This document shows, one piece after another, positions 1-64,000 of a stretch of 64,000 nt of DNA. Made by a program: the position numbers and the translations under genes. The stretch is taken from positions 496,001 through 560,000 of the forward strand of contig NZ_JBBPEV010000001.1 of NCBI RefSeq assembly GCF_038069945.1. Direction: 5' to 3'. The notes under the pieces are model-generated. The model was not told the DNA's origin. It ran no database searches and saw only the letters and a program-made list of their open reading frames with translations. The first letter of the stretch is position 1, and each line of letters opens with the position of its first letter. The DNA is from Aquabacterium sp. A3 (GTDB lineage: Bacteria > Pseudomonadota > Gammaproteobacteria > Burkholderiales > Burkholderiaceae_C).

Positions 1-678
1 AGCTTGCCAGCGCACAGCGAAGTCTGGGACCTGGAAGCCGGGCATGGCGAGTTGTTGGCCCTGATCAGCTCCGAACGGTCAGACATTCACCTCACATGCC
101 ACGAGCTGGATGCACGGGCCATGTCCTTCCTGGACATCAACCTTCATCGGATGGCGCACGAGTTGCAGCAAGCCCCCGTGGTGCTGTCGCGCCACCAGGT
201 ACTGGACCCTGCCCTGACGCTGCGTGATCGGTCGCCCACACCGGCGGGCTGTACCTGGCTGCGTGTGTGCGGAGAATCAGGTGCCCTGGAGTTTGAGCTC
301 ACTGCAGCATGGCTGCAGGCGCTGCAGCCAGACATTGTTCAAACCGCCTACCGCGGTGGCGCCGCCAGCGCGCCGCAGCGTGCCGTGATTTCGCAGCTGC
401 CCGAGTGGCACATGGCGCAGCATTGGGTGTTCGACAACTACGGCAACCTCATGCTGCAGACCGCATCGATCGAGGCCGTGCTGGCCTTGTGCGACTACCT
501 GGACCGGCAGGCCAACGGCCACGCCAGCCGCAGCATCTACCAACTGGACATCCTGTCGTGCCGGGACGCGGCCTGCGCGGTGTGCCATCAGGCCGCCACG
601 CAGCACCTGTCGCGCGAACACGTCCTCGTCCCAGAATCGAGCTCACACGTCGATCTGACAGAAAGACTGGCTGCATGA
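1..678 (+). CDS. FkbM-like SAM-dependent methyltransferase, 5' truncated by window edge
   Basis: The reading frame is open from the first base, so the N-terminus lies outside the window; 225 codons remain. The visible part has a degenerate FkbM methyltransferase layout: a motif-I-like DLEAGHGE near its start, an acidic HELDARA about 25 residues later, and a segment CTWLRVCGESGALEFEL followed by LQALQPDIVQ, which resembles the K-x-D-x-E-G-x-E block of FkbM proteins. It ends in WVFDNYGNLM, also typical of these proteins. Its stop codon overlaps the ATG of the next glycosyltransferase gene (ATGA), so the two are translationally coupled. FkbM enzymes usually O-methylate sugars or glycans; the substrate here is unknown. 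The family assignment is from motif resemblance only. Confidence 0.5.
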   Translation, partial: SLPAHSEVWDLEAGHGELLALISSERSDIHLTCHELDARAMSFLDINLHRMAHELQQAPVVLSRHQVLDPALTLRDRSPTPAGCTWLRVCGESGALEFELTAAWLQALQPDIVQTAYRGGAASAPQRAVISQLPEWHMAQHWVFDNYGNLMLQTASIEAVLALCDYLDRQANGHASRSIYQLDILSCRDAACAVCHQAATQHLSREHVLVPESSSHVDLTERLAA

Positions 679-1469
679 AAACACCCTACTTCACCATCAT
701 CATGCCCACGCACCGGCGCGCTGCGCTCTTGCGACGCTCACTGGGCAGTCTGCGATCCAACGACTTCAAAGACTTCCAGATCATCCTGGTGGCCGATGAG
801 ACGGACGCAGCCACCATGCAGGTGGCGGCCGAGTTGCTGGGCGATGACGATCTGTTCATCAAACGCAGTGGACCCAAAGGCCCCGCCGGCAGCCGCAACC
901 TTGGCATGGACCTGGCTCAAGGTCAGCGCATCATCTTTCTGGACGACGACGACGCGTTTCTGCCTCACTACCTGGGGCAGATGCACACGCTGTGCGAGCG
1001 CCATCCCCATGAGATCTTGTACGGCGACTTTCGCGTCATCGAGGAAGACCGCGAACAACCCCAGGCTCCAGCGCTGTCCGTTCAAGACTACAGCGTCGAA
1101 GGAATGAATCCGGAGACCATCTATGTCAAGAACTTCATACACAACCACACGGCCGTGTTTCCCCGGCACATGCTGCAGGGCAAACGGCAGGACGTGTACC
1201 TGTCGAGCCTGGAGGACTGGGACTTCCTGCTGTCGGTGAAGCACGAGTTTCCGGTGCGCCACTGCCCGGTACTGGGTGCAGTGATCTACAAGGATCGCGT
1301 CAACCCCGGCAATCGGCGCAGCACCACGCAACAAGCCAAAGATGCCACCGTCATTTCGGATTACCTCAGCATCTACAAGAAGTGGCGCGCCCCGACCGAA
1401 GCACTGAAGCTGGAGCGTCAAAAGTTGCTCACCAGCGTGGGCTTCACGCCGCCACTGGAATGGCTCTGA
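675..1469 (+). CDS. Glycosyltransferase family 2
   Basis: 264 aa GT-A fold glycosyltransferase. The N-terminus FTIIMPTHRRAALLRRSLGSL is the classic GT2 nucleotide-sugar binding start. The acidic cluster FLDDDDAF around residue 95 is the metal-binding DXD element, and LEDWDFLL near residue 180 is the ED/W region found in GT2 acceptor sites. There are no membrane segments, so it is likely cytoplasmic. The ATG overlaps the stop of the FkbM-like gene. It converges on a type I secretion operon, so the pair may modify a secreted surface protein or a polysaccharide; that link is inference from position alone. Confidence 0.85.
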   Translation: MKTPYFTIIMPTHRRAALLRRSLGSLRSNDFKDFQIILVADETDAATMQVAAELLGDDDLFIKRSGPKGPAGSRNLGMDLAQGQRIIFLDDDDAFLPHYLGQMHTLCERHPHEILYGDFRVIEEDREQPQAPALSVQDYSVEGMNPETIYVKNFIHNHTAVFPRHMLQGKRQDVYLSSLEDWDFLLSVKHEFPVRHCPVLGAVIYKDRVNPGNRRSTTQQAKDATVISDYLSIYKKWRAPTEALKLERQKLLTSVGFTPPLEWL

Positions 1470-1483
1470 TCCGTGCGTGACGA

Positions 1484-1505
1484 CAGGGCGCCAACCGGCG
1501 CCCTG
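1484..1505. terminator. Hairpin between convergent genes
   Basis: Perfect 9-bp stem CAGGGCGCC/GGCGCCCTG with an AACC loop in the 38-bp gap between the glycosyltransferase and the outer membrane channel gene. There is no strong T-tract on either side, so termination may be weak or Rho-assisted. Confidence 0.5.
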
Positions 1506-1507
1506 GT

Positions 1508-2893
1508 TCATTGGGGCCGCAACCAGCCCAGCACACCACCACCCAGCGACCGCATCTGCGAATTGGCCAGGTAGCCGTCATACAGCGCATTGACGTAGGC
1601 CACCCGAAGGTTGAAGTGATCGCTTTCAGAAGACATCACATCGAACAGCGAGCGGCGACCCAGTTGGGCCCATTGTTGAAACGTGGCCTGGCGCACCCTG
1701 TCGCTTTCGCGAAGCACGTCCACCAGGCGCCGTGCACGGTCGAAGGCCGACGTGGCAGCCTCATGCAGCTCGCCCACCCGGGCCACCCTCATATTGGTGA
1801 ACTCTTCATACTGAAAGCGCGCAGCCTCTGCCCGACGCACCGCGGCCAGTGACGCCGACTCGGTGGCGCCGCCGTCAAACAGGTTGTAGCTCAAGGAGAC
1901 GCCGGCCTGCACACTGGCTGCCTTGTCTTCGCCGCGCCAACTGCCCGAGCCGGTGACCACCCAGTTCAGCTGTGGCCGCTGCGCTGCCGAGGTCACCGCC
2001 GCCAGATGCTCGCTGGCCTGAACCTGCGCCCGAAAGGACTGGAAGTCGTAGCCTTGATCCAGCTTGCGCAACACCTCGCCCGAATCCAGGATCTTCACCA
2101 AGGCGCCAGCGATTCCGTCTCCGGCCGCGGCTTCTGCCCCGACATAGCGGCTCAGGCGCGCCTCCAGCTGGCGAGACAAAGACAGCGCCGTGTCGCGCGC
2201 CAACTCGGCCTGCGACAAGCTCTTGCGAGCCTGGTTGAGCTCACTGGCTCGGCCGCGATCTTCAGAAACGATGTCCTCCAGCATGCCCACCAGGCAGGCC
2301 ATCTTGCGCACATGCTGCTGAAACACCTGCCCTTGCATGCGGTAGCGATTGCGTTCCAGCGCCGTGCTGATGGTCTCCAGCAGCACCTGCTCTTGCGCTT
2401 GAAACAGGCCCGCACGTGCGGCCTTGCTCAACTGCTGGCGCCACAAGGCGAGCTGCTGCTGACGTCCGCCGTCATACAACACGCCCATGACGTTCACGCC
2501 CCCCTGGGCCTGCAAGGCCTGATCGCGGGGGCTGCCGGTTTCACGCCAGACGGTGGGCCCCACCGTGGCGTTCACATAAGCCTGTGGGCGCGCACGGGCG
2601 ATGACCTCCTGCAGGTCCAGCTCGGCGGCCTCGGCCAACAGCCGTTGCGCGCCCACCTGGGCGCTGCGGCGCAAAGCGGCATCGGCCAGGCCTTGCAATT
2701 GCTCTGCAGGTGGCCGCTGATCGATGGCGCGCAGTGGCGCATCAGCATCCTGCCCGGACTGGATGATGTCGCGCAGCCCCTTTTTCAAAGGAATGGGACA
2801 ACCGGCTTGCGCATGCGCCGACACCATGCCCACGGCCAGCCCCAGCGTCACGAGCAGCCGCCCTGCCTTACTCATCAAGCACTCAACGCTCAC
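1508..2893 (-). CDS. TolC-family outer membrane channel of type I secretion (LapE-like)
   Basis: 461 aa with a signal peptide (hydrophobic LLVTLGLAVGMVSAHAQA) followed by two TolC/OEP repeats rich in coiled coil. It forms the outer membrane exit duct for a tripartite type I secretion system. The start is GTG at 2893: an AAGGAGG Shine-Dalgarno lies 6 nt upstream, stronger than anything before the alternative internal ATG. The start overlaps the end of the HlyD gene by 11 bp, making it the last gene of a lapB-lapC-lapE-like operon. The cysteine just after the predicted cleavage site (AQAGC) could be read as a lipobox, but the context is poor. Confidence 0.88.
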   Translation of the reverse strand: MSVECLMSKAGRLLVTLGLAVGMVSAHAQAGCPIPLKKGLRDIIQSGQDADAPLRAIDQRPPAEQLQGLADAALRRSAQVGAQRLLAEAAELDLQEVIARARPQAYVNATVGPTVWRETGSPRDQALQAQGGVNVMGVLYDGGRQQQLALWRQQLSKAARAGLFQAQEQVLLETISTALERNRYRMQGQVFQQHVRKMACLVGMLEDIVSEDRGRASELNQARKSLSQAELARDTALSLSRQLEARLSRYVGAEAAAGDGIAGALVKILDSGEVLRKLDQGYDFQSFRAQVQASEHLAAVTSAAQRPQLNWVVTGSGSWRGEDKAASVQAGVSLSYNLFDGGATESASLAAVRRAEAARFQYEEFTNMRVARVGELHEAATSAFDRARRLVDVLRESDRVRQATFQQWAQLGRRSLFDVMSSESDHFNLRVAYVNALYDGYLANSQMRSLGGGVLGWLRPQ

Positions 2894-4112
2894 GGAACGC
2901 CTCCTTGGAGCGAAGCACGGGTTTGAGCAGAAACTGCAGGACGGAGCGCTCGCCCGTGCGGATTTCCACGCGCGCCGTCATGCCGGGGATCACGTCGAGC
3001 GCTTTTCCCCTGGCTTCGATCCTAGGCTGCTCGGAACGAATCAAAACCCGGTAATAAGTCCGGTCTGGGGCCCCACTTTTGGGATCATCACCCAGGGCAT
3101 CCGGTGATATGTACTCCACGGTGCCCTTCAGGCCACCGTAGGTGTAGTAGTCAAACGCGGTGAGCTTGACCTCAGCCGGCAAGCCCACCTTCACGAAGCC
3201 GATGTCAGCGGGTTTCACCCTGGCCTCCACCAGCACCTTGGGCGTCACGGGCACGATCTCCATGATCGTGGCACCGGCGGGCACCACCCCCCCCACCGTG
3301 GCCAGGCGAATGTCCTTGACCATGCCGCGCACTGGTGAATGAATGACCGTGCGCTTGAGCACATCCTGCTTGACCACCATCTGCTCGTCAAGCTGCGCCA
3401 GCTCGTTGCGCACCTTCACAGCCTCCAGGCTCGCCTCCTGCCGAAATCGGTTGACGCGATCCTGGATCTGCAACTCGAAGTCGTTGGCCTGGCGGCGCAA
3501 GCGCATCACCTCCACCTCGGACATCAATCCCCGGGCTGCCATTCGTTGCGCCATCTCGAGCTCTCGGCGGATCAGGGCCAGGCTTCGGCGGTTGACCTCG
3601 ATGGCCTCGTCCAGGGCCTGCCGCCGGGTCATGAACGCTTCGCGCTCACCCGCGATGATCTGCGTTTGCTCGTCGAGCGCTGCATCGAACTCCAGCGGCT
3701 GTCCGCTGGATTCGGCCGACAGCCGGGCCAAGGCGCCCAGCAGCGCCAGGCGGCGTGCCTCGCCTTCGTTTTGCTGAGCTTCCACGCGGGTGGGGTCGAG
3801 TTGCAGCAAAGGCTGCCCGATTTGAACCAGATCGCCCTCGCGCACCAGGATCTGACTCAGGATGCCCCCCTCCAGACTGGCGATCGCCTGCTCGCGCCCG
3901 TCCGGAATGATGCGTCCTTCTGCCCGGGTGATTTCGTCAACGCGCGCCAGTCCGGCCCACACCAGCCCCACCACCACCACCGCGCACATCAGGTAAAGCG
4001 CCCAGGTGCCTCGGGGGGTGCGCTCCACCAGTTCTGCATCCTTGAGGCCGGTCAGAAACTCCTGATCACCGGGGTGCAACACCCCATCGCGCGAACGCCA
4101 GCGCATTGCCAC
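2883..4112 (-). CDS. HlyD-family periplasmic adaptor of type I secretion (LapC-like)
   Basis: 409 aa membrane fusion protein. One N-terminal transmembrane helix (about residues 38-58, ALYLMCAVVVVGLVWAGLA) follows a short cytoplasmic segment. Then come a lipoyl half-motif (EGGILSQILVREGDLVQIGQPLLQLD), a long alpha-helical hairpin and the C-terminal beta-barrel containing HSPVRGMVKDI, all typical of TIGR01843. It bridges the inner-membrane ABC transporter and the TolC channel. The start is GTG at 4112 (MAMRW); an ATG two codons in is an alternative. It begins 3 bp after the ABC transporter stop, so it is cotranscribed with it. Confidence 0.9.
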   Translation of the reverse strand: MAMRWRSRDGVLHPGDQEFLTGLKDAELVERTPRGTWALYLMCAVVVVGLVWAGLARVDEITRAEGRIIPDGREQAIASLEGGILSQILVREGDLVQIGQPLLQLDPTRVEAQQNEGEARRLALLGALARLSAESSGQPLEFDAALDEQTQIIAGEREAFMTRRQALDEAIEVNRRSLALIRRELEMAQRMAARGLMSEVEVMRLRRQANDFELQIQDRVNRFRQEASLEAVKVRNELAQLDEQMVVKQDVLKRTVIHSPVRGMVKDIRLATVGGVVPAGATIMEIVPVTPKVLVEARVKPADIGFVKVGLPAEVKLTAFDYYTYGGLKGTVEYISPDALGDDPKSGAPDRTYYRVLIRSEQPRIEARGKALDVIPGMTARVEIRTGERSVLQFLLKPVLRSKEAFRER

Positions 4113-4115
4113 GGA

Positions 4116-6398
4116 TCAGCCCCCTGCCGCCATGGCCACAGGCTCAGGCTCGCGAGACTCCGGCGTTGGCACGGGCCGCACCGGCGAGGGCTTGGCCGCC
4201 TGACCCGCCAACGCTGCCAGCACCTGGGCCTTGGGGCCATCCGCCAGGATGCGCCCGCCGTCCACCACGATCACCCGGTCAACCACGTCCAGCATCGCGG
4301 GCCGGTGGGTGACCACCACCAAGGTTCGATCACCCACGGCCGACTTGAGGTGGCGAATGAAACTGGTTTCGGCCTGCGCATCCATGGAGCTGGTGGGCTC
4401 ATCGAGCAACAGCACCTGAGGCTTGGTGACCAGACACCTCGCCAGGGCCACCAGTTGACGCTGTCCACCCGACAACAAGAACCCGGACTCTCCCACGGGC
4501 ATGTCGTAGCCCATCGGATGGGCCGCCGCGATGCGCTCAAGCCCCGTGAGCTTGGCCACGTCCAGGAAGATGTCCATGTCGGCATGCGCACGCCCCAGGA
4601 ACACGTTTTCCTTGAGCGTGCCTTGAAACAGCCTGGGATCCTGGGAAACAAAGCCCACCTTGGCCCGGAAGTCTGCAGGCTCGATCTGCCGAAGATCGAT
4701 GCCATCGACCTCGACAAAGCCATCGCTGGGCTGGTACAGCCCCGCCATGAGACGCAAAATGGTGGACTTGCCACTGCCGATGCGTCCCAGCAGGGCCACC
4801 CGCTCGCCCGGCTGGATGTCGATGCTCACGCCCTTGAGCACCGTGGGGGCGTGCTGACGCGATCCCTGCGGATAAGCAAAACGCACGTCGTGCAGGCCGA
4901 TCTGCCCACGCAAGGACGGCCTGGGCAGGTACTGCCTGGACGGGTCACGCTCCAGCGGCAGGGCCATCATCTGATTCAGAGAGATCAAGGCCGCCTTGGC
5001 CGCCTGGTACCTGGAACCCAGGTTGACGATGCTGCCCAGGGGCCCCACCGCCCGCATGCCCAGCATGACCGATGCGATCAAGGCACCCGCCGTGAGCTGA
5101 CCATCGTTGATGAGGTGCACCCCCCACACGAGCATGATCACCGTGATGAGTTGCTGCGCCACCATGGCGAAGTTGTTGATCCAGCTGGCCAGTGATCGCG
5201 CCCGCAAGGCAGACACCGCCGCCGCCGCATTGGCTTCTTCGTAGCGTTGGGTGAAGTGCCCTTGCGCTCCGGCCGCACGCACGTCCTCGATGCCTTCAAC
5301 GGCCTCGATCAAGGTGCCATGCAGATCCGCCTGCAGGTGCATGTTGTTGCTCATGTGCCGCCGCAAGACACTCTGGATGCCCCAGGTCATGGCCAACAAG
5401 ACAGGCACGGCCACCAGCAGCACCAGCACCATCGGCCCGCCCACCAGCCAGATCACGACGATGAACAGCAACACGAACGGCACATCGGTCAAGGCCGCAA
5501 TGGAGGCGGAGGCCGAGAAATCACGCACCACTTCGATTTGCTGCAATCGATGTGCAAAGGCCCCCGCCGACTCGGGCCGATGCTCCAGCCGGATGTTGAG
5601 CGCATGCTGAAACAGCATGGAGGCCAGTTTGAGGTCTGCTTTCTTGCCCGCCGTGTCCAGCAAATGGCTGCGCATCTGACGCGCCGTCAAGTCGAACACG
5701 ATGGCCAGCAAGGCCCCCGCCGCCAAGGACCACAGGGTGACAAAGGCCTGATTGGGAATGACGCGGTCGTACACCACCGAGGTGAACAAACTGGTTGCGA
5801 TCATCATCACATTGCTGAGCATGGCCGCCAGCATCGCCGAGCGGTAATACGGCAGGAACCGACGCAAGGTGCTCCACAGCCAGTGCTGGCCGCTGTCCGG
5901 CGCCTCCTGACGGCCCTGACGGGCGCCCGGCTTGACCGCGGCAATCAAGGCGTAGCCCGAGTACTCGGCCAGCAACTCCTCTTCGGTCGCTGAGCACACC
6001 TCGTTGCCACCGGCGCCTGGCATCAACACCTCATAGCGGACCGGCTCGCGCCGCCCCTTGCCAGGCACGCGACGCAAGACGATGCACGCATCACCATTGC
6101 GCAACAGCAACACCACCGGCATCAACAGGCTCAGGATCTTGCCCGGCGGCCGCTTGACCAGCGACGCACTGAATCCGGCCTGGCGCAGCACGGTCAAGGC
6201 CTGCGGTGGCGTCAGGACGCCATCGACCGAAACCCCCTCCAGCAGCGCATGTTCCGAGCGTTCCAGGCCGTGGTGACGGCACAACCAGGACACCGCTTCC
6301 AGCAGCGGATCGACGCCGTCGCGCGCGGCCACGGGCGACGCACCTGGATCAGGTGCGACAGACTCGTCTGGCAGTTGCGGTTCGATGGGAGATTCCAC
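4116..6398 (-). CDS. Type I secretion ABC transporter with degenerate C39-like domain (LapB/LssB type)
   Basis: About 760 aa. An N-terminal C39-peptidase-like domain (DPLLEAVSWLCRHHGLERSE...) lacks the catalytic Gln and Cys positions of active bacteriocin-processing domains, as in LapB/HlyB exporters. It is followed by six transmembrane helices and a C-terminal ATPase with Walker A GRIGSGKST, signature LSGGQRQ and Walker B VLLLDEPTSSMD. This layout matches TIGR03375, which exports giant RTX adhesins of the LapA kind with an uncleaved C-terminal signal. The adhesin gene is not in the window. I chose GTG at 6398 because a longer in-frame start (TTG 6503) would run into the tRNA terminator; the start is uncertain and has only a weak GGAA upstream. 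Confidence 0.88.
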   Translation of the reverse strand: MESPIEPQLPDESVAPDPGASPVAARDGVDPLLEAVSWLCRHHGLERSEHALLEGVSVDGVLTPPQALTVLRQAGFSASLVKRPPGKILSLLMPVVLLLRNGDACIVLRRVPGKGRREPVRYEVLMPGAGGNEVCSATEEELLAEYSGYALIAAVKPGARQGRQEAPDSGQHWLWSTLRRFLPYYRSAMLAAMLSNVMMIATSLFTSVVYDRVIPNQAFVTLWSLAAGALLAIVFDLTARQMRSHLLDTAGKKADLKLASMLFQHALNIRLEHRPESAGAFAHRLQQIEVVRDFSASASIAALTDVPFVLLFIVVIWLVGGPMVLVLLVAVPVLLAMTWGIQSVLRRHMSNNMHLQADLHGTLIEAVEGIEDVRAAGAQGHFTQRYEEANAAAAVSALRARSLASWINNFAMVAQQLITVIMLVWGVHLINDGQLTAGALIASVMLGMRAVGPLGSIVNLGSRYQAAKAALISLNQMMALPLERDPSRQYLPRPSLRGQIGLHDVRFAYPQGSRQHAPTVLKGVSIDIQPGERVALLGRIGSGKSTILRLMAGLYQPSDGFVEVDGIDLRQIEPADFRAKVGFVSQDPRLFQGTLKENVFLGRAHADMDIFLDVAKLTGLERIAAAHPMGYDMPVGESGFLLSGGQRQLVALARCLVTKPQVLLLDEPTSSMDAQAETSFIRHLKSAVGDRTLVVVTHRPAMLDVVDRVIVVDGGRILADGPKAQVLAALAGQAAKPSPVRPVPTPESREPEPVAMAAGG

Positions 6399-6500
6399 GG
6401 TGTACGGCGTTCCATGTCGACGTACAACGGATCCTAGGGAAGACCATGCGCCCCCACCGCGCTCAAAAGCGGCCGGATTGGGGTGCAATTCAAGGAGCCA

Positions 6501-6533
6501 CAAAGCAAAAGAGCAGCTCGGTGAGCTGCTCTT
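6501..6533 (-). terminator. Rho-independent terminator of tRNA-Gly copy 1
   Basis: Perfect 10-bp stem AAGAGCAGCT/AGCTGCTCTT with a 5-nt loop. On the minus strand it is followed by TTTTGCTTTG. It lies 9 bp beyond the 3' end of the tRNA-Gly gene and before the secretion operon. Confidence 0.85.
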
Positions 6534-6534
6534 C

Positions 6535-6682
6535 TTGAATGTGGAGCGGGATAAGAGGCTCGAACTCTCGACCTATACCTTGGCAAGGTATCGCTCTACC
6601 AACTGAGCTAATCCCGCAGGGGGTTCACTGGTTTGTTTTCACTGTTGGTGCAGTGATCAGCGAAGACCTGAACTATACAACA
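6535..6682. repeat. 148-bp direct repeat, copy 1 (tRNA-Gly plus leader and -10)
   Basis: This segment recurs at 7982-8129 in the same orientation, at the same length and with only a few mismatches, all outside the tRNA. It covers the tRNA-Gly gene, its 5' leader and the -10 box, ending at the shared ACTATACAACA. The terminators outside it are unrelated in sequence, which sets the repeat boundary. Confidence 0.85.
6542..6617 (-). tRNA. tRNA-Gly (GCC), copy 1
   Basis: 76 nt including an encoded CCA. The acceptor pairs GCGGGAT/ATCCCGC. The D-arm is AGCTCAGTTGGTAGAGC, the anticodon stem ATACC/GGTAT encloses loop TTGCCAA (anticodon GCC), and the T-arm contains GTTCGAGCC. The gene is identical to the second copy at 7989-8064. 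Confidence 0.97.
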
Positions 6683-6701
6683 ATTTTCCGGGCTTACGCA
6701 A
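6672..6701 (-). promoter_or_regulatory. Sigma-70 promoter of tRNA-Gly copy 1
   Basis: On the minus strand, -35 TTGCGT and -10 TATAGT are separated by 18 bp, placing the start about 48 nt upstream of the mature tRNA. The -10 and the transcribed leader are conserved in the second copy, while the -35 flank differs. Confidence 0.6.
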
Positions 6702-6782
6702 GCCAGGCCAGGCGCTGCACAAAAAACACACCGCTGTTGCGCAAAGGTCACCTCGCGCCAGGCACGTACACTTCAGACCCAG

Positions 6783-6874
6783 GCCCCGGTGGTGAAACCG
6801 GTAGACACAGCGGACTTAAACTCCGCCGCTTCCAGAAATGGGGCGTGCCGGTTCGATTCCGGCCCGGGGCACCA
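6783..6874 (+). tRNA. tRNA-Leu (TAA)
   Basis: 92 nt with encoded CCA. Acceptor GCCCCGG/CCGGGGC, anticodon stem GCGGA/TCCGC with loop containing TAA, a long class II variable arm as expected for leucine, and T-arm GGTTCGATTCC. It is the only plus-strand tRNA in the cluster. Its CCA end directly abuts the stop codon of the convergent methyltransferase gene, leaving no room for an intergenic terminator. Confidence 0.96.
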
Positions 6875-7675
6875 TCAGCTCAGTTGGTACAAGGTGGTGC
6901 GAATCACCCCACCGGTTTCAGGCACCTCACACAGGCGCTGCTCTTGTACTGGCCGCAGATCAAAGGGGGCATGGGTCAACACCACCCCGCTGTCGATCCC
7001 GTGGCGGATGTTGCGCCCAGCCGGCTTGTCCAGGTTGGGCACAAACGGCTCGTGTGCGGGCAAATGTTCGGTCAGCACCAGGTAACGGTAGGTCTGCTGG
7101 ATTTTGTGCAGTGCTGCGGCAATCTGCGCATTGGAGAGGTGCTGGAACACCTGGCGCACGAACACCACCTCGGCGGGCGGCAACTCATCCGCGCTGAGGT
7201 CCAGCACCCGGAAATCCACATCCAGGTGGGCGTGCGCCTGACGGTGGTGCGCAATCAGTGCCGGCACGATGTCGCACGCGGTGTAACGCGCGCAGGCCGG
7301 GCGTATCTGAGCGCCCACCCTGAAGTCACCACAGCCGAGGTCCACCACGTCTGGCCGACGCCCCAAACGCTCCAGAAAGGCCGTCACGGCCTGCACATAA
7401 GGGGTGACGACCGCAGCATCGCGTGAGCCCGTGCCCGAATAAAACCGGTCGTGAGGGTCTGCGCTGCGGCCCCAATGGCCCTCTTCGTAAATCTTGCTGA
7501 ACACCTCCTGGGTGTTCATGCCTTTGAACGTGAGCCATTCCTGAAAGCTGTGCCAATCCTGCGCGGACCTTCCCTGGGCCCGAGCCGCCAGCGCCTCCAC
7601 GTTGGGCGCCAATTCAGGGTGCCTGGACAACACATGGTTGACCATCTCCAGCACGGTGCGTTCGATCTGCTGCAT
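6875..7675 (-). CDS. Class I SAM-dependent methyltransferase, unknown substrate
   Basis: 266 aa. The C-terminal two thirds are a Rossmann methyltransferase with motif I VVDLGCGDFRVG, motif II acidic residue in YTACDIVP, and motif IV-like VVFVRQVFQHLSNAQIAAAL. The N-terminal third (about 90 aa) is helical and unassigned. ATG 7675 was chosen because GGAAGGG sits 6 nt upstream; a longer frame lacks a ribosome binding site. The gene sits alone inside a tRNA cluster, between tRNA-Leu and tRNA-Cys, with its stop codon touching the tRNA-Leu CCA. Position suggests later insertion into the cluster. The target (protein, RNA or small molecule) cannot be told from sequence. Confidence 0.82.
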   Translation of the reverse strand: MQQIERTVLEMVNHVLSRHPELAPNVEALAARAQGRSAQDWHSFQEWLTFKGMNTQEVFSKIYEEGHWGRSADPHDRFYSGTGSRDAAVVTPYVQAVTAFLERLGRRPDVVDLGCGDFRVGAQIRPACARYTACDIVPALIAHHRQAHAHLDVDFRVLDLSADELPPAEVVFVRQVFQHLSNAQIAAALHKIQQTYRYLVLTEHLPAHEPFVPNLDKPAGRNIRHGIDSGVVLTHAPFDLRPVQEQRLCEVPETGGVIRTTLYQLS

Positions 7676-7765
7676 GCAAGGCCCTTCCAGGGATGAAACG
7701 CATGCAGTGTGCCGCTGCGCCCTGAAGCACAAATGAGCGAGATGAGGCACAAATCAGCCGCATCA

Positions 7766-7801
7766 GAAAAAAACCCCGTCCCAGCAGAACTGGAACGGGG
7801 T
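7766..7801 (-). terminator. Rho-independent terminator of tRNA-Cys
   Basis: Stem ACCCCGT-C-CCAG against CTGG-A-ACGGGGT (11 pairs, one mismatch), followed on the minus strand by a run of T (positions 7773-7767). It lies 3 bp beyond the tRNA-Cys 3' end. Confidence 0.9.
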
Positions 7802-7804
7802 GTC

Positions 7805-7878
7805 TGGAGGCGCGGGCCGGAGTCGAACCGACCTACACGGATTTGCAATCCGGTGCATAACCGCTTTGCTACCGCGCC
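7805..7878 (-). tRNA. tRNA-Cys (GCA)
   Basis: 74 nt with encoded CCA. Acceptor GGCGCGG pairs with CCGCGCC, the anticodon loop carries GCA, and the T-arm contains GGTTCGACTCC. It lies downstream of the second tRNA-Gly and has its own strong terminator. Confidence 0.96.
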
Positions 7879-7955
7879 AAAAACCGATGCGTATCTGACA
7901 ACTGTCCAGGCGCTGTTGTACCTGAACTGGCGAGCCTTTGCAGGCCACCTGGAAA

Positions 7956-7983
7956 AAAGGGAAGCTTTGAAGGGCTTCCCTTT
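7956..7983 (-). terminator. Rho-independent terminator of tRNA-Gly copy 2
   Basis: 10-bp stem AAAGGGAAGC/GCTTCCCTTT with an 8-nt loop. On the minus strand six T follow directly. It separates tRNA-Gly from tRNA-Cys and is unrelated in sequence to the terminator of copy 1. Confidence 0.88.
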
Positions 7984-8129
7984 GAATTTGGAGCGGGATA
8001 AGAGGCTCGAACTCTCGACCTATACCTTGGCAAGGTATCGCTCTACCAACTGAGCTAATCCCGCAGGGGTTTCACTGACTTGTGTTCACTGTTGGTGCAG
8101 TGATCAGCGAAGACCTGAACTATACAACA
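7982..8129. repeat. 148-bp direct repeat, copy 2
   Basis: Partner of 6535-6682. The two copies flank about 1.3 kb holding tRNA-Leu(TAA), the methyltransferase gene and tRNA-Cys. Homologous recombination between them would delete that interval. Confidence 0.85.
7989..8064 (-). tRNA. tRNA-Gly (GCC), copy 2
   Basis: 76 nt, identical to the copy at 6542-6617, including the encoded CCA and the GCC anticodon. Confidence 0.97.
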
Positions 8130-8148
8130 TTTTTGATGTGTCGCTCAA
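8119..8148 (-). promoter_or_regulatory. Sigma-70 promoter of tRNA-Gly copy 2
   Basis: -35 TTGAGC and -10 TATAGT with an 18-bp spacer on the minus strand, in the gap downstream of lon. The -10 region is shared with copy 1; the -35 lies beyond the repeat and is unique. Confidence 0.6.
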
Positions 8149-8164
8149 GCCTTCGCTGGGTGTG

Positions 8165-10588
<2,424 letters not shown>

Positions 10589-10652
10589 GATGGCTCACTT
10601 TCTCTGATGCCTACTTGGGGCCTTGTCCACGAATCACAAGGGTGGCCAGGCA

Positions 10653-10676
10653 TCTGGCGCAACGATGCGCGCCAGA
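10653..10676. terminator. Hairpin between clpX and lon
   Basis: 8-bp stem TCTGGCGC/GCGCCAGA with an 8-nt loop just beyond the clpX stop. No T-tract follows, so a terminator function is uncertain. Confidence 0.35.
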
Positions 10677-10701
10677 CTCACCCTAGCGCCACTGACATGC
10701 G

Positions 10702-11979
<1,278 letters not shown>

Positions 11980-12113
11980 GGTGCGGCCTGTCAAGGAAGC
12001 GGCGGGTGAAAAAGATGATAAGTCAATTGAGCGAGGGCTGGTCTGGGTGAACTGGACCCGGGTGCTGGGGCATTTCCCCAGTCATCCGGTCAAACCCTCG
12101 CCTGCCATCCGCT

Positions 12114-12722
12114 TCATTGGCGCTTTTCGAGCACCTTGTCGATCAGACCGTAGTCTGCAGCCTCGGCCGCAGACATGTAGTAATCGCGCTCGGTGTCGGC
12201 CTGGATCTTCTCGAGCGTTTGCCCCGAGCGATCGGCCAGAATCTTGTTCAATTGCTCGCGGGTTTTGAGGATTTCGCGGGCGTGGATTTCGATGTCGGTG
12301 GCCTGGCCTTGTGTACCACCCAGGGGCTGGTGGATCATGATCTTGCTGTTGGGCAAGGCAAACCGCTTGCCTTTGGCGCCCGCGGCCAGCAAAAACGCGC
12401 CCATGGACGCGGCCATGCCCATGCACAGGGTAGACACGTCAGGCTTGATGAACTGCATGGTGTCGAAAATCGACATGCCTGCGCTCACCGATCCACCGGG
12501 CGAGTTGATGTAGAAGGAAATGTCCTTGTCAGGATTTTCGCTTTCCAGGAACAACAGCTGCGCCACCACGAGGTTGGCCGACTGATCATTGACCGGACCC
12601 ACCAGAAACACCACGCGCTCGCGCAGCAGGCGGCTGTAGATGTCGTAGGCGCGCTCGCCACGGCCGGATTGCTCGATCACCATGGGCACCATGCCCAGGT
12701 TCTGAATGTCCAGTGCGCTCAT
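12114..12722 (-). CDS. clpP: ATP-dependent Clp protease proteolytic subunit ClpP
   Basis: 202 aa serine peptidase. The catalytic triad is Ser106 ([10 protein letters not shown]), His131 (MIHQPLGG) and Asp180 (TERDYYM). ATG 12722 has GAGGAAG immediately upstream and gives the normal N-terminus ([15 protein letters not shown]); longer in-frame starts have no ribosome binding site. It forms the two-ring chamber that partners with ClpX encoded next. It is separated from tig by a strong terminator, so it probably has its own promoter in the 233-bp gap. Confidence 0.98.
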
Positions 12723-12880
12723 GTGCTTCCTCGGAAAGGTTGACCCGCACCACTGCAGCGGGCATAAGACAGTTCGATTCATTATGACGTGCACAACGCA
12801 CGCTCCGATGCGAGGAAAAGACGCCTGCCCTCGCCTGTCGTCAAAGCGTTGCGCCACGGCAGCGAAACGTTGTCACAAAA

Positions 12881-12940
12881 CAAAAAGCACCTGCCTCCAC
12901 TCGGGATTGCAGGTGCCATCAGACACCCCAAGGGGTGTCT
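12881..12940 (-). terminator. Tandem hairpins ending tig transcription
   Basis: Two stems lie in the tig-clpP gap. The tig-proximal one (12921-12940) is a near-perfect palindrome, GACACCCC-AA-GGGGTGTC. The distal one (12887-12916) pairs GCACCTGC with GCAGGTGC and is followed on the minus strand by TTTTTGTTTTG, a good Rho-independent terminator. Confidence 0.82.
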
Positions 12941-12955
12941 TCGCCACGGGCGTGA

Positions 12956-14272
12956 TCAGCCTTGCTGGCCCATCAGCTCTTCAAAGCTCAGCGACTTGTC
13001 GGTCACCTTGGCCTTGGACAGAACAAAATCAGCCACATTGGCCTCGATCACCACGGCCTCGACCTCGGCCATGCGCTGACGGTCGCTCATGTACCAGGCC
13101 ACCACTTGCGCGGGCTGCTCGTAGCTCTGCGCCAGCTCCTGGATGTGGGCTTGCAGCTGCTCGGGCTTGGCTTGCAGGTTGTTGGCCTTGACCAGCTCGG
13201 CCACGGTCAGACCCAGGCGCACGCGGCGCTCGGCCTGAGGGTGGAACATTTCAGCAGGAATCGGCGCCTTGTCGGCGTCGGCCATGCCACGGGCCTTCAG
13301 ATCGGCGCGGGCCTGTTCCACCAGGCGATCGGCTTCAGCCGCCACCAGCGACTGCGGCAGATCGAAAGACACCACCTTCAGCAGGCCTTCCATCACGGCA
13401 GCCTTGTTGCGGGCGGCCACGCGGAACTTGACCTCGCGCTCCAGGTTTTTCTTGATGTCGGCGCGCAGGCTGTCCAGCGAGCCATCGGCCAGGCCCAGGC
13501 CCTTGATGAAGTCTTCAGTGACTTCAGGCAGTTGCTGAGCTTCAACCTTCTTGACGGTGACGAGGAAATCGGCTTCCTTGCCGGCCACATCCTTGCCGTG
13601 GTAGTCGTCCGGGAACTTCAGCGGGAAGGTCTTGGACTCGCCGGTCTTCATGCCGCGCACGGCCTTCTCGAAGGCTTCGAGCATCTGGCCTTCGCCCACC
13701 AGGAACTGGAAGCCTTCAGCCTTGCCGCCTTCGAAGGCGACGCCGTCGATCTTGCCTTCGAAGTCGATGGTGACGCGGTCACCATCCTGAGCGCCTTCAT
13801 CAGCTGCGCGCTGATTGAAGGTGCGGCGCTGCTTGCGCAGGATTTCGACCGTGCGGTCAATGGCCGCGTCGTCGATGTCTGCCGCCACACGTTCGATGTC
13901 CAGGCTGGCCAGATCGCCAACGGTCACTTCGGGGTACACCTCGAATGTGGCGTCGAACTGCAGCACGCCTTCCACCGGGCCGCCTTCTTTTTCAGCGATG
14001 CGGGGTTGACCGGCCACGCGCAGTTGCGCTTCTTGAGCGGCCTGGGCAAAGGCTTCGCCCAGCTTGTCGTTGACGACTTCGTACTGCACGGACATGCCGT
14101 AGCGCTGTGCCACGATGTTCATCGGCACCTTGCCCTGACGGAAACCGTCGGCTTTGGTGGTGCGGGCCAACTTTTTCAGTCGGGCATCGACTTCGTTCTT
14201 GAGGACGTCGACTGCCAGCGACAGCGTGATGCGGCGCTCCAGCTTGTCGAGGGTCTCCACGGTGATCGCCAT
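12956..14272 (-). CDS. tig: Trigger factor, ribosome-associated chaperone and prolyl isomerase
   Basis: 438 aa, the usual length. The N-terminal ribosome-binding domain carries GFRQGKVP (usually GFRPGKVP), the L23 docking signature. A central FKBP-type isomerase domain follows (EGAQDGDRVTIDFEGKIDG), then a helical C-terminal substrate cradle. It binds nascent chains at the ribosome exit. It is first in the tig-clpP-clpX-lon series and follows a tRNA-Leu gene. Confidence 0.97.
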   Translation of the reverse strand: MAITVETLDKLERRITLSLAVDVLKNEVDARLKKLARTTKADGFRQGKVPMNIVAQRYGMSVQYEVVNDKLGEAFAQAAQEAQLRVAGQPRIAEKEGGPVEGVLQFDATFEVYPEVTVGDLASLDIERVAADIDDAAIDRTVEILRKQRRTFNQRAADEGAQDGDRVTIDFEGKIDGVAFEGGKAEGFQFLVGEGQMLEAFEKAVRGMKTGESKTFPLKFPDDYHGKDVAGKEADFLVTVKKVEAQQLPEVTEDFIKGLGLADGSLDSLRADIKKNLEREVKFRVAARNKAAVMEGLLKVVSFDLPQSLVAAEADRLVEQARADLKARGMADADKAPIPAEMFHPQAERRVRLGLTVAELVKANNLQAKPEQLQAHIQELAQSYEQPAQVVAWYMSDRQRMAEVEAVVIEANVADFVLSKAKVTDKSLSFEELMGQQG

Positions 14273-14310
14273 GATGTGAACTCTCAGATTGGATTGAACA
14301 GAAAACAGTC

Positions 14311-14397
14311 TGGTGCGCGGGGGGGGACTCGAACCCCCACACCATCGCTGGCGTCAGGACCTAAACCTGGTGCGTCTACCAATTTCGCCACCCGCGC
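14311..14397 (-). tRNA. tRNA-Leu (TAG)
   Basis: 87 nt with encoded CCA. Acceptor GCGCGGG/CCCGCGC, anticodon loop TTTAGGT giving TAG, a class II variable arm and T-arm GGGTTCGAGTCCC. It is placed immediately upstream of tig on the same strand. Confidence 0.96.
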
Positions 14398-14485
14398 ACT
14401 GACCAGGAGTGCCCGGGCCAGGCCCGGACAGGCAATTCGTACAGAACCCATGATTGTAAGGGCAAGAACTGCCCCCATCAGCGAC

Positions 14486-17400
14486 TCAGTCCGGACGCTT
14501 CACCCTGAACCACGCCGCGTACATGGCCGGCAGGGCCAGCAGCGTGAGGGCGGTGGCGGCCATCAGCCCCCCCATGATGGCCACGGCCATGGGGCCCCAG
14601 AACACGCTTCGGCTCAGCGGAATCATGGCCAGCACAGCGGCCGCCGCCGTCAGCACGATGGGGCGGAACCGGCGGACGGCAGCGTCCACCACAGCCTGCC
14701 AGTCCGGGACTCCGCGCGCACGGTCGCTCTCGATCTGGTCGATCAGGATGACGGAGTTGCGGATGATCATGCCCGTCAAGGCGATCACGCCCAGCATGGC
14801 CACGAAGCCGAACGGCCGGTTGAGCAGCAGCAAGGCGGCAGCGACCCCGACGATGCCCATGGGCCCCGTGAGAAACACCAGCATGGCCCGAGAGAAGCTT
14901 TGCAGCTGCAGCATCAGCAGGGTGAAGATGATGAACAGCATCACCGGCACATTGGCAAAGATGGACCCTTGGCCCTTGGAGCTTTCTTCGGCCGTGCCGC
15001 CCAGCTCGACACGGTACCCCGGCGGCATCTCGGCTTGCAGGGCTTGCAGGCGGGGCCACAGGGCCAGGCTGACGGTGGGGCCCTGAACGCCATCGCGCAC
15101 ATCGGCCTGCACCGTGATGGCGAACTCACGCCCCTCGCGCCACAGCACGCCGGGCTCCCACACCAGTTGGGGCTTGGCCACCTGGCTGACCGGGATCATG
15201 CGGCCGCTGGCCGTGGGCACATAAGCGCTGGCCAGGTCTTCAAGGGTTTCTCGCTCGGACAATGGGGCCGTCAACACGATGTCAATGAGGCGATCGTCTT
15301 CCCGGTACTGCGCCACCACATTGCCGGTGTTGCGAACCCGGCTGGATTGCGCGATGGACTGCGTGCTGACGCCCAGCGCGCGCGCCTTGTCCTGGTCCAC
15401 CACCAGACGAACGGCCCTGATGGACTGGTTCCAGTTGTCGTTCACGCCATACAGGTCCGGATGCTCGCGCAGCAGGTTCTTCGCCTGTTCGGCATAAGCC
15501 CGCAGGACCTGGATGTCAGGCCCCACGATCCTGAACTGCACGGGATAGGGCACAGGAGGACCGTTGGGCAGCAGACGCACCCGCCCACGGGCTTCGGGGA
15601 ACTCGGCAGCCAGGACTTCGGGCAAGCGGCGCCGCAGGGCCTCGCGTTGGGTGAGGTCGTCGGGCAGCACCACCACCTGAGCGATGTTGCTTTGCGGGAA
15701 GATCTGGTCCATGGGCAGGTAGAACCGAGGCAGGCCTGAGCCAATCCAGCTGCTGACCGTCTTCACCCCCGCCTCTTTCATCATGCGGGCCTCGAACCGC
15801 TTGGCAACCTCTTCCGTGGCATGGATGCTGGAGCCCTCCGGCATCCACAGGTCAACGATCAACTCCGGACGGCTGGAGTCGGGAAAGAACTGCTGCTGCA
15901 CCTTGCCCATGCCCATGACACCCAGCACCAGGGCCAGCATGGTGATGCCAATCGTGATCCACCGGTGGGTGACGCACCACGTCACCAGGGCGCGAAACCG
16001 GTTGTAGAACGGCGTGTCGTACAGGTCGTGGTGGCCGGCGCCGTCAGCCACCTTGGGACGGACCTTGAGCAAGCGCAGCCCCAGGTACGGCACAAAGTAA
16101 ACCGACACGAACCACGAGATGATCAGCGCCGCGGCGGTCACGGCAAAGATGGCAAAGGTGTATTCACCCACCGCCGAGTTGGCCATGCCGATGGGCAAAA
16201 AGCCCGCCGCGGTGATCAGCGTGCCGGTGAGCATGGGCATGGCCGTGATCTCGTACGCGGCGATCGCTGCGCGAAACTTGTCGTAGCCCTCTTCCAGCTT
16301 GTGAACCATCATCTCCACAGCAATGATGGCGTCATCCACCAGCAAGCCCAACGCGATGATCAAGGCGCCCAACGAGATCTTGTGCAAGCCCACGTGCCAG
16401 AAGTACATCACCAGGAAGGTGACCGACAACACCAGGGGAATGGAAATGGCCACCACCAGGCCCGGCCAGATGTCCAGGCGCAGCGGCTTGGTGTGCAGCC
16501 CCAGGCTGAGAAAGCTGACCACCAGCACGACCACCACGGCCTCGATCAGCACCTTCACGAATTCGCCCACCGAGGCCGACACGGCCGCCGGCTGGTTTTG
16601 AATCTGCGAGAGTTCGATGCCCACGGGCAGTTGGTGACGCAAACGCTCTGTGGTGGCTTGCAGGGCTTTGCCCAGCGCGATGATGTCGCCGCCCTTGGCC
16701 ATCGACACGCCCAGCGCAATGACCTGCTGCCCTTGGTGGCGCACCTTGGGCGCTGGCGGCTCCTGGTAGGCGCGCCGTATCACAGCCACATCGCCGAGCT
16801 TCAGGTTGCGGCCTTCACCCGTGCGCTGGTCCACCGCACGGATGGGCAGTTGCTTGAGGTCATCCACCGACCTGAGGGCGCCATCCACGCGCACCGGCAC
16901 ACTGATCTTGTCGCTGGTGTGCGTGCCACCACTTTCAATGACGTTCTGGGCATTGAGCTGCGCCACGATGCTGGCACCGCTGACGCCCAGTTGAGCCAGC
17001 TTCAGCGCCGGCAGCTCAATGTAGATCTTCTCGGGCTGTACACCGAACATCTCGACCTTGGCCACACCGCGCACCCGCAGCAGCTCGGAGCGCACATCGT
17101 CAGCGAAGCGCCTGAGCTCTTCCTGCGAGAAGCCGTCGGCAGACAGCGCGTAGATCGAGCCGTAGACGTCGCCGAACTCGTCATTGAAGAAGGGGCCTGC
17201 CACGCCTTGGGGCAAGGTGTGGCGCATGTCGCCAATTTTCTTGCGCGCCTGATACCAGAGGTTGGGAATCTCGGCCGGAGGCGATGAGTCCTTGACCAAC
17301 AGCAGGGTGTAGGACTCACCCGGTTTGGTGTAGGACTGGATTTTGTCGGCGTAAGGCACCTGCTGCAGCGTGCGCTCGATCTTGTCAGTGACCTGCTCGG

Positions 17401-17644
17401 CCATTTCCTGGGCTGTGGCCCCTGGCAGAAACGCACTGACCACCATGATGCGGAATGCAAAAGGGGGATCTTCGTCTTGTCCAAGCTGGAAGTAAGCGGC
17501 GGCGCCCAGCAACATCAGCACCACCATGAGGTAGCGCGTGAGGGCTGGATGCTCCAGGGCCCATCGGGACACATTGAAACGGCCGCCGCGGTCGGACGGC
17601 TGCGAGGCGCCAGACGGCGCTCCCTCGTGGTCGGGCATGCTCAT
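14486..17644 (-). CDS. RND efflux transporter permease subunit (AcrB/MexB superfamily)
   Basis: 1052 aa inner-membrane proton/drug antiporter. Twelve transmembrane helices and two large periplasmic loops are evident. The TM4 proton-relay pair of Asp is present in ALIIALGLLVDDAIIAVEMM. The first helix is preceded by a hydrophilic 40-residue N-terminus. The sequence resembles the TriC/VexF branch of hydrophobe/amphiphile efflux pumps more than AcrB itself; the substrate is not predictable. It starts 30 bp after the periplasmic adaptor gene, so the two form an operon. No outer membrane factor is encoded next to it, so it must use a TolC from elsewhere. Confidence 0.92.
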   Translation of the reverse strand: MSMPDHEGAPSGASQPSDRGGRFNVSRWALEHPALTRYLMVVLMLLGAAAYFQLGQDEDPPFAFRIMVVSAFLPGATAQEMAEQVTDKIERTLQQVPYADKIQSYTKPGESYTLLLVKDSSPPAEIPNLWYQARKKIGDMRHTLPQGVAGPFFNDEFGDVYGSIYALSADGFSQEELRRFADDVRSELLRVRGVAKVEMFGVQPEKIYIELPALKLAQLGVSGASIVAQLNAQNVIESGGTHTSDKISVPVRVDGALRSVDDLKQLPIRAVDQRTGEGRNLKLGDVAVIRRAYQEPPAPKVRHQGQQVIALGVSMAKGGDIIALGKALQATTERLRHQLPVGIELSQIQNQPAAVSASVGEFVKVLIEAVVVVLVVSFLSLGLHTKPLRLDIWPGLVVAISIPLVLSVTFLVMYFWHVGLHKISLGALIIALGLLVDDAIIAVEMMVHKLEEGYDKFRAAIAAYEITAMPMLTGTLITAAGFLPIGMANSAVGEYTFAIFAVTAAALIISWFVSVYFVPYLGLRLLKVRPKVADGAGHHDLYDTPFYNRFRALVTWCVTHRWITIGITMLALVLGVMGMGKVQQQFFPDSSRPELIVDLWMPEGSSIHATEEVAKRFEARMMKEAGVKTVSSWIGSGLPRFYLPMDQIFPQSNIAQVVVLPDDLTQREALRRRLPEVLAAEFPEARGRVRLLPNGPPVPYPVQFRIVGPDIQVLRAYAEQAKNLLREHPDLYGVNDNWNQSIRAVRLVVDQDKARALGVSTQSIAQSSRVRNTGNVVAQYREDDRLIDIVLTAPLSERETLEDLASAYVPTASGRMIPVSQVAKPQLVWEPGVLWREGREFAITVQADVRDGVQGPTVSLALWPRLQALQAEMPPGYRVELGGTAEESSKGQGSIFANVPVMLFIIFTLLMLQLQSFSRAMLVFLTGPMGIVGVAAALLLLNRPFGFVAMLGVIALTGMIIRNSVILIDQIESDRARGVPDWQAVVDAAVRRFRPIVLTAAAAVLAMIPLSRSVFWGPMAVAIMGGLMAATALTLLALPAMYAAWFRVKRPD

Positions 17645-17674
17645 GCGGTGCTCGGATTCTGTCGATGACCGGGA

Positions 17675-18808
17675 TCAGGGTTGAGAGGCGGCGGAAGCCG
17701 GTGCCTGTGGCGCCACCGTGGGGTCATAGCGCCTGACCTTCTGCCCTGGCTGCAGCACGTGCGCCCCTGCAGTGACGATTTCCTGACCAGGCTTGAGACC
17801 CTGCGCCACCAGCACGATGTTGCCCAGCACGTCGCCCAGCACCACCGGCACCGGCTGCACCGTCATCGCCGATGGATTGAGCAGCCAGACCACCGAGCGC
17901 CCCCCCTGCTCGGCCACGGCGTGCAAGGGCACGTGCAGGCCGGTGGCCACCCGGGCAGGCGCCTGGATGCGCACGGTGGCCGTTTGCCCCAGGGCAAAAG
18001 GGGCCTTGCCCAGATCAGCCTTGATCTGGAACGTGCGCGCCAGAGGATCGGCCGACGATGCCACCTCCCGAACCACCACGGGCAGCCACTCTGAGGTGCC
18101 CCAACGTCGCACACTCACCACCCCCGACTTGCCCAGCAAAGCGCGCGCGGCGTCCACCAGATCTTCAGGCACGGAGAACACCACGTCACGTGGACCGTCA
18201 TGGGCCAGGGTGATCACCGGCATGCCAGCGCTGACGACCTGACCGGGCTCGACCATCGCGGCCGTCACCACACCGGCGGCGGTGGCCATCAAACGGGCAT
18301 ACCGGGCTTGGTTGGACTGAACGCCGGACTGCGCCCGAGCCTGGTCGAGTTGCGCGCGCGCTGCACGCGCTGCCGTCACGTAGGTGTCCAATTGGGCTTC
18401 GCTGATGAACCCCTGCTGCTGCAGTTCGGTGAAGCGCTTGAGGTTGGCCTCGGCCTGACTGGCCTGGGCCTGGGCCGCCGCCAGGGCCGCCATGGCCGCT
18501 TGAGCACCCAACTTCAGATCGGACGGGTCCAGTTCGGCCAACACCTGCCCCGGTTTGACCACATCGCCCACGTTGACCAGCCGGCGCACCACTTTGCCGG
18601 GCACCTGAAAGCCCATCTGGGACTCCACACGCGCCCTCACCTCGCCTGAGTACTCGCGTTCGCTGGAGCCCCCCACATCGTTGACGATCATCGTGCGAAC
18701 GGCGCGAACCGGCTGCGGTGTCTCTGCAGGCTTGCCACAGGCGGACAACAACACGACGAAGGCCAGGCTCAGGGACAACAAAGCCCTGTGAGAAGGTGAA
18801 ATGATCAT
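17675..18808 (-). CDS. RND efflux periplasmic adaptor lipoprotein
   Basis: 377 aa membrane fusion protein. The lipobox LLSAC places the lipidated cysteine at residue 24, anchoring it in the inner membrane facing the periplasm. The lipoyl halves are FQVPGKVVRRLVNVGDVVKPGQVLAELD and the matching C-terminal half MATAAGVVTAAMVEPGQVVSAG, separated by an Ala/Gln-rich helical hairpin. It connects the RND permease encoded downstream to an outer membrane channel. An 18-bp perfect palindrome 25 bp before the start is the likely operator. Confidence 0.93.
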   Translation of the reverse strand: MIISPSHRALLSLSLAFVVLLSACGKPAETPQPVRAVRTMIVNDVGGSSEREYSGEVRARVESQMGFQVPGKVVRRLVNVGDVVKPGQVLAELDPSDLKLGAQAAMAALAAAQAQASQAEANLKRFTELQQQGFISEAQLDTYVTAARAARAQLDQARAQSGVQSNQARYARLMATAAGVVTAAMVEPGQVVSAGMPVITLAHDGPRDVVFSVPEDLVDAARALLGKSGVVSVRRWGTSEWLPVVVREVASSADPLARTFQIKADLGKAPFALGQTATVRIQAPARVATGLHVPLHAVAEQGGRSVVWLLNPSAMTVQPVPVVLGDVLGNIVLVAQGLKPGQEIVTAGAHVLQPGQKVRRYDPTVAPQAPASAASQP

Positions 18809-18832
18809 GAGATGAACTGGAACAGGTCAATA

Positions 18833-18850
18833 ACTGACCGAGCGGTCAGT
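18833..18850. promoter_or_regulatory. TetR-type operator palindrome upstream of RND operon
   Basis: ACTGACCGAGCGGTCAGT is a perfect 8+2+8 inverted repeat, 25 bp before the adaptor start and 71 bp before the divergent synthase-like gene. The TGACC...GGTCA core is the form commonly bound by TetR-family repressors of efflux pumps. No TetR gene is present within the window, so the regulator would act from elsewhere. Confidence 0.75.
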
Positions 18851-18920
18851 AATGTAGGCAAAGCCATCCAGCGCTGTCAATGCAATGTGTTGCGACAATG
18901 GCGCCCTGAACTCACACACC

Positions 18921-19811
18921 ATGTCCACATCTGCCCCCGACCCCACGCCAGGCGATGATCTGGCCCCGCCTCTGCGCACCGGAACCAGTCTGCACTATGC
19001 CTTGCAACTGGTTCCCCCACGTCGACGACCCCTCATCCATGCGGCCTTGCAGGTGTGGCTCACCATGGCGCGCATTCCGCTGAACATGAGCGACCCGGGC
19101 ATCGCCGAGGCCAAACTGCTTTGGTGGCAACAAGAATGGCAGCGTGCAGCGGAGGGCCAAGCCCCTCAGCACCCGCTGATGCAGGTGCTGGTGCGCGAGC
19201 TTCAGGGCACGTCGCAACCCTGGCCGGATGCCGCCATGTGGAAATCCCAGTTCGCAGGCTGGACACAACTGGCCCACCAGAACCGGTGGCTCGACCAAAG
19301 CACGCTGGATCAGCATGTGGATGCCACCACGGGTCAGGCTGCACGCCTGTGGGCCCGCCTGTGTGGGGCCACCTCAGCCGAAGCGCTGGAGGCGGCTCAT
19401 CAACTGGGTGTCGGGATCCGGCGGGCCCACCTGCTGGCCCGGCTGGGGCAGGACGCCCGCGCAGGCTGGGTGATGATCGGCATCGACCTGCTGCAACGGC
19501 ACGATGTGAAGGCGCACCAACTCAGCCGCCCCGGCACGGTCGCACCCGAAGGCTGGCCGGGGTTGTTGCAAAGCCTGACGACGTCTGCGCAGGATGCGCT
19601 GGCCGCCGGGTGGCGCCAGGCTCAGCAACTGCCTCCCGCGCAGCGCCACCACTTGCTGCCGCTGCTGGCCCTGGCGCGGTGCGCCCACGCGCTGGCCACC
19701 GAGGTCGGGCATGGCGGCGACACCATCTTGCACCAGCGCATGGTGCTCACGCCGCTGCGCAAGGCCTGGCTGACCTGGCAAACCAGGTGGGGACTGGGCG
19801 GACTGGCATGA
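18921..19811 (+). CDS. Squalene/phytoene synthase-like protein lacking catalytic Asp motifs
   Basis: 296 aa, alpha-helical. The overall pattern follows the squalene/phytoene synthase fold: YALQLVPPRRRPLIHAAL, then AKLLWWQQEWQ...HPLMQVL, then the block LGVGIRRAHLLARLGQDARAGW. The first Asp-rich DDxxD-like motif is absent (the region reads WLTMARIPLNMSDPG). The second motif (usually N-x-x-R-D-x-x-x-D) reads H-x-x-A-R-x-x-x-D. It is therefore unlikely to condense prenyl diphosphates. Mitochondrial NDUFAF6, a complex I assembly factor, is a known non-catalytic member of this fold. No Shine-Dalgarno is clear; ATG 18921 is favoured over 18885 by composition. It is divergent from the RND operon. Confidence 0.6.
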   Translation: MSTSAPDPTPGDDLAPPLRTGTSLHYALQLVPPRRRPLIHAALQVWLTMARIPLNMSDPGIAEAKLLWWQQEWQRAAEGQAPQHPLMQVLVRELQGTSQPWPDAAMWKSQFAGWTQLAHQNRWLDQSTLDQHVDATTGQAARLWARLCGATSAEALEAAHQLGVGIRRAHLLARLGQDARAGWVMIGIDLLQRHDVKAHQLSRPGTVAPEGWPGLLQSLTTSAQDALAAGWRQAQQLPPAQRHHLLPLLALARCAHALATEVGHGGDTILHQRMVLTPLRKAWLTWQTRWGLGGLA

Positions 19812-19820
19812 ATGAGCCGC

Positions 19821-21065
19821 TCAGCGCCGGGAGGCGCTGATGCTCCACGGCACGAAGGGCGCGGCCAATGGCTCGCCCACGAACAGGCCCTGCTGGGGCC
19901 ACAACACGCTGCGCCAATAGGCCTCGATGGCGGTGACGCCTTGTGCGTAAAACAGCAACAAAAACTGGGGATGAGGAAACTTCTGCAGGTGCGCGCAAGG
20001 CTCGCTCGTGGTGCCGTACGTGGCCGTGGCGCCCGCCTGGATCCAGGACAACACCGACATCTGGCCGCTCGGACGGTCCAGCAGCCCGCCAAACGAGGTC
20101 AGGTGGTCTGCCAGGGCGCCAGGCAGAAACCGGACCTCGTTCAGATAGGGCACATCGACCGCGCCGGTCAGGTACATGATGACTCGGTCGACACCCCGCA
20201 GCGCGTCGGTCTTGTCCAGCGACACCGACACGCCCAGCGGCGGCACCAGTCCGGCAGGCGGAAACAGCCGCTCACGCACGCTGCGTACTTTGTCGCTGGT
20301 GGTGACGAAATGCACCTGCGCTGGTGCAGCCCCCTTGAGCCCCAAAGTGCCATCCGATTGCACCCCGCGGTCGATCAAGGCCTTGGCCTGGGCCACATCG
20401 GGCGCCGCCAGCAACATGCTCAGGCGCATGCCATGATCGCGCCAGGGGCGCAACGACGCCGAGCCGAAATACGGTGAGTTTCTGGACCTGGCGCAAGTGC
20501 TGGTTTGGCACAAGCTGGGGTCGAAGCCCATGGTCAACGCCCCGGTGATGGAATTGCAATCGACGGCAAAGGGAAGCTTCCAGGCCAGGGCCAGAGCCTG
20601 CACCCGGTCTCCAAAAAACCCATCCACGCGGGACTGGAGTTGCGCAAACTCTGACGCGCTCAGTGTGCCCTTGATCGGCAGGGACACCCTCAGGATGCGC
20701 TCCGGCGGTATCTGTCGCATGCGCGCGTAGTAAGCGCCCACCTGAACCGAATAGGGATCGTCCTCGTTGATGACGAGGCCAAGGTCACGGGCGGACAGGC
20801 GGCCCAGCACCCTGGGGGCGCGCATCCACTGGCGCCTGGGCATGACACTCCAGGGCGGCAAAGCCGCCTCACCGCTGGCCTCATCGCCATCCCCCTCGGG
20901 TGCGCTGCCTGCGTCAGAGGCCTGAGGCGCCGCATCCACGACCTCGCCGGCAGAAGCACACCACCCCACAGAGGCCTGCAGCCCGCCCAGCCACAAAGCC
21001 AGCAGCACGCTGCACAGACGTGCTCGGGCGCACCACCGCGCCGATGTCATTTGTTCAGAGCTCAT
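19821..21065 (-). CDS. TIGR03790 family secreted protein (exosortase-associated)
   Basis: About 414 aa with an N-terminal signal peptide (LCSVLLALWLGGLQASVG). It contains the family hallmarks YYARMRQIPPERILRV near the start and, in the C-terminal part, WIQAGATATYGTTSEPC, KFPHPQFLLLFYAQG and AYWRSVLWPQQGLFVGEPLAAPF. The family has no known biochemical function but, as described in TIGRFAMs, is confined to genomes that encode an exosortase. That fits the PrsT and PEP-CTERM genes at the right end of this window. It converges on the synthase-like gene with only 9 bp between stops. Start codons at 21113, 21065 and 21050 are all possible; none has a good Shine-Dalgarno. Confidence 0.85.
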   Translation of the reverse strand: MSSEQMTSARWCARARLCSVLLALWLGGLQASVGWCASAGEVVDAAPQASDAGSAPEGDGDEASGEAALPPWSVMPRRQWMRAPRVLGRLSARDLGLVINEDDPYSVQVGAYYARMRQIPPERILRVSLPIKGTLSASEFAQLQSRVDGFFGDRVQALALAWKLPFAVDCNSITGALTMGFDPSLCQTSTCARSRNSPYFGSASLRPWRDHGMRLSMLLAAPDVAQAKALIDRGVQSDGTLGLKGAAPAQVHFVTTSDKVRSVRERLFPPAGLVPPLGVSVSLDKTDALRGVDRVIMYLTGAVDVPYLNEVRFLPGALADHLTSFGGLLDRPSGQMSVLSWIQAGATATYGTTSEPCAHLQKFPHPQFLLLFYAQGVTAIEAYWRSVLWPQQGLFVGEPLAAPFVPWSISASRR

Positions 21066-21188
21066 GGGTGTATGAAATGCCAAATAAGCCACCATGCAAA
21101 ACCGGAAGTGCACTCAAGCCCACCGTTTTTTCGCCGATTGATGAGGGATCTCACTTTCTAAAAACCGTTCCCACAGAGGAAAACCCCC

Positions 21189-21941
21189 ATGAGCGATCCG
21201 AGTCCCCACAACACATCGATCCAGGTGATCGGCAGAATGTTCTCGCTGTTGGACGCCCTCGCCCATGAAGGCGGCTCCATGTCACTGAAATCGATCAGCG
21301 AGCGCACCGGACTGCACCCGTCGACCGCACATCGAATCCTCAACGACCTCGCCTGCGGGGGCATGGTGGAGCGATCGGGGCCCGGGGCCTACCGCCTGGG
21401 CCTGAAGATGATGGCCTTTGGCAACCTGGTCAGGGCCCGGCTGGATGTGCGCGATCTGGCCGCACGATCCATGCAGGAACTGCACCGCCAAACCGGACAA
21501 ACCGTGTCGCTGTATGTCCGGCAGGATGACGATGCCGTGTGCGCTCAACGCACGACCGTGGAACGTCAAGGCATTGGTGTGGCGCGGGTCAATGGCGTGC
21601 GGCTGCCGTTGTGCAGCCACGTGATAGGCAGAGTGCTTCTGCTGGACGACGGCACCCTCACCGTGCACGCACTCACCCAATCACAAGGCACCCGCCTGGA
21701 AACCGTGCAGTCAGACCTCGCGACGCTGCGCCAACACGGTGTTTTGATGGACCTGGAACACGCGGACGACGCACAGCCGCACCATGCGGTGGCCCCGGTG
21801 CTGAACGATCAGGGGCAGGTGTGCGCCAGCCTGTGCCTGCACCTGAGCAATCGACTGTGCCCAGCGGACTGGATTGAGCACCTCAAGGCTGCTGCCCGTC
21901 AGGTGTCGGCCGCTCTGGGCCACGCCGGTTCATCCGCCTGA
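21189..21941 (+). CDS. IclR-family transcriptional regulator
   Basis: 250 aa. The N-terminal winged helix-turn-helix (about 10-70) includes LKSISERTGLHPSTAHRILNDLACGGMVER. The C-terminal IclR effector domain (75-245) has the usual small-molecule pocket layout, with LPLCSHVIGRVLLLDD in place of the common G-K-x-L/A segment. The start is supported by AGAGGAAAA upstream. No adjacent catabolic gene is present to suggest an effector; neighbours are a TIGR03790 gene (divergent) and a peptidase gene (convergent). Confidence 0.9.
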   Translation: MSDPSPHNTSIQVIGRMFSLLDALAHEGGSMSLKSISERTGLHPSTAHRILNDLACGGMVERSGPGAYRLGLKMMAFGNLVRARLDVRDLAARSMQELHRQTGQTVSLYVRQDDDAVCAQRTTVERQGIGVARVNGVRLPLCSHVIGRVLLLDDGTLTVHALTQSQGTRLETVQSDLATLRQHGVLMDLEHADDAQPHHAVAPVLNDQGQVCASLCLHLSNRLCPADWIEHLKAAARQVSAALGHAGSSA

Positions 21942-21974
21942 GCCGCCCACACCAGGTGGCTCAGCCAGCACGGC

Positions 21975-23315
21975 TCAGGACGTGAGCTTGGCCCGGGGAA
22001 GGTACACGCCCAGCGAGCCTTCTTCGGCGGCCATCTCGATCCACCGGCGAATGCGCTCGGCGTCTGACAAGCGGGCACGCTTGCCTGCCGAGTCAAGAAA
22101 CACCATGATGAACTTGCGGCCCGCCATGCGCGCCTGCATCACCAGGCAGCGCCCGGCTTCAACGATGTAGCCGGTCTTCTGCAAACCGATGTCCCAATCG
22201 GAGCTGCGCACCAGGCTGTTCGTGTTGCGGTACTGCAGTTGCCGATGGCCGATCGACACCGCGTGTTCGGGCGATGTGGACAGCTCTCGAATGAGCTGGT
22301 TCTGATACGCAAAGCGCGCCAGGGTGGCCAGATCACGAGCACTGGACTGATTGAGGTTGCTCAAGCCGGTCGGATCGGCAAAACGCGAATCGTGCATGCC
22401 GATGAGACGCGCTTTGGCATTCATGGCGCTGACGAAGGCCGACAAGCCACCTGGGTAGGTTCGCCCCAGGGCGTGGGCGGCCCGGTTTTCAGATGACATC
22501 AAGGCCAGGTGCAGCAATTCACCCCGCGTGAGGGTGGCCCCCACCGGCAGTCGAGAGCTGCTGTGCTTGATCGTGTCCACGTCGTCCGATGTGACGGTGA
22601 GCATCTCGTCGAGCGACAGCTGGGCTTCGGTCACCACCAGGGCCGTCATCAGCTTGGTCAGCGAGGCAATGGGCAGCACGGCATCGGAGTTTTTGGCAAA
22701 CACCACTTCGTTGGTGTCCTGGTCAACCACCAGGGCCACGCTGGACTGCAACTCCAGCGGATCGCGCGTTTCATGCAGGCCGTAGAGGCGACCAAACGAC
22801 GCACGCTGCAGTTGGCTGTCTTGCGCCATGCTGCTGGCCGGTGAGCGCGGCACGATGTCGGCCGACACCGTCATCGGCGCAAAGGCTGGCAAGGCAGCGG
22901 CCACTGGGGTCACCAGCGCGGCGCGTTCAACCTGGGCAGGACGTGTTTTGCTGGCCACCAGGATGTTGCGTTGAGACACGCGCGCCTGGCGGGTATTGGC
23001 TTTGGAACTTGATTTTTTGCTGGCCACACGCCGATCGGCGCGCTGGGCGTTGCGCTTGGCCAGGCGGTCGTCCTTTTTGGCTTTGCTGGCCTTGTTGACC
23101 TTGCTGGCCAGGCGCTTGTCGTCGCGCTTGGCCTTGGATGACTTGGCCTCGGAGGCACGCACCTTGGCCTTGGTGTCAGACTTCTTGACCTTGGCCGACT
23201 GGGTAGACGGTCGCTCTGCCGCAGCGTGCCCCATCACGGGCCACCACAAACCCAAGGTGACCGCACACAACAGCAGTTGTGTGAGCCTTTTGAACGTCAG
23301 CAACGGATTACGCAC
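21975..23315 (-). CDS. pbpG: PBP7-type D-alanyl-D-alanine endopeptidase with Lys/Ala-rich N-terminal extension
   Basis: 446 aa, far longer than E. coli PBP7 (about 310 aa). A signal peptide (LTQLLLCAVTLGLWWPVMGHAAA) is followed by about 100 residues made mostly of Lys, Ala, Ser and Arg with AKV/SKA/KK repeats, like a histone-H1 tail. The S11 peptidase domain then carries the three active-site boxes SLTK (about residue 217), SEN and KTG. It cleaves DD-crosslinks in peptidoglycan. The start is GTG 23315 with AAGGGG 7 nt upstream. The basic tail may bind anionic wall polymers; that is inference. Confidence 0.9.
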   Translation of the reverse strand: MRNPLLTFKRLTQLLLCAVTLGLWWPVMGHAAAERPSTQSAKVKKSDTKAKVRASEAKSSKAKRDDKRLASKVNKASKAKKDDRLAKRNAQRADRRVASKKSSSKANTRQARVSQRNILVASKTRPAQVERAALVTPVAAALPAFAPMTVSADIVPRSPASSMAQDSQLQRASFGRLYGLHETRDPLELQSSVALVVDQDTNEVVFAKNSDAVLPIASLTKLMTALVVTEAQLSLDEMLTVTSDDVDTIKHSSSRLPVGATLTRGELLHLALMSSENRAAHALGRTYPGGLSAFVSAMNAKARLIGMHDSRFADPTGLSNLNQSSARDLATLARFAYQNQLIRELSTSPEHAVSIGHRQLQYRNTNSLVRSSDWDIGLQKTGYIVEAGRCLVMQARMAGRKFIMVFLDSAGKRARLSDAERIRRWIEMAAEEGSLGVYLPRAKLTS

Positions 23316-23340
23316 GGCACAGCCCCTTCGTCTTGGCCTC

Positions 23341-23368
23341 AGTGTATATAAAAAACGCGCAAGATCAA
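23341..23368 (-). promoter_or_regulatory. Putative sigma-70 promoter of pbpG
   Basis: -35 TTGATC and -10 TACACT with a 16-bp spacer, overlapping an AT-rich run (TTTTTTATATA) on the minus strand about 25 bp upstream of the GTG start. Confidence 0.5.
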
Positions 23369-23379
23369 GTACTTACGCG

Positions 23380-23412
23380 CCTTTTATAAAGTGGTCTGTC
23401 ACACCAGACCAC
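23380..23412 (-). terminator. Terminator of leuA
   Basis: 8-bp stem GTGGTCTG/CAGACCAC with a 6-nt loop, 11 bp after the leuA stop, followed on the minus strand by TTTATAAAAGG. Confidence 0.75.
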
Positions 23413-23423
23413 CTGCCCCAGGG

Positions 23424-24965
23424 TCAACCCTGTGCCGCCACCTTCTCAGCCTTGCTGTGCAGCTTGTTCAAGGCTGCCAGATAGGCCTTCGCGGAGGCCA
23501 CCACGATGTCCGGATCAGCGCCAACCCCATTGACCACGCGGCCGCCATGTTGCAGCCGAACGGTCACTTCACCTTGGGATTCTGTGCTTCCCGAGGTGAT
23601 GGCATTGACGGAGTACAGGACGATTTCCGCGCCACTTTTCACGACAGACTCGATGGCCTTGAGACTGGCGTCCACCGGCCCATTGCCTTGGCTGCTGGCT
23701 TTGTGCTCGGCGCTGCCCGCCGCAAAGACGACGCTGGCCTGTGGGCGCTCGCCAGTTTCGGAGTGCTGCGACAGCGACAAGAGTCGGTAATGCTCTTGCT
23801 CGCTGGTCACACTCTCGTCGCCGACCAGGGCAATGATGTCTTCGTCAAAAATTTCGCTCTTGCGGTCTGCCAGCTCCTTGAACTTGGCGAACGCGGCGTT
23901 CATTTCGGTCTCGGAGTCCAGGTCGATGCCGAGCTCTTCCAGGCGCTGCTTGAAGGCGTTGCGGCCCGAGAGTTTGCCCAGCACGATCTTGTTGGCGGCC
24001 CAACCCACGTCTTCGGCACGCATGATCTCGTAGGTGTCGCGCGCCTTGAGCACGCCATCCTGGTGGATGCCGGAGGCATGGGCAAAGGCGTTGGCACCCA
24101 CCACCGCCTTGTTGGGCTGCACCACAAACCCCGTGGTCTGGGACACCAGGCGAGAAGCCGGCACGATCTGCTGGGTGTCGATGCCCACCTCCAGGCCGAA
24201 GTAGTCGCGGCGGGTGCGCACCGCCATGACGATTTCTTCCATGGCGCAGTTACCCGCACGTTCGCCCAGACCGTTGATGGTGCATTCCACCTGGCGAGCG
24301 CCGCCGATCTTCACCCCGGCCAGCGAGTTGGCCACGGCCATGCCCAGGTCGTTGTGGCAGTGCACGGACCAGATGGCCTTGTCCGAGTTGGGCACCTTCT
24401 CGCGCAAGGTCTTGATGAAGTTGCCATACAGTTCCGGCACCCCATAGCCCACCGTGTCCGGGATGTTGATGGTGGTGGCACCCTCGGCAATCACGGCCTC
24501 GCACACACGGGCCAGAAAATCGATCTCGGAGCGATAACCATCTTCGGCCGAGAACTCGACATCGCTGGTGAGGTTGCGGGCAAAACGCACCGAGCGCTTG
24601 GCCTGCTCCAGCACTTCTTCGGGCGACATGCGCAGCTTTTTCTCCATGTGGAGGGGGCTGGTCGCGATGAAGGTGTGGATGCGCCAGGCATTGGCACCCT
24701 TGAGGGCCTCGGCGGCACGCGAGATGTCGCGGTCATTGGCGCGGGCCAGCGAGCACACGGTGGAATCCTTGATGACATCGGCGATGGCCTTGATGGCTTC
24801 GAAGTCGCCATTGGACGATGCAGCAAAGCCCGCCTCCATCACGTCCACCCTCATGCGCTCGAGCTGGCGGGCGATGCGCAGCTTCTCCTCACGGGTCATC
24901 GAGGCGCCGGGCGATTGTTCGCCATCGCGCAAGGTGGTGTCGAAAATGATGAGCTTGTCGGTCAT
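23424..24965 (-). CDS. leuA: 2-isopropylmalate synthase
   Basis: 513 aa, full-length LeuA type 1. The N-terminal TIM barrel starts [21 protein letters not shown] (metal and substrate binding) and includes the [16 protein letters not shown] signature (shown as VHCHNDLG). The C-terminal LeuA allosteric domain (about 390-510) for leucine feedback is present. It condenses acetyl-CoA with 2-ketoisovalerate, the first step of leucine synthesis. A leucine-rich leader peptide and terminator lie 100-225 bp upstream, indicating attenuation by leucyl-tRNA supply. It lies downstream of pssA, as in other Burkholderiales. Confidence 0.98.
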
Positions 24966-25059
24966 GGTGGTCTCCGTGAGAGAAAGTGGCCGCCGCCTGC
25001 CGCATTGCGATTCGGATGGCTGGGAGACTTTCTGTCGTGTGCAACACGTTCAGGCAATC

Positions 25060-25099
25060 GCCAAACAAAACGGCCCGCAAGAAGCGCTTGGCGGGCCGT
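25060..25099 (-). promoter_or_regulatory. leuA attenuator terminator
   Basis: 9-bp GC-rich stem ACGGCCCGC/GCGGGCCGT with a 12-nt loop, followed on the minus strand by TTTTGTTTG, located 34 nt after the leader peptide stop and about 100 nt before leuA. This is a Rho-independent terminator inside the leuA leader. Confidence 0.88.
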
Positions 25100-25144
25100 G
25101 ATGCAAAGGGACTGAAGTACAGACGTCAGCGATCAACGCGCCCG
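25092..25144 (-). promoter_or_regulatory. leuA antiterminator pairing
   Basis: On the minus strand CGGGCGCGT (25144-25136, the Arg-Ala-Arg codons of the leader peptide) can pair with ACGGCCCG (25099-25092) as 8 bp with one bulged G. The second arm is the 5' arm of the terminator, so the two folds exclude each other. A ribosome stalled at the Leu codons would leave the first arm free; one at the stop codon would cover it. Confidence 0.65.
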
Positions 25145-25189
25145 GGGCACTCCCAGTAGTAGCAGCAGCGATGCGTTGAACGTGTTCAT
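25133..25189 (-). CDS. leuL: leuA leader peptide (leucine-rich, 18 aa)
   Basis: ATG to TGA, encoding MNTFNASLLLLLGVPRAR, with five consecutive leucine codons (CTG CTG CTA CTA CTG), including the rarer CTA. It has the role of LeuL: ribosome stalling at these codons when Leu-tRNA is scarce should permit leuA transcription. There is no Shine-Dalgarno; a TATATT -10-like box ends 7 nt before the ATG, so the message may begin at the start codon. Confidence 0.85.
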   Translation of the reverse strand: MNTFNASLLLLLGVPRAR

Positions 25190-25196
25190 GGCAATC

Positions 25197-25202
25197 AATA
25201 TA
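25197..25202 (-). promoter_or_regulatory. Putative -10 box of leuA leader
   Basis: TATATT on the minus strand, 7 nt before the leader ATG. No good -35 is seen at 16-18 bp (best CTGCCG). If used, it would start transcription at or within one base of the AUG. Confidence 0.4.
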
Positions 25203-25249
25203 GCATGGGCGCTCAGGGCGCGGCAGGCGGGCTTGTGCGGATTTTTCTA

Positions 25250-26092
25250 TCAGCGGTGTAGCCCGGCTTCATCGGGCTCGTCGGTTGAGGTGGAAATCAC
25301 GGACACCGGCTTGCCTTTGAGCCGCTTCCAGACATAGACGCCATACCCCGAGGTGCCGTAAATCACGAAAATTGCAAACAGCACGATCGGCGGGTGGATG
25401 GTGATGACCGCCAGGCCCAGGGCGATGGCCACCACCACGATGAAGGGCACGGTGCGACGGAAGTTGACATCCTTGAAGCTGTAAAACGGGATGTTCGTGA
25501 CCATGGTCAGACCGGCGTACAAGGTGACGGCGAACGCCAGCCACACCATCCATGGCAAGGTCAGCGCACTTTCGCCCAGGTCGGTGACCACCCAGATCAT
25601 GCCCATCACGAGCCCGGCCGCAGCCGGACTGGGCAGCCCCTGAAAGAAGCGCTTGTCCACCACCGCGATGTTGGTGTTGAAGCGGGCCAGGCGCAGCGCA
25701 GCACAAGAGCAGTACACGAACGCAGCGATCCAGCCCCACTTGCCCAGGTCTTTCAGCGCCCACTCATAAATGATGAGCGCAGGCGCCGCCCCGAAGGACA
25801 CCATGTCCGACAGGCTGTCCATCTGTTCGCCAAAGGCGCTCTGGGTGTTGGTCATGCGGGCCACGCGGCCATCCAGGCTGTCCAGCACCATGGCACAGAA
25901 CACACCAATGGAGGCCAGCTCAAACCGGCCATTCATGGCCATGACGATGGCGTAGAACCCGCCGAACAGGGCCGCCACCGTGAACAGATTGGGCAGGATG
26001 TAGATGCCTTTGCGACGTGGGCGCGGCATGTCATCACCCTCGTGTTCGGCAGAGGCGTCGGGCTCTGGCACCTGGTTGGACTGGGGATTCAT
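25250..26092 (-). CDS. pssA: CDP-diacylglycerol-serine O-phosphatidyltransferase
   Basis: 280 aa membrane protein. The CDP-alcohol phosphotransferase motif is complete: DSLDGRVAR followed by GEQMDSLSD (the D-x2-D-G-x2-A-R-x8-G-x3-D-x3-D pattern). About seven or eight hydrophobic helices follow a polar N-terminus. It makes phosphatidylserine from CDP-diacylglycerol and serine. Its ATG overlaps the stop of the psd-like gene (ATGA), so the two are translationally coupled, as are mscS and psd upstream. Confidence 0.96.
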   Translation of the reverse strand: MNPQSNQVPEPDASAEHEGDDMPRPRRKGIYILPNLFTVAALFGGFYAIVMAMNGRFELASIGVFCAMVLDSLDGRVARMTNTQSAFGEQMDSLSDMVSFGAAPALIIYEWALKDLGKWGWIAAFVYCSCAALRLARFNTNIAVVDKRFFQGLPSPAAAGLVMGMIWVVTDLGESALTLPWMVWLAFAVTLYAGLTMVTNIPFYSFKDVNFRRTVPFIVVVAIALGLAVITIHPPIVLFAIFVIYGTSGYGVYVWKRLKGKPVSVISTSTDEPDEAGLHR

Positions 26093-26736
26093 GCAGACTG
26101 AAGAGAAGCAAGGATGGAGGTGGTGGCGCTGACTCGGTCGCCCGGAGCGACACGGGGCACCGCCGTGACCGGCAGGTAAACCTCGAGACGAGCGCCGAAC
26201 CGCACGTGGCCATAACGTTGGCCCCGCGTGACCGTCTGGCCGGGCTGGATCTGGCACAAGATGCGGCGGGCCAGCCAGCCGGCCACCTGCACCAGCGTCA
26301 CCGTGTGCCCAGCCGAATCGATGACCACGGCGTTGCGCTCGTGCAGCGGCGAGGCCGGATCCAGGCTGGCGTGGAACATGGGGCCCGCATGGTACTGCAC
26401 GGAACGGACCACACCGTCCACGCTGGCGCGGCTGGATGGGCCATCTACCCAACTGGAGGTCAAGCTGATGCGCAGTGCCTCGCGATCGGCATAGGGGTCT
26501 CTGACCCGGTCCACCCTGACGACCCGGCCATCGGTGGGCGCCAGCACGGCGCCGGGCACGGCGGGCACCACCCTGGGCCGCTGGCGCCAGCGCCACAGCA
26601 GCGCCAAACCAGCCGCCAGCACCAGGGGCACGCCCACCACCGGCCACTGCCATGTCACGAGCAAGCAGGTCAAGCCGAGCGCCAGGCCCCACATGGGGTA
26701 CTGCCTGGCCAGGATCAATGCAGAAGGCGTCATCAT
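26089..26736 (-). CDS. Phosphatidylserine decarboxylase-like protein, probably inactive
   Basis: 215 aa, the length of short-form PSDs. Overall similarity is clear: N-terminal membrane helices, APTDGRVV, ERNAVVI, VTLVQVAGWLARRILC, RGQRYGHVRFG and VYLP. Two catalytic sites are lost. The self-cleavage pair Gly-Ser that forms the pyruvoyl group (RFGSR in the family) reads RFGAR. The block normally reading N-V-H-x-N-R, which supplies the catalytic histidine, reads V-D-G-P-S-S-R. The DNA supports both (GGC GCT CGT; GAT GGC CCA). The frame is otherwise intact and coupled at both ends to mscS and pssA. It sits at the usual psd-pssA-leuA position, so a functional decarboxylase must be encoded elsewhere or replaced. 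Confidence 0.88.
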   Translation of the reverse strand: MMTPSALILARQYPMWGLALGLTCLLVTWQWPVVGVPLVLAAGLALLWRWRQRPRVVPAVPGAVLAPTDGRVVRVDRVRDPYADREALRISLTSSWVDGPSSRASVDGVVRSVQYHAGPMFHASLDPASPLHERNAVVIDSAGHTVTLVQVAGWLARRILCQIQPGQTVTRGQRYGHVRFGARLEVYLPVTAVPRVAPGDRVSATTSILASLQSA

Positions 26737-28079
26737 CGTGACGCGGAGGATACCCCAGGTGCAGGCACATGGTGCACCACCCGCTGCGGGAAGGGGATTT
26801 CAACGCCCCATTCATTGAGTTTGCTCAGGATGGCCATGTTGACCGCCGAGCGCACGGACATCTGCCCGTTCTCGGGGTCACCGATCCAAAACGAGAACGT
26901 GAGCTCCAGCCCGTCAGCGGCAAACGCTGTCAGGAACACGTTGGGCGCGGGGTCTGCCAGCACCCGCGGCACCTCGGCCACGGTGGACCGCAAAGCGGGC
27001 AGCAGGCGCTCGACGTCGGAACCGTAAGCCACCTGCACCACGGTATTGAGCAACAACAGCCGATCGGCCAGCGACGCGTTTTCGACGCGCTGGGTGATGA
27101 GCAACTCGTTGGGCACGATCGACTCACGGCCATTCGGGGCACGCAACAGCGTGTAGCGGGTCTTGATGTCGGTGACCTGCCCTTCGAAATTGTCCACGCG
27201 AACCAGGTCACCGATGCGCAAGCTGCGTTCGGCCAGGATGACAAACCCGCTGACGTAATTGGCGGCCAGCTTCTGCAGGCCAAAGCCGATACCCACGCCC
27301 ACCGCACCGCCCACCACCGACAGTGCGGTCAGGTCCACCCCGGCAGCGGACAGGGCCATCATCAGGCCGACACCCAACAATATGGCGCGGATGGCGTTGG
27401 CGGCAATCTTGCGCAATGACAGGTTGTCGCCGGCGCCCTTGAGCAGCCGCGACTCGATGGCCGACGACAGGGAGAGCGACAAGATCAGCACCAGCACGGC
27501 GCTGATGATCCCTTCTACCAGGTTGCGCAGACTGACTTCCGTGGAGCCCATGGTCCAGCGGATCTCGTCCATGCCGGCCAGCACCATGGGCAGCAATCCC
27601 AGGATCCACATGATGGAGGCCAGCCACGCCATCCATGACACGGAGCGCTCCACGATGCGCACATGGCTGGAGTCAGGGAAGATGAACCGCAACACCTTCA
27701 CGGTCAGGCGGATGACCACGAGCGAGACCAGCATGGGCACGGCCACGCGCAACACGGTGGACGGATCTCCCTGCCCCAGCAAGCGCCTGGCCACGTAAGT
27801 GAAGGTCAGGGCCATGACAGGAAACAGCACGCCGTCGACCACATGGTGGCCCAACCAGATGGACGCCACATCACCCGGCTCACGGCCTCGCCACGCGCGA
27901 ATCATCAGCCATGCAGCCGCCAGACACAGCGCCAGCACGCCCAGATCACGAAGGTTGTCGGGATGACCCAACTGCGCCGTCAAGGCCGCCAGATCCTGAA
28001 ATGCGATGGCCGGGGTCAACACGGACGATACGGGCGCAGACGATGCTGTCGCGCCCTGCGAAACAAGAGCCATGGACAT
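26733..28079 (-). CDS. Mechanosensitive ion channel protein (MscS family)
   Basis: 448 aa. Five or six transmembrane helices precede the MscS core. The pore-lining helix and beta domain are recognisable in GVGIGFGLQKLAANYVSGFVILAERSLRIGDLVRVDNFEG, followed by RYTLLRAPNGRESIVPN. It would release osmolytes on hypo-osmotic shock. ATG 28079 (MSMALVSQG) was chosen because the longer frame lacks membrane-protein character. The stop overlaps the psd-like ATG (ATGA). Association with phospholipid genes is suggestive, as MscS channels sense bilayer tension, but this is inference. Confidence 0.92.
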   Translation of the reverse strand: MSMALVSQGATASSAPVSSVLTPAIAFQDLAALTAQLGHPDNLRDLGVLALCLAAAWLMIRAWRGREPGDVASIWLGHHVVDGVLFPVMALTFTYVARRLLGQGDPSTVLRVAVPMLVSLVVIRLTVKVLRFIFPDSSHVRIVERSVSWMAWLASIMWILGLLPMVLAGMDEIRWTMGSTEVSLRNLVEGIISAVLVLILSLSLSSAIESRLLKGAGDNLSLRKIAANAIRAILLGVGLMMALSAAGVDLTALSVVGGAVGVGIGFGLQKLAANYVSGFVILAERSLRIGDLVRVDNFEGQVTDIKTRYTLLRAPNGRESIVPNELLITQRVENASLADRLLLLNTVVQVAYGSDVERLLPALRSTVAEVPRVLADPAPNVFLTAFAADGLELTFSFWIGDPENGQMSVRSAVNMAILSKLNEWGVEIPFPQRVVHHVPAPGVSSASR

Positions 28080-28114
28080 GAACACACCCGAGCACGGGCC
28101 AGCCGGCCCTGCGC

Positions 28115-29050
28115 TCAGCACTCCATCAAGGTTTTGACATGAGCGGCCACCGAGCGCCCCAAGGCGCTGAGGTGATAGCCACCCTCCAGGCAAGAAACGA
28201 TGCGCCCCTGGGCATGCCGTCTGGCCACATCCATGATTTTCTCAGTGATCCAGGCGTAATCGGCCTCGACCAGGCCCAAGCCGCCCATGTCGTCTTCGCG
28301 GTGGGCGTCGAAGCCGGCGGAAATGAAGATCATTTCCGGCTTGAAATCCTCCAACCGGTACAGCCAGTAACTCTCGATCACATCGCGGATCAATCGGCCA
28401 TCGCTGCGCGCAGGCACCGGCACATTCACCATGTTGCCGGCCCGGCTGTCGGCACCGGAATGCGGATAAAAGGGGTGCTGGAACAAGCCCACCATCAACA
28501 CACGATCGTCGCCGGCCATGATGTCTTCGGTGCCATTGCCATGGTGCACATCAAAGTCGACGATGGCGACGCGGTTGAGTCCTCGGCGGTCCAGCGCGTG
28601 GCGTGCAGCCACCGCGACGTTGTTGAAAAAACAAAAGCCCATGGTCTGGTTGTGCAGGGCATGGTGGCCGGGCGGCCTGATCGCGCAAAACGCGTTGTCC
28701 AGTCGCCCGTCCAGCACGGCATCGGTGGCGGCCACCGCCGCTCCAGCTGCCCGCCAGGCTGCCGAGCGAGTACCCGGACAAGCCCAGGTGTCCGGATCCA
28801 ATGCCCGGGTGTCGCCGCTGGCTTCGAGTTGCTGCAGAAAGTCGTCCAGGGTCAGCACGTAATTGAGGTCGTGGGCCAGTGCCAGATCGTCATTGCTGGC
28901 CAAGGGCACCTCACCATGGGTGAGCAAGGCATCCAGCCCATGCGCCCTCAATTGGTCTTCAATCGCGTGAATGCGCTGAGCGCATTCAGGATGCCCGGCA
29001 CCCATGTCATGCGCCAGGCAATCGGGGTGTGAGAAATAGCCGGTGGCCAT
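28115..29050 (-). CDS. Histone-deacetylase-family amidohydrolase
   Basis: 311 aa class II HDAC-like zinc enzyme. The catalytic His pair is in AIRPPGHHA. The zinc ligands are Asp and His in VDFDVHHGNG and Asp in SAGFDAHRED. The C-terminal LEGGYHLSALG carries the gating Tyr. Bacterial members deacetylate acetylpolyamines, acetoin-pathway enzymes or acetyl-lysine. It starts the leftward run HDAC-mscS-psd-pssA, with 35 bp before mscS, so it may be cotranscribed with the lipid genes. The substrate is unknown. Confidence 0.93.
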   Translation of the reverse strand: MATGYFSHPDCLAHDMGAGHPECAQRIHAIEDQLRAHGLDALLTHGEVPLASNDDLALAHDLNYVLTLDDFLQQLEASGDTRALDPDTWACPGTRSAAWRAAGAAVAATDAVLDGRLDNAFCAIRPPGHHALHNQTMGFCFFNNVAVAARHALDRRGLNRVAIVDFDVHHGNGTEDIMAGDDRVLMVGLFQHPFYPHSGADSRAGNMVNVPVPARSDGRLIRDVIESYWLYRLEDFKPEMIFISAGFDAHREDDMGGLGLVEADYAWITEKIMDVARRHAQGRIVSCLEGGYHLSALGRSVAAHVKTLMEC

Positions 29051-29095
29051 GGTGTGTCTCGCTCTGCACGCCTAGCGCGTTTACGTTATGGTTCC

Positions 29096-30070
29096 ATGAT
29101 GCTGCGCAACGAACTTCAGATGCCCCGACCTGCCGACCCAGGCCCTCGGCACACCCCGATGCCGTCGCTGTCCATGCTCATTGATCAGGTTAGCACGATC
29201 ATTGTGGGCAAGCGAGAACAGATCAGCCTGTGCGTGACGTGCCTGTTGGCCGGCGGCCACCTGCTGATTGAAGACGTGCCCGGGGTGGGCAAGACCACCC
29301 TGTCCCAGGCACTGGCACGCAGTCTGGGACTGGCGTTTTCGAGGGTGCAGTTCACATCGGACCTGCTGCCCTCCGACCTGCTGGGGGTCAGCGTGTTTGA
29401 ACGGCAGAAAGACGCCTTCGTGTTTCACCCCGGGCCGGTGTTTGCTCAGGTGCTGCTGGCCGACGAGGTCAACCGGGCAGGGCCGCGCACCCAAAGCGCG
29501 CTGCTGGAGGCGATGGAAGAGCGGCAGGTGTCGGTCGATGGCGTGACACACCCCCTGCCATGGCCGTTTTTCGTGATCGCCACCCAAAACCCCACCGATC
29601 AGTTGGGCACGCACGCCCTGCCAGAGTCCCAACTGGACCGCTTTGCCCTGCGCTTGTCGCTGGGCTACCCGACCGCCGAAGACGAACGCGCACTGCTGTC
29701 TGGGCACGATCGGCGTGACGCCTTGCAGAGCCTGGCCCCAGTGATGTCCCTGGAAGACTGGCGTGCCTGGCAAGCCCGGGTGACGGAAGTCCATGCCGCT
29801 GACGCCCTGCTGGACTACCTGCTGGCACTGATCAGCGCCACACGGGATGGCCGCTGGTTTGTGCAGGGCCTCAGCCCCCGTGCGGGCCAATCATTGCTGC
29901 GCCTGGCGCGCGCGCGCGCGCTGTTGCACGGGCGTGCACACGTGTCCCCCGAGGACATCCAGGCTTTGTGGGCACCCGCGGTCGCCCACCGCCTGCAGCC
30001 CGTGTCGTCGGCCGGGCGTGGTGCCGCAGCCCAAGCCCGCGCCTTGCTGGAAGCCACTGCCGTGCCATGA
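29096..30070 (+). CDS. MoxR-family AAA+ ATPase
   Basis: About 324 aa. Walker A is EDVPGVGKTTL and Walker B is LLADEVNRAGPRTQSALLEAMEE, the latter diagnostic of MoxR. Sensor 1 is ATQNP, and the arginine-finger region is ESQLDRF. MoxR ATPases act as chaperones that activate or insert partner proteins, often with VWA or DUF58 proteins. The start is uncertain: ATGs at 29096, 29099, 29120 and 29159 all lack a clear Shine-Dalgarno. The stop overlaps the DUF58 ATG. Confidence 0.92.
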   Translation: MMLRNELQMPRPADPGPRHTPMPSLSMLIDQVSTIIVGKREQISLCVTCLLAGGHLLIEDVPGVGKTTLSQALARSLGLAFSRVQFTSDLLPSDLLGVSVFERQKDAFVFHPGPVFAQVLLADEVNRAGPRTQSALLEAMEERQVSVDGVTHPLPWPFFVIATQNPTDQLGTHALPESQLDRFALRLSLGYPTAEDERALLSGHDRRDALQSLAPVMSLEDWRAWQARVTEVHAADALLDYLLALISATRDGRWFVQGLSPRAGQSLLRLARARALLHGRAHVSPEDIQALWAPAVAHRLQPVSSAGRGAAAQARALLEATAVP

Positions 30071-31095
30071 AGACAGTGGCAGGTGTTCGCCAACGCTGGC
30101 GTCAACGGATCGCTGCATGGTGGGCCGCCCGCCTGCCACCACGGGACTCGATCGAGTTCACGCACCGCAACCTTTACATCCTGCCCACGCGGGCTGGACT
30201 GGCCTACGCCGTGGTGGTGGTGGTCTTGTTGCTGGCGTCCATCAACGAACAACTGAACCTGGGCTACGCCCTGACCTTCCTGCTTGGTGGCGCGGCCATG
30301 GTGGGCCTTCACCAGACACACGCCAACCTGCACGGCCTGCAGTGGCGCTGGCTGGCCCCGGCACGCGTGCACGCCGGGCAGGCCTTGTCGCTGCAACTGC
30401 AGGTTCACAATCCGCACCGACGCCGTCATCGGTATGGTGTGACCGCCCGCTGGGATGCGCAGCATGCGGTGGCCCTGGAGGTGAACGCTGGCGAATCACT
30501 GCGTTGCGAACTCGACGTGCCCACCCATGGCCGCGGGCCGCTGCACATCGAGCGGCTGACGGTGGAAACACGCTACCCCTTGGGGCTTTTTCGGGCATGG
30601 GGCTACTGGCGCCCCGCTGGCACCGCATTGGTCTGGCCCGCGCCGGACCCGGCAGCCCCTCCACTGCCCGGCGATGGCGGCCATGGGGACACGCACATGC
30701 CACTGCAGGCGCACATGGGCAGAGACGGTCAACTGGATGGCTTGCGCGCCTATCAGCGCGGAGACCCGATGAAGTGGGTGGCCTGGAGAAAATCGACCCA
30801 TGCCCTGGCCGCCGGGACCGGCCTGGTGGCTCGCGAACCCGCGCACCACCAGAGCCCTGACCTCTGGCTGAACCTGGACGACAGCCCCGGACTGGCAGGG
30901 CTGACCATGGAAGCCCGCCTGTCACGTTTGACCACCTGGCTCCTGCAGGCCGAAGCGCAACACGCAGACGGTGGCGCGGCCTATGGACTGATTCTGGGCA
31001 GCTACCGTGTGTCGCCCGGTCACGGTGACCAGCACCTGCGGCACTGTCTGGATGCACTGGCATGCTGGCCTCAGCCGCCCGGAGGGCTGGCATGA
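30067..31095 (+). CDS. DUF58 domain-containing membrane protein
   Basis: 342 aa. Two adjacent hydrophobic helices near the N-terminus (about 38-80) are followed by an Ig-like region and the DUF58 signature GRDGQLDGLRAYQRGDPMKWVAWRKSTH. The C-terminal half resembles a degenerate VWA fold. It is commonly paired with MoxR ATPases and a TgpA-type transglutaminase. The ATG overlaps the moxR stop and its stop overlaps the next ATG (ATGA both times), a tightly coupled three-gene unit. Confidence 0.9.
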   Translation: MKTVAGVRQRWRQRIAAWWAARLPPRDSIEFTHRNLYILPTRAGLAYAVVVVVLLLASINEQLNLGYALTFLLGGAAMVGLHQTHANLHGLQWRWLAPARVHAGQALSLQLQVHNPHRRRHRYGVTARWDAQHAVALEVNAGESLRCELDVPTHGRGPLHIERLTVETRYPLGLFRAWGYWRPAGTALVWPAPDPAAPPLPGDGGHGDTHMPLQAHMGRDGQLDGLRAYQRGDPMKWVAWRKSTHALAAGTGLVAREPAHHQSPDLWLNLDDSPGLAGLTMEARLSRLTTWLLQAEAQHADGGAAYGLILGSYRVSPGHGDQHLRHCLDALACWPQPPGGLA

Positions 31096-33245
31096 GCGGA
31101 CTCACCGAACGCCTGCCGTGGTCCGGCTGGAGCGCCAGGCTCAGCCGCGAAGGAAGGGACACCATCTGGCTGCTGGGCATTCTGGCGCTGAGCATGGCCC
31201 CCCATCTGGCGCGACTGCCACTGTGGTGCGCCGCCGGCGCGCTCGGGGCGCTGAGTTGGCGCGCCTACCTGGCATGGAGCGACCGGCCCCTGCCCTCCCG
31301 TTGGGTGCTCACCCTGGCCTTGATGGCCAGCATCGGGCTGACCTTGTGGAGCCACCACACCATCGTCGGCCGAGAAGCAGGCATCACTTTGGTGACGGTG
31401 CTGGCCAGCCTGAAGACGCTGGAGCTTCGTGCGCGGCGCGATGCTTTCGTGATCACCTCCCTGGGCTTTTTTCTGGTGCTGACGCAATTCATCCACTCGC
31501 AAAGCCCCTGGATGGCCTTGATGATGCTGGTGGTGGTGTGGGGGCTGCTGACATCGCTGGTGCTGGCCCAGCGGCCACTGGGCCGCCCGCCCATCATGGT
31601 GGTGGGGCGGGCCACCGCACGCACCATGCTCATGGGGCTGCCCGTGATGCTGGTGCTGTACGTGCTGTTTCCGCGACTGGGGCCGCTGTGGAGCAACCCC
31701 AGCTTGAACAGTGGGCGCACCGGCCTGTCAGACCGCATGGAGATGGGGCAAGTGTCAGAGCTGGCACTGGACGACAGCATCGCCATGCGTGTGCGCTTCG
31801 ATGGCGCCATGCCACCGCCTCAACAGCTGTACTTCAGGGCCTTGGTACTGGGGCAGTTCGATGGCCGCACGTGGTTGCCACGACGCCCCGGAGCGGCACC
31901 ATCGGCACTGATGGACAGCCCGCCCGCGCTGAAGCCGGGCGCGACACCTTCCACCTACCGATATCAGCTGACGTTGGAGCCTCAGTCGATCGCCTACCTG
32001 CCTTTGCTGGACGCGACCTTGCAGGCCAGACCGAGCCCCCCTTTTGAACAACCGCGACCACAGGCGCGAGGACGCGAGTGGGTGCTGGACAAGCCCTTGC
32101 AACAGCGCGCGCAACTCGATGCCTTGGCCGTGCAGCCCGAGCAACTGCAAGCCTCTGAAGAAAATGCGCTGAGCATCAGAGATTGGCTGCAGCTGCCAGC
32201 AGGCTACAACCCCCGCACGCTGGCGTGGGCGCTCAAACAGCGACGCCAGTCGGAATGGGCCACCGCCCCGGCATCCGTGGTGGTGCCCCGGCTGTTGGCG
32301 TACATACGCACCAACGAGTTTCGATACACGCTGATGCCGCGTGACGCTCAAGCGCCCACCCTGCACAGCATCGATCGATTCTGGCTGGACACCCGCGCGG
32401 GATTTTGCGAGCACTTCGCCTCGGCCTTCGTGGTGGTATTGCGGGCCATGGACATTCCGGCACGCGTGGTGACGGGCTTCCAGGGGGCCGAACGCAATCC
32501 CGTGGATGGCTTGCTGGTGGTGCGCAACAGCGACGCCCACGCCTGGGTTGAATACTGGGATCCTGGACGCGGCTGGGTGCGGGTGGACCCCACGGCAGCG
32601 GTGGCGCCAGAGCGCGTTGACCGCACCCGACCGGCCCTGCGCTTTCCACAAGAAGCCTCACGCGCCATGAGGGCGGTGGATCAGGCGCTGTGGGGAACAC
32701 TTCGGGCATACATGGATGCCGGCAACCACCGCTGGAATGTGTGGGTGCTGTCTTACTCCCGACAAAACCAGATGGATTTGCTGCGCCAATGGGGCATGAG
32801 CCGCCCCGACACCACCGACCTCATCCGCTTGACCGCGATGACCGTGGCCATCGCGGGCCTGGCAGGGGCCTTGTTCATGTGGTGGCCGTGGGCGCCATGG
32901 CGCCGCGCATCGCCGTGGACGCGTCAATTGATGGGCATTCACCAAGCCCTGTTGCGGGCTGATTTACCACCGCCTACCCACTGCCCTGCACCTGCACCCG
33001 CTGCCACCTGGGCTGCACACCTGCGCCAACTGTGGGCGACACAGTCGCCTCCATCGCCGGAACAGGCCATGGCCAGACAAAGCCTCGTCGATGGACTCAA
33101 TAAGCTGGACAGCCTTCGTTACGCACCCCAAATACCTGGAAACTCCACCAGGATGCAGGTGGTGCGTGAAGTAACCACCCATATTGAACATTTAAGCAAA
33201 ATCAACAGACGCTCTGGCAAGCAGACCTCAAAACACCACAAATAA
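31092..33245 (+). CDS. TgpA-type transglutaminase-like membrane protein (DUF3488)
   Basis: 717 aa. About six N-terminal transmembrane helices (to residue about 200) are followed by a large periplasmic region containing a transglutaminase core. The Cys is in TRAGFCEHFASAFVVVLRAMDIPARVVTGF, the His in NSDAHAWVEYW and the Asp in VRVDPTAAV. One further helix lies near residue 590, with a short cytoplasmic tail. In Pseudomonas aeruginosa TgpA is an essential periplasmic transglutaminase-like protein. It is the last gene of the MoxR-DUF58-TgpA operon. Confidence 0.92.
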   Translation: MSGLTERLPWSGWSARLSREGRDTIWLLGILALSMAPHLARLPLWCAAGALGALSWRAYLAWSDRPLPSRWVLTLALMASIGLTLWSHHTIVGREAGITLVTVLASLKTLELRARRDAFVITSLGFFLVLTQFIHSQSPWMALMMLVVVWGLLTSLVLAQRPLGRPPIMVVGRATARTMLMGLPVMLVLYVLFPRLGPLWSNPSLNSGRTGLSDRMEMGQVSELALDDSIAMRVRFDGAMPPPQQLYFRALVLGQFDGRTWLPRRPGAAPSALMDSPPALKPGATPSTYRYQLTLEPQSIAYLPLLDATLQARPSPPFEQPRPQARGREWVLDKPLQQRAQLDALAVQPEQLQASEENALSIRDWLQLPAGYNPRTLAWALKQRRQSEWATAPASVVVPRLLAYIRTNEFRYTLMPRDAQAPTLHSIDRFWLDTRAGFCEHFASAFVVVLRAMDIPARVVTGFQGAERNPVDGLLVVRNSDAHAWVEYWDPGRGWVRVDPTAAVAPERVDRTRPALRFPQEASRAMRAVDQALWGTLRAYMDAGNHRWNVWVLSYSRQNQMDLLRQWGMSRPDTTDLIRLTAMTVAIAGLAGALFMWWPWAPWRRASPWTRQLMGIHQALLRADLPPPTHCPAPAPAATWAAHLRQLWATQSPPSPEQAMARQSLVDGLNKLDSLRYAPQIPGNSTRMQVVREVTTHIEHLSKINRRSGKQTSKHHK

Positions 33246-33306
33246 GGTCACCAAGCCACATTTATCAGGATTCATGGGGGCCGTTGGAGGCCAAAACGAG
33301 AAGGTT

Positions 33307-33336
33307 TTGCGCAAACGCGAAAGGCGTGTATAGAAT
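33307..33336 (+). promoter_or_regulatory. Putative sigma-70 promoter of the H-NS-like gene
   Basis: -35 TTGCGC followed by TATAGAAT, giving a -10 of TATAGA (16 bp) or TAGAAT (18 bp), about 105 bp before the H-NS start. Confidence 0.55.
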
Positions 33337-33442
33337 ATGCGCATGGTGGTGTATGGCTTACCTGTGCCTGCACGACCTGCCTTGAGAATAACGCGACGCC
33401 TTATCGTCAACCTCAGATACCGACACAGTCACAAGGACACCC

Positions 33443-33781
33443 ATGAGCAACTACCAAGAACTGCTGGCACAAAAAGAAGCCTTGGCCAAACAAGCCGCTG
33501 AACTGGACAAGCAACTGGCCGAGGCACGACGTGCCGAGCGCGCCGCCGTGATCAATCAGATCAAATCCCTGCTGTCCGAGCATGGCCTGACCGTCGCAGA
33601 TCTGGGTCTGAAGCCTGGCAAGTCGGCTGCGTCCGGTGCCGCCGCCGGCACAGGCCGCAAGGTGGCCCCGAAGTACCGCAACACGGCAACGGGCGAGACC
33701 TGGACCGGTCGTGGCCTGCAACCCAAGTGGATTCAAGCCGCCATCGCTGGCGGCAAGAAACTCGAAGATTTCGCCATTTGA
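33443..33781 (+). CDS. H-NS family nucleoid-associated protein
   Basis: 112 aa. An N-terminal coiled-coil oligomerisation region (about 1-50, SNYQELLAQKEALAKQAAELDKQ) is joined by an Ala/Gly linker to the C-terminal AT-hook-like DNA-binding domain: YRNTATGETWTGRGLQPKWI, where TWTGRG corresponds to the usual TWSGRG. It silences AT-rich DNA. AAGGA precedes the ATG. It is monocistronic with a promoter upstream and two hairpins downstream. Confidence 0.95.
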   Translation: MSNYQELLAQKEALAKQAAELDKQLAEARRAERAAVINQIKSLLSEHGLTVADLGLKPGKSAASGAAAGTGRKVAPKYRNTATGETWTGRGLQPKWIQAAIAGGKKLEDFAI

Positions 33782-33791
33782 TGCGTTGATG

Positions 33792-33818
33792 CAGTGTGTT
33801 GCACCCAGCAACACACTG
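33792..33818. terminator. Hairpin downstream of the H-NS-like gene
   Basis: Perfect 11-bp stem CAGTGTGTTGC/GCAACACACTG with a 5-nt loop, 11 bp after the stop codon. No T-tract. Confidence 0.55.
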
Positions 33819-33831
33819 ACGCGTCAATGAC

Positions 33832-33853
33832 AAGGCCGGCAGATGCCGGCCTT
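33832..33853. terminator. Second hairpin between convergent H-NS and M16 genes
   Basis: Perfect 10-bp stem AAGGCCGGCA/TGCCGGCCTT with a 2-nt loop and a short TTT on the plus strand, ending 3 bp before the M16 peptidase stop. It probably acts in both directions. Confidence 0.65.
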
Positions 33854-33855
33854 TG

Positions 33856-36615
33856 TCATGGGCGACTGAAATCTCCTGCCCAACCCCACACCATTCGGTC
33901 GGGTTGCAAATAACGCCTCAAGGCGGCATTGACCTGCTCCAGCGTGAGCTCAGACAAGGCCTTGTCCAGTTTGCTGGACTCATCAAACCGCCGCCCCAAA
34001 TCCATCAGGGCCGCCCAGGCACCGGCCAGACGGGCATCTTGTGCCCGCCCCAGTTTCCTGAACGACAACAATCCTGCACGCCCCTGATCCAGTTCTGCCT
34101 GGGTGAAACCGTCAGCCAAAGCACGCGCCAGTTCTTCACGCATGGCCTGCTCGATGCGTGGCTGATTTTGTGGCGCAAAAATGGCAGAGGCAAACCAGCG
34201 CGTGTTGGCATCGCGAGATGACCAATCCACCGCGCTGTAAACGCTGTAAGACAGGCCTTCCTTTTCCCGCAGGCGATTCCATAACCGAGAGTTGCCCCCC
34301 GACCCCAACAGGTGATTGGCCATCATCAACGCAGCGTAATCAGGGTGCCGATCGTTGATGGGCAAGGCCAGTTGCCACACCAGGGTCGCATTCTGCTTGT
34401 CAGGGGTGTTGAGCTTGATCATGCCGGGCGTCAAGGCCACGTAAGGATCCGGGATCGGCGCTTGCGCTGTCGCGGCGCCCAACCAGTTGCCGAACTGCCG
34501 CTCGATCACGGCCCGGGCTTGCACGGGCTCAAAATCGCCCACCAGAGAGAGTTGGCCCACACGGGCGGACAAGAAACGCTCATGGAAGGCTTGCACCTGC
34601 GCCAGCGTGAGCGCCTGCCAGTCTTGCACCTGCTCATCAAAACTGCGGGCATGGCGCACATCACCACGGGGATAAGGGTTGTCTCGCCGGGCCAGTGCCT
34701 CCATCAACACATGCTGTGGTTCCTTGCGCTGAGCAGCGATGGACGACAAGGCCTGGTCCCTCACCTCGTCCAAGGCCGCTTGCGACAAGGCAGGTGTGCG
34801 CAAGGCTTCGGCAATCAGCCCCAGGACTTCGGCCAGGGTGTCTCGACGCGCGGTGAAGGCCACACTGAGTTGCCCTGCGGCCGCCCCGAAGCCAACGTCG
34901 GCCTGCAGTGCGTCCAGCCGGTCCTGCCAGGCCTGGCGCGAGCGCTGCTGAGTGCCCTTGTCCAGCATGGCGGCCAGTGCCGCGTCAGCCTCACCCTGCC
35001 CCGCCAGGCTCTCGACCGTGCCATGACGCAACACCAGCCGTCCTTGCACGACCTGGCTGCGGGTGGGCTTGGGCAACAAGGCCAATTGCAAACCAACCGG
35101 CAGTCGAGACAGTTGGGTGCTGGCGTCGATGTGCTCGGGGCTGGTGTCAAAGGCCGCCACCTCGGCCGCAGCCTGGGCCGGCTTGAACTCCTTCAGCGCC
35201 TGCGCCAGATCGACGCGCTCTGGCGCCGGAGCACGCTCAGGCGCCTGCGTGGGCACATAACGACCCAAGGTGCGGTTGCTGGGCAGCAAGTAAGCCTGGG
35301 CCACGCGCTGAACATCAGCGAGCGTGACGGCTCGAACCCGGTCGCGGGTCAGGAAAAACAAGCGCCAGTCGCCCTGGGCCACCGCCTCTGACAGGGCCAC
35401 CCCCACATGCTGCGGGTCGGCAAAGCCCTGGTCCCAATCCTTCAACCACTTGGCGCGTGCGCGCTCCAGTTCGGCCGCCGTGATCGGCTCGCTGCGGAAT
35501 GATTCGATGGTCTCCAGCAAGACGCGACGTGCCTGCTCGGCATCTTGCTCAGGGGCCAATTGGGCGCCCAGCAGCAAAAAGCCAGGATCACGCAACCCTT
35601 CCGTGAAGCCAAACACCCCAGCAGCCAGGCGCTGCTCGGTGAGCCGCTGGTGCAAACGCCCCGACGGGGTGTCGGCCAAAATGAGCGACAGCAGCTCAAT
35701 GGCCGCATGATCTTTGTGCGCCCCTGCCACGGTGTGATAGCCGGCGTACAGCAAAGGCACGCCGCCCACACGGCGCAGAGTGACCTCACGCTCCCCATCC
35801 TGCGCGGGATCGAGTGTGTACTGTGTCGGCAAGGTTCGTCGAGGTTTGGGGATGGCGCCAAAGTCACGCGCAATCCAGCGCTGCACCTTGGCCAGATCGA
35901 ACTGCCCCGACACGATGAGGGTGGCGTTGTCGGGCTGGTAATACCGACGGTAGAAGGCCTGCAGCCGGGCAATGTCCACGCCTTCGACGTCCGTGCGCGC
36001 GCCGATCGTGGACTTGCCGTAGTTGTGCCACTGGTACATGGTGGCCAGTGTTTTGCCCAACAAGATGCGGCCTGGGTTGTTCTCGCCCATTTCCATCTCG
36101 TTGCGCACCACGGTCATCTCGCTGTCCAGGTCGCGGCGGGCGATGAAGCTGTTGACCATGGCATCGGCCTGCCACCCCAGGTACCAGGCCAGGTTGGCCT
36201 CGTTGGCCGCAAAGCTGGCAAAGTAGTTGGTGCGGTCCAGCCAGGTGCTGCCGTTGGCGCTCAGGCCACGCTTGTTGAATTCAGCCCATACCTGAGGATG
36301 GCGAGGCGAGCCTTTGAAAATCAGGTGTTCGAGCAGGTGAGCCATGCCGGTTTCACCATAGTTCTCGTGCACCGAGCCAACCCGGTAGGTCACGTTGACC
36401 GTGGTGGTCGGCTTGCTTTGATCAGGTATGAGCAAAACCTGCAGGCCATTGGGCAATCGGTATTCGCGAATGCCTTCTACCTGCTGAACCAAGGTCAGGC
36501 CCACCGCCGGCTTGCTGGCTGCCGACACGGCCATGGGCCACCCCACCATGCCCAGCGCCAGGCCCAGGGCCATGGCACAACGACGCCAGCCACCACCCCA
36601 CGCGCGCATGCTCAT
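33856..36615 (-). CDS. M16 family zinc metalloprotease, two-domain
   Basis: About 919 aa. A signal peptide (ALGLALGMVGWPMAVSA) directs it to the periplasm. The first M16 unit has the inverted zinc motif HLLEH in GMAHLLEHLIFKG and the distal Glu ligand in TVVRNEMEMGEN, so it is the catalytic half. The second unit lacks HxxEH, as usual for the inactive partner domain. It probably degrades peptides or protein fragments in the periplasm. Start candidates are GTG 36618, ATG 36615 and ATG 36609; ATG 36615 overlaps the stop of the upstream lipoprotein gene by one base. Confidence 0.92.
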   Translation of the reverse strand: MSMRAWGGGWRRCAMALGLALGMVGWPMAVSAASKPAVGLTLVQQVEGIREYRLPNGLQVLLIPDQSKPTTTVNVTYRVGSVHENYGETGMAHLLEHLIFKGSPRHPQVWAEFNKRGLSANGSTWLDRTNYFASFAANEANLAWYLGWQADAMVNSFIARRDLDSEMTVVRNEMEMGENNPGRILLGKTLATMYQWHNYGKSTIGARTDVEGVDIARLQAFYRRYYQPDNATLIVSGQFDLAKVQRWIARDFGAIPKPRRTLPTQYTLDPAQDGEREVTLRRVGGVPLLYAGYHTVAGAHKDHAAIELLSLILADTPSGRLHQRLTEQRLAAGVFGFTEGLRDPGFLLLGAQLAPEQDAEQARRVLLETIESFRSEPITAAELERARAKWLKDWDQGFADPQHVGVALSEAVAQGDWRLFFLTRDRVRAVTLADVQRVAQAYLLPSNRTLGRYVPTQAPERAPAPERVDLAQALKEFKPAQAAAEVAAFDTSPEHIDASTQLSRLPVGLQLALLPKPTRSQVVQGRLVLRHGTVESLAGQGEADAALAAMLDKGTQQRSRQAWQDRLDALQADVGFGAAAGQLSVAFTARRDTLAEVLGLIAEALRTPALSQAALDEVRDQALSSIAAQRKEPQHVLMEALARRDNPYPRGDVRHARSFDEQVQDWQALTLAQVQAFHERFLSARVGQLSLVGDFEPVQARAVIERQFGNWLGAATAQAPIPDPYVALTPGMIKLNTPDKQNATLVWQLALPINDRHPDYAALMMANHLLGSGGNSRLWNRLREKEGLSYSVYSAVDWSSRDANTRWFASAIFAPQNQPRIEQAMREELARALADGFTQAELDQGRAGLLSFRKLGRAQDARLAGAWAALMDLGRRFDESSKLDKALSELTLEQVNAALRRYLQPDRMVWGWAGDFSRP

Positions 36616-37118
36616 CACTTGGGTGCCAGCATCACACGGGTTTTGCCGCCGGTGGTCACCAGGATCACCTTGTCCCCAGGCTTGAAGGACTCCTCGCCCT
36701 GAGCCTGCACGATGGCGCGGCGCTCACCGCTCTTGAGTTGAAGAAGGATTTCGAGGGCGCCTTCACGGGTGCCGTAGCGCTCAACGGCATTGCCCACCAC
36801 CGCGCCCACCACGGCGCCAGCCACACCGGCGAGTACCGCACCACGGCTGTTGCCTGTGGAGCCGGCCCCGGCCACGCCGCCGATGACGGCACCGGTGGCG
36901 CCACCGGCACCGCTCTGGCTGCCTTCGACGACCACGGGCCGCACGTTCAGCACCACCGCATCAGCCACCTGCGACAAACGTTGTGCGTCACCCGGCTTGA
37001 TCACATCGGGGTTGGTGGTGGAGCAACCCGATGCGCCCAGGGCCGCAGCCACCAGCACGCCGGCAGCGACACGGCGAGCCACGCCAGGACAAGACAAGGA
37101 TGCAGAAGTCAGACGCAT
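36615..37118 (-). CDS. Outer membrane lipoprotein with glycine-zipper domain (SlyB/Pcp-like)
   Basis: 167 aa. Lipobox AALGASGC puts the lipidated cysteine at residue 32. The middle is a glycine-zipper 2TM segment, GAVIGGVAGAGSTGNSRGAVLAGVAGAVVGAVVGNAVE, which may insert in a membrane. The C-terminal part, with LLQLKSGERRAIVQ and FKPGDKVILVT, matches the SlyB small beta domain. Probably in the outer membrane. It is coupled to the M16 protease gene downstream. Confidence 0.88.
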   Translation of the reverse strand: MRLTSASLSCPGVARRVAAGVLVAAALGASGCSTTNPDVIKPGDAQRLSQVADAVVLNVRPVVVEGSQSGAGGATGAVIGGVAGAGSTGNSRGAVLAGVAGAVVGAVVGNAVERYGTREGALEILLQLKSGERRAIVQAQGEESFKPGDKVILVTTGGKTRVMLAPK

Positions 37119-37225
37119 GAGAACCTCAAGTGATCAACAGGCCCAGAACGGCCCAAGACCTTGATCGTAGCGCAGCGCCCGCCACGCCGTGCTTCTGACT
37201 TGTAAAGTCACCAGCAGGGTCGGAC

Positions 37226-38830
37226 TCAGTCGTCCAAGCCCAACTCCTGGATCTTGCGGGTGATGGTATTGCGCCCAATTCCCAACTTTTGCGCTGCTTC
37301 GATGCGCCGCCCCCGGGTCAGCTCCAGTGCGGTGTGGATCAGTTGCGCCTCAAACTGCCGCGTCAAGCTGTCCCAGACATCCGTTTGGCCAGACTCAAGT
37401 CGCGCACGGGCGTCGCGCTCCAGGTCCGCCAGCCAGCGCGCCACCCCACTGGCAGAAGCGGCCTGCACTGCATCACCGCTCCCAGCTTCGCTGGCCCAGG
37501 CGGCGCCCATGGCCCGATCTCCGAGGGGGGCCACGTCGGCACGTGCAGGCGGCCACGTCACAGACGGCTCTGGTGGTGTCCAGGCCTCTGGCGCCTCCGA
37601 GGGCATGGCCGGTACAACCACGGGTGGGGCAGCAGCCGGCGATGGTGCCTCGGTCGGCACAGCCGGCACGCCGGCGGCCATGTCCAGTAGTTCAGGCGGG
37701 AGGTCTTTGACCTCGATCACCTGCGCGGGCGCCATGACCGTCAACCAGTGACAGATGTTTTCAAGCTGCCGGACGTTGCCAGGAAAGTCGAAGCCCTGAA
37801 GCCTCGTCAAGGCCGTCTCAGAGATGCGTTTGGCCTCAACACCCAGGTCTTTTGCGCTCTTCTGAAGGAAGAATCGCGCCAGCGTGGGGATGTCTTCGCG
37901 GCGTTCGCGCAGGGCGGGCAAACGCAGGCGGATCACGTTCAAGCGGTGGAACAAGTCCTCGCGAAACACACCGTGCCGCACCCGATCTTCGAGGTTCTGG
38001 TGGGTGGCGGCAATCACGCGCACATTGCTCTTGAGTGGCTGATGTCCGCCCACGCGATAAAACTGGCCATCGCTGAGCACCCGCAACAGCCGTGTTTGCA
38101 GGTCGAAGGGCATGTCGCCGATTTCATCCAGGAACAAGGTGCCGCCATCGGCCTGCTCAAATCGTCCGCGGCGCATGGTTTGCGCCCCAGTGAACGCGCC
38201 ACGCTCATGCCCGAACAGCTCGGATTCCAGCAGGTCTTTAGGAATGGCGGCCGTGTTGATGGCCACAAACGGTCCGTTGGCGCGGGGGCTGTGTTTGTGC
38301 AGTGCCCGGGCCACCAACTCCTTGCCAGCGCCCGATTCGCCGGTGATCAGCACCGTGACGTTGCTCTGGCTGAGCCGGCCGATGGCGCGGAACACATCCT
38401 GCATCGCGGGAGCTTGTCCGAGCATTTCGGGCATCTGGGCCACCCGCTCGTCGACCACCTCTTCACGCAGGCTTTCTTCGACCGCGCGCCGAATGAGCTC
38501 CACCGCCTTGGTCAGGTCAAACGGTTTGGGCAGGTACTCGAAAGCCCCCCCTTGAAACGCCGACACCGCCGAATCGAGGTCCGAGTAGGCGGTCATGATG
38601 ATCACGGGCAAGCCCGGCAGCCGCGCCTTGACCTTGCCCAGCAAGTCGATGCCCGAACCGCCCGGCATCCGGATGTCCGACACCAGCACCTGGGGCTCGT
38701 CTTCATCGAGCGCGCTCAGCACATCGCGCGGATTGGTGAAGCTGCGCACCGGCAGCCCTTCGCGCGCAAGCGCTTTCTCCAGAACGAAGCGAATGGATTG
38801 GTCGTCGTCAACGATCCAGATGGGTTTCAT
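37226..38830 (-). CDS. ntrC: Nitrogen regulation response regulator NtrC
   Basis: 534 aa. The receiver domain (1-120) has the phosphoacceptor Asp in VLVSDIRMPGG. The sigma-54 activator AAA+ domain has Walker A GESGAGKE and the sigma-54 contact loop GAFTGA. The Fis-type helix-turn-helix lies at the C-terminus (GRRIEAAQKLGIGRNTITRKIQELGL). An unusually long Ala/Pro-rich linker of about 80 residues joins the AAA+ and Fis domains, making the protein longer than typical NtrC (about 470-500). It activates glnA and other nitrogen genes when phosphorylated by NtrB, encoded upstream. ATG 38830 (MKPIWIVDDD) fits the family. Confidence 0.96.
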   Translation of the reverse strand: MKPIWIVDDDQSIRFVLEKALAREGLPVRSFTNPRDVLSALDEDEPQVLVSDIRMPGGSGIDLLGKVKARLPGLPVIIMTAYSDLDSAVSAFQGGAFEYLPKPFDLTKAVELIRRAVEESLREEVVDERVAQMPEMLGQAPAMQDVFRAIGRLSQSNVTVLITGESGAGKELVARALHKHSPRANGPFVAINTAAIPKDLLESELFGHERGAFTGAQTMRRGRFEQADGGTLFLDEIGDMPFDLQTRLLRVLSDGQFYRVGGHQPLKSNVRVIAATHQNLEDRVRHGVFREDLFHRLNVIRLRLPALRERREDIPTLARFFLQKSAKDLGVEAKRISETALTRLQGFDFPGNVRQLENICHWLTVMAPAQVIEVKDLPPELLDMAAGVPAVPTEAPSPAAAPPVVVPAMPSEAPEAWTPPEPSVTWPPARADVAPLGDRAMGAAWASEAGSGDAVQAASASGVARWLADLERDARARLESGQTDVWDSLTRQFEAQLIHTALELTRGRRIEAAQKLGIGRNTITRKIQELGLDD

Positions 38831-38875
38831 GCTGGCAGTCAATGAGGCGCACCCAGTCACACGTCAATGAGGGCG

Positions 38876-40021
38876 TCAGGGCAAGGGAATGGTGATCTTG
38901 AAGACCGTGTGCCCTGGCTCGCTCTCGCATTCGATGGTGCCTTGGTGCTGTTGAACGAAGGTTTGCGCCAGGGTGAGACCCAAACCCGACCCACCGTCTC
39001 GCCCCGATACCAGCGGGTAGAAGATGCGGTCACGCAAGGTCTCGGGGATGCCCGGCCCGTTGTCCTCAATATGCAAGACCAGTGCCAGGCGATACAGCTG
39101 CCGGTTGATGGTCACCCGACGGGCCACGCGTGTTTTGAACACGATGCGCGCATCATGCGTGGCCAAGCGCTCGGACAGGGCCTGGGCGGCGTTGTGCGCG
39201 ATGTTCAGCAGGGCCTGGATGAGTTGCTCACGATCACCCCGGAACTCCGGGATGGAGGTGTCGTAGTCCCGCCAGACCTTCAGCCCTTTGGGGAACTCCG
39301 CCAGGATGACCGAGCGGACACGCTCGCACACCTCATGGATGTTGACGTCGCCCACCAGGTGGGGACGTCGATGCGGGGCCAGCAACCGGTCCACCAGAGA
39401 CTGCAGGCGATCCGCCTCATGGATGATGACCTGCGTGTATTCGATGAGCGACTTGTCATCCAGCTCCATCTGGAGCAACTGTGCCGCACCACGGATGCCG
39501 CCCAGCGGGTTCTTGATTTCGTGCGCGAGGTTGCGAATGAGCTCCTTGTTGGCCTGCACCTGATCCAGTGCACGCTCCTCACGATCCTGGCGGGTTTGCT
39601 GCTCAATTTCAACCAGCTCGACCAGCACCTGGTCGCCATGGCCATAGCGGGTGACGATCACCTGCACGTGCAGGGCGTCGGCATACAGATTGGGGTGGCG
39701 CTTGAGTTCGGCTTGAAGGCGGCTGGTGGCGTACTCGTTGCGGGCCACCGCCGTGACGATTTCGCGCAGCATGGCCGAGTCGGCAAACCAGTCGAAGATG
39801 GACTCACCCAGAACGGCCCGCCTGGACAGGCCCAGCACTTCCTCGAAAGTGGTGTTGGCGAACAGGCAACGCCCATCGGGTTCGACGATGGCCACCATCG
39901 AGGCCAGGTGATCCAGCACAGACCATTGATCGGCGTCATCGGGCAGCCGGTGGGCGCCCGCCGTCAGCCCCAGCCGGGGAGATCTGCTGGCGGTGGCAGG
40001 AACTTGCTGGACTCGGCTCAC
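38876..40021 (-). CDS. ntrB: Nitrogen regulation sensor histidine kinase NtrB
   Basis: About 381 aa soluble kinase. A PAS domain (about 35-140) is followed by the dimerisation H-box NLAHEIKNPLGGIRGAAQLL, which contains the phosphorylated His. The N box is ALLNIAHNAAQAL, and the G boxes are DNGPGIP and SGLGLTLAQ. It phosphorylates or dephosphorylates NtrC under PII control. The start is uncertain: GTG 40021 lies just after the upstream stop; a TTG at 40060 would overlap the upstream gene by 29 bp. Confidence 0.95.
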   Translation of the reverse strand: MSRVQQVPATASRSPRLGLTAGAHRLPDDADQWSVLDHLASMVAIVEPDGRCLFANTTFEEVLGLSRRAVLGESIFDWFADSAMLREIVTAVARNEYATSRLQAELKRHPNLYADALHVQVIVTRYGHGDQVLVELVEIEQQTRQDREERALDQVQANKELIRNLAHEIKNPLGGIRGAAQLLQMELDDKSLIEYTQVIIHEADRLQSLVDRLLAPHRRPHLVGDVNIHEVCERVRSVILAEFPKGLKVWRDYDTSIPEFRGDREQLIQALLNIAHNAAQALSERLATHDARIVFKTRVARRVTINRQLYRLALVLHIEDNGPGIPETLRDRIFYPLVSGRDGGSGLGLTLAQTFVQQHQGTIECESEPGHTVFKITIPLP

Positions 40022-40031
40022 AGAATGACTT

Positions 40032-40568
40032 TCATTGGGACGCTGAAGAGAATTTGCCAAGCTCGCGCTTCAGCGATGCGACATTGGACTCACGGCGGGC
40101 GATCTCGGCCTTGAGTTGTTCGACGCGGTCCAGGTACTTCTGGTAGTTTTTTTCATCCCCACGGCGCTCTGGCTGCCCGTTGTTGTATTCCTGGCGCAAG
40201 CCGGTCAGCGCCTCTTCTTCTTTGCGCAACTCGGCTTCCAGGATGCGACGGGCGTCGGTGTCCATGGACTTCTGCTTGTCGGCACTGATGCGCTCGCCAT
40301 CGCTGGGCGCGGCGGCCGACGAGCGCGTGGGCGCCGTTCGCTGCACACTTTGAATCACGGTGATGGGCGCGCCGTCCAGTGTGCGACACCCCCGCGACTG
40401 GGCCTCTTTGGACGACAAGGCATCGGTGTACAGATTGCCGGGGCACTTGTACACCGGCTTGTCCTGGGCATGCGCCGCGCCTGCGGCCAACACGCCAAGC
40501 ATCAGCCAACAGGCAAACGCGCGCCCCCCCTGCAGGGGCGATGACAGGGTCGTTGGCAATGAACTCAC
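40032..40568 (-). CDS. DUF4124 domain-containing periplasmic protein
   Basis: 178 aa. The signal peptide ends around AAGAAHA. A short DUF4124-like segment follows (VYKCPGNLYTDALSSKEAQSRGCRTLDG) with two Cys, then a charged coiled coil to the C-terminus. GTG 40568 was chosen: GGAG lies 8 nt upstream and the signal peptide begins there. It occupies the gap between glnA and ntrB, a common arrangement in Burkholderiales; its function is not known. Confidence 0.82.
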   Translation of the reverse strand: MSSLPTTLSSPLQGGRAFACWLMLGVLAAGAAHAQDKPVYKCPGNLYTDALSSKEAQSRGCRTLDGAPITVIQSVQRTAPTRSSAAAPSDGERISADKQKSMDTDARRILEAELRKEEEALTGLRQEYNNGQPERRGDEKNYQKYLDRVEQLKAEIARRESNVASLKRELGKFSSASQ

Positions 40569-40673
40569 GCTCGGTCTCCGTTGGTCTGGCCTCACACCCA
40601 AGTATGCCCGCAAGCGGGATGAGCGCGGTGACACCATGAAACCATCCACGCCAAAGCGATCGGCCCCAATGAA

Positions 40674-40697
40674 AAAGGGCGACTTGCGTCGCCCTTT
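40674..40697 (-). terminator. Rho-independent terminator of glnA
   Basis: 10-bp stem AAAGGGCGAC/GTCGCCCTTT with a TTGC loop, followed on the minus strand by TTTTTC, 20 bp after the glnA stop. It separates glnA from the DUF4124-ntrB-ntrC genes, which would need read-through or a separate promoter. Confidence 0.9.
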
Positions 40698-40717
40698 ACA
40701 GACACTCTGATCAGGAA

Positions 40718-42136
40718 TCAGAGCGAGTAGTACATGTCGAACTCGATCGGGTGAGTCGTCATGCGGAAGCGGGTGACTTCCTGCATCTTCAGGTCGATGT
40801 AGGCATCGATGTAAGCATCGGTGAACACGCCACCCTTGGTCAGGAATGCGCGATCCTTGTCCAGGTTTTCCAGAGCCTGATCCAGGCTGTGGCACACGGT
40901 CGGGATCAGCTTGTCCTCTTCCGGCGGCAGGTGGTACAGGTCCTTCGTGGCGGCTTCGCCCGGATGGATCTTGTTTTCCACGCCGTCCAGACCGGCCATC
41001 ATCAGTGCAGCGAAGGCCAGGTAGGGGTTGGCAGAAGGATCGGGGAAGCGAGCTTCGATGCGACGACCCTTGGGGTTGGCCACGTACGGGATGCGGATCG
41101 AGGCCGAGCGGTTCTTGGCCGAGTAGGCCAGCTTCACCGGGGCTTCGAAGCCAGGCACCAGACGCTTGTACGAGTTCGTACCGGGGTTGGTGATGGCGTT
41201 CAGGGCACGGGCGTGCTTGATGATGCCGCCGATGTAGTACAGCGCGAATTCGCTCAGACCAGCGTAGCCGTCACCAGCGAACAGGTTCTTGCCGTCCTTC
41301 CAGATCGACTGGTGAACGTGCATGCCGGAACCGTTGTCGCCCACGATGGGCTTGGGCATGAAGGTGGCGGTCTTGCCATAGGCATGGGCCACGTTCTGGA
41401 TGATGTACTTTTGCAGTTGCAGCCAGTCGGCGCGCTGGGTCAGCGTGGCGAACTTGGTGCCGATTTCCATCTGACCGGCGTTGGCCACTTCGTGGTGATG
41501 CACTTCAACCGGGATGCCCATCGATTCGAGGATCAGGCACATTTCCGAGCGCATGTCCTGGCCGCTGTCGACCGGAGGCACGGGGAAGTAGCCGCCCTTG
41601 ACGGTGGGACGGTAGCCGCTGTTGCCGTGTTCGTAGTCCTTGCCCGTGTTCCAGGCGCCTTCTTCGGACTCGATCTTCACGAAGCAGCCGGACATGTCGG
41701 CGTTCCAGCGCACGCTGTCGAACACGAAGAACTCGGGCTCAGGACCAAAGTAGGCGGTGTCGCCCAGGCCCGAGGCCTTCAGGTAGGCTTCAGCACGCTT
41801 GGCCAGCGAGCGGGGGTCGCGCTCGTAGGGCTTGCCGTCGTGCGGGTCGATGACGTCGCAGGTCAGCAGCAGGGTGGGTTCTTCGAAGAAGGGGTCGATG
41901 TTGGCGGTGTTGGGGTCCGGCATCAGCAGCATGTCGGAGGCTTCAATGCCCTTCCAGCCGGCGATGGAGGAACCGTCGAACGCGTGGCCCGAGGTGAACT
42001 TGTCTTCGTCAAAGTGGGAAACAGGCACAGACACGTGCTGTTCCTTACCACGGGTATCGGTGAAGCGGAAATCAACGAACTTGACTTCGTTGTCCTTCAC
42101 CATCTTCATCACGTCGGCGACGGTCTTGTTGGCCAT
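40718..42136 (-). CDS. glnA: Glutamine synthetase type I
   Basis: 472 aa, the GSI-beta length. The sequence begins [30 protein letters not shown]. The ATP/glutamate site includes [10 protein letters not shown] and the loop [17 protein letters not shown]. The adenylylation Tyr is in [10 protein letters not shown] near residue 398, so GlnE control is expected. It makes glutamine from glutamate and ammonia. A sigma-54 promoter and NtrC sites lie upstream, and ntrBC lie downstream. Confidence 0.98.
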
Positions 42137-42223
42137 CAGGTGCTCCTAGCGAGAGGCTTGAATGAATACAAGAGGATTGTTGGGGGGCTGCTTCGGATTG
42201 AAACAACCGCACGGCAGTGTAAT

Positions 42224-42238
42224 AGCAGAATCCGTGCC
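42224..42238 (-). promoter_or_regulatory. Sigma-54 promoter of glnA
   Basis: GGCACGGATTCTGCT on the minus strand matches the -24/-12 consensus, with GG and GC exactly 10 bp apart. It lies about 88 bp before the glnA ATG. Confidence 0.82.
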
Positions 42239-42346
42239 CAAATCGGGCCGACACCTCGTCGCTGCCAGCGCGGCCCAAAAATGTGGCCTGCGACAACAAG
42301 CCAACGGCGCGATGGTCGCACAGGAGGCGTGCGCAAGATGCTGCGC

Positions 42347-42362
42347 TGCACCATTTTCACCC
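42347..42362. promoter_or_regulatory. NtrC half-site 2 upstream of glnA
   Basis: TGCACCATTTTCACCC has a perfect left NtrC half (TGCACCA) and a poor right half. It is 54 bp from site 1, about five helical turns, so it lies on the same face. Confidence 0.45.
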
Positions 42363-42400
42363 TGAGCGCTCAGGGAATCGCTCGCCAGAAGGCCCGCATT

Positions 42401-42417
42401 TGCGCCATGTTGGTGCA
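42401..42417. promoter_or_regulatory. NtrC binding site 1 upstream of glnA
   Basis: TGCGCCATGTTGGTGCA matches the NtrC dyad TGCACCA-N3-TGGTGCA with one mismatch. It is about 165 bp upstream of the sigma-54 promoter, a usual distance for an enhancer site. Confidence 0.75.
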
Positions 42418-42431
42418 CAAAAAAGCCAACC

Positions 42432-43229
42432 TCAGTTTCGCACCATTTCGGGGCCTATGTCCGCACCAAGATGGGAAAGGCCGGCGCGCAGATCCTCAAA
42501 CGCCGCCGCCACCAGCTCTGGCCGTCCTTTGACCCCGAGCTCAACGTGCCGCCCATGCTCGGGATGGTCCACACTGGGCAGGCTGAACACCTTGATGCCT
42601 GGATGGCGCGCCTCGATGTCCAACATCAGCGGCGTCAGCCGTGACTCGATGCCGCGGCGAACCACCACGGCATGCTCTCGCTGAACGGCGCTGCCATGCA
42701 GGTCTTGATGCCACTGATCCAGCACCGCCTCCATCATGGGCCAGGCCATGACCGGAAAGCCAGGGACAAAATGCACCCGCCGCTCCATGGAGAACCCGGG
42801 GATGCGGTTGTAGGGGTTGTGAATGATCTCTGCCCCGGCGGGGAAGCAACCCATCTGCAGGCGACGCTGAACGTCTTCGCTGTCAACGTCCATGACCACG
42901 CCTTCTTGTTGCGCCATCTCTTCGCAGCGGGCCAGGATCAACGCTCGGGCCTGCGGGTGCGACACCAGTGAGGTATCCCACGCACGGGCAGCGCAGGCGC
43001 GGGTGTGGTCATCCGGGGTGGCACCAATGCCGCCGAACGAAAAGACCACCTCGCCGGATTGACGCGCTTCGCGCAAGCGCTGCGTGATGCGCGGCGGATC
43101 GTCACCCACGTAGTGGGCCCACGACACGGCCATGCCGCGCTGGGACAGCACGTCGATGGCCTTGGTCAGGTGCTTGTCCTGGCGACGCCCGCTGAGGATT
43201 TCGTCGCCGATGATGATCAGCCCAACCAT
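42432..43229 (-). CDS. CinA N-terminal/MoCF-type domain protein
   Basis: 265 aa. It begins [20 protein letters not shown] and contains FSFGGIGATPDDHT, both typical of the molybdopterin-binding domain of CinA. The C-terminal NMN deamidase domain of full-length CinA is absent. Function in this form is unclear (possibly ADP-ribose pyrophosphatase-like). ATG 43229 is supported by GGAGGG upstream. Its start overlaps the end of the EI24 gene by 13 bp. Confidence 0.85.
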   Translation of the reverse strand: MVGLIIIGDEILSGRRQDKHLTKAIDVLSQRGMAVSWAHYVGDDPPRITQRLREARQSGEVVFSFGGIGATPDDHTRACAARAWDTSLVSHPQARALILARCEEMAQQEGVVMDVDSEDVQRRLQMGCFPAGAEIIHNPYNRIPGFSMERRVHFVPGFPVMAWPMMEAVLDQWHQDLHGSAVQREHAVVVRRGIESRLTPLMLDIEARHPGIKVFSLPSVDHPEHGRHVELGVKGRPELVAAAFEDLRAGLSHLGADIGPEMVRN

Positions 43230-44074
43230 GCCCTGCCCTCCACCGGCACCTGCCGACTTCTCAGTTGATGCAACGCCTGCATCAGGTAATGCGCAAACCA
43301 CAATCCGGTGAGACAGAACACCAGCGTGTAAAGCCACACCGACACCAGCACCAGCACGGGGGCCAGCGCGAATGACAGCACACCGCCGGCCGCCCACAAC
43401 ATCGCAGGCATCGACCCCATGTAACCTGAGGCCACCCCCATGAACATCAGCGGCCCGCGGTGCTGCTTCAGCAAGGCAGCCAACTCCTGCTCACTGGCCC
43501 AGTCCGCCAGCACATCCAGGGTCATCACACGATAGGCCAGCCAACCCCAGACCAAAGGCACCACCAGGCCGGCCACTGGCGGCAACAACCACAAGGGCAG
43601 GGTCAGCACGAAGGCCAACACGGCCACCGCCGTGAGCCGGAACGATTCACCCAGCGATTTCCACCAAGGCACCTGGCCTTGAGGCACGAGCGCCACAAAG
43701 CGCCGTTGCTGTACCAGTTTGGCCATCGCTGGCGCGGCCAGCGCCCCCACCGCCAGCAAACACACCACGATGATCACCGGGATGGAGATGAGCGATATCA
43801 GCAAGGGCACCAGCGCAGCCCTCAAAGACGACCAGCCCATGGCGTCCAGCCAGTCCAGCGCCGCCTGACTCCACCCCCACTGGTCCAGGGCCTGGCGAAC
43901 CGCCTCATTGGCCGGCGTCCATCCCCACCACGCCAGCCCCCCCAGCAGCACAGCACTGAACAGCAACGGAGCGGCGCTGATCCACTGGACACGCCACAAC
44001 AAACCGTAGAGCACCGCACGCCAGGCCGCCCCCCACACGTCGCCCCACCGCGAGGCGGCCTCGGCCACGCTCAT
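43217..44074 (-). CDS. EI24 domain-containing membrane protein (CysZ-like)
   Basis: 285 aa with four to six hydrophobic segments, including [45 protein letters not shown] and two further pairs towards the C-terminus. The EI24/CysZ family includes sulfate-uptake proteins, but this branch is uncharacterised. The ATG overlaps the stop of the TIGR00266 gene (ATGA). Confidence 0.8.
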
Positions 44075-44886
44075 TCTTGATCGCCTCCCAGCAGACCTCC
44101 GAGCAAACCACCGCCGGCCACACCGGTCAGCAGGCCACCTTGTTCGCGCGTACCGCCGCCGGTCTGGGGCGCTGCAGCAAAGATGCGCGACGCCAGTCGA
44201 GAAAACGGCAGGCTCTGCAGCCAGACGTGGCCGGGACCTGTCAGGCGCGCCAGGAACAGGCCCTCGCCGCCGAACAGCGCGGTTTTGACCTTGCCGACGT
44301 ACTGGATGTCGAAATCGACGCCGCCGGTGTAAGCGACCACGCAGCCCGTGTCGATCATCAGCGATTCGCCCGCTTTCAACTCACGGCGCACCACGGTGCC
44401 ACCGGCATGCACGAACGCCAGCCCGTCGCCTTCGAGCTTCTGCATGATGAAGCCCTCGCCACCAAAAAAGCCTGTGCCCAGGCGCTGCTGTAGCGCAATG
44501 CCCAGGGAAACGCCCCGGGCAGCACACAGGAACGAGTCCTTCTGACAAATCAAGGTACCGCCCAGTTCACGCAGGTCCATCGGGACGATCTTGCCCGGAT
44601 AGGGGGCCGCAAATGCCACGCGGCGCTTGCCCTGCCCCTGGTTGGTGTAGATGGTGGTGAACAGGCTCTCGCCAGTGATGAGCCGCTTGCCAGCCCCCAG
44701 CAATTTGCCGAACAGTCCACCGGTTTGCTGAGAGCCGTCACCGAACACGGTGTCCATGGTGATGCCCATGTCCATGAACATCATGCTGCCAGCCTCACCG
44801 ATGGCTGCTTCGCCGGGGTCGAGTTCGACCTCGACAAACTGCATCTCGGCGCCCTTGATTTCGTAATCCACCACATCCATGGCCAT
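44071..44886 (-). CDS. TIGR00266/AIM24 family protein
   Basis: 271 aa, predicted all-beta. It begins [33 protein letters not shown], typical of the family, and repeats Gly-rich strands such as [19 protein letters not shown] and [15 protein letters not shown] Gly-rich tail [14 protein letters not shown] ends it. The family has no established function. It is the first gene of an overlapping leftward operon with EI24 and CinA-like genes. Confidence 0.88.
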
Positions 44887-45031
44887 GGCCTTGCTGCTCC
44901 TTCAACTGGGGTCATCACGTCAACCAGCCCACCTGTCAGGCGGTCGACCTCGGCGCTGATTGTGGCGCAGTTCATCGCCCCATGTGGGTGGCAAGCCCAT
45001 GCACCGGCCACCAAGCGGCGACAATGTGCGC

Positions 45032-46321
45032 ATGTCCAATGTGTTTGATGTGATCGTGGTGGGCGCCGGAGCGGCGGGCCTGTTCTGCGCTGGCGTGGCC
45101 GGGCAGCGAGGCCTGCGCGTGCTGCTCATCGACCACGCCGCGAAAGTGGCCGAGAAGGTGCGCATTTCCGGCGGAGGTCGCTGCAACTTCACCAACCGCG
45201 AGGTCGGGCCCACGAACTTCCTGTCCGAGAACCCGCACTTTTGTCGCTCTGCACTGGCCGGCTACACCCCGCAGGATTTTCTGGCGCTGGTGGGACGACA
45301 TGGCATCGCCTGGCATGAAAAGCACAAGGGGCAGCTGTTTTGCAACCACAAGGCCGACGACATCATCCGGATGTTGCTGGCCGAATGCGATCAAGGCGGT
45401 GTCACCCGGTGGCAGCCCTGTGCGGTGCAGGACATCAGACGCACCCTGGCCGATGACGGATGCCGATTCGAGCTGGACACGGAGCGCGGGCCAGTACGCG
45501 CCCACCAACTGGTCATCGCCACGGGGGGCTTGTCCATTCCCAAGATCGGGGCCACGGATTTCGGGCAGCGACTGGCAGCCCAATGGGGCCACGCCATCGT
45601 GCCGCTGCGCCCTGCCCTCGTGCCGCTGACGTTCTCTGCCGACACCTGGTCCCCATTCGTGCCCCTGGCGGGCATTTCGCTGGAAGTGCTGGTGAGCGCC
45701 GAGGTGGTGGATGGCGGCAAACGCTCGAGGCACCACACCGTGAGCTTTCTGGAGGACCTGTTGTTCACGCACCGGGGCCTGAGCGGCCCCGCCATCTTGC
45801 AAATCTCCAGCTTCTGGCAACCGGGGCAGACGCTGCAGATCAACCTGGCGCCGCAGCATGAGCTGGCAGGCCTGCTCAAGCAGGCCAAGGTCGGCTCTCG
45901 CAAGCAACTGGCCACCGAGTGGGCCTTGGCCCTGGGAGACGCAGCGCCACAGCGCCTGGCCCAGACATGGCTGGAGCAGTTCTGCCAAGGCAGCACAGGC
46001 GGGGTCGTGGGCCTGCGCCCTGGCGCCCCTCTGGCCGAGCACAAGGACAAGGATCTGGAGGCACTGGGCGCGTCGGCCAACCACTGGCACATCCTGCCGG
46101 CAGGCACGGAGGGCTACGCCAAGGCCGAGGTGACTGCAGGCGGTGTGGACACGCGCGAGCTGAGCTCCCAGACCATGGAGAGCAAGCGGGTGGCCGGTCT
46201 GCATTTCATCGGCGAGGTGGTGGACGTGACAGGGTGGCTCGGAGGCTACAACTTCCAATGGGCATGGGCCTCGGCCATGGCCTGTGCCAGGGCGCTGCAG
46301 CCCCTGCCAGAGGTGGCCTGA
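45032..46321 (+). CDS. NAD(P)/FAD-dependent oxidoreductase, HI0933/YhiN family
   Basis: 429 aa flavoprotein. The FAD-binding Rossmann motif VVGAGAAGLFCAGVAGQRG lies at the N-terminus, followed by the family signature VRISGGGRCNFTNR. The C-terminal GLHFIGEVVDVTGWLGGYNFQWAWASA closes the FAD site. The substrate is unknown. ATG 45032 was chosen over an upstream frame because it begins directly before the Rossmann strand. Confidence 0.92.
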   Translation: MSNVFDVIVVGAGAAGLFCAGVAGQRGLRVLLIDHAAKVAEKVRISGGGRCNFTNREVGPTNFLSENPHFCRSALAGYTPQDFLALVGRHGIAWHEKHKGQLFCNHKADDIIRMLLAECDQGGVTRWQPCAVQDIRRTLADDGCRFELDTERGPVRAHQLVIATGGLSIPKIGATDFGQRLAAQWGHAIVPLRPALVPLTFSADTWSPFVPLAGISLEVLVSAEVVDGGKRSRHHTVSFLEDLLFTHRGLSGPAILQISSFWQPGQTLQINLAPQHELAGLLKQAKVGSRKQLATEWALALGDAAPQRLAQTWLEQFCQGSTGGVVGLRPGAPLAEHKDKDLEALGASANHWHILPAGTEGYAKAEVTAGGVDTRELSSQTMESKRVAGLHFIGEVVDVTGWLGGYNFQWAWASAMACARALQPLPEVA

Positions 46322-46357
46322 GACCGACGGCGCCCAACAAACCGGTAAACTGCCGCC

Positions 46358-47089
46358 ATGAGCCGCACACACTTTGGTTTCCAGCAGGTCGACGAATCAG
46401 AAAAGGCCAGCCGCGTTCGCGGCGTGTTCGATTCGGTGGCCAACAAGTACGACGTGATGAACGACCTCATGTCGGCCGGCATGCACCGGCTGTGGAAGGC
46501 CTACACCATCACGGCCAGCGGCGTTCGACCTGGTCATAAAGTGCTGGACATCGCTGGCGGCACAGGCGATCTGTCCGAGGCATTCGCCAAGAGGGTGGGC
46601 CCCTCCGGCATGGTGGTGCACACCGACATCAACCTGGCCATGCTGAGCACCGGACGGGACCGCCTGATCAACAGCGGCATGGCCCTGCCGACCACGCTGT
46701 GCGATGCTGAAAAGCTGCCCTTTCCGGCGCACACATTCGACATCGTGTCGGTGGCTTTTGGCCTGCGCAACATGACCCACAAGGACCTGGCCCTCAAGGA
46801 AATGTGCCGCGTGCTCAAGCCGGGCGGCCGACTGCTGGTGCTGGAGTTCTCGAAGGTGGCCAAGCCACTGGAGAAGGCTTACGACTGGTACTCCTTCAAC
46901 ATCCTGCCCAAGCTGGGCAAGCTGGTGGCCAATGACGAAGAAAGCTACCGCTACCTTGCCGAGTCCATTCGCATGCACCCCGATCAGGCCACCCTCAAAG
47001 CCATGATGAAGGATGCGGGCTTTGGTCACGTCGATGTGCACAACATGACCGCCGGTGTGGTGGCCCTGCACATGGGCATCAAGTGCTGA
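46358..47089 (+). CDS. ubiE: Demethylubiquinol/demethylmenaquinol C-methyltransferase
   Basis: 243 aa. SAM-binding motif I is [12 protein letters not shown]; the ubiE signature is present as [17 protein letters not shown] near the start and [27 protein letters not shown]. It C-methylates the quinone ring in ubiquinone synthesis. It lies 36 bp after the flavoprotein gene on the same strand. Confidence 0.97.
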
Positions 47090-47128
47090 CCCTGATCGGC
47101 ATGCGGCACCGCTGAGCTGTCTTGATTC

Positions 47129-47962
47129 ATGCCAGAGTCGTCCACACCGCGATCCAGGGTGCGCGCCAGACAGGCGCGCATGCCGGGTCCGGAGTTCAAT
47201 GTTGAAGAGCTGGCCGCGCGCACAGGCGTGAGCGTGCGCAACATCCGCGCCTATCAAACCGCCGGACTGCTGCCGCCGCCACGCCTGAAGGGCCGCCTTG
47301 GCCTGTATGACGCGGCACACCAGGGCAAGCTGGAGTTGATCCGCGATCTGCGCGCACAAGGGTTTCGGCTGGAGGCCATCAAGCGCATGCTCTCGCATAC
47401 GCCTGAAGGCGCGTGGTCGGAGTATTCGCTGATCAGCGAGCTGTTCTCGACCACATTCTTCACGGTGGAGCCCCCCCAACGCAAAGCCATCGCCGACATG
47501 GCCGCCCATTGGCACACTGCGGCCACCCCGGCGCAAAAAGAGCGCTTGCGCAAGAATGGTCTGTACCGCGAGGTCGGGCCAGACGAGGTGGAAATGCTCA
47601 GCCCGTCACTGGAGCGCATCGGCGTGCAGTTGGCCGAGTTGCAAGTGCCACTGGACACCGTGCTGGACTTGCAGGACGTTCTGATCAAACACTGCCGTGC
47701 ACTGGCGCGCAGTTATGTGGATGAGCTGTTCATGACGCTGCTGCAGCGTCTGGCCGAGACACAGGCGCAAGCCAAGGCACAAGGCCTGCCACCAGACCCT
47801 CAGGCGCTGGCCGGCATGCTCACCCTGTTCGAGCGACTCAGGCCACTGGCCATCGGCTCGGTCAGCGCGGCCTTTCCGGTGGTGCTTCAACAAGAATTTG
47901 ACCGCACGCTGCAAAAACACATCAAATCAAAGCACACCAAAGGCGCACGCAGCAGGTCTTGA
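47129..47962 (+). CDS. MerR-family transcriptional regulator
   Basis: 277 aa. The MerR helix-turn-helix is [29 protein letters not shown] (about 25-55), followed by a helical coiled coil and a long C-terminal region of about 150 residues without metal-binding Cys clusters. The effector is unknown. ATG 47180 ([10 protein letters not shown]) is an alternative start; neither has a strong Shine-Dalgarno. Confidence 0.85.
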
Positions 47963-47993
47963 GTGGCGCACGCTCAGGCCAGACCACACAAGA

Positions 47994-48024
47994 CAAAAAG
48001 CCCAGCAGATTGCTCTGCTGGGCT
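47994..48024 (-). terminator. Rho-independent terminator of tRNA-Pro
   Basis: 11-bp stem AGCCCAGCAGA/TCTGCTGGGCT with a 4-nt loop, followed on the minus strand by TTTTTGTC. Confidence 0.9.
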
Positions 48025-48036
48025 CGTGTCCTTCAA

Positions 48037-48114
<78 letters not shown>

Positions 48115-48177
48115 CGAAGACTTGAACTATAGCATGTTTTGAGGCTTCAGCGCCAGCGCACCGCCCAGGTTGCTCGG

Positions 48178-48729
48178 TCACGACAACAAGTCGCGAATCG
48201 ACAACAAGGTGGCACGCAGGGCTGCAACCGCCTCAGGCGACGCCGCCTCCAGCCCCGTCAAGTCGGGCGCGGGCAGTTGCGAATCGGCCGACGCCAGACC
48301 GGAGGCCATCAACGGCTGTGATGCTGCATGCGCCCATGCCCCTGGGCGGGCGGGCAATCGGTGACCAGTGCCCACAGACCGATCGCGATCGACCACAGGC
48401 TCAAGCGCATCCGCAAGCCCTTCTTCGGTTTCGGGCTCCATGCCATGAACCGCCAACTCGTTGCGCGCGCCACTGATCGTGAATCCGCGTTCGTACAACA
48501 ACTCGCGTATGCGACGAATCAACAGCACCTCGTGGTGCTGGTAATAACGGCGATTGCCTCGGCGCTTCATGGGTCGCAGTTGCGCGAACTCCTGCTCCCA
48601 GTAGCGCAAGACGTAAGGCTTGACCAGGCACAGCTCGCTGACTTCACCGATGGTGAAATAGCGTTTGGCAGGGATGGGGGGCAACACCCCCTCGATCCGC
48701 CCGGACTCAGAGCGCTCGTGATTGGCCAT
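48178..48729 (-). CDS. MerR-family regulator adjacent to ihfA
   Basis: About 183 aa. The MerR DNA-binding domain is KRYFTIGEVSELCLVKPYVLRYWEQEFAQLRPMKRRGNRRYYQ; the C-terminal part is low-complexity with no metal-binding Cys. This gene commonly follows ihfA in betaproteobacteria and its target is unknown. ATG 48729 is used; a GTG at 48747 is possible. Confidence 0.88.
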   Translation of the reverse strand: MANHERSESGRIEGVLPPIPAKRYFTIGEVSELCLVKPYVLRYWEQEFAQLRPMKRRGNRRYYQHHEVLLIRRIRELLYERGFTISGARNELAVHGMEPETEEGLADALEPVVDRDRSVGTGHRLPARPGAWAHAASQPLMASGLASADSQLPAPDLTGLEAASPEAVAALRATLLSIRDLLS

Positions 48730-48797
48730 GGACAACTTGGGTTGCACCCGTCAGAAACTCCCGATCACCGGCGTGACCTGGGGCAGAACTTCGGACT

Positions 48798-49157
48798 TTA
48801 CTCCAAGTCCTCACCATCGGCGGCATCACCTTGCACCAGCCCCTTGAGCTTGGCGCTGGCGTGGAAGGTGACGACGTTACGGGCCTTGATGGGGATGGCC
48901 TCACCCGTGCGGGGGTTGCGCCCCGGGCGAGGTGCCTTGCGACGGATCTGGAAGTTGCCAAAGCCCGACAGCTTCACGTCACGACCTTCGACCAGGGTGT
49001 CGTTGATCAACTCGAAAAACGCTTCGACCATGTCCTTGGACTCGCGCTTGTTCAGGCCCAGCCGCTCGAACAACAGTTCGGACAGCTCGGCCTTGGTCAG
49101 CGTCGGCGTCTCGATGGACGGCAACAGCACCGTCAGATCGCTGATCTTGTCGTTCAT
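48798..49157 (-). CDS. ihfA: Integration host factor subunit alpha
   Basis: 119 aa. It contains [32 protein letters not shown] and the DNA-bending beta arm [19 protein letters not shown] with the intercalating Pro. It pairs with IhfB to bend DNA, including at sigma-54 promoters such as that of glnA here. It has a longer N-terminus than E. coli IhfA (about 15 residues more). GGGGAGGG precedes the ATG; it follows pheT by 19 bp, as in E. coli. Confidence 0.97.
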
Positions 49158-49176
49158 GGGCGAGCCCTCCCCTGGC

Positions 49177-51606
49177 TCACGCGCGCACCCGGGCGCCCAC
49201 GCGCTCCGACAGGCTGTTCAGCACGGCCTTCATCGCGGCGTCGATGCGCTCGTCGGTCAAGGTTTGCTCGTCGTCGCGCAGTGAGACCCGCACGGCCAAG
49301 CTGCGCTCATTGTCACCGATCCCGGCCACGGGCGTCTTGGGCTTGTAGATGTCGAACAAACGGGCGTCGCGCACCAGCCCCTCGGTGGGCGCCTCGTGGA
49401 TGGCGGCCATCAGGGCATCGAAGGAGGTTTGATCCGCCACCACCAGGGCCAGATCGCGGTGCACGGACTGCATCTTGGGCACACTGCTGAAGCGCGGCAC
49501 CTGACGCGCCGCCAAGGCGGGCACGTCCAGCTCGAACAGCACGGGCGCCTGCGGCAGGTCGTAGGCCTGACGCCACTTGGGGTGCAGCTCGCCAATCACG
49601 CCCACGGGCTGACCATCCAGCATCACCTGGGCGCAGCGGCCAGGGTGGAAGGCGGGGTGCTCGAACGGCACGAAGCGGGCCTCGCGTGGTGCCAGCAAGG
49701 CCTCCACATCGCCCTTCACATCAAAGAAATCAACCGGGCGCTGGGCCACACCCCACTGCACGGCGTCGGCAGGGCCATAAGCCAGGCCCGCCAGCTTCAC
49801 GGGCTGGTGCAAACCGGCCACGGTTTGTGCGCCATCGTTCACGCTGGCATCGCGCTGGAACACGCGACCCAACTCGAACACGCGCACGCGCTCGGCCTTG
49901 CGCGACAGGTTGGTGCACAGCACCTCCACCAGCGAGCCGATCAGCGTCGAGCGCATCACCGACAACTGGCTGGCGATGGGGTTCAGCAGCTGAATTGGCT
50001 GGGTATTGCCGGCAAAGTCGGCCTCCCAGCGGGCTTCCACAAAGCTGAAGGTGATGGCTTCCTGGTAGCCCCGGGCGGCCACCGCGCGGCGCACGGCATA
50101 CAGACCACGCTGAGCCTCGGGGCGCACCTCGGACACCACCGGCGCCTTGGGCGCGCGACGCGGCAGCTTGTCAAAGCCGATCACGCGCACGACCTCTTCG
50201 ATCAGGTCTTCTTCGATCTGCAGGTCAAAGCGCCAGCTGGGCGGGTTCACCACCAGGTGCACATCGCCATTCGTGGCCTGGGTCTGGAACGACAGGCCCA
50301 GACGCTGGAACACGCCTTCGCAGTCTTGCTGGCTCACGGGCATGCCGATCACGCGCTGGGCGCGCGACAGGCGCAAGGTCACCGGCGGGCGCTCCACCGG
50401 GCGCACCACCTGGTCGGTCACCGGGCCGGCGTCACCGCCGCAGATCTCCAGGATCAGCTGCGTGATGCGCTCCAGGTGCTGGGCCGTGGGCGCCGGGTCC
50501 ACACCGCGCTCGAAGCGGTGCGAGGCATCGGTCGAAAAGTTGTAGCGGCGTGCGCGACCAGCGATGGCCTTGGGCCACCAGAAGGCCGCCTCCAGGTAGA
50601 CGTTGCGGGTGTCGTCACCCACTGCCGTGCTGTCGCCGCCCATCACGCCGGCCAGCGATTCCACCTGCTGCGCATCGGCGATCACGCCCACCTGCTCGTC
50701 CAGCGACACGGTGTTGCCGTTGAGCAGCTTCAGCGTCTCGCCCGCCTTCGCCCAGCGCACCGTCAGGCCGCCCTGGATCTTGTCCAGGTCGAACACGTGC
50801 GAGGGCTGGCCCAGCTCGAACATGACGTAGTTGGAAATGTCCACCAGCGGCGACACGGGGCGCTGACCGCAACGGGCCAGGCGCTCGACCATCCAGTCGG
50901 GCGTGGCGGCCTGTGGGTTGACCCCGCGGATGACACGACCCACAAAGCGGCCGCACAGATCGGGCGCCGCCACCTGCACCGGCACCGTGGCGTCGATGGC
51001 TGGCTGCACCGGCTGCGTGGTCGGCAGGGTCAGCGGCGCGCCCGTCAGGGCCGACACCTCACGCGCGATGCCGGCCACGCTCAGGCAATGCGCCAGGTTG
51101 GGCGTGAGCTTGAGCGTGAACAGGGTGTCGTCCAGACGCAGGTGATCGCGGATGCTCACGCCCACGGGGGCCTCATCGGCCAGAATGTGCAGGCCATTGG
51201 ACTCTTCGGCAATGCCCAACTCTTTGGCCGAGCACAGCATGCCGAAGCTCTCCACCCCGCGCAGCTTGCCCTTCTTGATGACGAAGGCCTTGCCATCTGC
51301 CCCGGGGGGCAACTCGGCGCCCACCGTGGCGCAAGGCACCTTGATGCCCGGGCGCACATTGGGCGCCCCGCAGACGATCTGCAGCAACTCGCCCGTGCCA
51401 GCGTCCACCTTGCACACGTTCAGGCGGTCGGCATCGGGGTGCTTGGCCACTTCCATCACCTGGGCCACCACCACACCCGTGAAGGCAGGCGCCACAGGTT
51501 GCAGCTCTTCAACCTCCAGACCGGCCATGGTGAGCAGATCGGCCAGTTGCTGCGTGTTCAGATCAGGGTTGCAGAACGTGCGCAGCCAGGACTCGGGGAA
51601 TTGCAT
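49177..51606 (-). CDS. pheT: Phenylalanyl-tRNA synthetase beta subunit
   Basis: 809 aa, normal length. The N-terminal tRNA-binding (EMAP-like) domain spans about 40-150 ([26 protein letters not shown]). The B3/B4 editing domain, the B5 domain and the C-terminal ferredoxin-like anticodon-binding domain (residues about 715-809, [18 protein letters not shown]) are all present. It forms the alpha2-beta2 enzyme with PheS. An alcohol dehydrogenase gene separates it from pheS, which is unusual. Confidence 0.98.
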
Positions 51607-51652
51607 GGAGAAGATCCTCGGGGATTCGGTTCAGTGCTTGTGACAGCTCAAC

Positions 51653-52696
51653 TCATGGCGCCGCATCGGCGTCCAGCACCACGCGGTAGCGGGCCTTGCC
51701 GGCGCGCAGGTGGTCCAGGGCCTCGTTGATGCGGCTCATGGGGTAATGTTCGGTTTGGGGCTCGATGCCGTGGCGGGCGGCAAAGGCCAGCATGGTGTCG
51801 ATGTCCTGTCGCGAGCCGGTGGGCGAACCCGACACGCTGCGCTGCCCACCGATCAGCGGGAAGGCCTCGACCTCCATGGGCTGCGGCAGGATGCCGACCA
51901 GGTGCAGGCGGCCATTGGGCGCCAGCGTGCTCATCAGCGCCTTCCAGTTCAGCATGACGTTGACGGTGACGAGCACCATGTCCAACTGACCAGCCACGGC
52001 CTTCATCGATTTGGGATCGGTGCTGGAGACCACGCGATGCGCGCCCAGTGCCATGGCCTCGTCACGCTTGGACTCGCTGGAAGTGAAGGCCGTGACCTCA
52101 CAGCCCCAGGCCCGCGCGAACTTCAAGGCCAGGTGGCCCAGCCCCCCAATGCCCACCACGCCCACGCGGTGCACGGGCTTGATGTTGTGGGTGAGGAAGG
52201 GCGAAAACACCGTGATGCCACCGCACAGCAGCGGGCCGGCCTTGGCCGGGTTCAGGCCTTCGGGGATGGGGCAGGTCCACAGCCAGTGCGCCCGCACCCG
52301 ATCGGCAAACCCACCATGGTGGCCCACGATGGTGGGCTGCCCGGCGCGGCACAGTTGCGGCTCGCCACCCAGGCAACTGGCGCAGGCCATGCAGCTGGCG
52401 GCCATCCAGCCCACGCCCACCTTCTGGCCCAGCTTCAGGCCCTTGGTCTGGCCGCCCAGGGCCACCACGGTACCCACCACCTCGTGCCCACCCACGATCG
52501 GGTAGGCCGAGAATCCCCACTCGTTGTCGATCAGGGACAGGTCGGAATGGCACAGGCCACAGTGCTCCACCTGAATTTCCACTTCCTCCACACCCAGAGG
52601 GCCGGGCTCAAAAGTGAACGGCGTCAGAGGCTTGGCGGCCTCGTGGGCGGCCCAGGCGCGGATGGTGGTGGCGGGGGTGGCACTGGTGGTGGTCAT
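51653..52696 (-). CDS. Zinc-dependent NADP alcohol dehydrogenase (YahK/CAD-like) between pheS and pheT
   Basis: 347 aa medium-chain dehydrogenase. Catalytic zinc ligands are in HCGLCHSD (Cys) and GGHEVVG (His, Glu). The structural zinc site has Cys residues in SCMACASCLGGEPQLC. The coenzyme fold is VGVVGIGGLGHLALKFARA. It reduces aldehydes, likely NADPH-linked. It starts 10 bp after the pheS stop, with GAGGAT overlapping that stop, so it is translated by coupling to pheS; 46 bp separate it from pheT. It has no functional link to tRNA charging that I can see. Confidence 0.95.
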   Translation of the reverse strand: MTTTSATPATTIRAWAAHEAAKPLTPFTFEPGPLGVEEVEIQVEHCGLCHSDLSLIDNEWGFSAYPIVGGHEVVGTVVALGGQTKGLKLGQKVGVGWMAASCMACASCLGGEPQLCRAGQPTIVGHHGGFADRVRAHWLWTCPIPEGLNPAKAGPLLCGGITVFSPFLTHNIKPVHRVGVVGIGGLGHLALKFARAWGCEVTAFTSSESKRDEAMALGAHRVVSSTDPKSMKAVAGQLDMVLVTVNVMLNWKALMSTLAPNGRLHLVGILPQPMEVEAFPLIGGQRSVSGSPTGSRQDIDTMLAFAARHGIEPQTEHYPMSRINEALDHLRAGKARYRVVLDADAAP

Positions 52697-52706
52697 GCGG
52701 GCATCC

Positions 52707-53744
52707 TCAGTTGAATTGCTGCAAGAAACGCAGGTCGCCTTCGTAGAACAAACGAAGGTCGTTCACACCATAGCGCAACATGGTCAGGCGGTCCGGGCCC
52801 AGGCCAAATGCAAAGCCGATGTAGTGCTCCGGGTCCAGCCCAAAGTTGCGCACCACATTCGGGTGCACCTGGCCGGCACCGCCCACTTCCAGCCACCGGC
52901 CCTTCAAGGGGCCCGATGAAAAGGCAATGTCCACCTCAGCCGACGGTTCGGTGAAGGGGAAGAACGAGGGGCGGAAGCGGATGTCCAGCTCGTCGGTCTC
53001 GAAGAAGGTGCTGAAGAAATCGCCCAGCACCGCCTTGAGGTCGGTGAAGCTGACGCTCTCGCCAATCCACAGGCCTTCGCACTGATGGAACATGGGCGAG
53101 TGCGTGGCATCGCTGTCCACCCGGTAGGTGCGCCCTGGTGCGATCACTCGGATCTCGGGCATGCGCTCGCCGCGCGCCAGGGCCTCGGCATGGTCGCGCA
53201 CGTGCTGCATGGCGTAACGCACCTGCATCGGGCTGGTGTGCGTGCGCAGCAGGTGACCGCCTTCCACGTAGAAGGTGTCGTGCATGGAGCGCGCCGGGTG
53301 GTCTTCAGGCGTGTTCAGCGCGGTGAAGTTGTGCCAGTCGGTCTCGATCTCCGGGCCGTCAGCCACGGCAAAGCCCATGGAGCCAAAAATGGCCTCCAGG
53401 CGCTCAATGCTGAGCGAGACAGGGTGCAAACCGCCCTCGCCTCGGCGGCGCCCCGGCAAGGTCACGTCCAGTCGCTCGGCCTGCAGTTGCTGGGCCAGCT
53501 CGGCATCGGCCAGGGCTTGACGCCGGGCGTTCAGCAAGGCCTCGACCTGCTGCTTGGCCTGGTTGATGGCCGCGCCGCGGGTTTTCTTGTCCTCAGGGCT
53601 GAGGGCGGCCATACCCTTGAGCAGCTCGGTCAGGCTGCCGGACTTGCCCAGAAAGCGGGCCTTGGCGTTTTCCAGGTCGGCCGGGGTGGCGGCTTCAGCG
53701 AAGGCGGCCTGGGCCGATTGCACCAGTTGATCGAGGTCGTTCAT
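52707..53744 (-). CDS. pheS: Phenylalanyl-tRNA synthetase alpha subunit
   Basis: 345 aa. An N-terminal coiled coil ([22 protein letters not shown]) is followed by the class II core: motif 2 in [10 protein letters not shown], motif 3 in [17 protein letters not shown], and the Phe-binding [15 protein letters not shown] 53744 (MNDLDQL) fits the family. There is almost no Shine-Dalgarno: a terminator-like hairpin with an eight-T tract ends 12 nt before the ATG, which may control expression. Confidence 0.97.
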
Positions 53745-53756
53745 GGATTCGTGTCG

Positions 53757-53786
53757 AAAAAAAAGGCCAACCGTGGGGTTGGCCTT
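53757..53786 (-). terminator. Terminator-like hairpin immediately before pheS
   Basis: Perfect 10-bp stem AAGGCCAACC/GGTTGGCCTT with a 4-nt loop followed by eight T on the minus strand (53764-53757). It sits between rplT and pheS, where E. coli carries the PheM attenuator. No Phe-rich leader precedes it here. It could simply end the infC-rpmI-rplT transcript or act as an attenuator by another mechanism. Confidence 0.88.
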
Positions 53787-53865
53787 TGGATCACCGGCCA
53801 CCGGGTTGCCCACGGTGACGGCCGGTGCAGCATCTTGCTGTCTGCTGATCGTTCTGGCTGCCCGT

Positions 53866-54225
53866 TCAGGCGGCCAGTTGAGCCTTGGCCTTTTCCACGA
53901 TGCTGGCAAATGCAGCGGGATCGTTGACGGCCAGATCAGCCAGGACCTTGCGGTCGATTTCGATCTGAGCCTTCTTGATGCCAGCCATGAAGCGGCTGTA
54001 GGTCAGGCCCAGCGAACGGCTGGCGGCGTTGATACGAGCGATCCACAGACGGCGGAACTCGCGCTTCTTGGCGCGACGGTCACGGTAGGCATATTGACCT
54101 GCCTTCATGACCGCCTGTTTGGCGATGCGGTAGACGTTCTTGCGACGACCACGGAAACCCTTGGCCAGGGCGAGAACTTTCTTGTGACGAGCGCGGGCTG
54201 TTACACCACGTTTGACGCGAGGCAT
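53866..54225 (-). CDS. rplT: 50S ribosomal protein L20
   Basis: 119 aa. It begins [20 protein letters not shown] and contains [21 protein letters not shown], the standard L20 sequence. It binds 23S rRNA early in large-subunit assembly and usually represses its own operon. It follows rpmI by 54 bp. Confidence 0.98.
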
Positions 54226-54279
54226 GAGTGACTCCTTCGGCGTTGACTATCTGGACAAAAAGACGACGTGCTCAGCCGA

Positions 54280-54483
54280 TCACAGGCCGGCAAACGGCAG
54301 CATCTGAGCCATGTGGCCCATGTTGCTGTCATGCACGTTCACAGCACCACGCAGGTGACGCTTGTTCTTCGTGGTCTTCTTGGTCAGGATGTGACGCTTG
54401 AAGGCTTGACCGCGCTTGACGGTACCACCTGGACGCACACGGAAACGCTTGGCAGCGCTCTTCTTGGTCTTCATCTTGGGCAT
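54280..54483 (-). CDS. rpmI: 50S ribosomal protein L35
   Basis: 67 aa. It begins [20 protein letters not shown] and includes [16 protein letters not shown], the L35 signature. It lies between infC and rplT in the usual order. Confidence 0.97.
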
Positions 54484-54629
54484 GTTGATGCTCCTTATGG
54501 TTTGTTCCTACCAGGCGCCCGAAATACCACTTCCGGGTCTTGATGGCCTGCAGGCACTTGGATCCCGGATGGGGCGACCAAACCCCACCAGGGTGATGGC
54601 CCCGGTTGCCCGGCGCCATGTTCACAAAA

Positions 54630-55178
54630 TCACTTCTTCTTCTTCGGGCCGAGCACCATGATCATCTGGCGCCCTTCCAGCTTGGGCATGTTCTCGACCA
54701 CCGAGACATCCGTCAGGTCATCGCGCACACGCTCAAGCAGGCGCATGCCCAATTCCTGGTGCGTGATCTCGCGACCACGGAACCGCAGCGTCACCTTGCC
54801 CTTGTCGCCTTCTTCCAGGAAGCGCCGCAGGTTGCGCAGCTTGATCTGGTAGTCGCCCTCGTCCGTACCTGGGCGGAATTTGATTTCCTTGACCTCGATG
54901 ACCTTTTGCTTCTGCTTGGCATCGTGGGCCTTCTTTTGTTCCTGGTACTTGAACTTGCCGTAGTCCATCAGGCGGCAGACCGGCGGATCGGCCTGGGCCG
55001 AGATTTCGACCAGATCCACGTCGGCCTCGCCAGCCATGCGCAAGGCTTCCTGGATGCTGACGATGCCCAGCGGTTCGTTCTCAGGCCCGTTCAGACGGAC
55101 TTCGGGTGCGGTGATTTCGCGGTTCAGCCGGTGCTTGCGTTCGTCGTTGCGCGTCCGGCGGTCGAAAAAGTTAGCGAT
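54630..55178 (-). CDS. infC: Translation initiation factor IF-3 with ATC start codon
   Basis: 182 aa when started at ATC 55178. Continuing upstream of the first ATG (55043) the frame encodes the conserved IF3 N-terminus, reading [16 protein letters not shown] and [10 protein letters not shown]; no ATG, GTG or TTG fits. A GAGGAA Shine-Dalgarno lies 8 nt before the ATC. Rare AUU/AUC starts in infC allow IF3 to repress its own translation. The C-terminal domain has [12 protein letters not shown] and ends in GPKKKK. It separates ribosomal subunits and proofreads initiation. Confidence 0.92.
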
Positions 55179-55286
55179 GTCGAATTCCTCAGGCCACGGG
55201 CTTTTGCCCGAACCGGTTAACCAAGTTCACACGCGCCCAACGCGAAGGGGCGCCTCGTCCATTCCTGCCGGACAAAGCGCGGCCCC

Positions 55287-57206
55287 TCAGGCCTTGCTGG
55301 CGATGTCTTGAGAGATCTTCAGGGAGAAGTCGTCGAGTGACATCACACCGAGGTTCTGATTGCCCCGGGCGCGCACGGCGATGGTGCCGTCAGCCTTCTC
55401 CTTGTCACCGACAACGATGAAGTACGGCACCTTCTGCAATGCATGTTCGCGGATTTTATACGTGATTTTTTCGTTGCGCAAATCCAACTGAACCCTAAGT
55501 CCTTGTTTCTGCAACGTTTTGGCAATCTCTTGCGCGTAATCGGCCTGCGCATCGGTGATGTTGAGCACCACAGCCTGCACCGGCGACAGCCAAACCGGCA
55601 AGGCGCCGGCGTGCTGCTCGATCAAAATGCCGATGAAACGCTCCAGCGAACCCAGGATGGCGCGGTGCAGCATCACCGGGTGCTTGCGATCGCTGGATTC
55701 GGTCACGTACTCGGCGCCCAGGCGCTCAGGCATCGAGAAGTCAACCTGGATGGTGCCGCACTGCCAGTGGCGGCCCAGCGCGTCCTTCAGCGTGTACTCG
55801 ATCTTGGGGCCATAGAAGGCACCATCGCCTGGGGCGATGGTGAACTCGCTGTTCGTGGCTCGCAGGGATTCCATCAAGGCGTTCTCGGCCTTGTCCCACA
55901 CCTCGTCGGAGCCGATGCGCTTCTCGGGCCGCGTGGCCACCTTGTAGATGATGTCGGTGAAGCCGAAGTCGGCATACACCTTCTGCAGCAGGGCCGTGAA
56001 GTCCACGCACTCCTGCAGGATCTGGTCTTCGGTGCAGAAGACGTGGCCGTCGTCCTGCGTGAAGCCGCGCACGCGCATGATGCCGTGCAGGCCGCCCGTG
56101 GGCTCGTTGCGGTGGCACTGACCGAACTCGCCGTAGCGGATGGGCAGGTCGCGGTAGCTCTTGATGCCTTGATTAAAGATCAGGATGTGGCCGGGACAGT
56201 TCATCGGCTTGAGCGCGTAATCGCGCTTTTCCGACTCGGTGGTGAACATGTTCTCGCGGTACTTGTCCCAGTGGCCGGTCTTCTCCCAAAGCGTCTTGTC
56301 GATGATCTGCGGGCCCTTGACCTCCTGGTAACCGTTGTCGCGATACACCTGGCGCATGTACTGCTCCACCGCTTGCCACACCGTCCAGCCCTTGGGGTGC
56401 CAGAACACGACGCCAGGGGCGTGCTCGTCGATGTGGAACAGGTCAAGTTCGCGGCCCAGCTTGCGGTGGTCACGCTTCTCGGCCTCTTCCAGGCGGGTCA
56501 GGTACAGCTGCAGGTCGTCCTTGCTGGTCCAGGCGGTGCCGTACACGCGCTGCAATTGCTCGTTGCGGTGGTCGCCGCGCCAGTAGGCACCGGCCACCTT
56601 CATCAACTTGAAGTGCTTGAGCTTGCCGGTGCTGGGCACGTGCGGGCCGCGGCACAGGTCGGTGAAGGCGCCTTCGCTGTAGAGCGACACGTCCTGGTCG
56701 GCCGGGATGCTCTCGATGATCTCGGCCTTGTAGTGCTCGCCCAGGCTTTTGAAGTACGCCACAGCCTCATCGCGCGGCAGCACCTTGCGCTCGACCTTCT
56801 CATCCTTCTTGGCCAGCTCGCCCATCTTCTTCTCGATGGCTTCGAGGTCTTCGGGCGTGAAGGGGCGCTTGTAGGCGAAATCGTAATAGAAGCCGTCTTC
56901 GATGGTCGGGCCGATGGTGACCTGCGCCTCGGGGAAGAGCTCCTTGACCGCATAAGCCAGCAGGTGCGCGGTGGAGTGACGGATGATGTCCAGGCCGTCA
57001 GCGTCCTTGTCGGTGACGATAGCCAACTGCGTGTCACCGTCGATGCGGTAGGAGGTGTCGACCAGGCGGGCGGCGTCGCCCTGCCCCACCCGGCCGGCCA
57101 GCGCGGCCTTGGCCAGGCCGGTGCCAATGGAAGCAGCGACTTCGGCCACGGTAACCGGTTGAGGAAATTCTCGCTTCGAGCCGTCGGGCAGTTGGATGGA
57201 GATCAT
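55287..57206 (-). CDS. thrS: Threonyl-tRNA synthetase
   Basis: 639 aa, full length. TGS domain (about 1-60, [18 protein letters not shown]), second additional (editing) domain with [16 protein letters not shown], class II core with [13 protein letters not shown] (zinc ligand Cys) and [12 protein letters not shown], and the C-terminal anticodon-binding domain. A threonine-rich leader peptide, terminator and antiterminator lie in the 200 bp upstream, so expression is probably set by charged tRNA-Thr. It heads the thrS-infC-rpmI-rplT-pheS run. Confidence 0.98.
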
Positions 57207-57234
57207 GGGTGCTCAGCGTTGTGTTGATGGCAAT

Positions 57235-57261
57235 AAAAAAGCGCGGTGGGCGCCGCGCTTT
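57235..57261 (-). promoter_or_regulatory. thrS attenuator terminator
   Basis: 9-bp stem AAAGCGCGG/CCGCGCTTT with a 6-nt loop, followed on the minus strand by TTTTTTATTG, ending 28 nt before the thrS ATG. It is a strong Rho-independent terminator lying inside the thrS leader. Confidence 0.9.
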
Positions 57262-57291
57262 CTCAGGAAGACAAGATGCGAAAGCAGCGGC
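57252..57291 (-). promoter_or_regulatory. thrS antiterminator stem
   Basis: On the minus strand GCCGCTGCTTTC (57291-57280) pairs with GAAAGCGCGGC (57262-57252): 11 bp with one bulged U and a 17-nt loop. The second arm contains the 5' arm of the terminator, so only one of the two can form. Confidence 0.8.
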
Positions 57292-57298
57292 CAGCCGA

Positions 57299-57346
57299 CT
57301 AGACCTCGGACGAGGTGAGCGTGGTGGTCGAAGTTCGCGGTGTCAT
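57299..57346 (-). CDS. thrS leader peptide (threonine-rich, 15 aa)
   Basis: ATG to TAG encoding MTPRTSTTTLTSSEV, with six threonine codons (ACA, ACT, ACC, ACC, ACG, ACC) in 15 and three in a row. It lies about 57 nt after the probable start site and its stop is 8 nt before the antiterminator. AAAGG lies 11 nt upstream of the ATG, a rather long spacing. Together with the two competing stems this is the layout of a ribosome-mediated attenuator. Confidence 0.82.
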   Translation of the reverse strand: MTPRTSTTTLTSSEV

Positions 57347-57409
57347 AACCGAGCGTGCCTTTCTACGTTCCTTACCAGCGAGCCCATGAAGGGCGAACAA
57401 TGGACTGAA

Positions 57410-57415
57410 ATTATA
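57410..57415 (-). promoter_or_regulatory. -10 box of thrS promoter
   Basis: Perfect TATAAT on the minus strand. The -35 position falls inside the aceA terminator and has no consensus match, so the promoter may be weak or need an activator. Confidence 0.6.
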
Positions 57416-57430
57416 AGGCCTGCAATGAAA

Positions 57431-57450
57431 ACGGCGCCCGCAGGCGCCGT
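57431..57450 (-). terminator. Rho-independent terminator of aceA
   Basis: 8-bp stem ACGGCGCC/GGCGCCGT with a 4-nt loop and TTTTC following on the minus strand, 46 bp after the aceA stop. Confidence 0.85.
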
Positions 57451-57495
57451 CTTTGTTCAAGCCGGTCAGGCAACGGGCCTTGCGGCCCGCGCAGA

Positions 57496-58812
57496 TCAGT
57501 GGAACTGTTCTTCTTCGGTCGAGCCGGTCAGGGCCTTCACGGAAGACGAACCACCTTGGATCACGGTGGTCACGTCGTCGAAATAGCCTGCGCCCACTTC
57601 TTGTTGGTGCGACACGAAGGTGTAACCCTTTTCGCGAGCAGCGAATTCGGGCTCTTGCACCATGTTGACGTAGTGCTTCATGCCTTCGCCGCGGGCGTAA
57701 GCGTGGGCGAACTGGAACGTGTTGTACCAGTTGACGTGGATACCAGCCAGGGTGATGAACTGGTACTTGTAGCCCAGCGCCGACAGGTCTTCCTGGAAGG
57801 AGGCGATCTGCGAGTCGTTGAGGTTCTTCTTCCAGTTGAAGGAAGGCGAGCAGTTGTACGACAGCAGCTTGCCGGGGCAGGCAGCGTGCACGGCTTGGGC
57901 GAATTCACGGGCGAAGCCGATGTCAGGCACGCCGGTTTCACACCACACCAGGTCAGCGTAGGGGGCGTAAGCCACGCCACGGCTGATGGCCTGCTCCAGG
58001 CCGTTCTTCACGCGGTAGAAGCCTTCTTGGGTGCGCTCACCGGTGATGAAGGGCTTGTCGTTGTCGTCGCAGTCGCTGGTCAGCAGGTTGGCTGCTTCAG
58101 CGTCGGTGCGGGCCAGAACGATGGTGGGCACGCCCATCACGTCGGCAGCGAAACGAGCAGCGATCAGCTTCTCGATGGCTTCACGGGTGGGAACCAGCAC
58201 CTTGCCGCCCATGTGACCGCACTTCTTCACAGCGGCCAGCTGGTCTTCGAAGTGCACGCCGGCCGCGCCAGCGGCGATCATGTTCTTCATCAGTTCGAAG
58301 GCGTTCAGAACGCCACCGAAACCGGCTTCAGCGTCAGCAACGATGGGCAGGAAGTAGTCCACAAAACCTTCGTCACCGGGGTTGACGCCGCGGCCCCACT
58401 GAATTTCGTCAGCGCGCTTGAAGGTGTTGTTGATGCGGCGAACCATGGTGGGCACCGAGTCGTACGCGTACAGCGACTGGTCGGGGTACATGGTCTCAGA
58501 CGTGTTGCCGTCGGCAGCAACCTGCCAGCCCGACAGGTACACGGCCTCCAGGCCAGCCTTGGCCTGTTGCATGGCTTGACCGGCGGTGATGGCGCCGAAA
58601 GCGTTCACGTAGCCCTTCTTGGCACCGCCGTTGACCTTTTCCCACAGCTTTTCAGCGCCGCGCTTGGCCAGGGTGTACTCAGGCTGCAGGCTGCCGCGCA
58701 GGCGAACCACGTCAGCGGCAGAGTAGCCGCGCTTGACGAGCTTCCAACGGGGGTTTTCGGCCCAGTCTTTTTCCAGGGCAGCGATTTGCTGTTCACGGGT
58801 GAGTTGAGTCAT
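57496..58812 (-). CDS. aceA: Isocitrate lyase
   Basis: 438 aa. The active-site motif [14 protein letters not shown] contains the catalytic Cys; WVAADGN-like and WKKNLND segments match the family. It splits isocitrate to glyoxylate and succinate, the first step of the glyoxylate shunt used on acetate and fatty acids. No malate synthase or regulator gene is adjacent. It is monocistronic, with its own terminator. Confidence 0.98.
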
Positions 58813-58971
58813 GACGATCTCCGGGGGTTGGTGGGAGGTGCTAGAAAACCCGCAATTGTAGTCACAACTGAGGCGAACAGCAAAGACTTATGTCTTATAT
58901 AAGACACCCACCAAATCGGTGGTTTCAGCCGTGATGGACACGAGTCCCTCCACTTGGCCCAAAATCGGGCC

Positions 58972-61779
58972 ATGCTTAGCCCAGCCACCCAACGCCCCCT
59001 GTCCGTCCGCTCTGCCGCCTGGCTGACCGCCCTCTTGATGAGCGTGGCCGGTCACGCCAGCGGAAAAAGCTTTTATGAAGACGCGCTCCAGCGCTACGAG
59101 AACAAGGACTACGACGGCGCCATCATTCAGCTGAAAAACGCCCTGCAGAAAGAGCCCAATCAACTGGCGATCCAGTTCCAGATGGGGCTGGCCTTGCAGC
59201 AGACCGGCGATGCCGTGGGCGCAGAAGAAGCCTTGAGCGAGGCGTTGCGCCTGGGCATCAGCCGATCGGAAGTCGTGGTGCCCCTGGCGCAGACCTTGGT
59301 AGACCAAGGCCGACAGCGTGAAATGCTGGCCCACCCGCAACTCCAGCCCTCGGGATTGCCCGACAGGGTCACCCAGGAGTTGTTGCTGGTGCGCGCCAGG
59401 GCCTGGATGGACATGGGCTCGGCCCGCGAAGCACTGTCTTCCATCCAGCAAGCCCGAGCCATCGACCCCAGACAGGCTGAGAGCTGGCTCACGGAAGTAC
59501 CTTTGCGCATCCGCAATGGGCAGTTTGATCTGGCCATGCAGGCGGCGAACCGGGCACTCGAATTGTCCCCCGGGGATGCCGAAGCCTACTATGTTCGCGG
59601 CTCCGTGCACCACAGCGAAGGCCGCCTGGGACCGGCCATGGCCGACTACGAGCAGGCCCTCACCCTGGAGCGCGGCCACCGCGAGGCCCTGGTGGCCAAA
59701 GCGGGCCTGCAGATTGACAAAAAAGACTGGGCCGCCGCCCAAGAGACGCTGGCCCGGCTGAAAGAAAGCTCCCCCCGGGAGCCCAGAGGGGCTTACCTCA
59801 GGGCCTTGCTGGCACAGCAACAGGGCCGCACCGATGAAGCCCGCGCGGCGCTGCAGGAAATCACCAGGCTCGTAGACCCTGTGCCGGTGAATTTCCTGCG
59901 CTTTCGTCCTCAGACGCTGATGCTCAATGGCCTGGCGCACCACGGCCTGGGACAGTGGGCCAAGGCACGGCAGTACCTGGAAGCGGTGCTGAAGATTCAA
60001 CCTGGCAGTCCCGCCGTGCGGGTGGTGGCCGGGATTCACCTGAAGGAGCGCAACCCGGCTGCGGCCGTCCCGCTGCTGGAAGCCTATTTGCGCGCGCACC
60101 CGGACGACGGCATGGCGCTGACCTTGTTGGCGGCCGCCAACCTGGCCCAAGGCAAGTCGGCACGCGCCAGCCGCCTGCTGCAGGAGGCCTTGACCAAGGA
60201 AGATCGCCCGGAGTACCGCACCGCCCTGGGTCTGAGCTTCTTGCAAAGCGGTCAGCAGGCCGAAGCCATGAGCGAGCTTGAGAACGCCTGGCGCCGAGAT
60301 CCCAAGCAATTGCAGGCGGGCATGGCGCTGGCCAACCTGTACTCCCGGCAAGGGCAGCACAAAGAGGCACTCAAGGTCAGCAAGGAGTTGGTCAAACGCC
60401 ACCCCGAACATGCGCCTTTGCAGAGCCTGCTGGGCGATCTGCAAATGAAGGCCGGCCTCGCCGAGGAGGCGCGCAAGTCTTACGAAAGAGCCATGTCGCT
60501 GGCCCCCGACATGGCGGGCCCACAGTTGCAACTGGCCCGCCTGGACGTTCAGGCAGGCCAACTGGACGCGGCAGAGAAACGCCTCAATGACATGTTGCGC
60601 GAATCACCCCGGTTCAGCGACGCCATGGCCGAACTGGCCCGCATCCATGAGCGTCGCGGGCGCAACGATGAGGCCTTGCGGTGGCTGTTGCGTGCCCGCG
60701 AGACCAGCACCAAAGGTGATCTGCGCTGGAACCTGGCCCTGATGGAGTGGCACATGCGCCAGGGGCGCCTCAAAGACGCCCTGGAAGAGGGCAAGATTGC
60801 GCTGGCCAAGCAGCCCGAAAGCATCCCGGCGCTGCTGCTGCACGCCCGGATCCAGCTCGGCCTTGGCGACGCGCCTGGGGCGCGCGCAACGCTGGGCTCC
60901 GCCACCCGATTTGCAGAGTTCAACGCCAACACCCTCACCGAGGTGGCCCAGTTGCAATTCATGGCTGGCGACGTGGACGGTGCCGCCTACAGCCTGGAGA
61001 AGGCACTGAGCGACACCCCAGAGCACCTGGCAGCCCAATCCATGATGGTGCAAATCGAACTGCGCCGGGGCAATACCGCGCAGGCGGAGGCCAGAGCCCG
61101 ACAAGTCATCAAACAGTACCCCAAGAACGCCGCCGGCCATGGCCTGCTGGGTGATGTGGCCCTGAGCCGCAACGACCTGCCCCAGGCGGTGGCGGCCTAC
61201 CGCCAGGCGCACCAGGTCGAACCTTCCAGCGTGACCACCGTGGCCCTGACTGGATCGCTGGCGCGCATGGACGCCCGGCCGGAAGCCGTCAAAATTGCAC
61301 AGCAGCGACTGAAGCAGGCCCCCAGAGACCTGGCCACCCGCATGACGCTGGGCCACCTGCACGCCCAGATGGGGCGCTACGCCGACGCTGCGGCCGTCTA
61401 CCGAGAGGTGGTGAAACAACGCCCGCGGCACGTCGAAGCGCTCAACAGCCTGGCCAATGCCCTGCTCAAGCTCAATCATCCGGAAGCGTTGGCCACGGCC
61501 CGGGCGGCGCATGAACTGGCCCCGGAGAACCCGATGGTGATCGACACCTTGGGCTGGGTGTTCTTTAAGCAGGGAAAATTCGAGGAGGCACTCCCCCTTT
61601 TGCGGGATGCCCGACTGAGGGCCCCAGGCAACGCCGAGATTCGATACCACCTAGCCAGGGTGTTGACGGCGACTGGCAGAAAGAGCGAAGCTAAGCGTGA
61701 ATTGCAAGAAGCGTTGCGACTTGCTACAAAATTCGAAGGTGCCGACGACGCGAGAGCACTGCTGCAATCGTTGCAGTGA
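58972..61779 (+). CDS. prsT: PEP-CTERM system TPR-repeat protein PrsT
   Basis: 935 aa. A signal-like N-terminus (AWLTALLMSVAGHASG) is followed by about 20 tetratricopeptide repeats covering the whole protein, e.g. FYEDALQRYENKDYDGAIIQLKNAL near the start and LGWVFFKQGKFEEALPLLRDA at the end. Length and architecture match TIGR02917, the TPR protein that accompanies XrtA/exosortase loci with exopolysaccharide genes. It probably acts in the periplasm or at the outer membrane in exopolysaccharide export or assembly. ATG 58972 was chosen; a TTG six codons upstream is less likely. A PEP-CTERM protein gene follows in the same direction. Confidence 0.9.
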   Translation: MLSPATQRPLSVRSAAWLTALLMSVAGHASGKSFYEDALQRYENKDYDGAIIQLKNALQKEPNQLAIQFQMGLALQQTGDAVGAEEALSEALRLGISRSEVVVPLAQTLVDQGRQREMLAHPQLQPSGLPDRVTQELLLVRARAWMDMGSAREALSSIQQARAIDPRQAESWLTEVPLRIRNGQFDLAMQAANRALELSPGDAEAYYVRGSVHHSEGRLGPAMADYEQALTLERGHREALVAKAGLQIDKKDWAAAQETLARLKESSPREPRGAYLRALLAQQQGRTDEARAALQEITRLVDPVPVNFLRFRPQTLMLNGLAHHGLGQWAKARQYLEAVLKIQPGSPAVRVVAGIHLKERNPAAAVPLLEAYLRAHPDDGMALTLLAAANLAQGKSARASRLLQEALTKEDRPEYRTALGLSFLQSGQQAEAMSELENAWRRDPKQLQAGMALANLYSRQGQHKEALKVSKELVKRHPEHAPLQSLLGDLQMKAGLAEEARKSYERAMSLAPDMAGPQLQLARLDVQAGQLDAAEKRLNDMLRESPRFSDAMAELARIHERRGRNDEALRWLLRARETSTKGDLRWNLALMEWHMRQGRLKDALEEGKIALAKQPESIPALLLHARIQLGLGDAPGARATLGSATRFAEFNANTLTEVAQLQFMAGDVDGAAYSLEKALSDTPEHLAAQSMMVQIELRRGNTAQAEARARQVIKQYPKNAAGHGLLGDVALSRNDLPQAVAAYRQAHQVEPSSVTTVALTGSLARMDARPEAVKIAQQRLKQAPRDLATRMTLGHLHAQMGRYADAAAVYREVVKQRPRHVEALNSLANALLKLNHPEALATARAAHELAPENPMVIDTLGWVFFKQGKFEEALPLLRDARLRAPGNAEIRYHLARVLTATGRKSEAKRELQEALRLATKFEGADDARALLQSLQ

Positions 61780-61902
61780 GCCCGCCAGTTGGCGCCGGAT
61801 TCTGGTCACGTGCTTGAAATTTCATCAAAACGACGCTTTTAAAGGGTCTGATTGCTTTGGTATCAAGCGCAACACCATGATTCAACTTGCTTTTTGAACA
61901 TC

Positions 61903-62703
61903 ATGAAAAAATCAGCCCTTCAATCTCTGCTGGCCTTTGGTGTCTTCGCTGCCACCTTCGTGTCGCCAGCCTTGGCCGCCACCGACTGGAGCGCCAACTT
62001 CGGAGGGTGCGCACAAGGCACGATCGCCAGCGCAGGCAACTGGAGCAGCTCGCTGAACGCATCGTGCCCCCTCGAACAGGGGGGTGTGGACGTGAAGGCT
62101 GGTGCCATCGCCTGGAGCAGCTCGGCCTCGCCGAGCAACGCCGCCGTGGTGTCGTACGGCACCAGCGGCCTGGGCGTGATCTCGTCGCTCGACTCTGGCG
62201 CTACCGGCTCGCACGCCATTGACAACATCGGCCTGATGGATTCACTGGTCCTGAAGTTCAGCGACAACGTGTCCATCAATTCCGTGAAGGTGGGCTGGAA
62301 TGCCACCGACTCGGGCACCAGCAACAGCTCCGGCACCTACAACGACTCCGACCTGGCCGTGCTGGCCTGGGTGAGCGCCGACCCTGGCGACAATGCCAAG
62401 CCGCTGGACCTGACACCCTGGAGCGGCTGGCAGCTGGTGGCCAAGGTGCCCAACATCGGGTCACTGTCTGGCAATCAGGCCAGCTTCAGCAACGGCGGCA
62501 TCACCTCCAGCTACTGGATGATCGCCGCGTACACATCGGGTGATTACTGTGCTGACGCCTTCAAGCTGCTGGCGGTGGCAGGCACCAAAAGCGACACCAC
62601 CACGCCGCCTGGCAACCAGGTGCCCGAGCCTGCCTCGCTGGCCCTGCTGGGCGCGGTGGCCGTTGGTCTGGGTCTGAGCCGTCGGCGGCGTCAGGGCACC
62701 TGA
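61903..62703 (+). CDS. PEP-CTERM surface protein (XDP1-like)
   Basis: 266 aa. An N-terminal signal peptide (LLAFGVFAATFVSPALAA) and a C-terminal exosortase sorting signal, VPEPASLALLGAVAVGLGLSRRRR (Pro-Glu-Pro, hydrophobic helix, Arg cluster), frame a Ser/Gly/Asn-rich beta domain with three Cys. The block reading GLGVISS...HAIDNIGLMDSLVLKF...VGW...DSDLAVLAW resembles the exosortase-dependent surface protein family XDP1. It would be cut by an exosortase and exported to the surface. It follows prsT by 123 bp and ends at a strong terminator. Confidence 0.9.
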   Translation: MKKSALQSLLAFGVFAATFVSPALAATDWSANFGGCAQGTIASAGNWSSSLNASCPLEQGGVDVKAGAIAWSSSASPSNAAVVSYGTSGLGVISSLDSGATGSHAIDNIGLMDSLVLKFSDNVSINSVKVGWNATDSGTSNSSGTYNDSDLAVLAWVSADPGDNAKPLDLTPWSGWQLVAKVPNIGSLSGNQASFSNGGITSSYWMIAAYTSGDYCADAFKLLAVAGTKSDTTTPPGNQVPEPASLALLGAVAVGLGLSRRRRQGT

Positions 62704-62718
62704 GCCGACCGGCGCAGC

Positions 62719-62746
62719 AAAAAGCCCCGCATCGCGGGGCTTTTTT
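62719..62746. terminator. Bidirectional terminator between PEP-CTERM gene and ppa
   Basis: Stem AAAAAGCCCCGC/GCGGGGCTTTTTT with a 3-nt loop; T-runs on both strands, so it ends both convergent transcripts. Confidence 0.95.
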
Positions 62747-62786
62747 CATGGCCCCACCAACGGGGGCCAGGAGCGACTCAGCGCCA

Positions 62787-63323
62787 TCAGTGGCCCTTGT
62801 CCGCAAAGGCCTTCAAGCCCGTGCGCACCTCGTCCTTGGCGGCTTCGATGCCATCCCAGCCCACGACCTTCACCCACTTGCCGGGCTCCAGATCCTTGTA
62901 GTGCTCGAAGAAGTGCTTGATCTGGCTCACCAGCAGTTCGGGCAGGTCTTCCATCGACTGGATGCCCTTGTACATGGCGCAGATCTTCTCGGTGGGAACA
63001 GCCACCAGCTTGGAGTCACCGCCGGCCTCGTCTTCCATTTTCAGGATGCCCAAAGGACGGCAGGGAATGACCACGCCGGGCTGCAGCGGGAACGGCGTGA
63101 CCACCAGCACGTCCACGGGATCACCGTCGGCGGCGATCGTCTGGGGCACGTAGCCGTAATTGCAGGGATAGTGCATGGACGTGCCCATGAACCGATCCAC
63201 GAAGACGGCACCGGTTTCGTGATCGATCTCGTACTTGATCGGATCAGCGTTGGCAGGAATTTCGATGATGACGTTGAAGACATCAGGCGCCTTGGCGCCA
63301 GCAGGTACGTTCAGCAGGCTCAT
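62787..63323 (-). CDS. ppa: Inorganic pyrophosphatase
   Basis: 178 aa family I soluble pyrophosphatase. Active-site residues appear in [25 protein letters not shown] and [12 protein letters not shown]. It hydrolyses pyrophosphate to drive biosynthesis. ATG 63323 (MSLLNVPAG) was chosen over one five codons upstream, as relatives begin near this residue. Confidence 0.97.
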
Positions 63324-63474
63324 GGAGGGGCTCAACAAGTTGTAGATCGGTTCAAGCCCTCAAGTGTAGGCCAGGCGACCCTGTGTTGGACACCACGCGC
63401 GCAGCTTGACACCCCGTTCGCGGAGGTGGCCAGCACGACAGAAACACTTTTTTGCTGCGCCGCACAAAAAACAC

Positions 63475-63502
63475 TTGCAATCCGATTCAGGATCCATATA
63501 CT
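63475..63502 (+). promoter_or_regulatory. Sigma-70 promoter of the phasin gene
   Basis: -35 TTGCAA and -10 TATACT with a 16-bp spacer, about 68 bp before the phasin start. A near-palindrome TTTTTTGCTGCG/CCGCACAAAAAA lies just upstream. Confidence 0.7.
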
Positions 63503-63510
63503 AAGAGTCA

Positions 63511-63536
63511 TGTTGCAACGCAGCATTCATGCAACA
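63511..63536. promoter_or_regulatory. Inverted repeat at phasin transcription start, candidate PhaR operator
   Basis: TGTTGCA, 12 bp, TGCAACA: a perfect 7-bp dyad spanning the predicted start of transcription. The position is typical for repressor binding, and phasin genes are commonly controlled by PhaR, but no PhaR gene is in view. Confidence 0.5.
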
Positions 63537-63569
63537 AGCCACTGATCATCAACCTTGACGGAGATCCAC

Positions 63570-64000
63570 ATGCTGACCGCTGAACAACTGATGGCCGCCC
63601 ACAAAGCCAACATCGCCACCCTGTTTGACCTGAGCCAAAAGGCTTTTGAAGGCGTGGAAAAGCTGGTCGAACTGAACATGCAGGTTGCCAAGACCTCGAT
63701 GGACGAAGCTGCCGAGCATGCCAAGGCCGTGATGGCTGCCAAAGATCCTCAAGAACTGATGGCGCTGCAGGCTTCCCTGCTGCAGCCCTCGGCTGAGAAG
63801 GCTGCCGCTTATGGCCGTCATCTGTACGACATCGCCTCGAGCACCGGCAGCGAAGTGAGCAAGCTGGCCGAGTCCCAAGTGGCAGATGCCCAGAAAAAGT
63901 TCATGTCGGTGGTGGACAACGCCGTCAAGAATGCCCCTGCCGGCACTGAAAACGCTGTGGTGCTGGTGAAGTCGGCTGTGGCCGCCGCCAACAACGCTTT
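63570..64000 (+). CDS. Phasin family protein, 3' end cut by window edge
   Basis: The first 143 codons are visible; the frame runs off the right end. It begins MLTAEQLMAAHKANIATLFD, with SQKAFEGVEKLVELNMQVAKTSMDEA and later HLYDIASSTGSEVSKLAE, the phasin_2 pattern of amphipathic helices. It coats polyhydroxyalkanoate granules. GGAG lies 7 nt before the ATG, and a promoter and dyad precede it. Confidence 0.92.
   Translation, partial: MLTAEQLMAAHKANIATLFDLSQKAFEGVEKLVELNMQVAKTSMDEAAEHAKAVMAAKDPQELMALQASLLQPSAEKAAAYGRHLYDIASSTGSEVSKLAESQVADAQKKFMSVVDNAVKNAPAGTENAVVLVKSAVAAANNA

Follow-up and report, generated by a model that had tools for sequence, protein, structure and literature searches.

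Leader-peptide attenuators are known for the trp, his and thr amino acid operons of E. coli, and E. coli pheST is an aminoacyl-tRNA synthetase operon that is attenuated through the pheM leader. In Firmicutes, thrS carries a T-box riboswitch that binds uncharged tRNA-Thr directly and switches a terminator without a leader peptide. A 2010 survey by Lopatovskaya, Seliverstov and Lyubetsky reportedly treats attenuators of amino acid and aminoacyl-tRNA operons and may include, or predict, a leader of thrS; among the papers that our searches found, no title or abstract opening describes a Thr leader before this gene. Leader-peptide attenuators of amino acid operons are among the subjects discussed in PMC1183508, and the part of PMC7373986 that deals with E. 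coli thrS describes translational control, in which ThrRS binds a tRNA-like hairpin (the operator) on the thrS mRNA.

We analyzed the region upstream of thrS in a 64,000-nucleotide stretch of the Aquabacterium sp. A3 genome (3.83 Mb), which we call the window. Between aceA and thrS the minus strand carries, in this order, a TATAAT box, a GAAAGG motif, a leader ORF, regions 2 and 3, and a terminator, with the following coordinates:

58812-57496, minus strand: aceA, isocitrate lyase, ending at 57496 upstream of thrS
57410..57415, minus strand: TATAAT, −10-like box, read directly; predicted transcript start near 57403
57358..57363, minus strand: GAAAGG, Shine-Dalgarno-like motif of the leader ORF
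57299..57346, minus strand: leader ORF MTPRTSTTTLTSSEV, from ATG at 57346 to TAG, with six Thr among 15 codons
57332..57350, minus strand: core GGTTATGACACCGCGAACT, leader start codon and codons 1-5
57338-57334, minus strand: GCGAA, proposed region 1, within the core
57280..57291, minus strand: region 2, GCCGCTGCTTTC (GCCGC-T-GCTTTC, one T bulged), putative antiterminator 5′ arm, complementary to 57262-57252
57278..57282, minus strand: TTCGC, possible partner of GCGAA in a third stem, read directly
57252..57262, minus strand: region 3, GAAAGCGCGGC, putative antiterminator 3′ arm, overlapping the terminator 5′ arm
57235..57261, minus strand: predicted terminator AAAGCGCGG-CGCCCA-CCGCGCTTT with six T at 57240-57235, from a scan (shorter stem) and folding
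55287..57206, minus strand: thrS, threonine--tRNA ligase, 639 aa (TIGR00418 equivalog, 733.7 bits against a cut-off of 383.65)

The first-pass annotation of this DNA had described an ORF of 15 codons, six of them for Thr, a terminator of 9 bp with six T just before thrS, and an 11-bp antiterminator that uses the 5′ arm of that terminator. All three were recovered: the ORF at 57346-57299 on the minus strand, the terminator as nine pairs spanning 57261-57238 (−14.1 kcal/mol folded alone), and the antiterminator as 11 pairs (−16.7 kcal/mol for the stretch folded alone, with two further pairs inside). The two hairpins have the nine bases 57261-57253 in common and are therefore mutually exclusive. 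The TATAAT box that the annotation placed ahead of all elements is present at 57415-57410, 69 nt upstream of the leader ATG, but stands without a recognizable −35 element, since a promoter scan of 57000-57600 gave no σ70-like hexamer pair. Among relatives, 134/175 sequences (shuffled expectation 14.6) have a −10-like hexamer (at least 5/6 positions) at 28-90 nt upstream of the leader ATG, most commonly at ~48-51 nt.

Sequence and comparison together show that the leader ORF is rich in Thr and constrained as coding sequence, that a terminator-like hairpin precedes thrS, and that an alternative pairing takes the 5′ arm of this hairpin. We consider it very probable that thrS is under ribosome-mediated transcription attenuation that senses charged tRNA-Thr; the stalling, termination and induction of thrS set out below are what we infer from this arrangement. 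When Thr-tRNA is plentiful, the ribosome would reach the leader stop codon, which lies 7 nt before region 2, so that region 2 would be masked and the terminator would form. When Thr-tRNA is scarce, through low threonine or low ThrRS, the ribosome would stall in the Thr codons and cover region 1; region 2 would then be free to pair with region 3, and RNA polymerase would enter thrS and perhaps the genes beyond. If the leader were untranslated, region 2 could pair with the start of the leader or with the ribosome-binding site there, leaving the terminator free to form. Because ThrRS itself makes charged tRNA-Thr, such an attenuator would be a feedback loop. The earlier proposal that scarcity of Thr-tRNA stalls the ribosome and turns thrS on is supported, as a reading of the sequence, by the conserved Thr leader and the mutually exclusive arms.

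The predicted thrS attenuator resembles those of E. coli trp, his and thr in its short leader rich in cognate codons, in the terminator before the gene, in an antiterminator that takes a terminator arm, and in a stop codon just before region 2. It differs from them in that the gene is an aminoacyl-tRNA synthetase, so that the loop would close on charging itself, and in that the leader start region is nearly invariant in nucleotides. With E. coli pheST and pheM it would share attenuation of a synthetase as well as the neighborhood thrS-infC-rpmI-rplT-pheST, but there Phe codons precede pheST whereas here Thr codons precede thrS. Like the T-box of Firmicutes thrS, it would switch a terminator by tRNA-Thr charging, and like the E. 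coli ThrRS operator it would adjust thrS expression to tRNA-Thr. A search of 48000-64000 with Rfam 15 gave no T-box or Thr-leader match up to E = 5; it returned one tRNA and seven unrelated matches below gathering scores. The thrS leader thus appears to be a member of a well-known kind of regulator without a family in Rfam 15.

Terminator-like hairpins can also belong to a preceding gene, and aceA ends at 57496. The hairpin before thrS might then be merely the 3′ terminator of the upstream gene, with the ORF and the antiterminator there by chance. We regard this as extremely unlikely: aceA is followed by a separate hairpin (57450-57431), although the T run of this hairpin on the minus strand is short (the scan scored the other strand), and both the −10 box and the conserved leader come after it. 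In other families, Thr leaders are also found downstream of a tRNA-like gene (tRNA recognized by eye).

For comparison, 257 thrS upstream regions were collected, the window included. They comprise 30 regions from 41 relatives (38 with a match), 29 + 118 stretches from 150 genomes of the family (148 with a match), and the best 80 of 368 from named GTDB genomes (among the named genomes, an uncultured Aquabacterium shows the top thrS N-terminal identity to the window, 93%). We used counts of unique sequences where it matters, because some named and unnamed loci represent the same organism. A leader beginning with MTPRT is present in 188/257 regions (177 unique leaders). Another ORF with Arg-Thr near its start is found in 35/257, several of which look like chance (for example L016, L051 and L072), and no M..RT-type ORF was found in 34/257 upstream regions, 18 of these 34 belonging to the same family. 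A predicted terminator lies 3′ of the leader in 211/223 leader-bearing loci. The core pattern GTTATGACACCGCG.AC occurs as one copy in each of 116/150 family genomes (reversed pattern, 0/150) and is present in 116/148 thrS upstream stretches of family genomes; therefore each copy precedes thrS. The genome of the window has a single exact copy of the core and one more site at three mismatches (control, two such sites), and the leader was unmatched in 72,556 plasmid records.

Past codon 5 the leader residues vary widely. In the 172 unique leaders with a terminator found, Thr nevertheless makes up 446/1566 of these codons in frame, vs 20/1394 and 39/1394 in the two shifted frames. We aligned the sequence of the window with those of 23 near relatives; in these 24 close sequences the leader varies in length by whole codons only: the distance from the leader ATG to region 2 is 44, 47, 50 or 53 bases, one phase throughout. 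The spacer 3′ of region 2 spans 25 to 42 bases and takes all three phases (11, 8 and 5 sequences). GAAAGG is identical in 24/24 of these sequences, the window among them (mean pairwise identity 100%), followed by region 4 (99%), the core (98%), region 3 (94%), region 2 (87%) and codons 6-12 (69%), with the loop at 45% and the spacer at 31%. Conservation of the Thr codons across relatives, which the first-pass annotation had put forward as a check on its reading, thus proved strong, in the MTPRT leaders of 188/257 regions, in the in-frame Thr and in the whole-codon length changes. By these comparisons, the leader arrangement is beyond chance. The same-genus genome L016, which was excluded from the alignment because its leader is degenerate, keeps the terminator but has lost the leader core, the Thr codons and the frame; ATGACGCCC remains (judged partly by eye).

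The start of the leader is conserved at the level of individual codons. Of the 177 unique MTPRT leaders, 176 have ACA as codon 2, all 177 have CCG as codon 3 and 167 have CGA as codon 4, while codon 5 is ACT in 155 and ACG in 22; GGTT stands right before the ATG with few exceptions. In eight genes of the window, ACA and ACT account for 2/170 and 5/170 Thr codons and CGA for 17/276 Arg codons. The sensitivity of the switch may be tuned by having the rare ACA and ACT at fixed positions. According to theory presented in PMC1183508, which codon serves regulation best is a matter of how isoacceptors are supplied and used, and not of rarity alone. The thrS leader fixes ACA at position 2 and ACT at position 5, both rare in the genes of the window; in the thr leader of E. 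coli, by contrast, ACC occurs eight times, as given in the same source (PMC1183508).

Arrest by the nascent peptide MTPRT, in place of stalling at hungry Thr codons, would accord with residues 1-5 being nearly invariant in the MTPRT leaders (the set is defined by them), and their codons as well. The conservation, however, is at the nucleotide level with synonymous positions included, other families retain only Arg-Thr and then Thr, and a nascent peptide of five residues is too short to fill the exit tunnel; we judge peptide-driven arrest highly improbable. Against attenuation itself stands the point that near-invariant codons 2-5 at synonymous positions are more than the mechanism needs. The stretch is conserved at synonymous positions and in its rare codons across much of the family, and we also entertain, as a rather unlikely extension of attenuation, that GGTTATGACACCGCGAACT does more than act in cis. 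The terminated leader RNA of ~170 nt might be a trans-acting small RNA, or a further factor might bind the stretch at the start codon, so that leader translation would be a second sensed input. As observations on the stretch itself, its near-invariance in MTPRT leaders exceeds the need of peptide or antiterminator, and GGT and ACC within it could pair to form a small hairpin that encloses the start codon (by eye).

We also compared the proposed pairings with shuffled sequences. The whole leader of the window folds no better than its own shuffles (z −0.71). The third competing stem of the first-pass annotation, GCGAA with TTCGC, is there in letters but comprises only 5 bp, and shuffles match or beat it in ~86% of trials (p 0.865). 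Measured against shuffled spacers, duplex energies reach the 5% level in only 15% (1:2) and 29% (2:3) of 205 sequences, the sequence being G+C-rich. Motifs pairable with the terminator arm (GTTCGCGC, GTCCGCGC, GCCGCGC and GCCGC-N-GC) lie behind the leader stop in 123/178 unique sequences (simple shuffles, 3.7). GTTCGCG, which is exactly complementary to leader CGCGAAC, is found in 43/178 (shuffled, 1.15); the patterns in both counts were picked after the data had been seen. In sequences of the GTTCGCGC form, a single segment has two alternative partners, the leader and the terminator arm GCGCGGAC; leaders of this type, for example L086, would have the textbook 1:2, 2:3, 3:4 arrangement.

In the 122 sequences with a helix of at least 5 bp (the 56/178 without such a helix being left out), the base after GCGCGG is able to pair with region 2 in 82/122, and in 22, 31 and 2 of 122 when the register is slid. 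For stem 1:2, a flanked helix at codon 4 is present in 93/178, with the central base paired in only 58/93. On a tree of 53 sequences, the terminator base after GCGCGG changed 10 times and its partner 6 times. No more than three independent pairs fall on supported branches (10 on all branches), with the partner mostly unchanged in the supported ones, so that the changes are too few to decide. Counts of terminator pairs are no evidence for covariation, because the finder demands full pairing. For the two stems across relatives, conservation of arm sequence (87, 94 and 99% vs 31% in the spacer) and region 2 motifs in 123/178 speak for the annotation; the tree, with at most three pairs on supported branches, gives no support for compensatory change.

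Thirty-two loci were hand-picked for a recognizable leader, and in each we took the best helix that joins the leader start to the post-stop stretch; p ≤ 0.05 was reached in 11/32 loci (window, p 0.865) and in 8/21 of those outside the MTPRT/MTPLT group. The leader start and its ribosome-binding site are thus pairable with the post-stop region in several families, which suggests that RNA structure there matters. This would also suit a leader that works on translation or mRNA decay, with the stalled ribosome opening or protecting the start region of thrS. Such a mode of action is nonetheless quite unlikely, as a G+C-rich hairpin with a T run stands behind the leader in 211/223 loci, as would be expected of a terminator, and it is precisely the 5′ arm of that hairpin that the antiterminator takes up.

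To see how far the predicted attenuator reaches, we searched 60 loci from other families of the same GTDB order. A short ORF with CGAAC (Arg-Thr) and further Thr codons precedes thrS in 14/60 loci, from 13 families, vs 5/60 in the antisense control, three of these five inside a tRNA-like gene; this stricter criterion was adopted after the data had been seen. With the demand for CGAAC dropped from the same test, the count is 15/60 vs 13/60 antisense, and a looser Thr-cluster criterion, with 16/60 vs 13/60 antisense, is hardly above its control. The remaining 46/60 loci do not pass the CGAAC test, and some of them still show MTPRT or MTPLT (L268, L301, L309, L261 and L311). Leaders that pass in other families include MFRTSTTTQS, MSFRTTTTGTLNQG and MFKRTTTTRISR. 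Genera with a leader in the sample include Acidovorax, Delftia, Roseateles, Cupriavidus and Undibacterium, with an MTPRTTT leader in the Cupriavidus genomes, and divergent leaders occur in Achromobacter (ARTTTRNFRPMSR), Caballeronia (MARRTLTETTSERR) and Chromobacterium (RTTTTRHTHES).

Outside the order, we examined 20 Gammaproteobacteria, mostly the better-scoring of 113 genomes from a class-wide search. The CGAAC leader test was positive in 0/20 of them (antisense, 1). A hairpin of 6-7 bp resembling the ThrRS operator was found 28-69 bases before thrS in 11/20 (L321, L322, L324, L326, L328, L329, L332-L335 and L338), with loops that resemble the tRNA-Thr anticodon (CGU or GGU), for example CTCGTAT and TTGGTAG. 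The same search found it in 0/257 and 0/60 loci of the betaproteobacterial set (0/317, window included; shuffled expectation 0.25 each).

Control of the E. coli type, in which ThrRS would bind at the ribosome-binding site to a hairpin resembling tRNA-Thr and the Thr-rich ORF would be incidental, has a precedent in E. coli thrS, in what PMC7373986 says of it, and in the 11/20 Gammaproteobacteria outside the order. For the window and its relatives it is very unlikely: the anticodon-loop hairpin is absent from the 317 betaproteobacterial-set loci, in which the predicted system differs from the E. coli operator, and Thr codons are enriched in frame only.

If attenuation by the Thr leader is correct, a large part of the betaproteobacteria would set the level of ThrRS by translating Thr codons, and one regulatory task at thrS would have changed hands, between an RNA-binding enzyme and an attenuator read by the ribosome. 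With roughly half of the few other members sampled from the GTDB class (11/20) showing a tRNA-mimic operator, thrS would offer a testable case of regulator swap. The interest of the predicted system lies in its breadth, in the near-invariant start region, and in the contrast with the operator-like hairpin of other Gammaproteobacteria.

The genes of the window follow one another on the minus strand in the order aceA, thrS, infC, rpmI, rplT, pheS, an aldehyde reductase gene and pheT, those downstream of thrS being placed as follows:

54630..55043, minus strand: infC (IF-3), up to the furthest standard start codon (TIGR00168)
54280-54483, minus strand: probable rpmI, named from its sequence
53866-54225, minus strand: rplT, equivalog match
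downstream of rplT, minus strand: pheS and pheT, equivalog matches
51653-52696, minus strand, between pheS and pheT: aldehyde reductase gene (NF047908, 572 bits)

In infC, the match to the IF-3 model starts at the first TTG, which corresponds to profile position 35. Because the TIGR00168 match begins only there, the true start probably lies upstream of 55043 at a non-standard codon. Between rplT and pheS, a terminator-like hairpin AAAGGCCAACC..GGTTGGCCTTTTTTTT is seen at 53787-53757 on the minus strand; no convincing Phe-rich leader was seen before this pheS hairpin in the window (by eye). A tRNA-Val-like gene (by eye) stands immediately upstream of thrS in many of the beta- and gammaproteobacterial loci (L260-L319 and L320-L339), the place that aceA occupies in the window. 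A close homologue of the aldehyde reductase lies within ~9 kb of thrS in several same-genus genomes (G001, G007, G008, G011 and G013).
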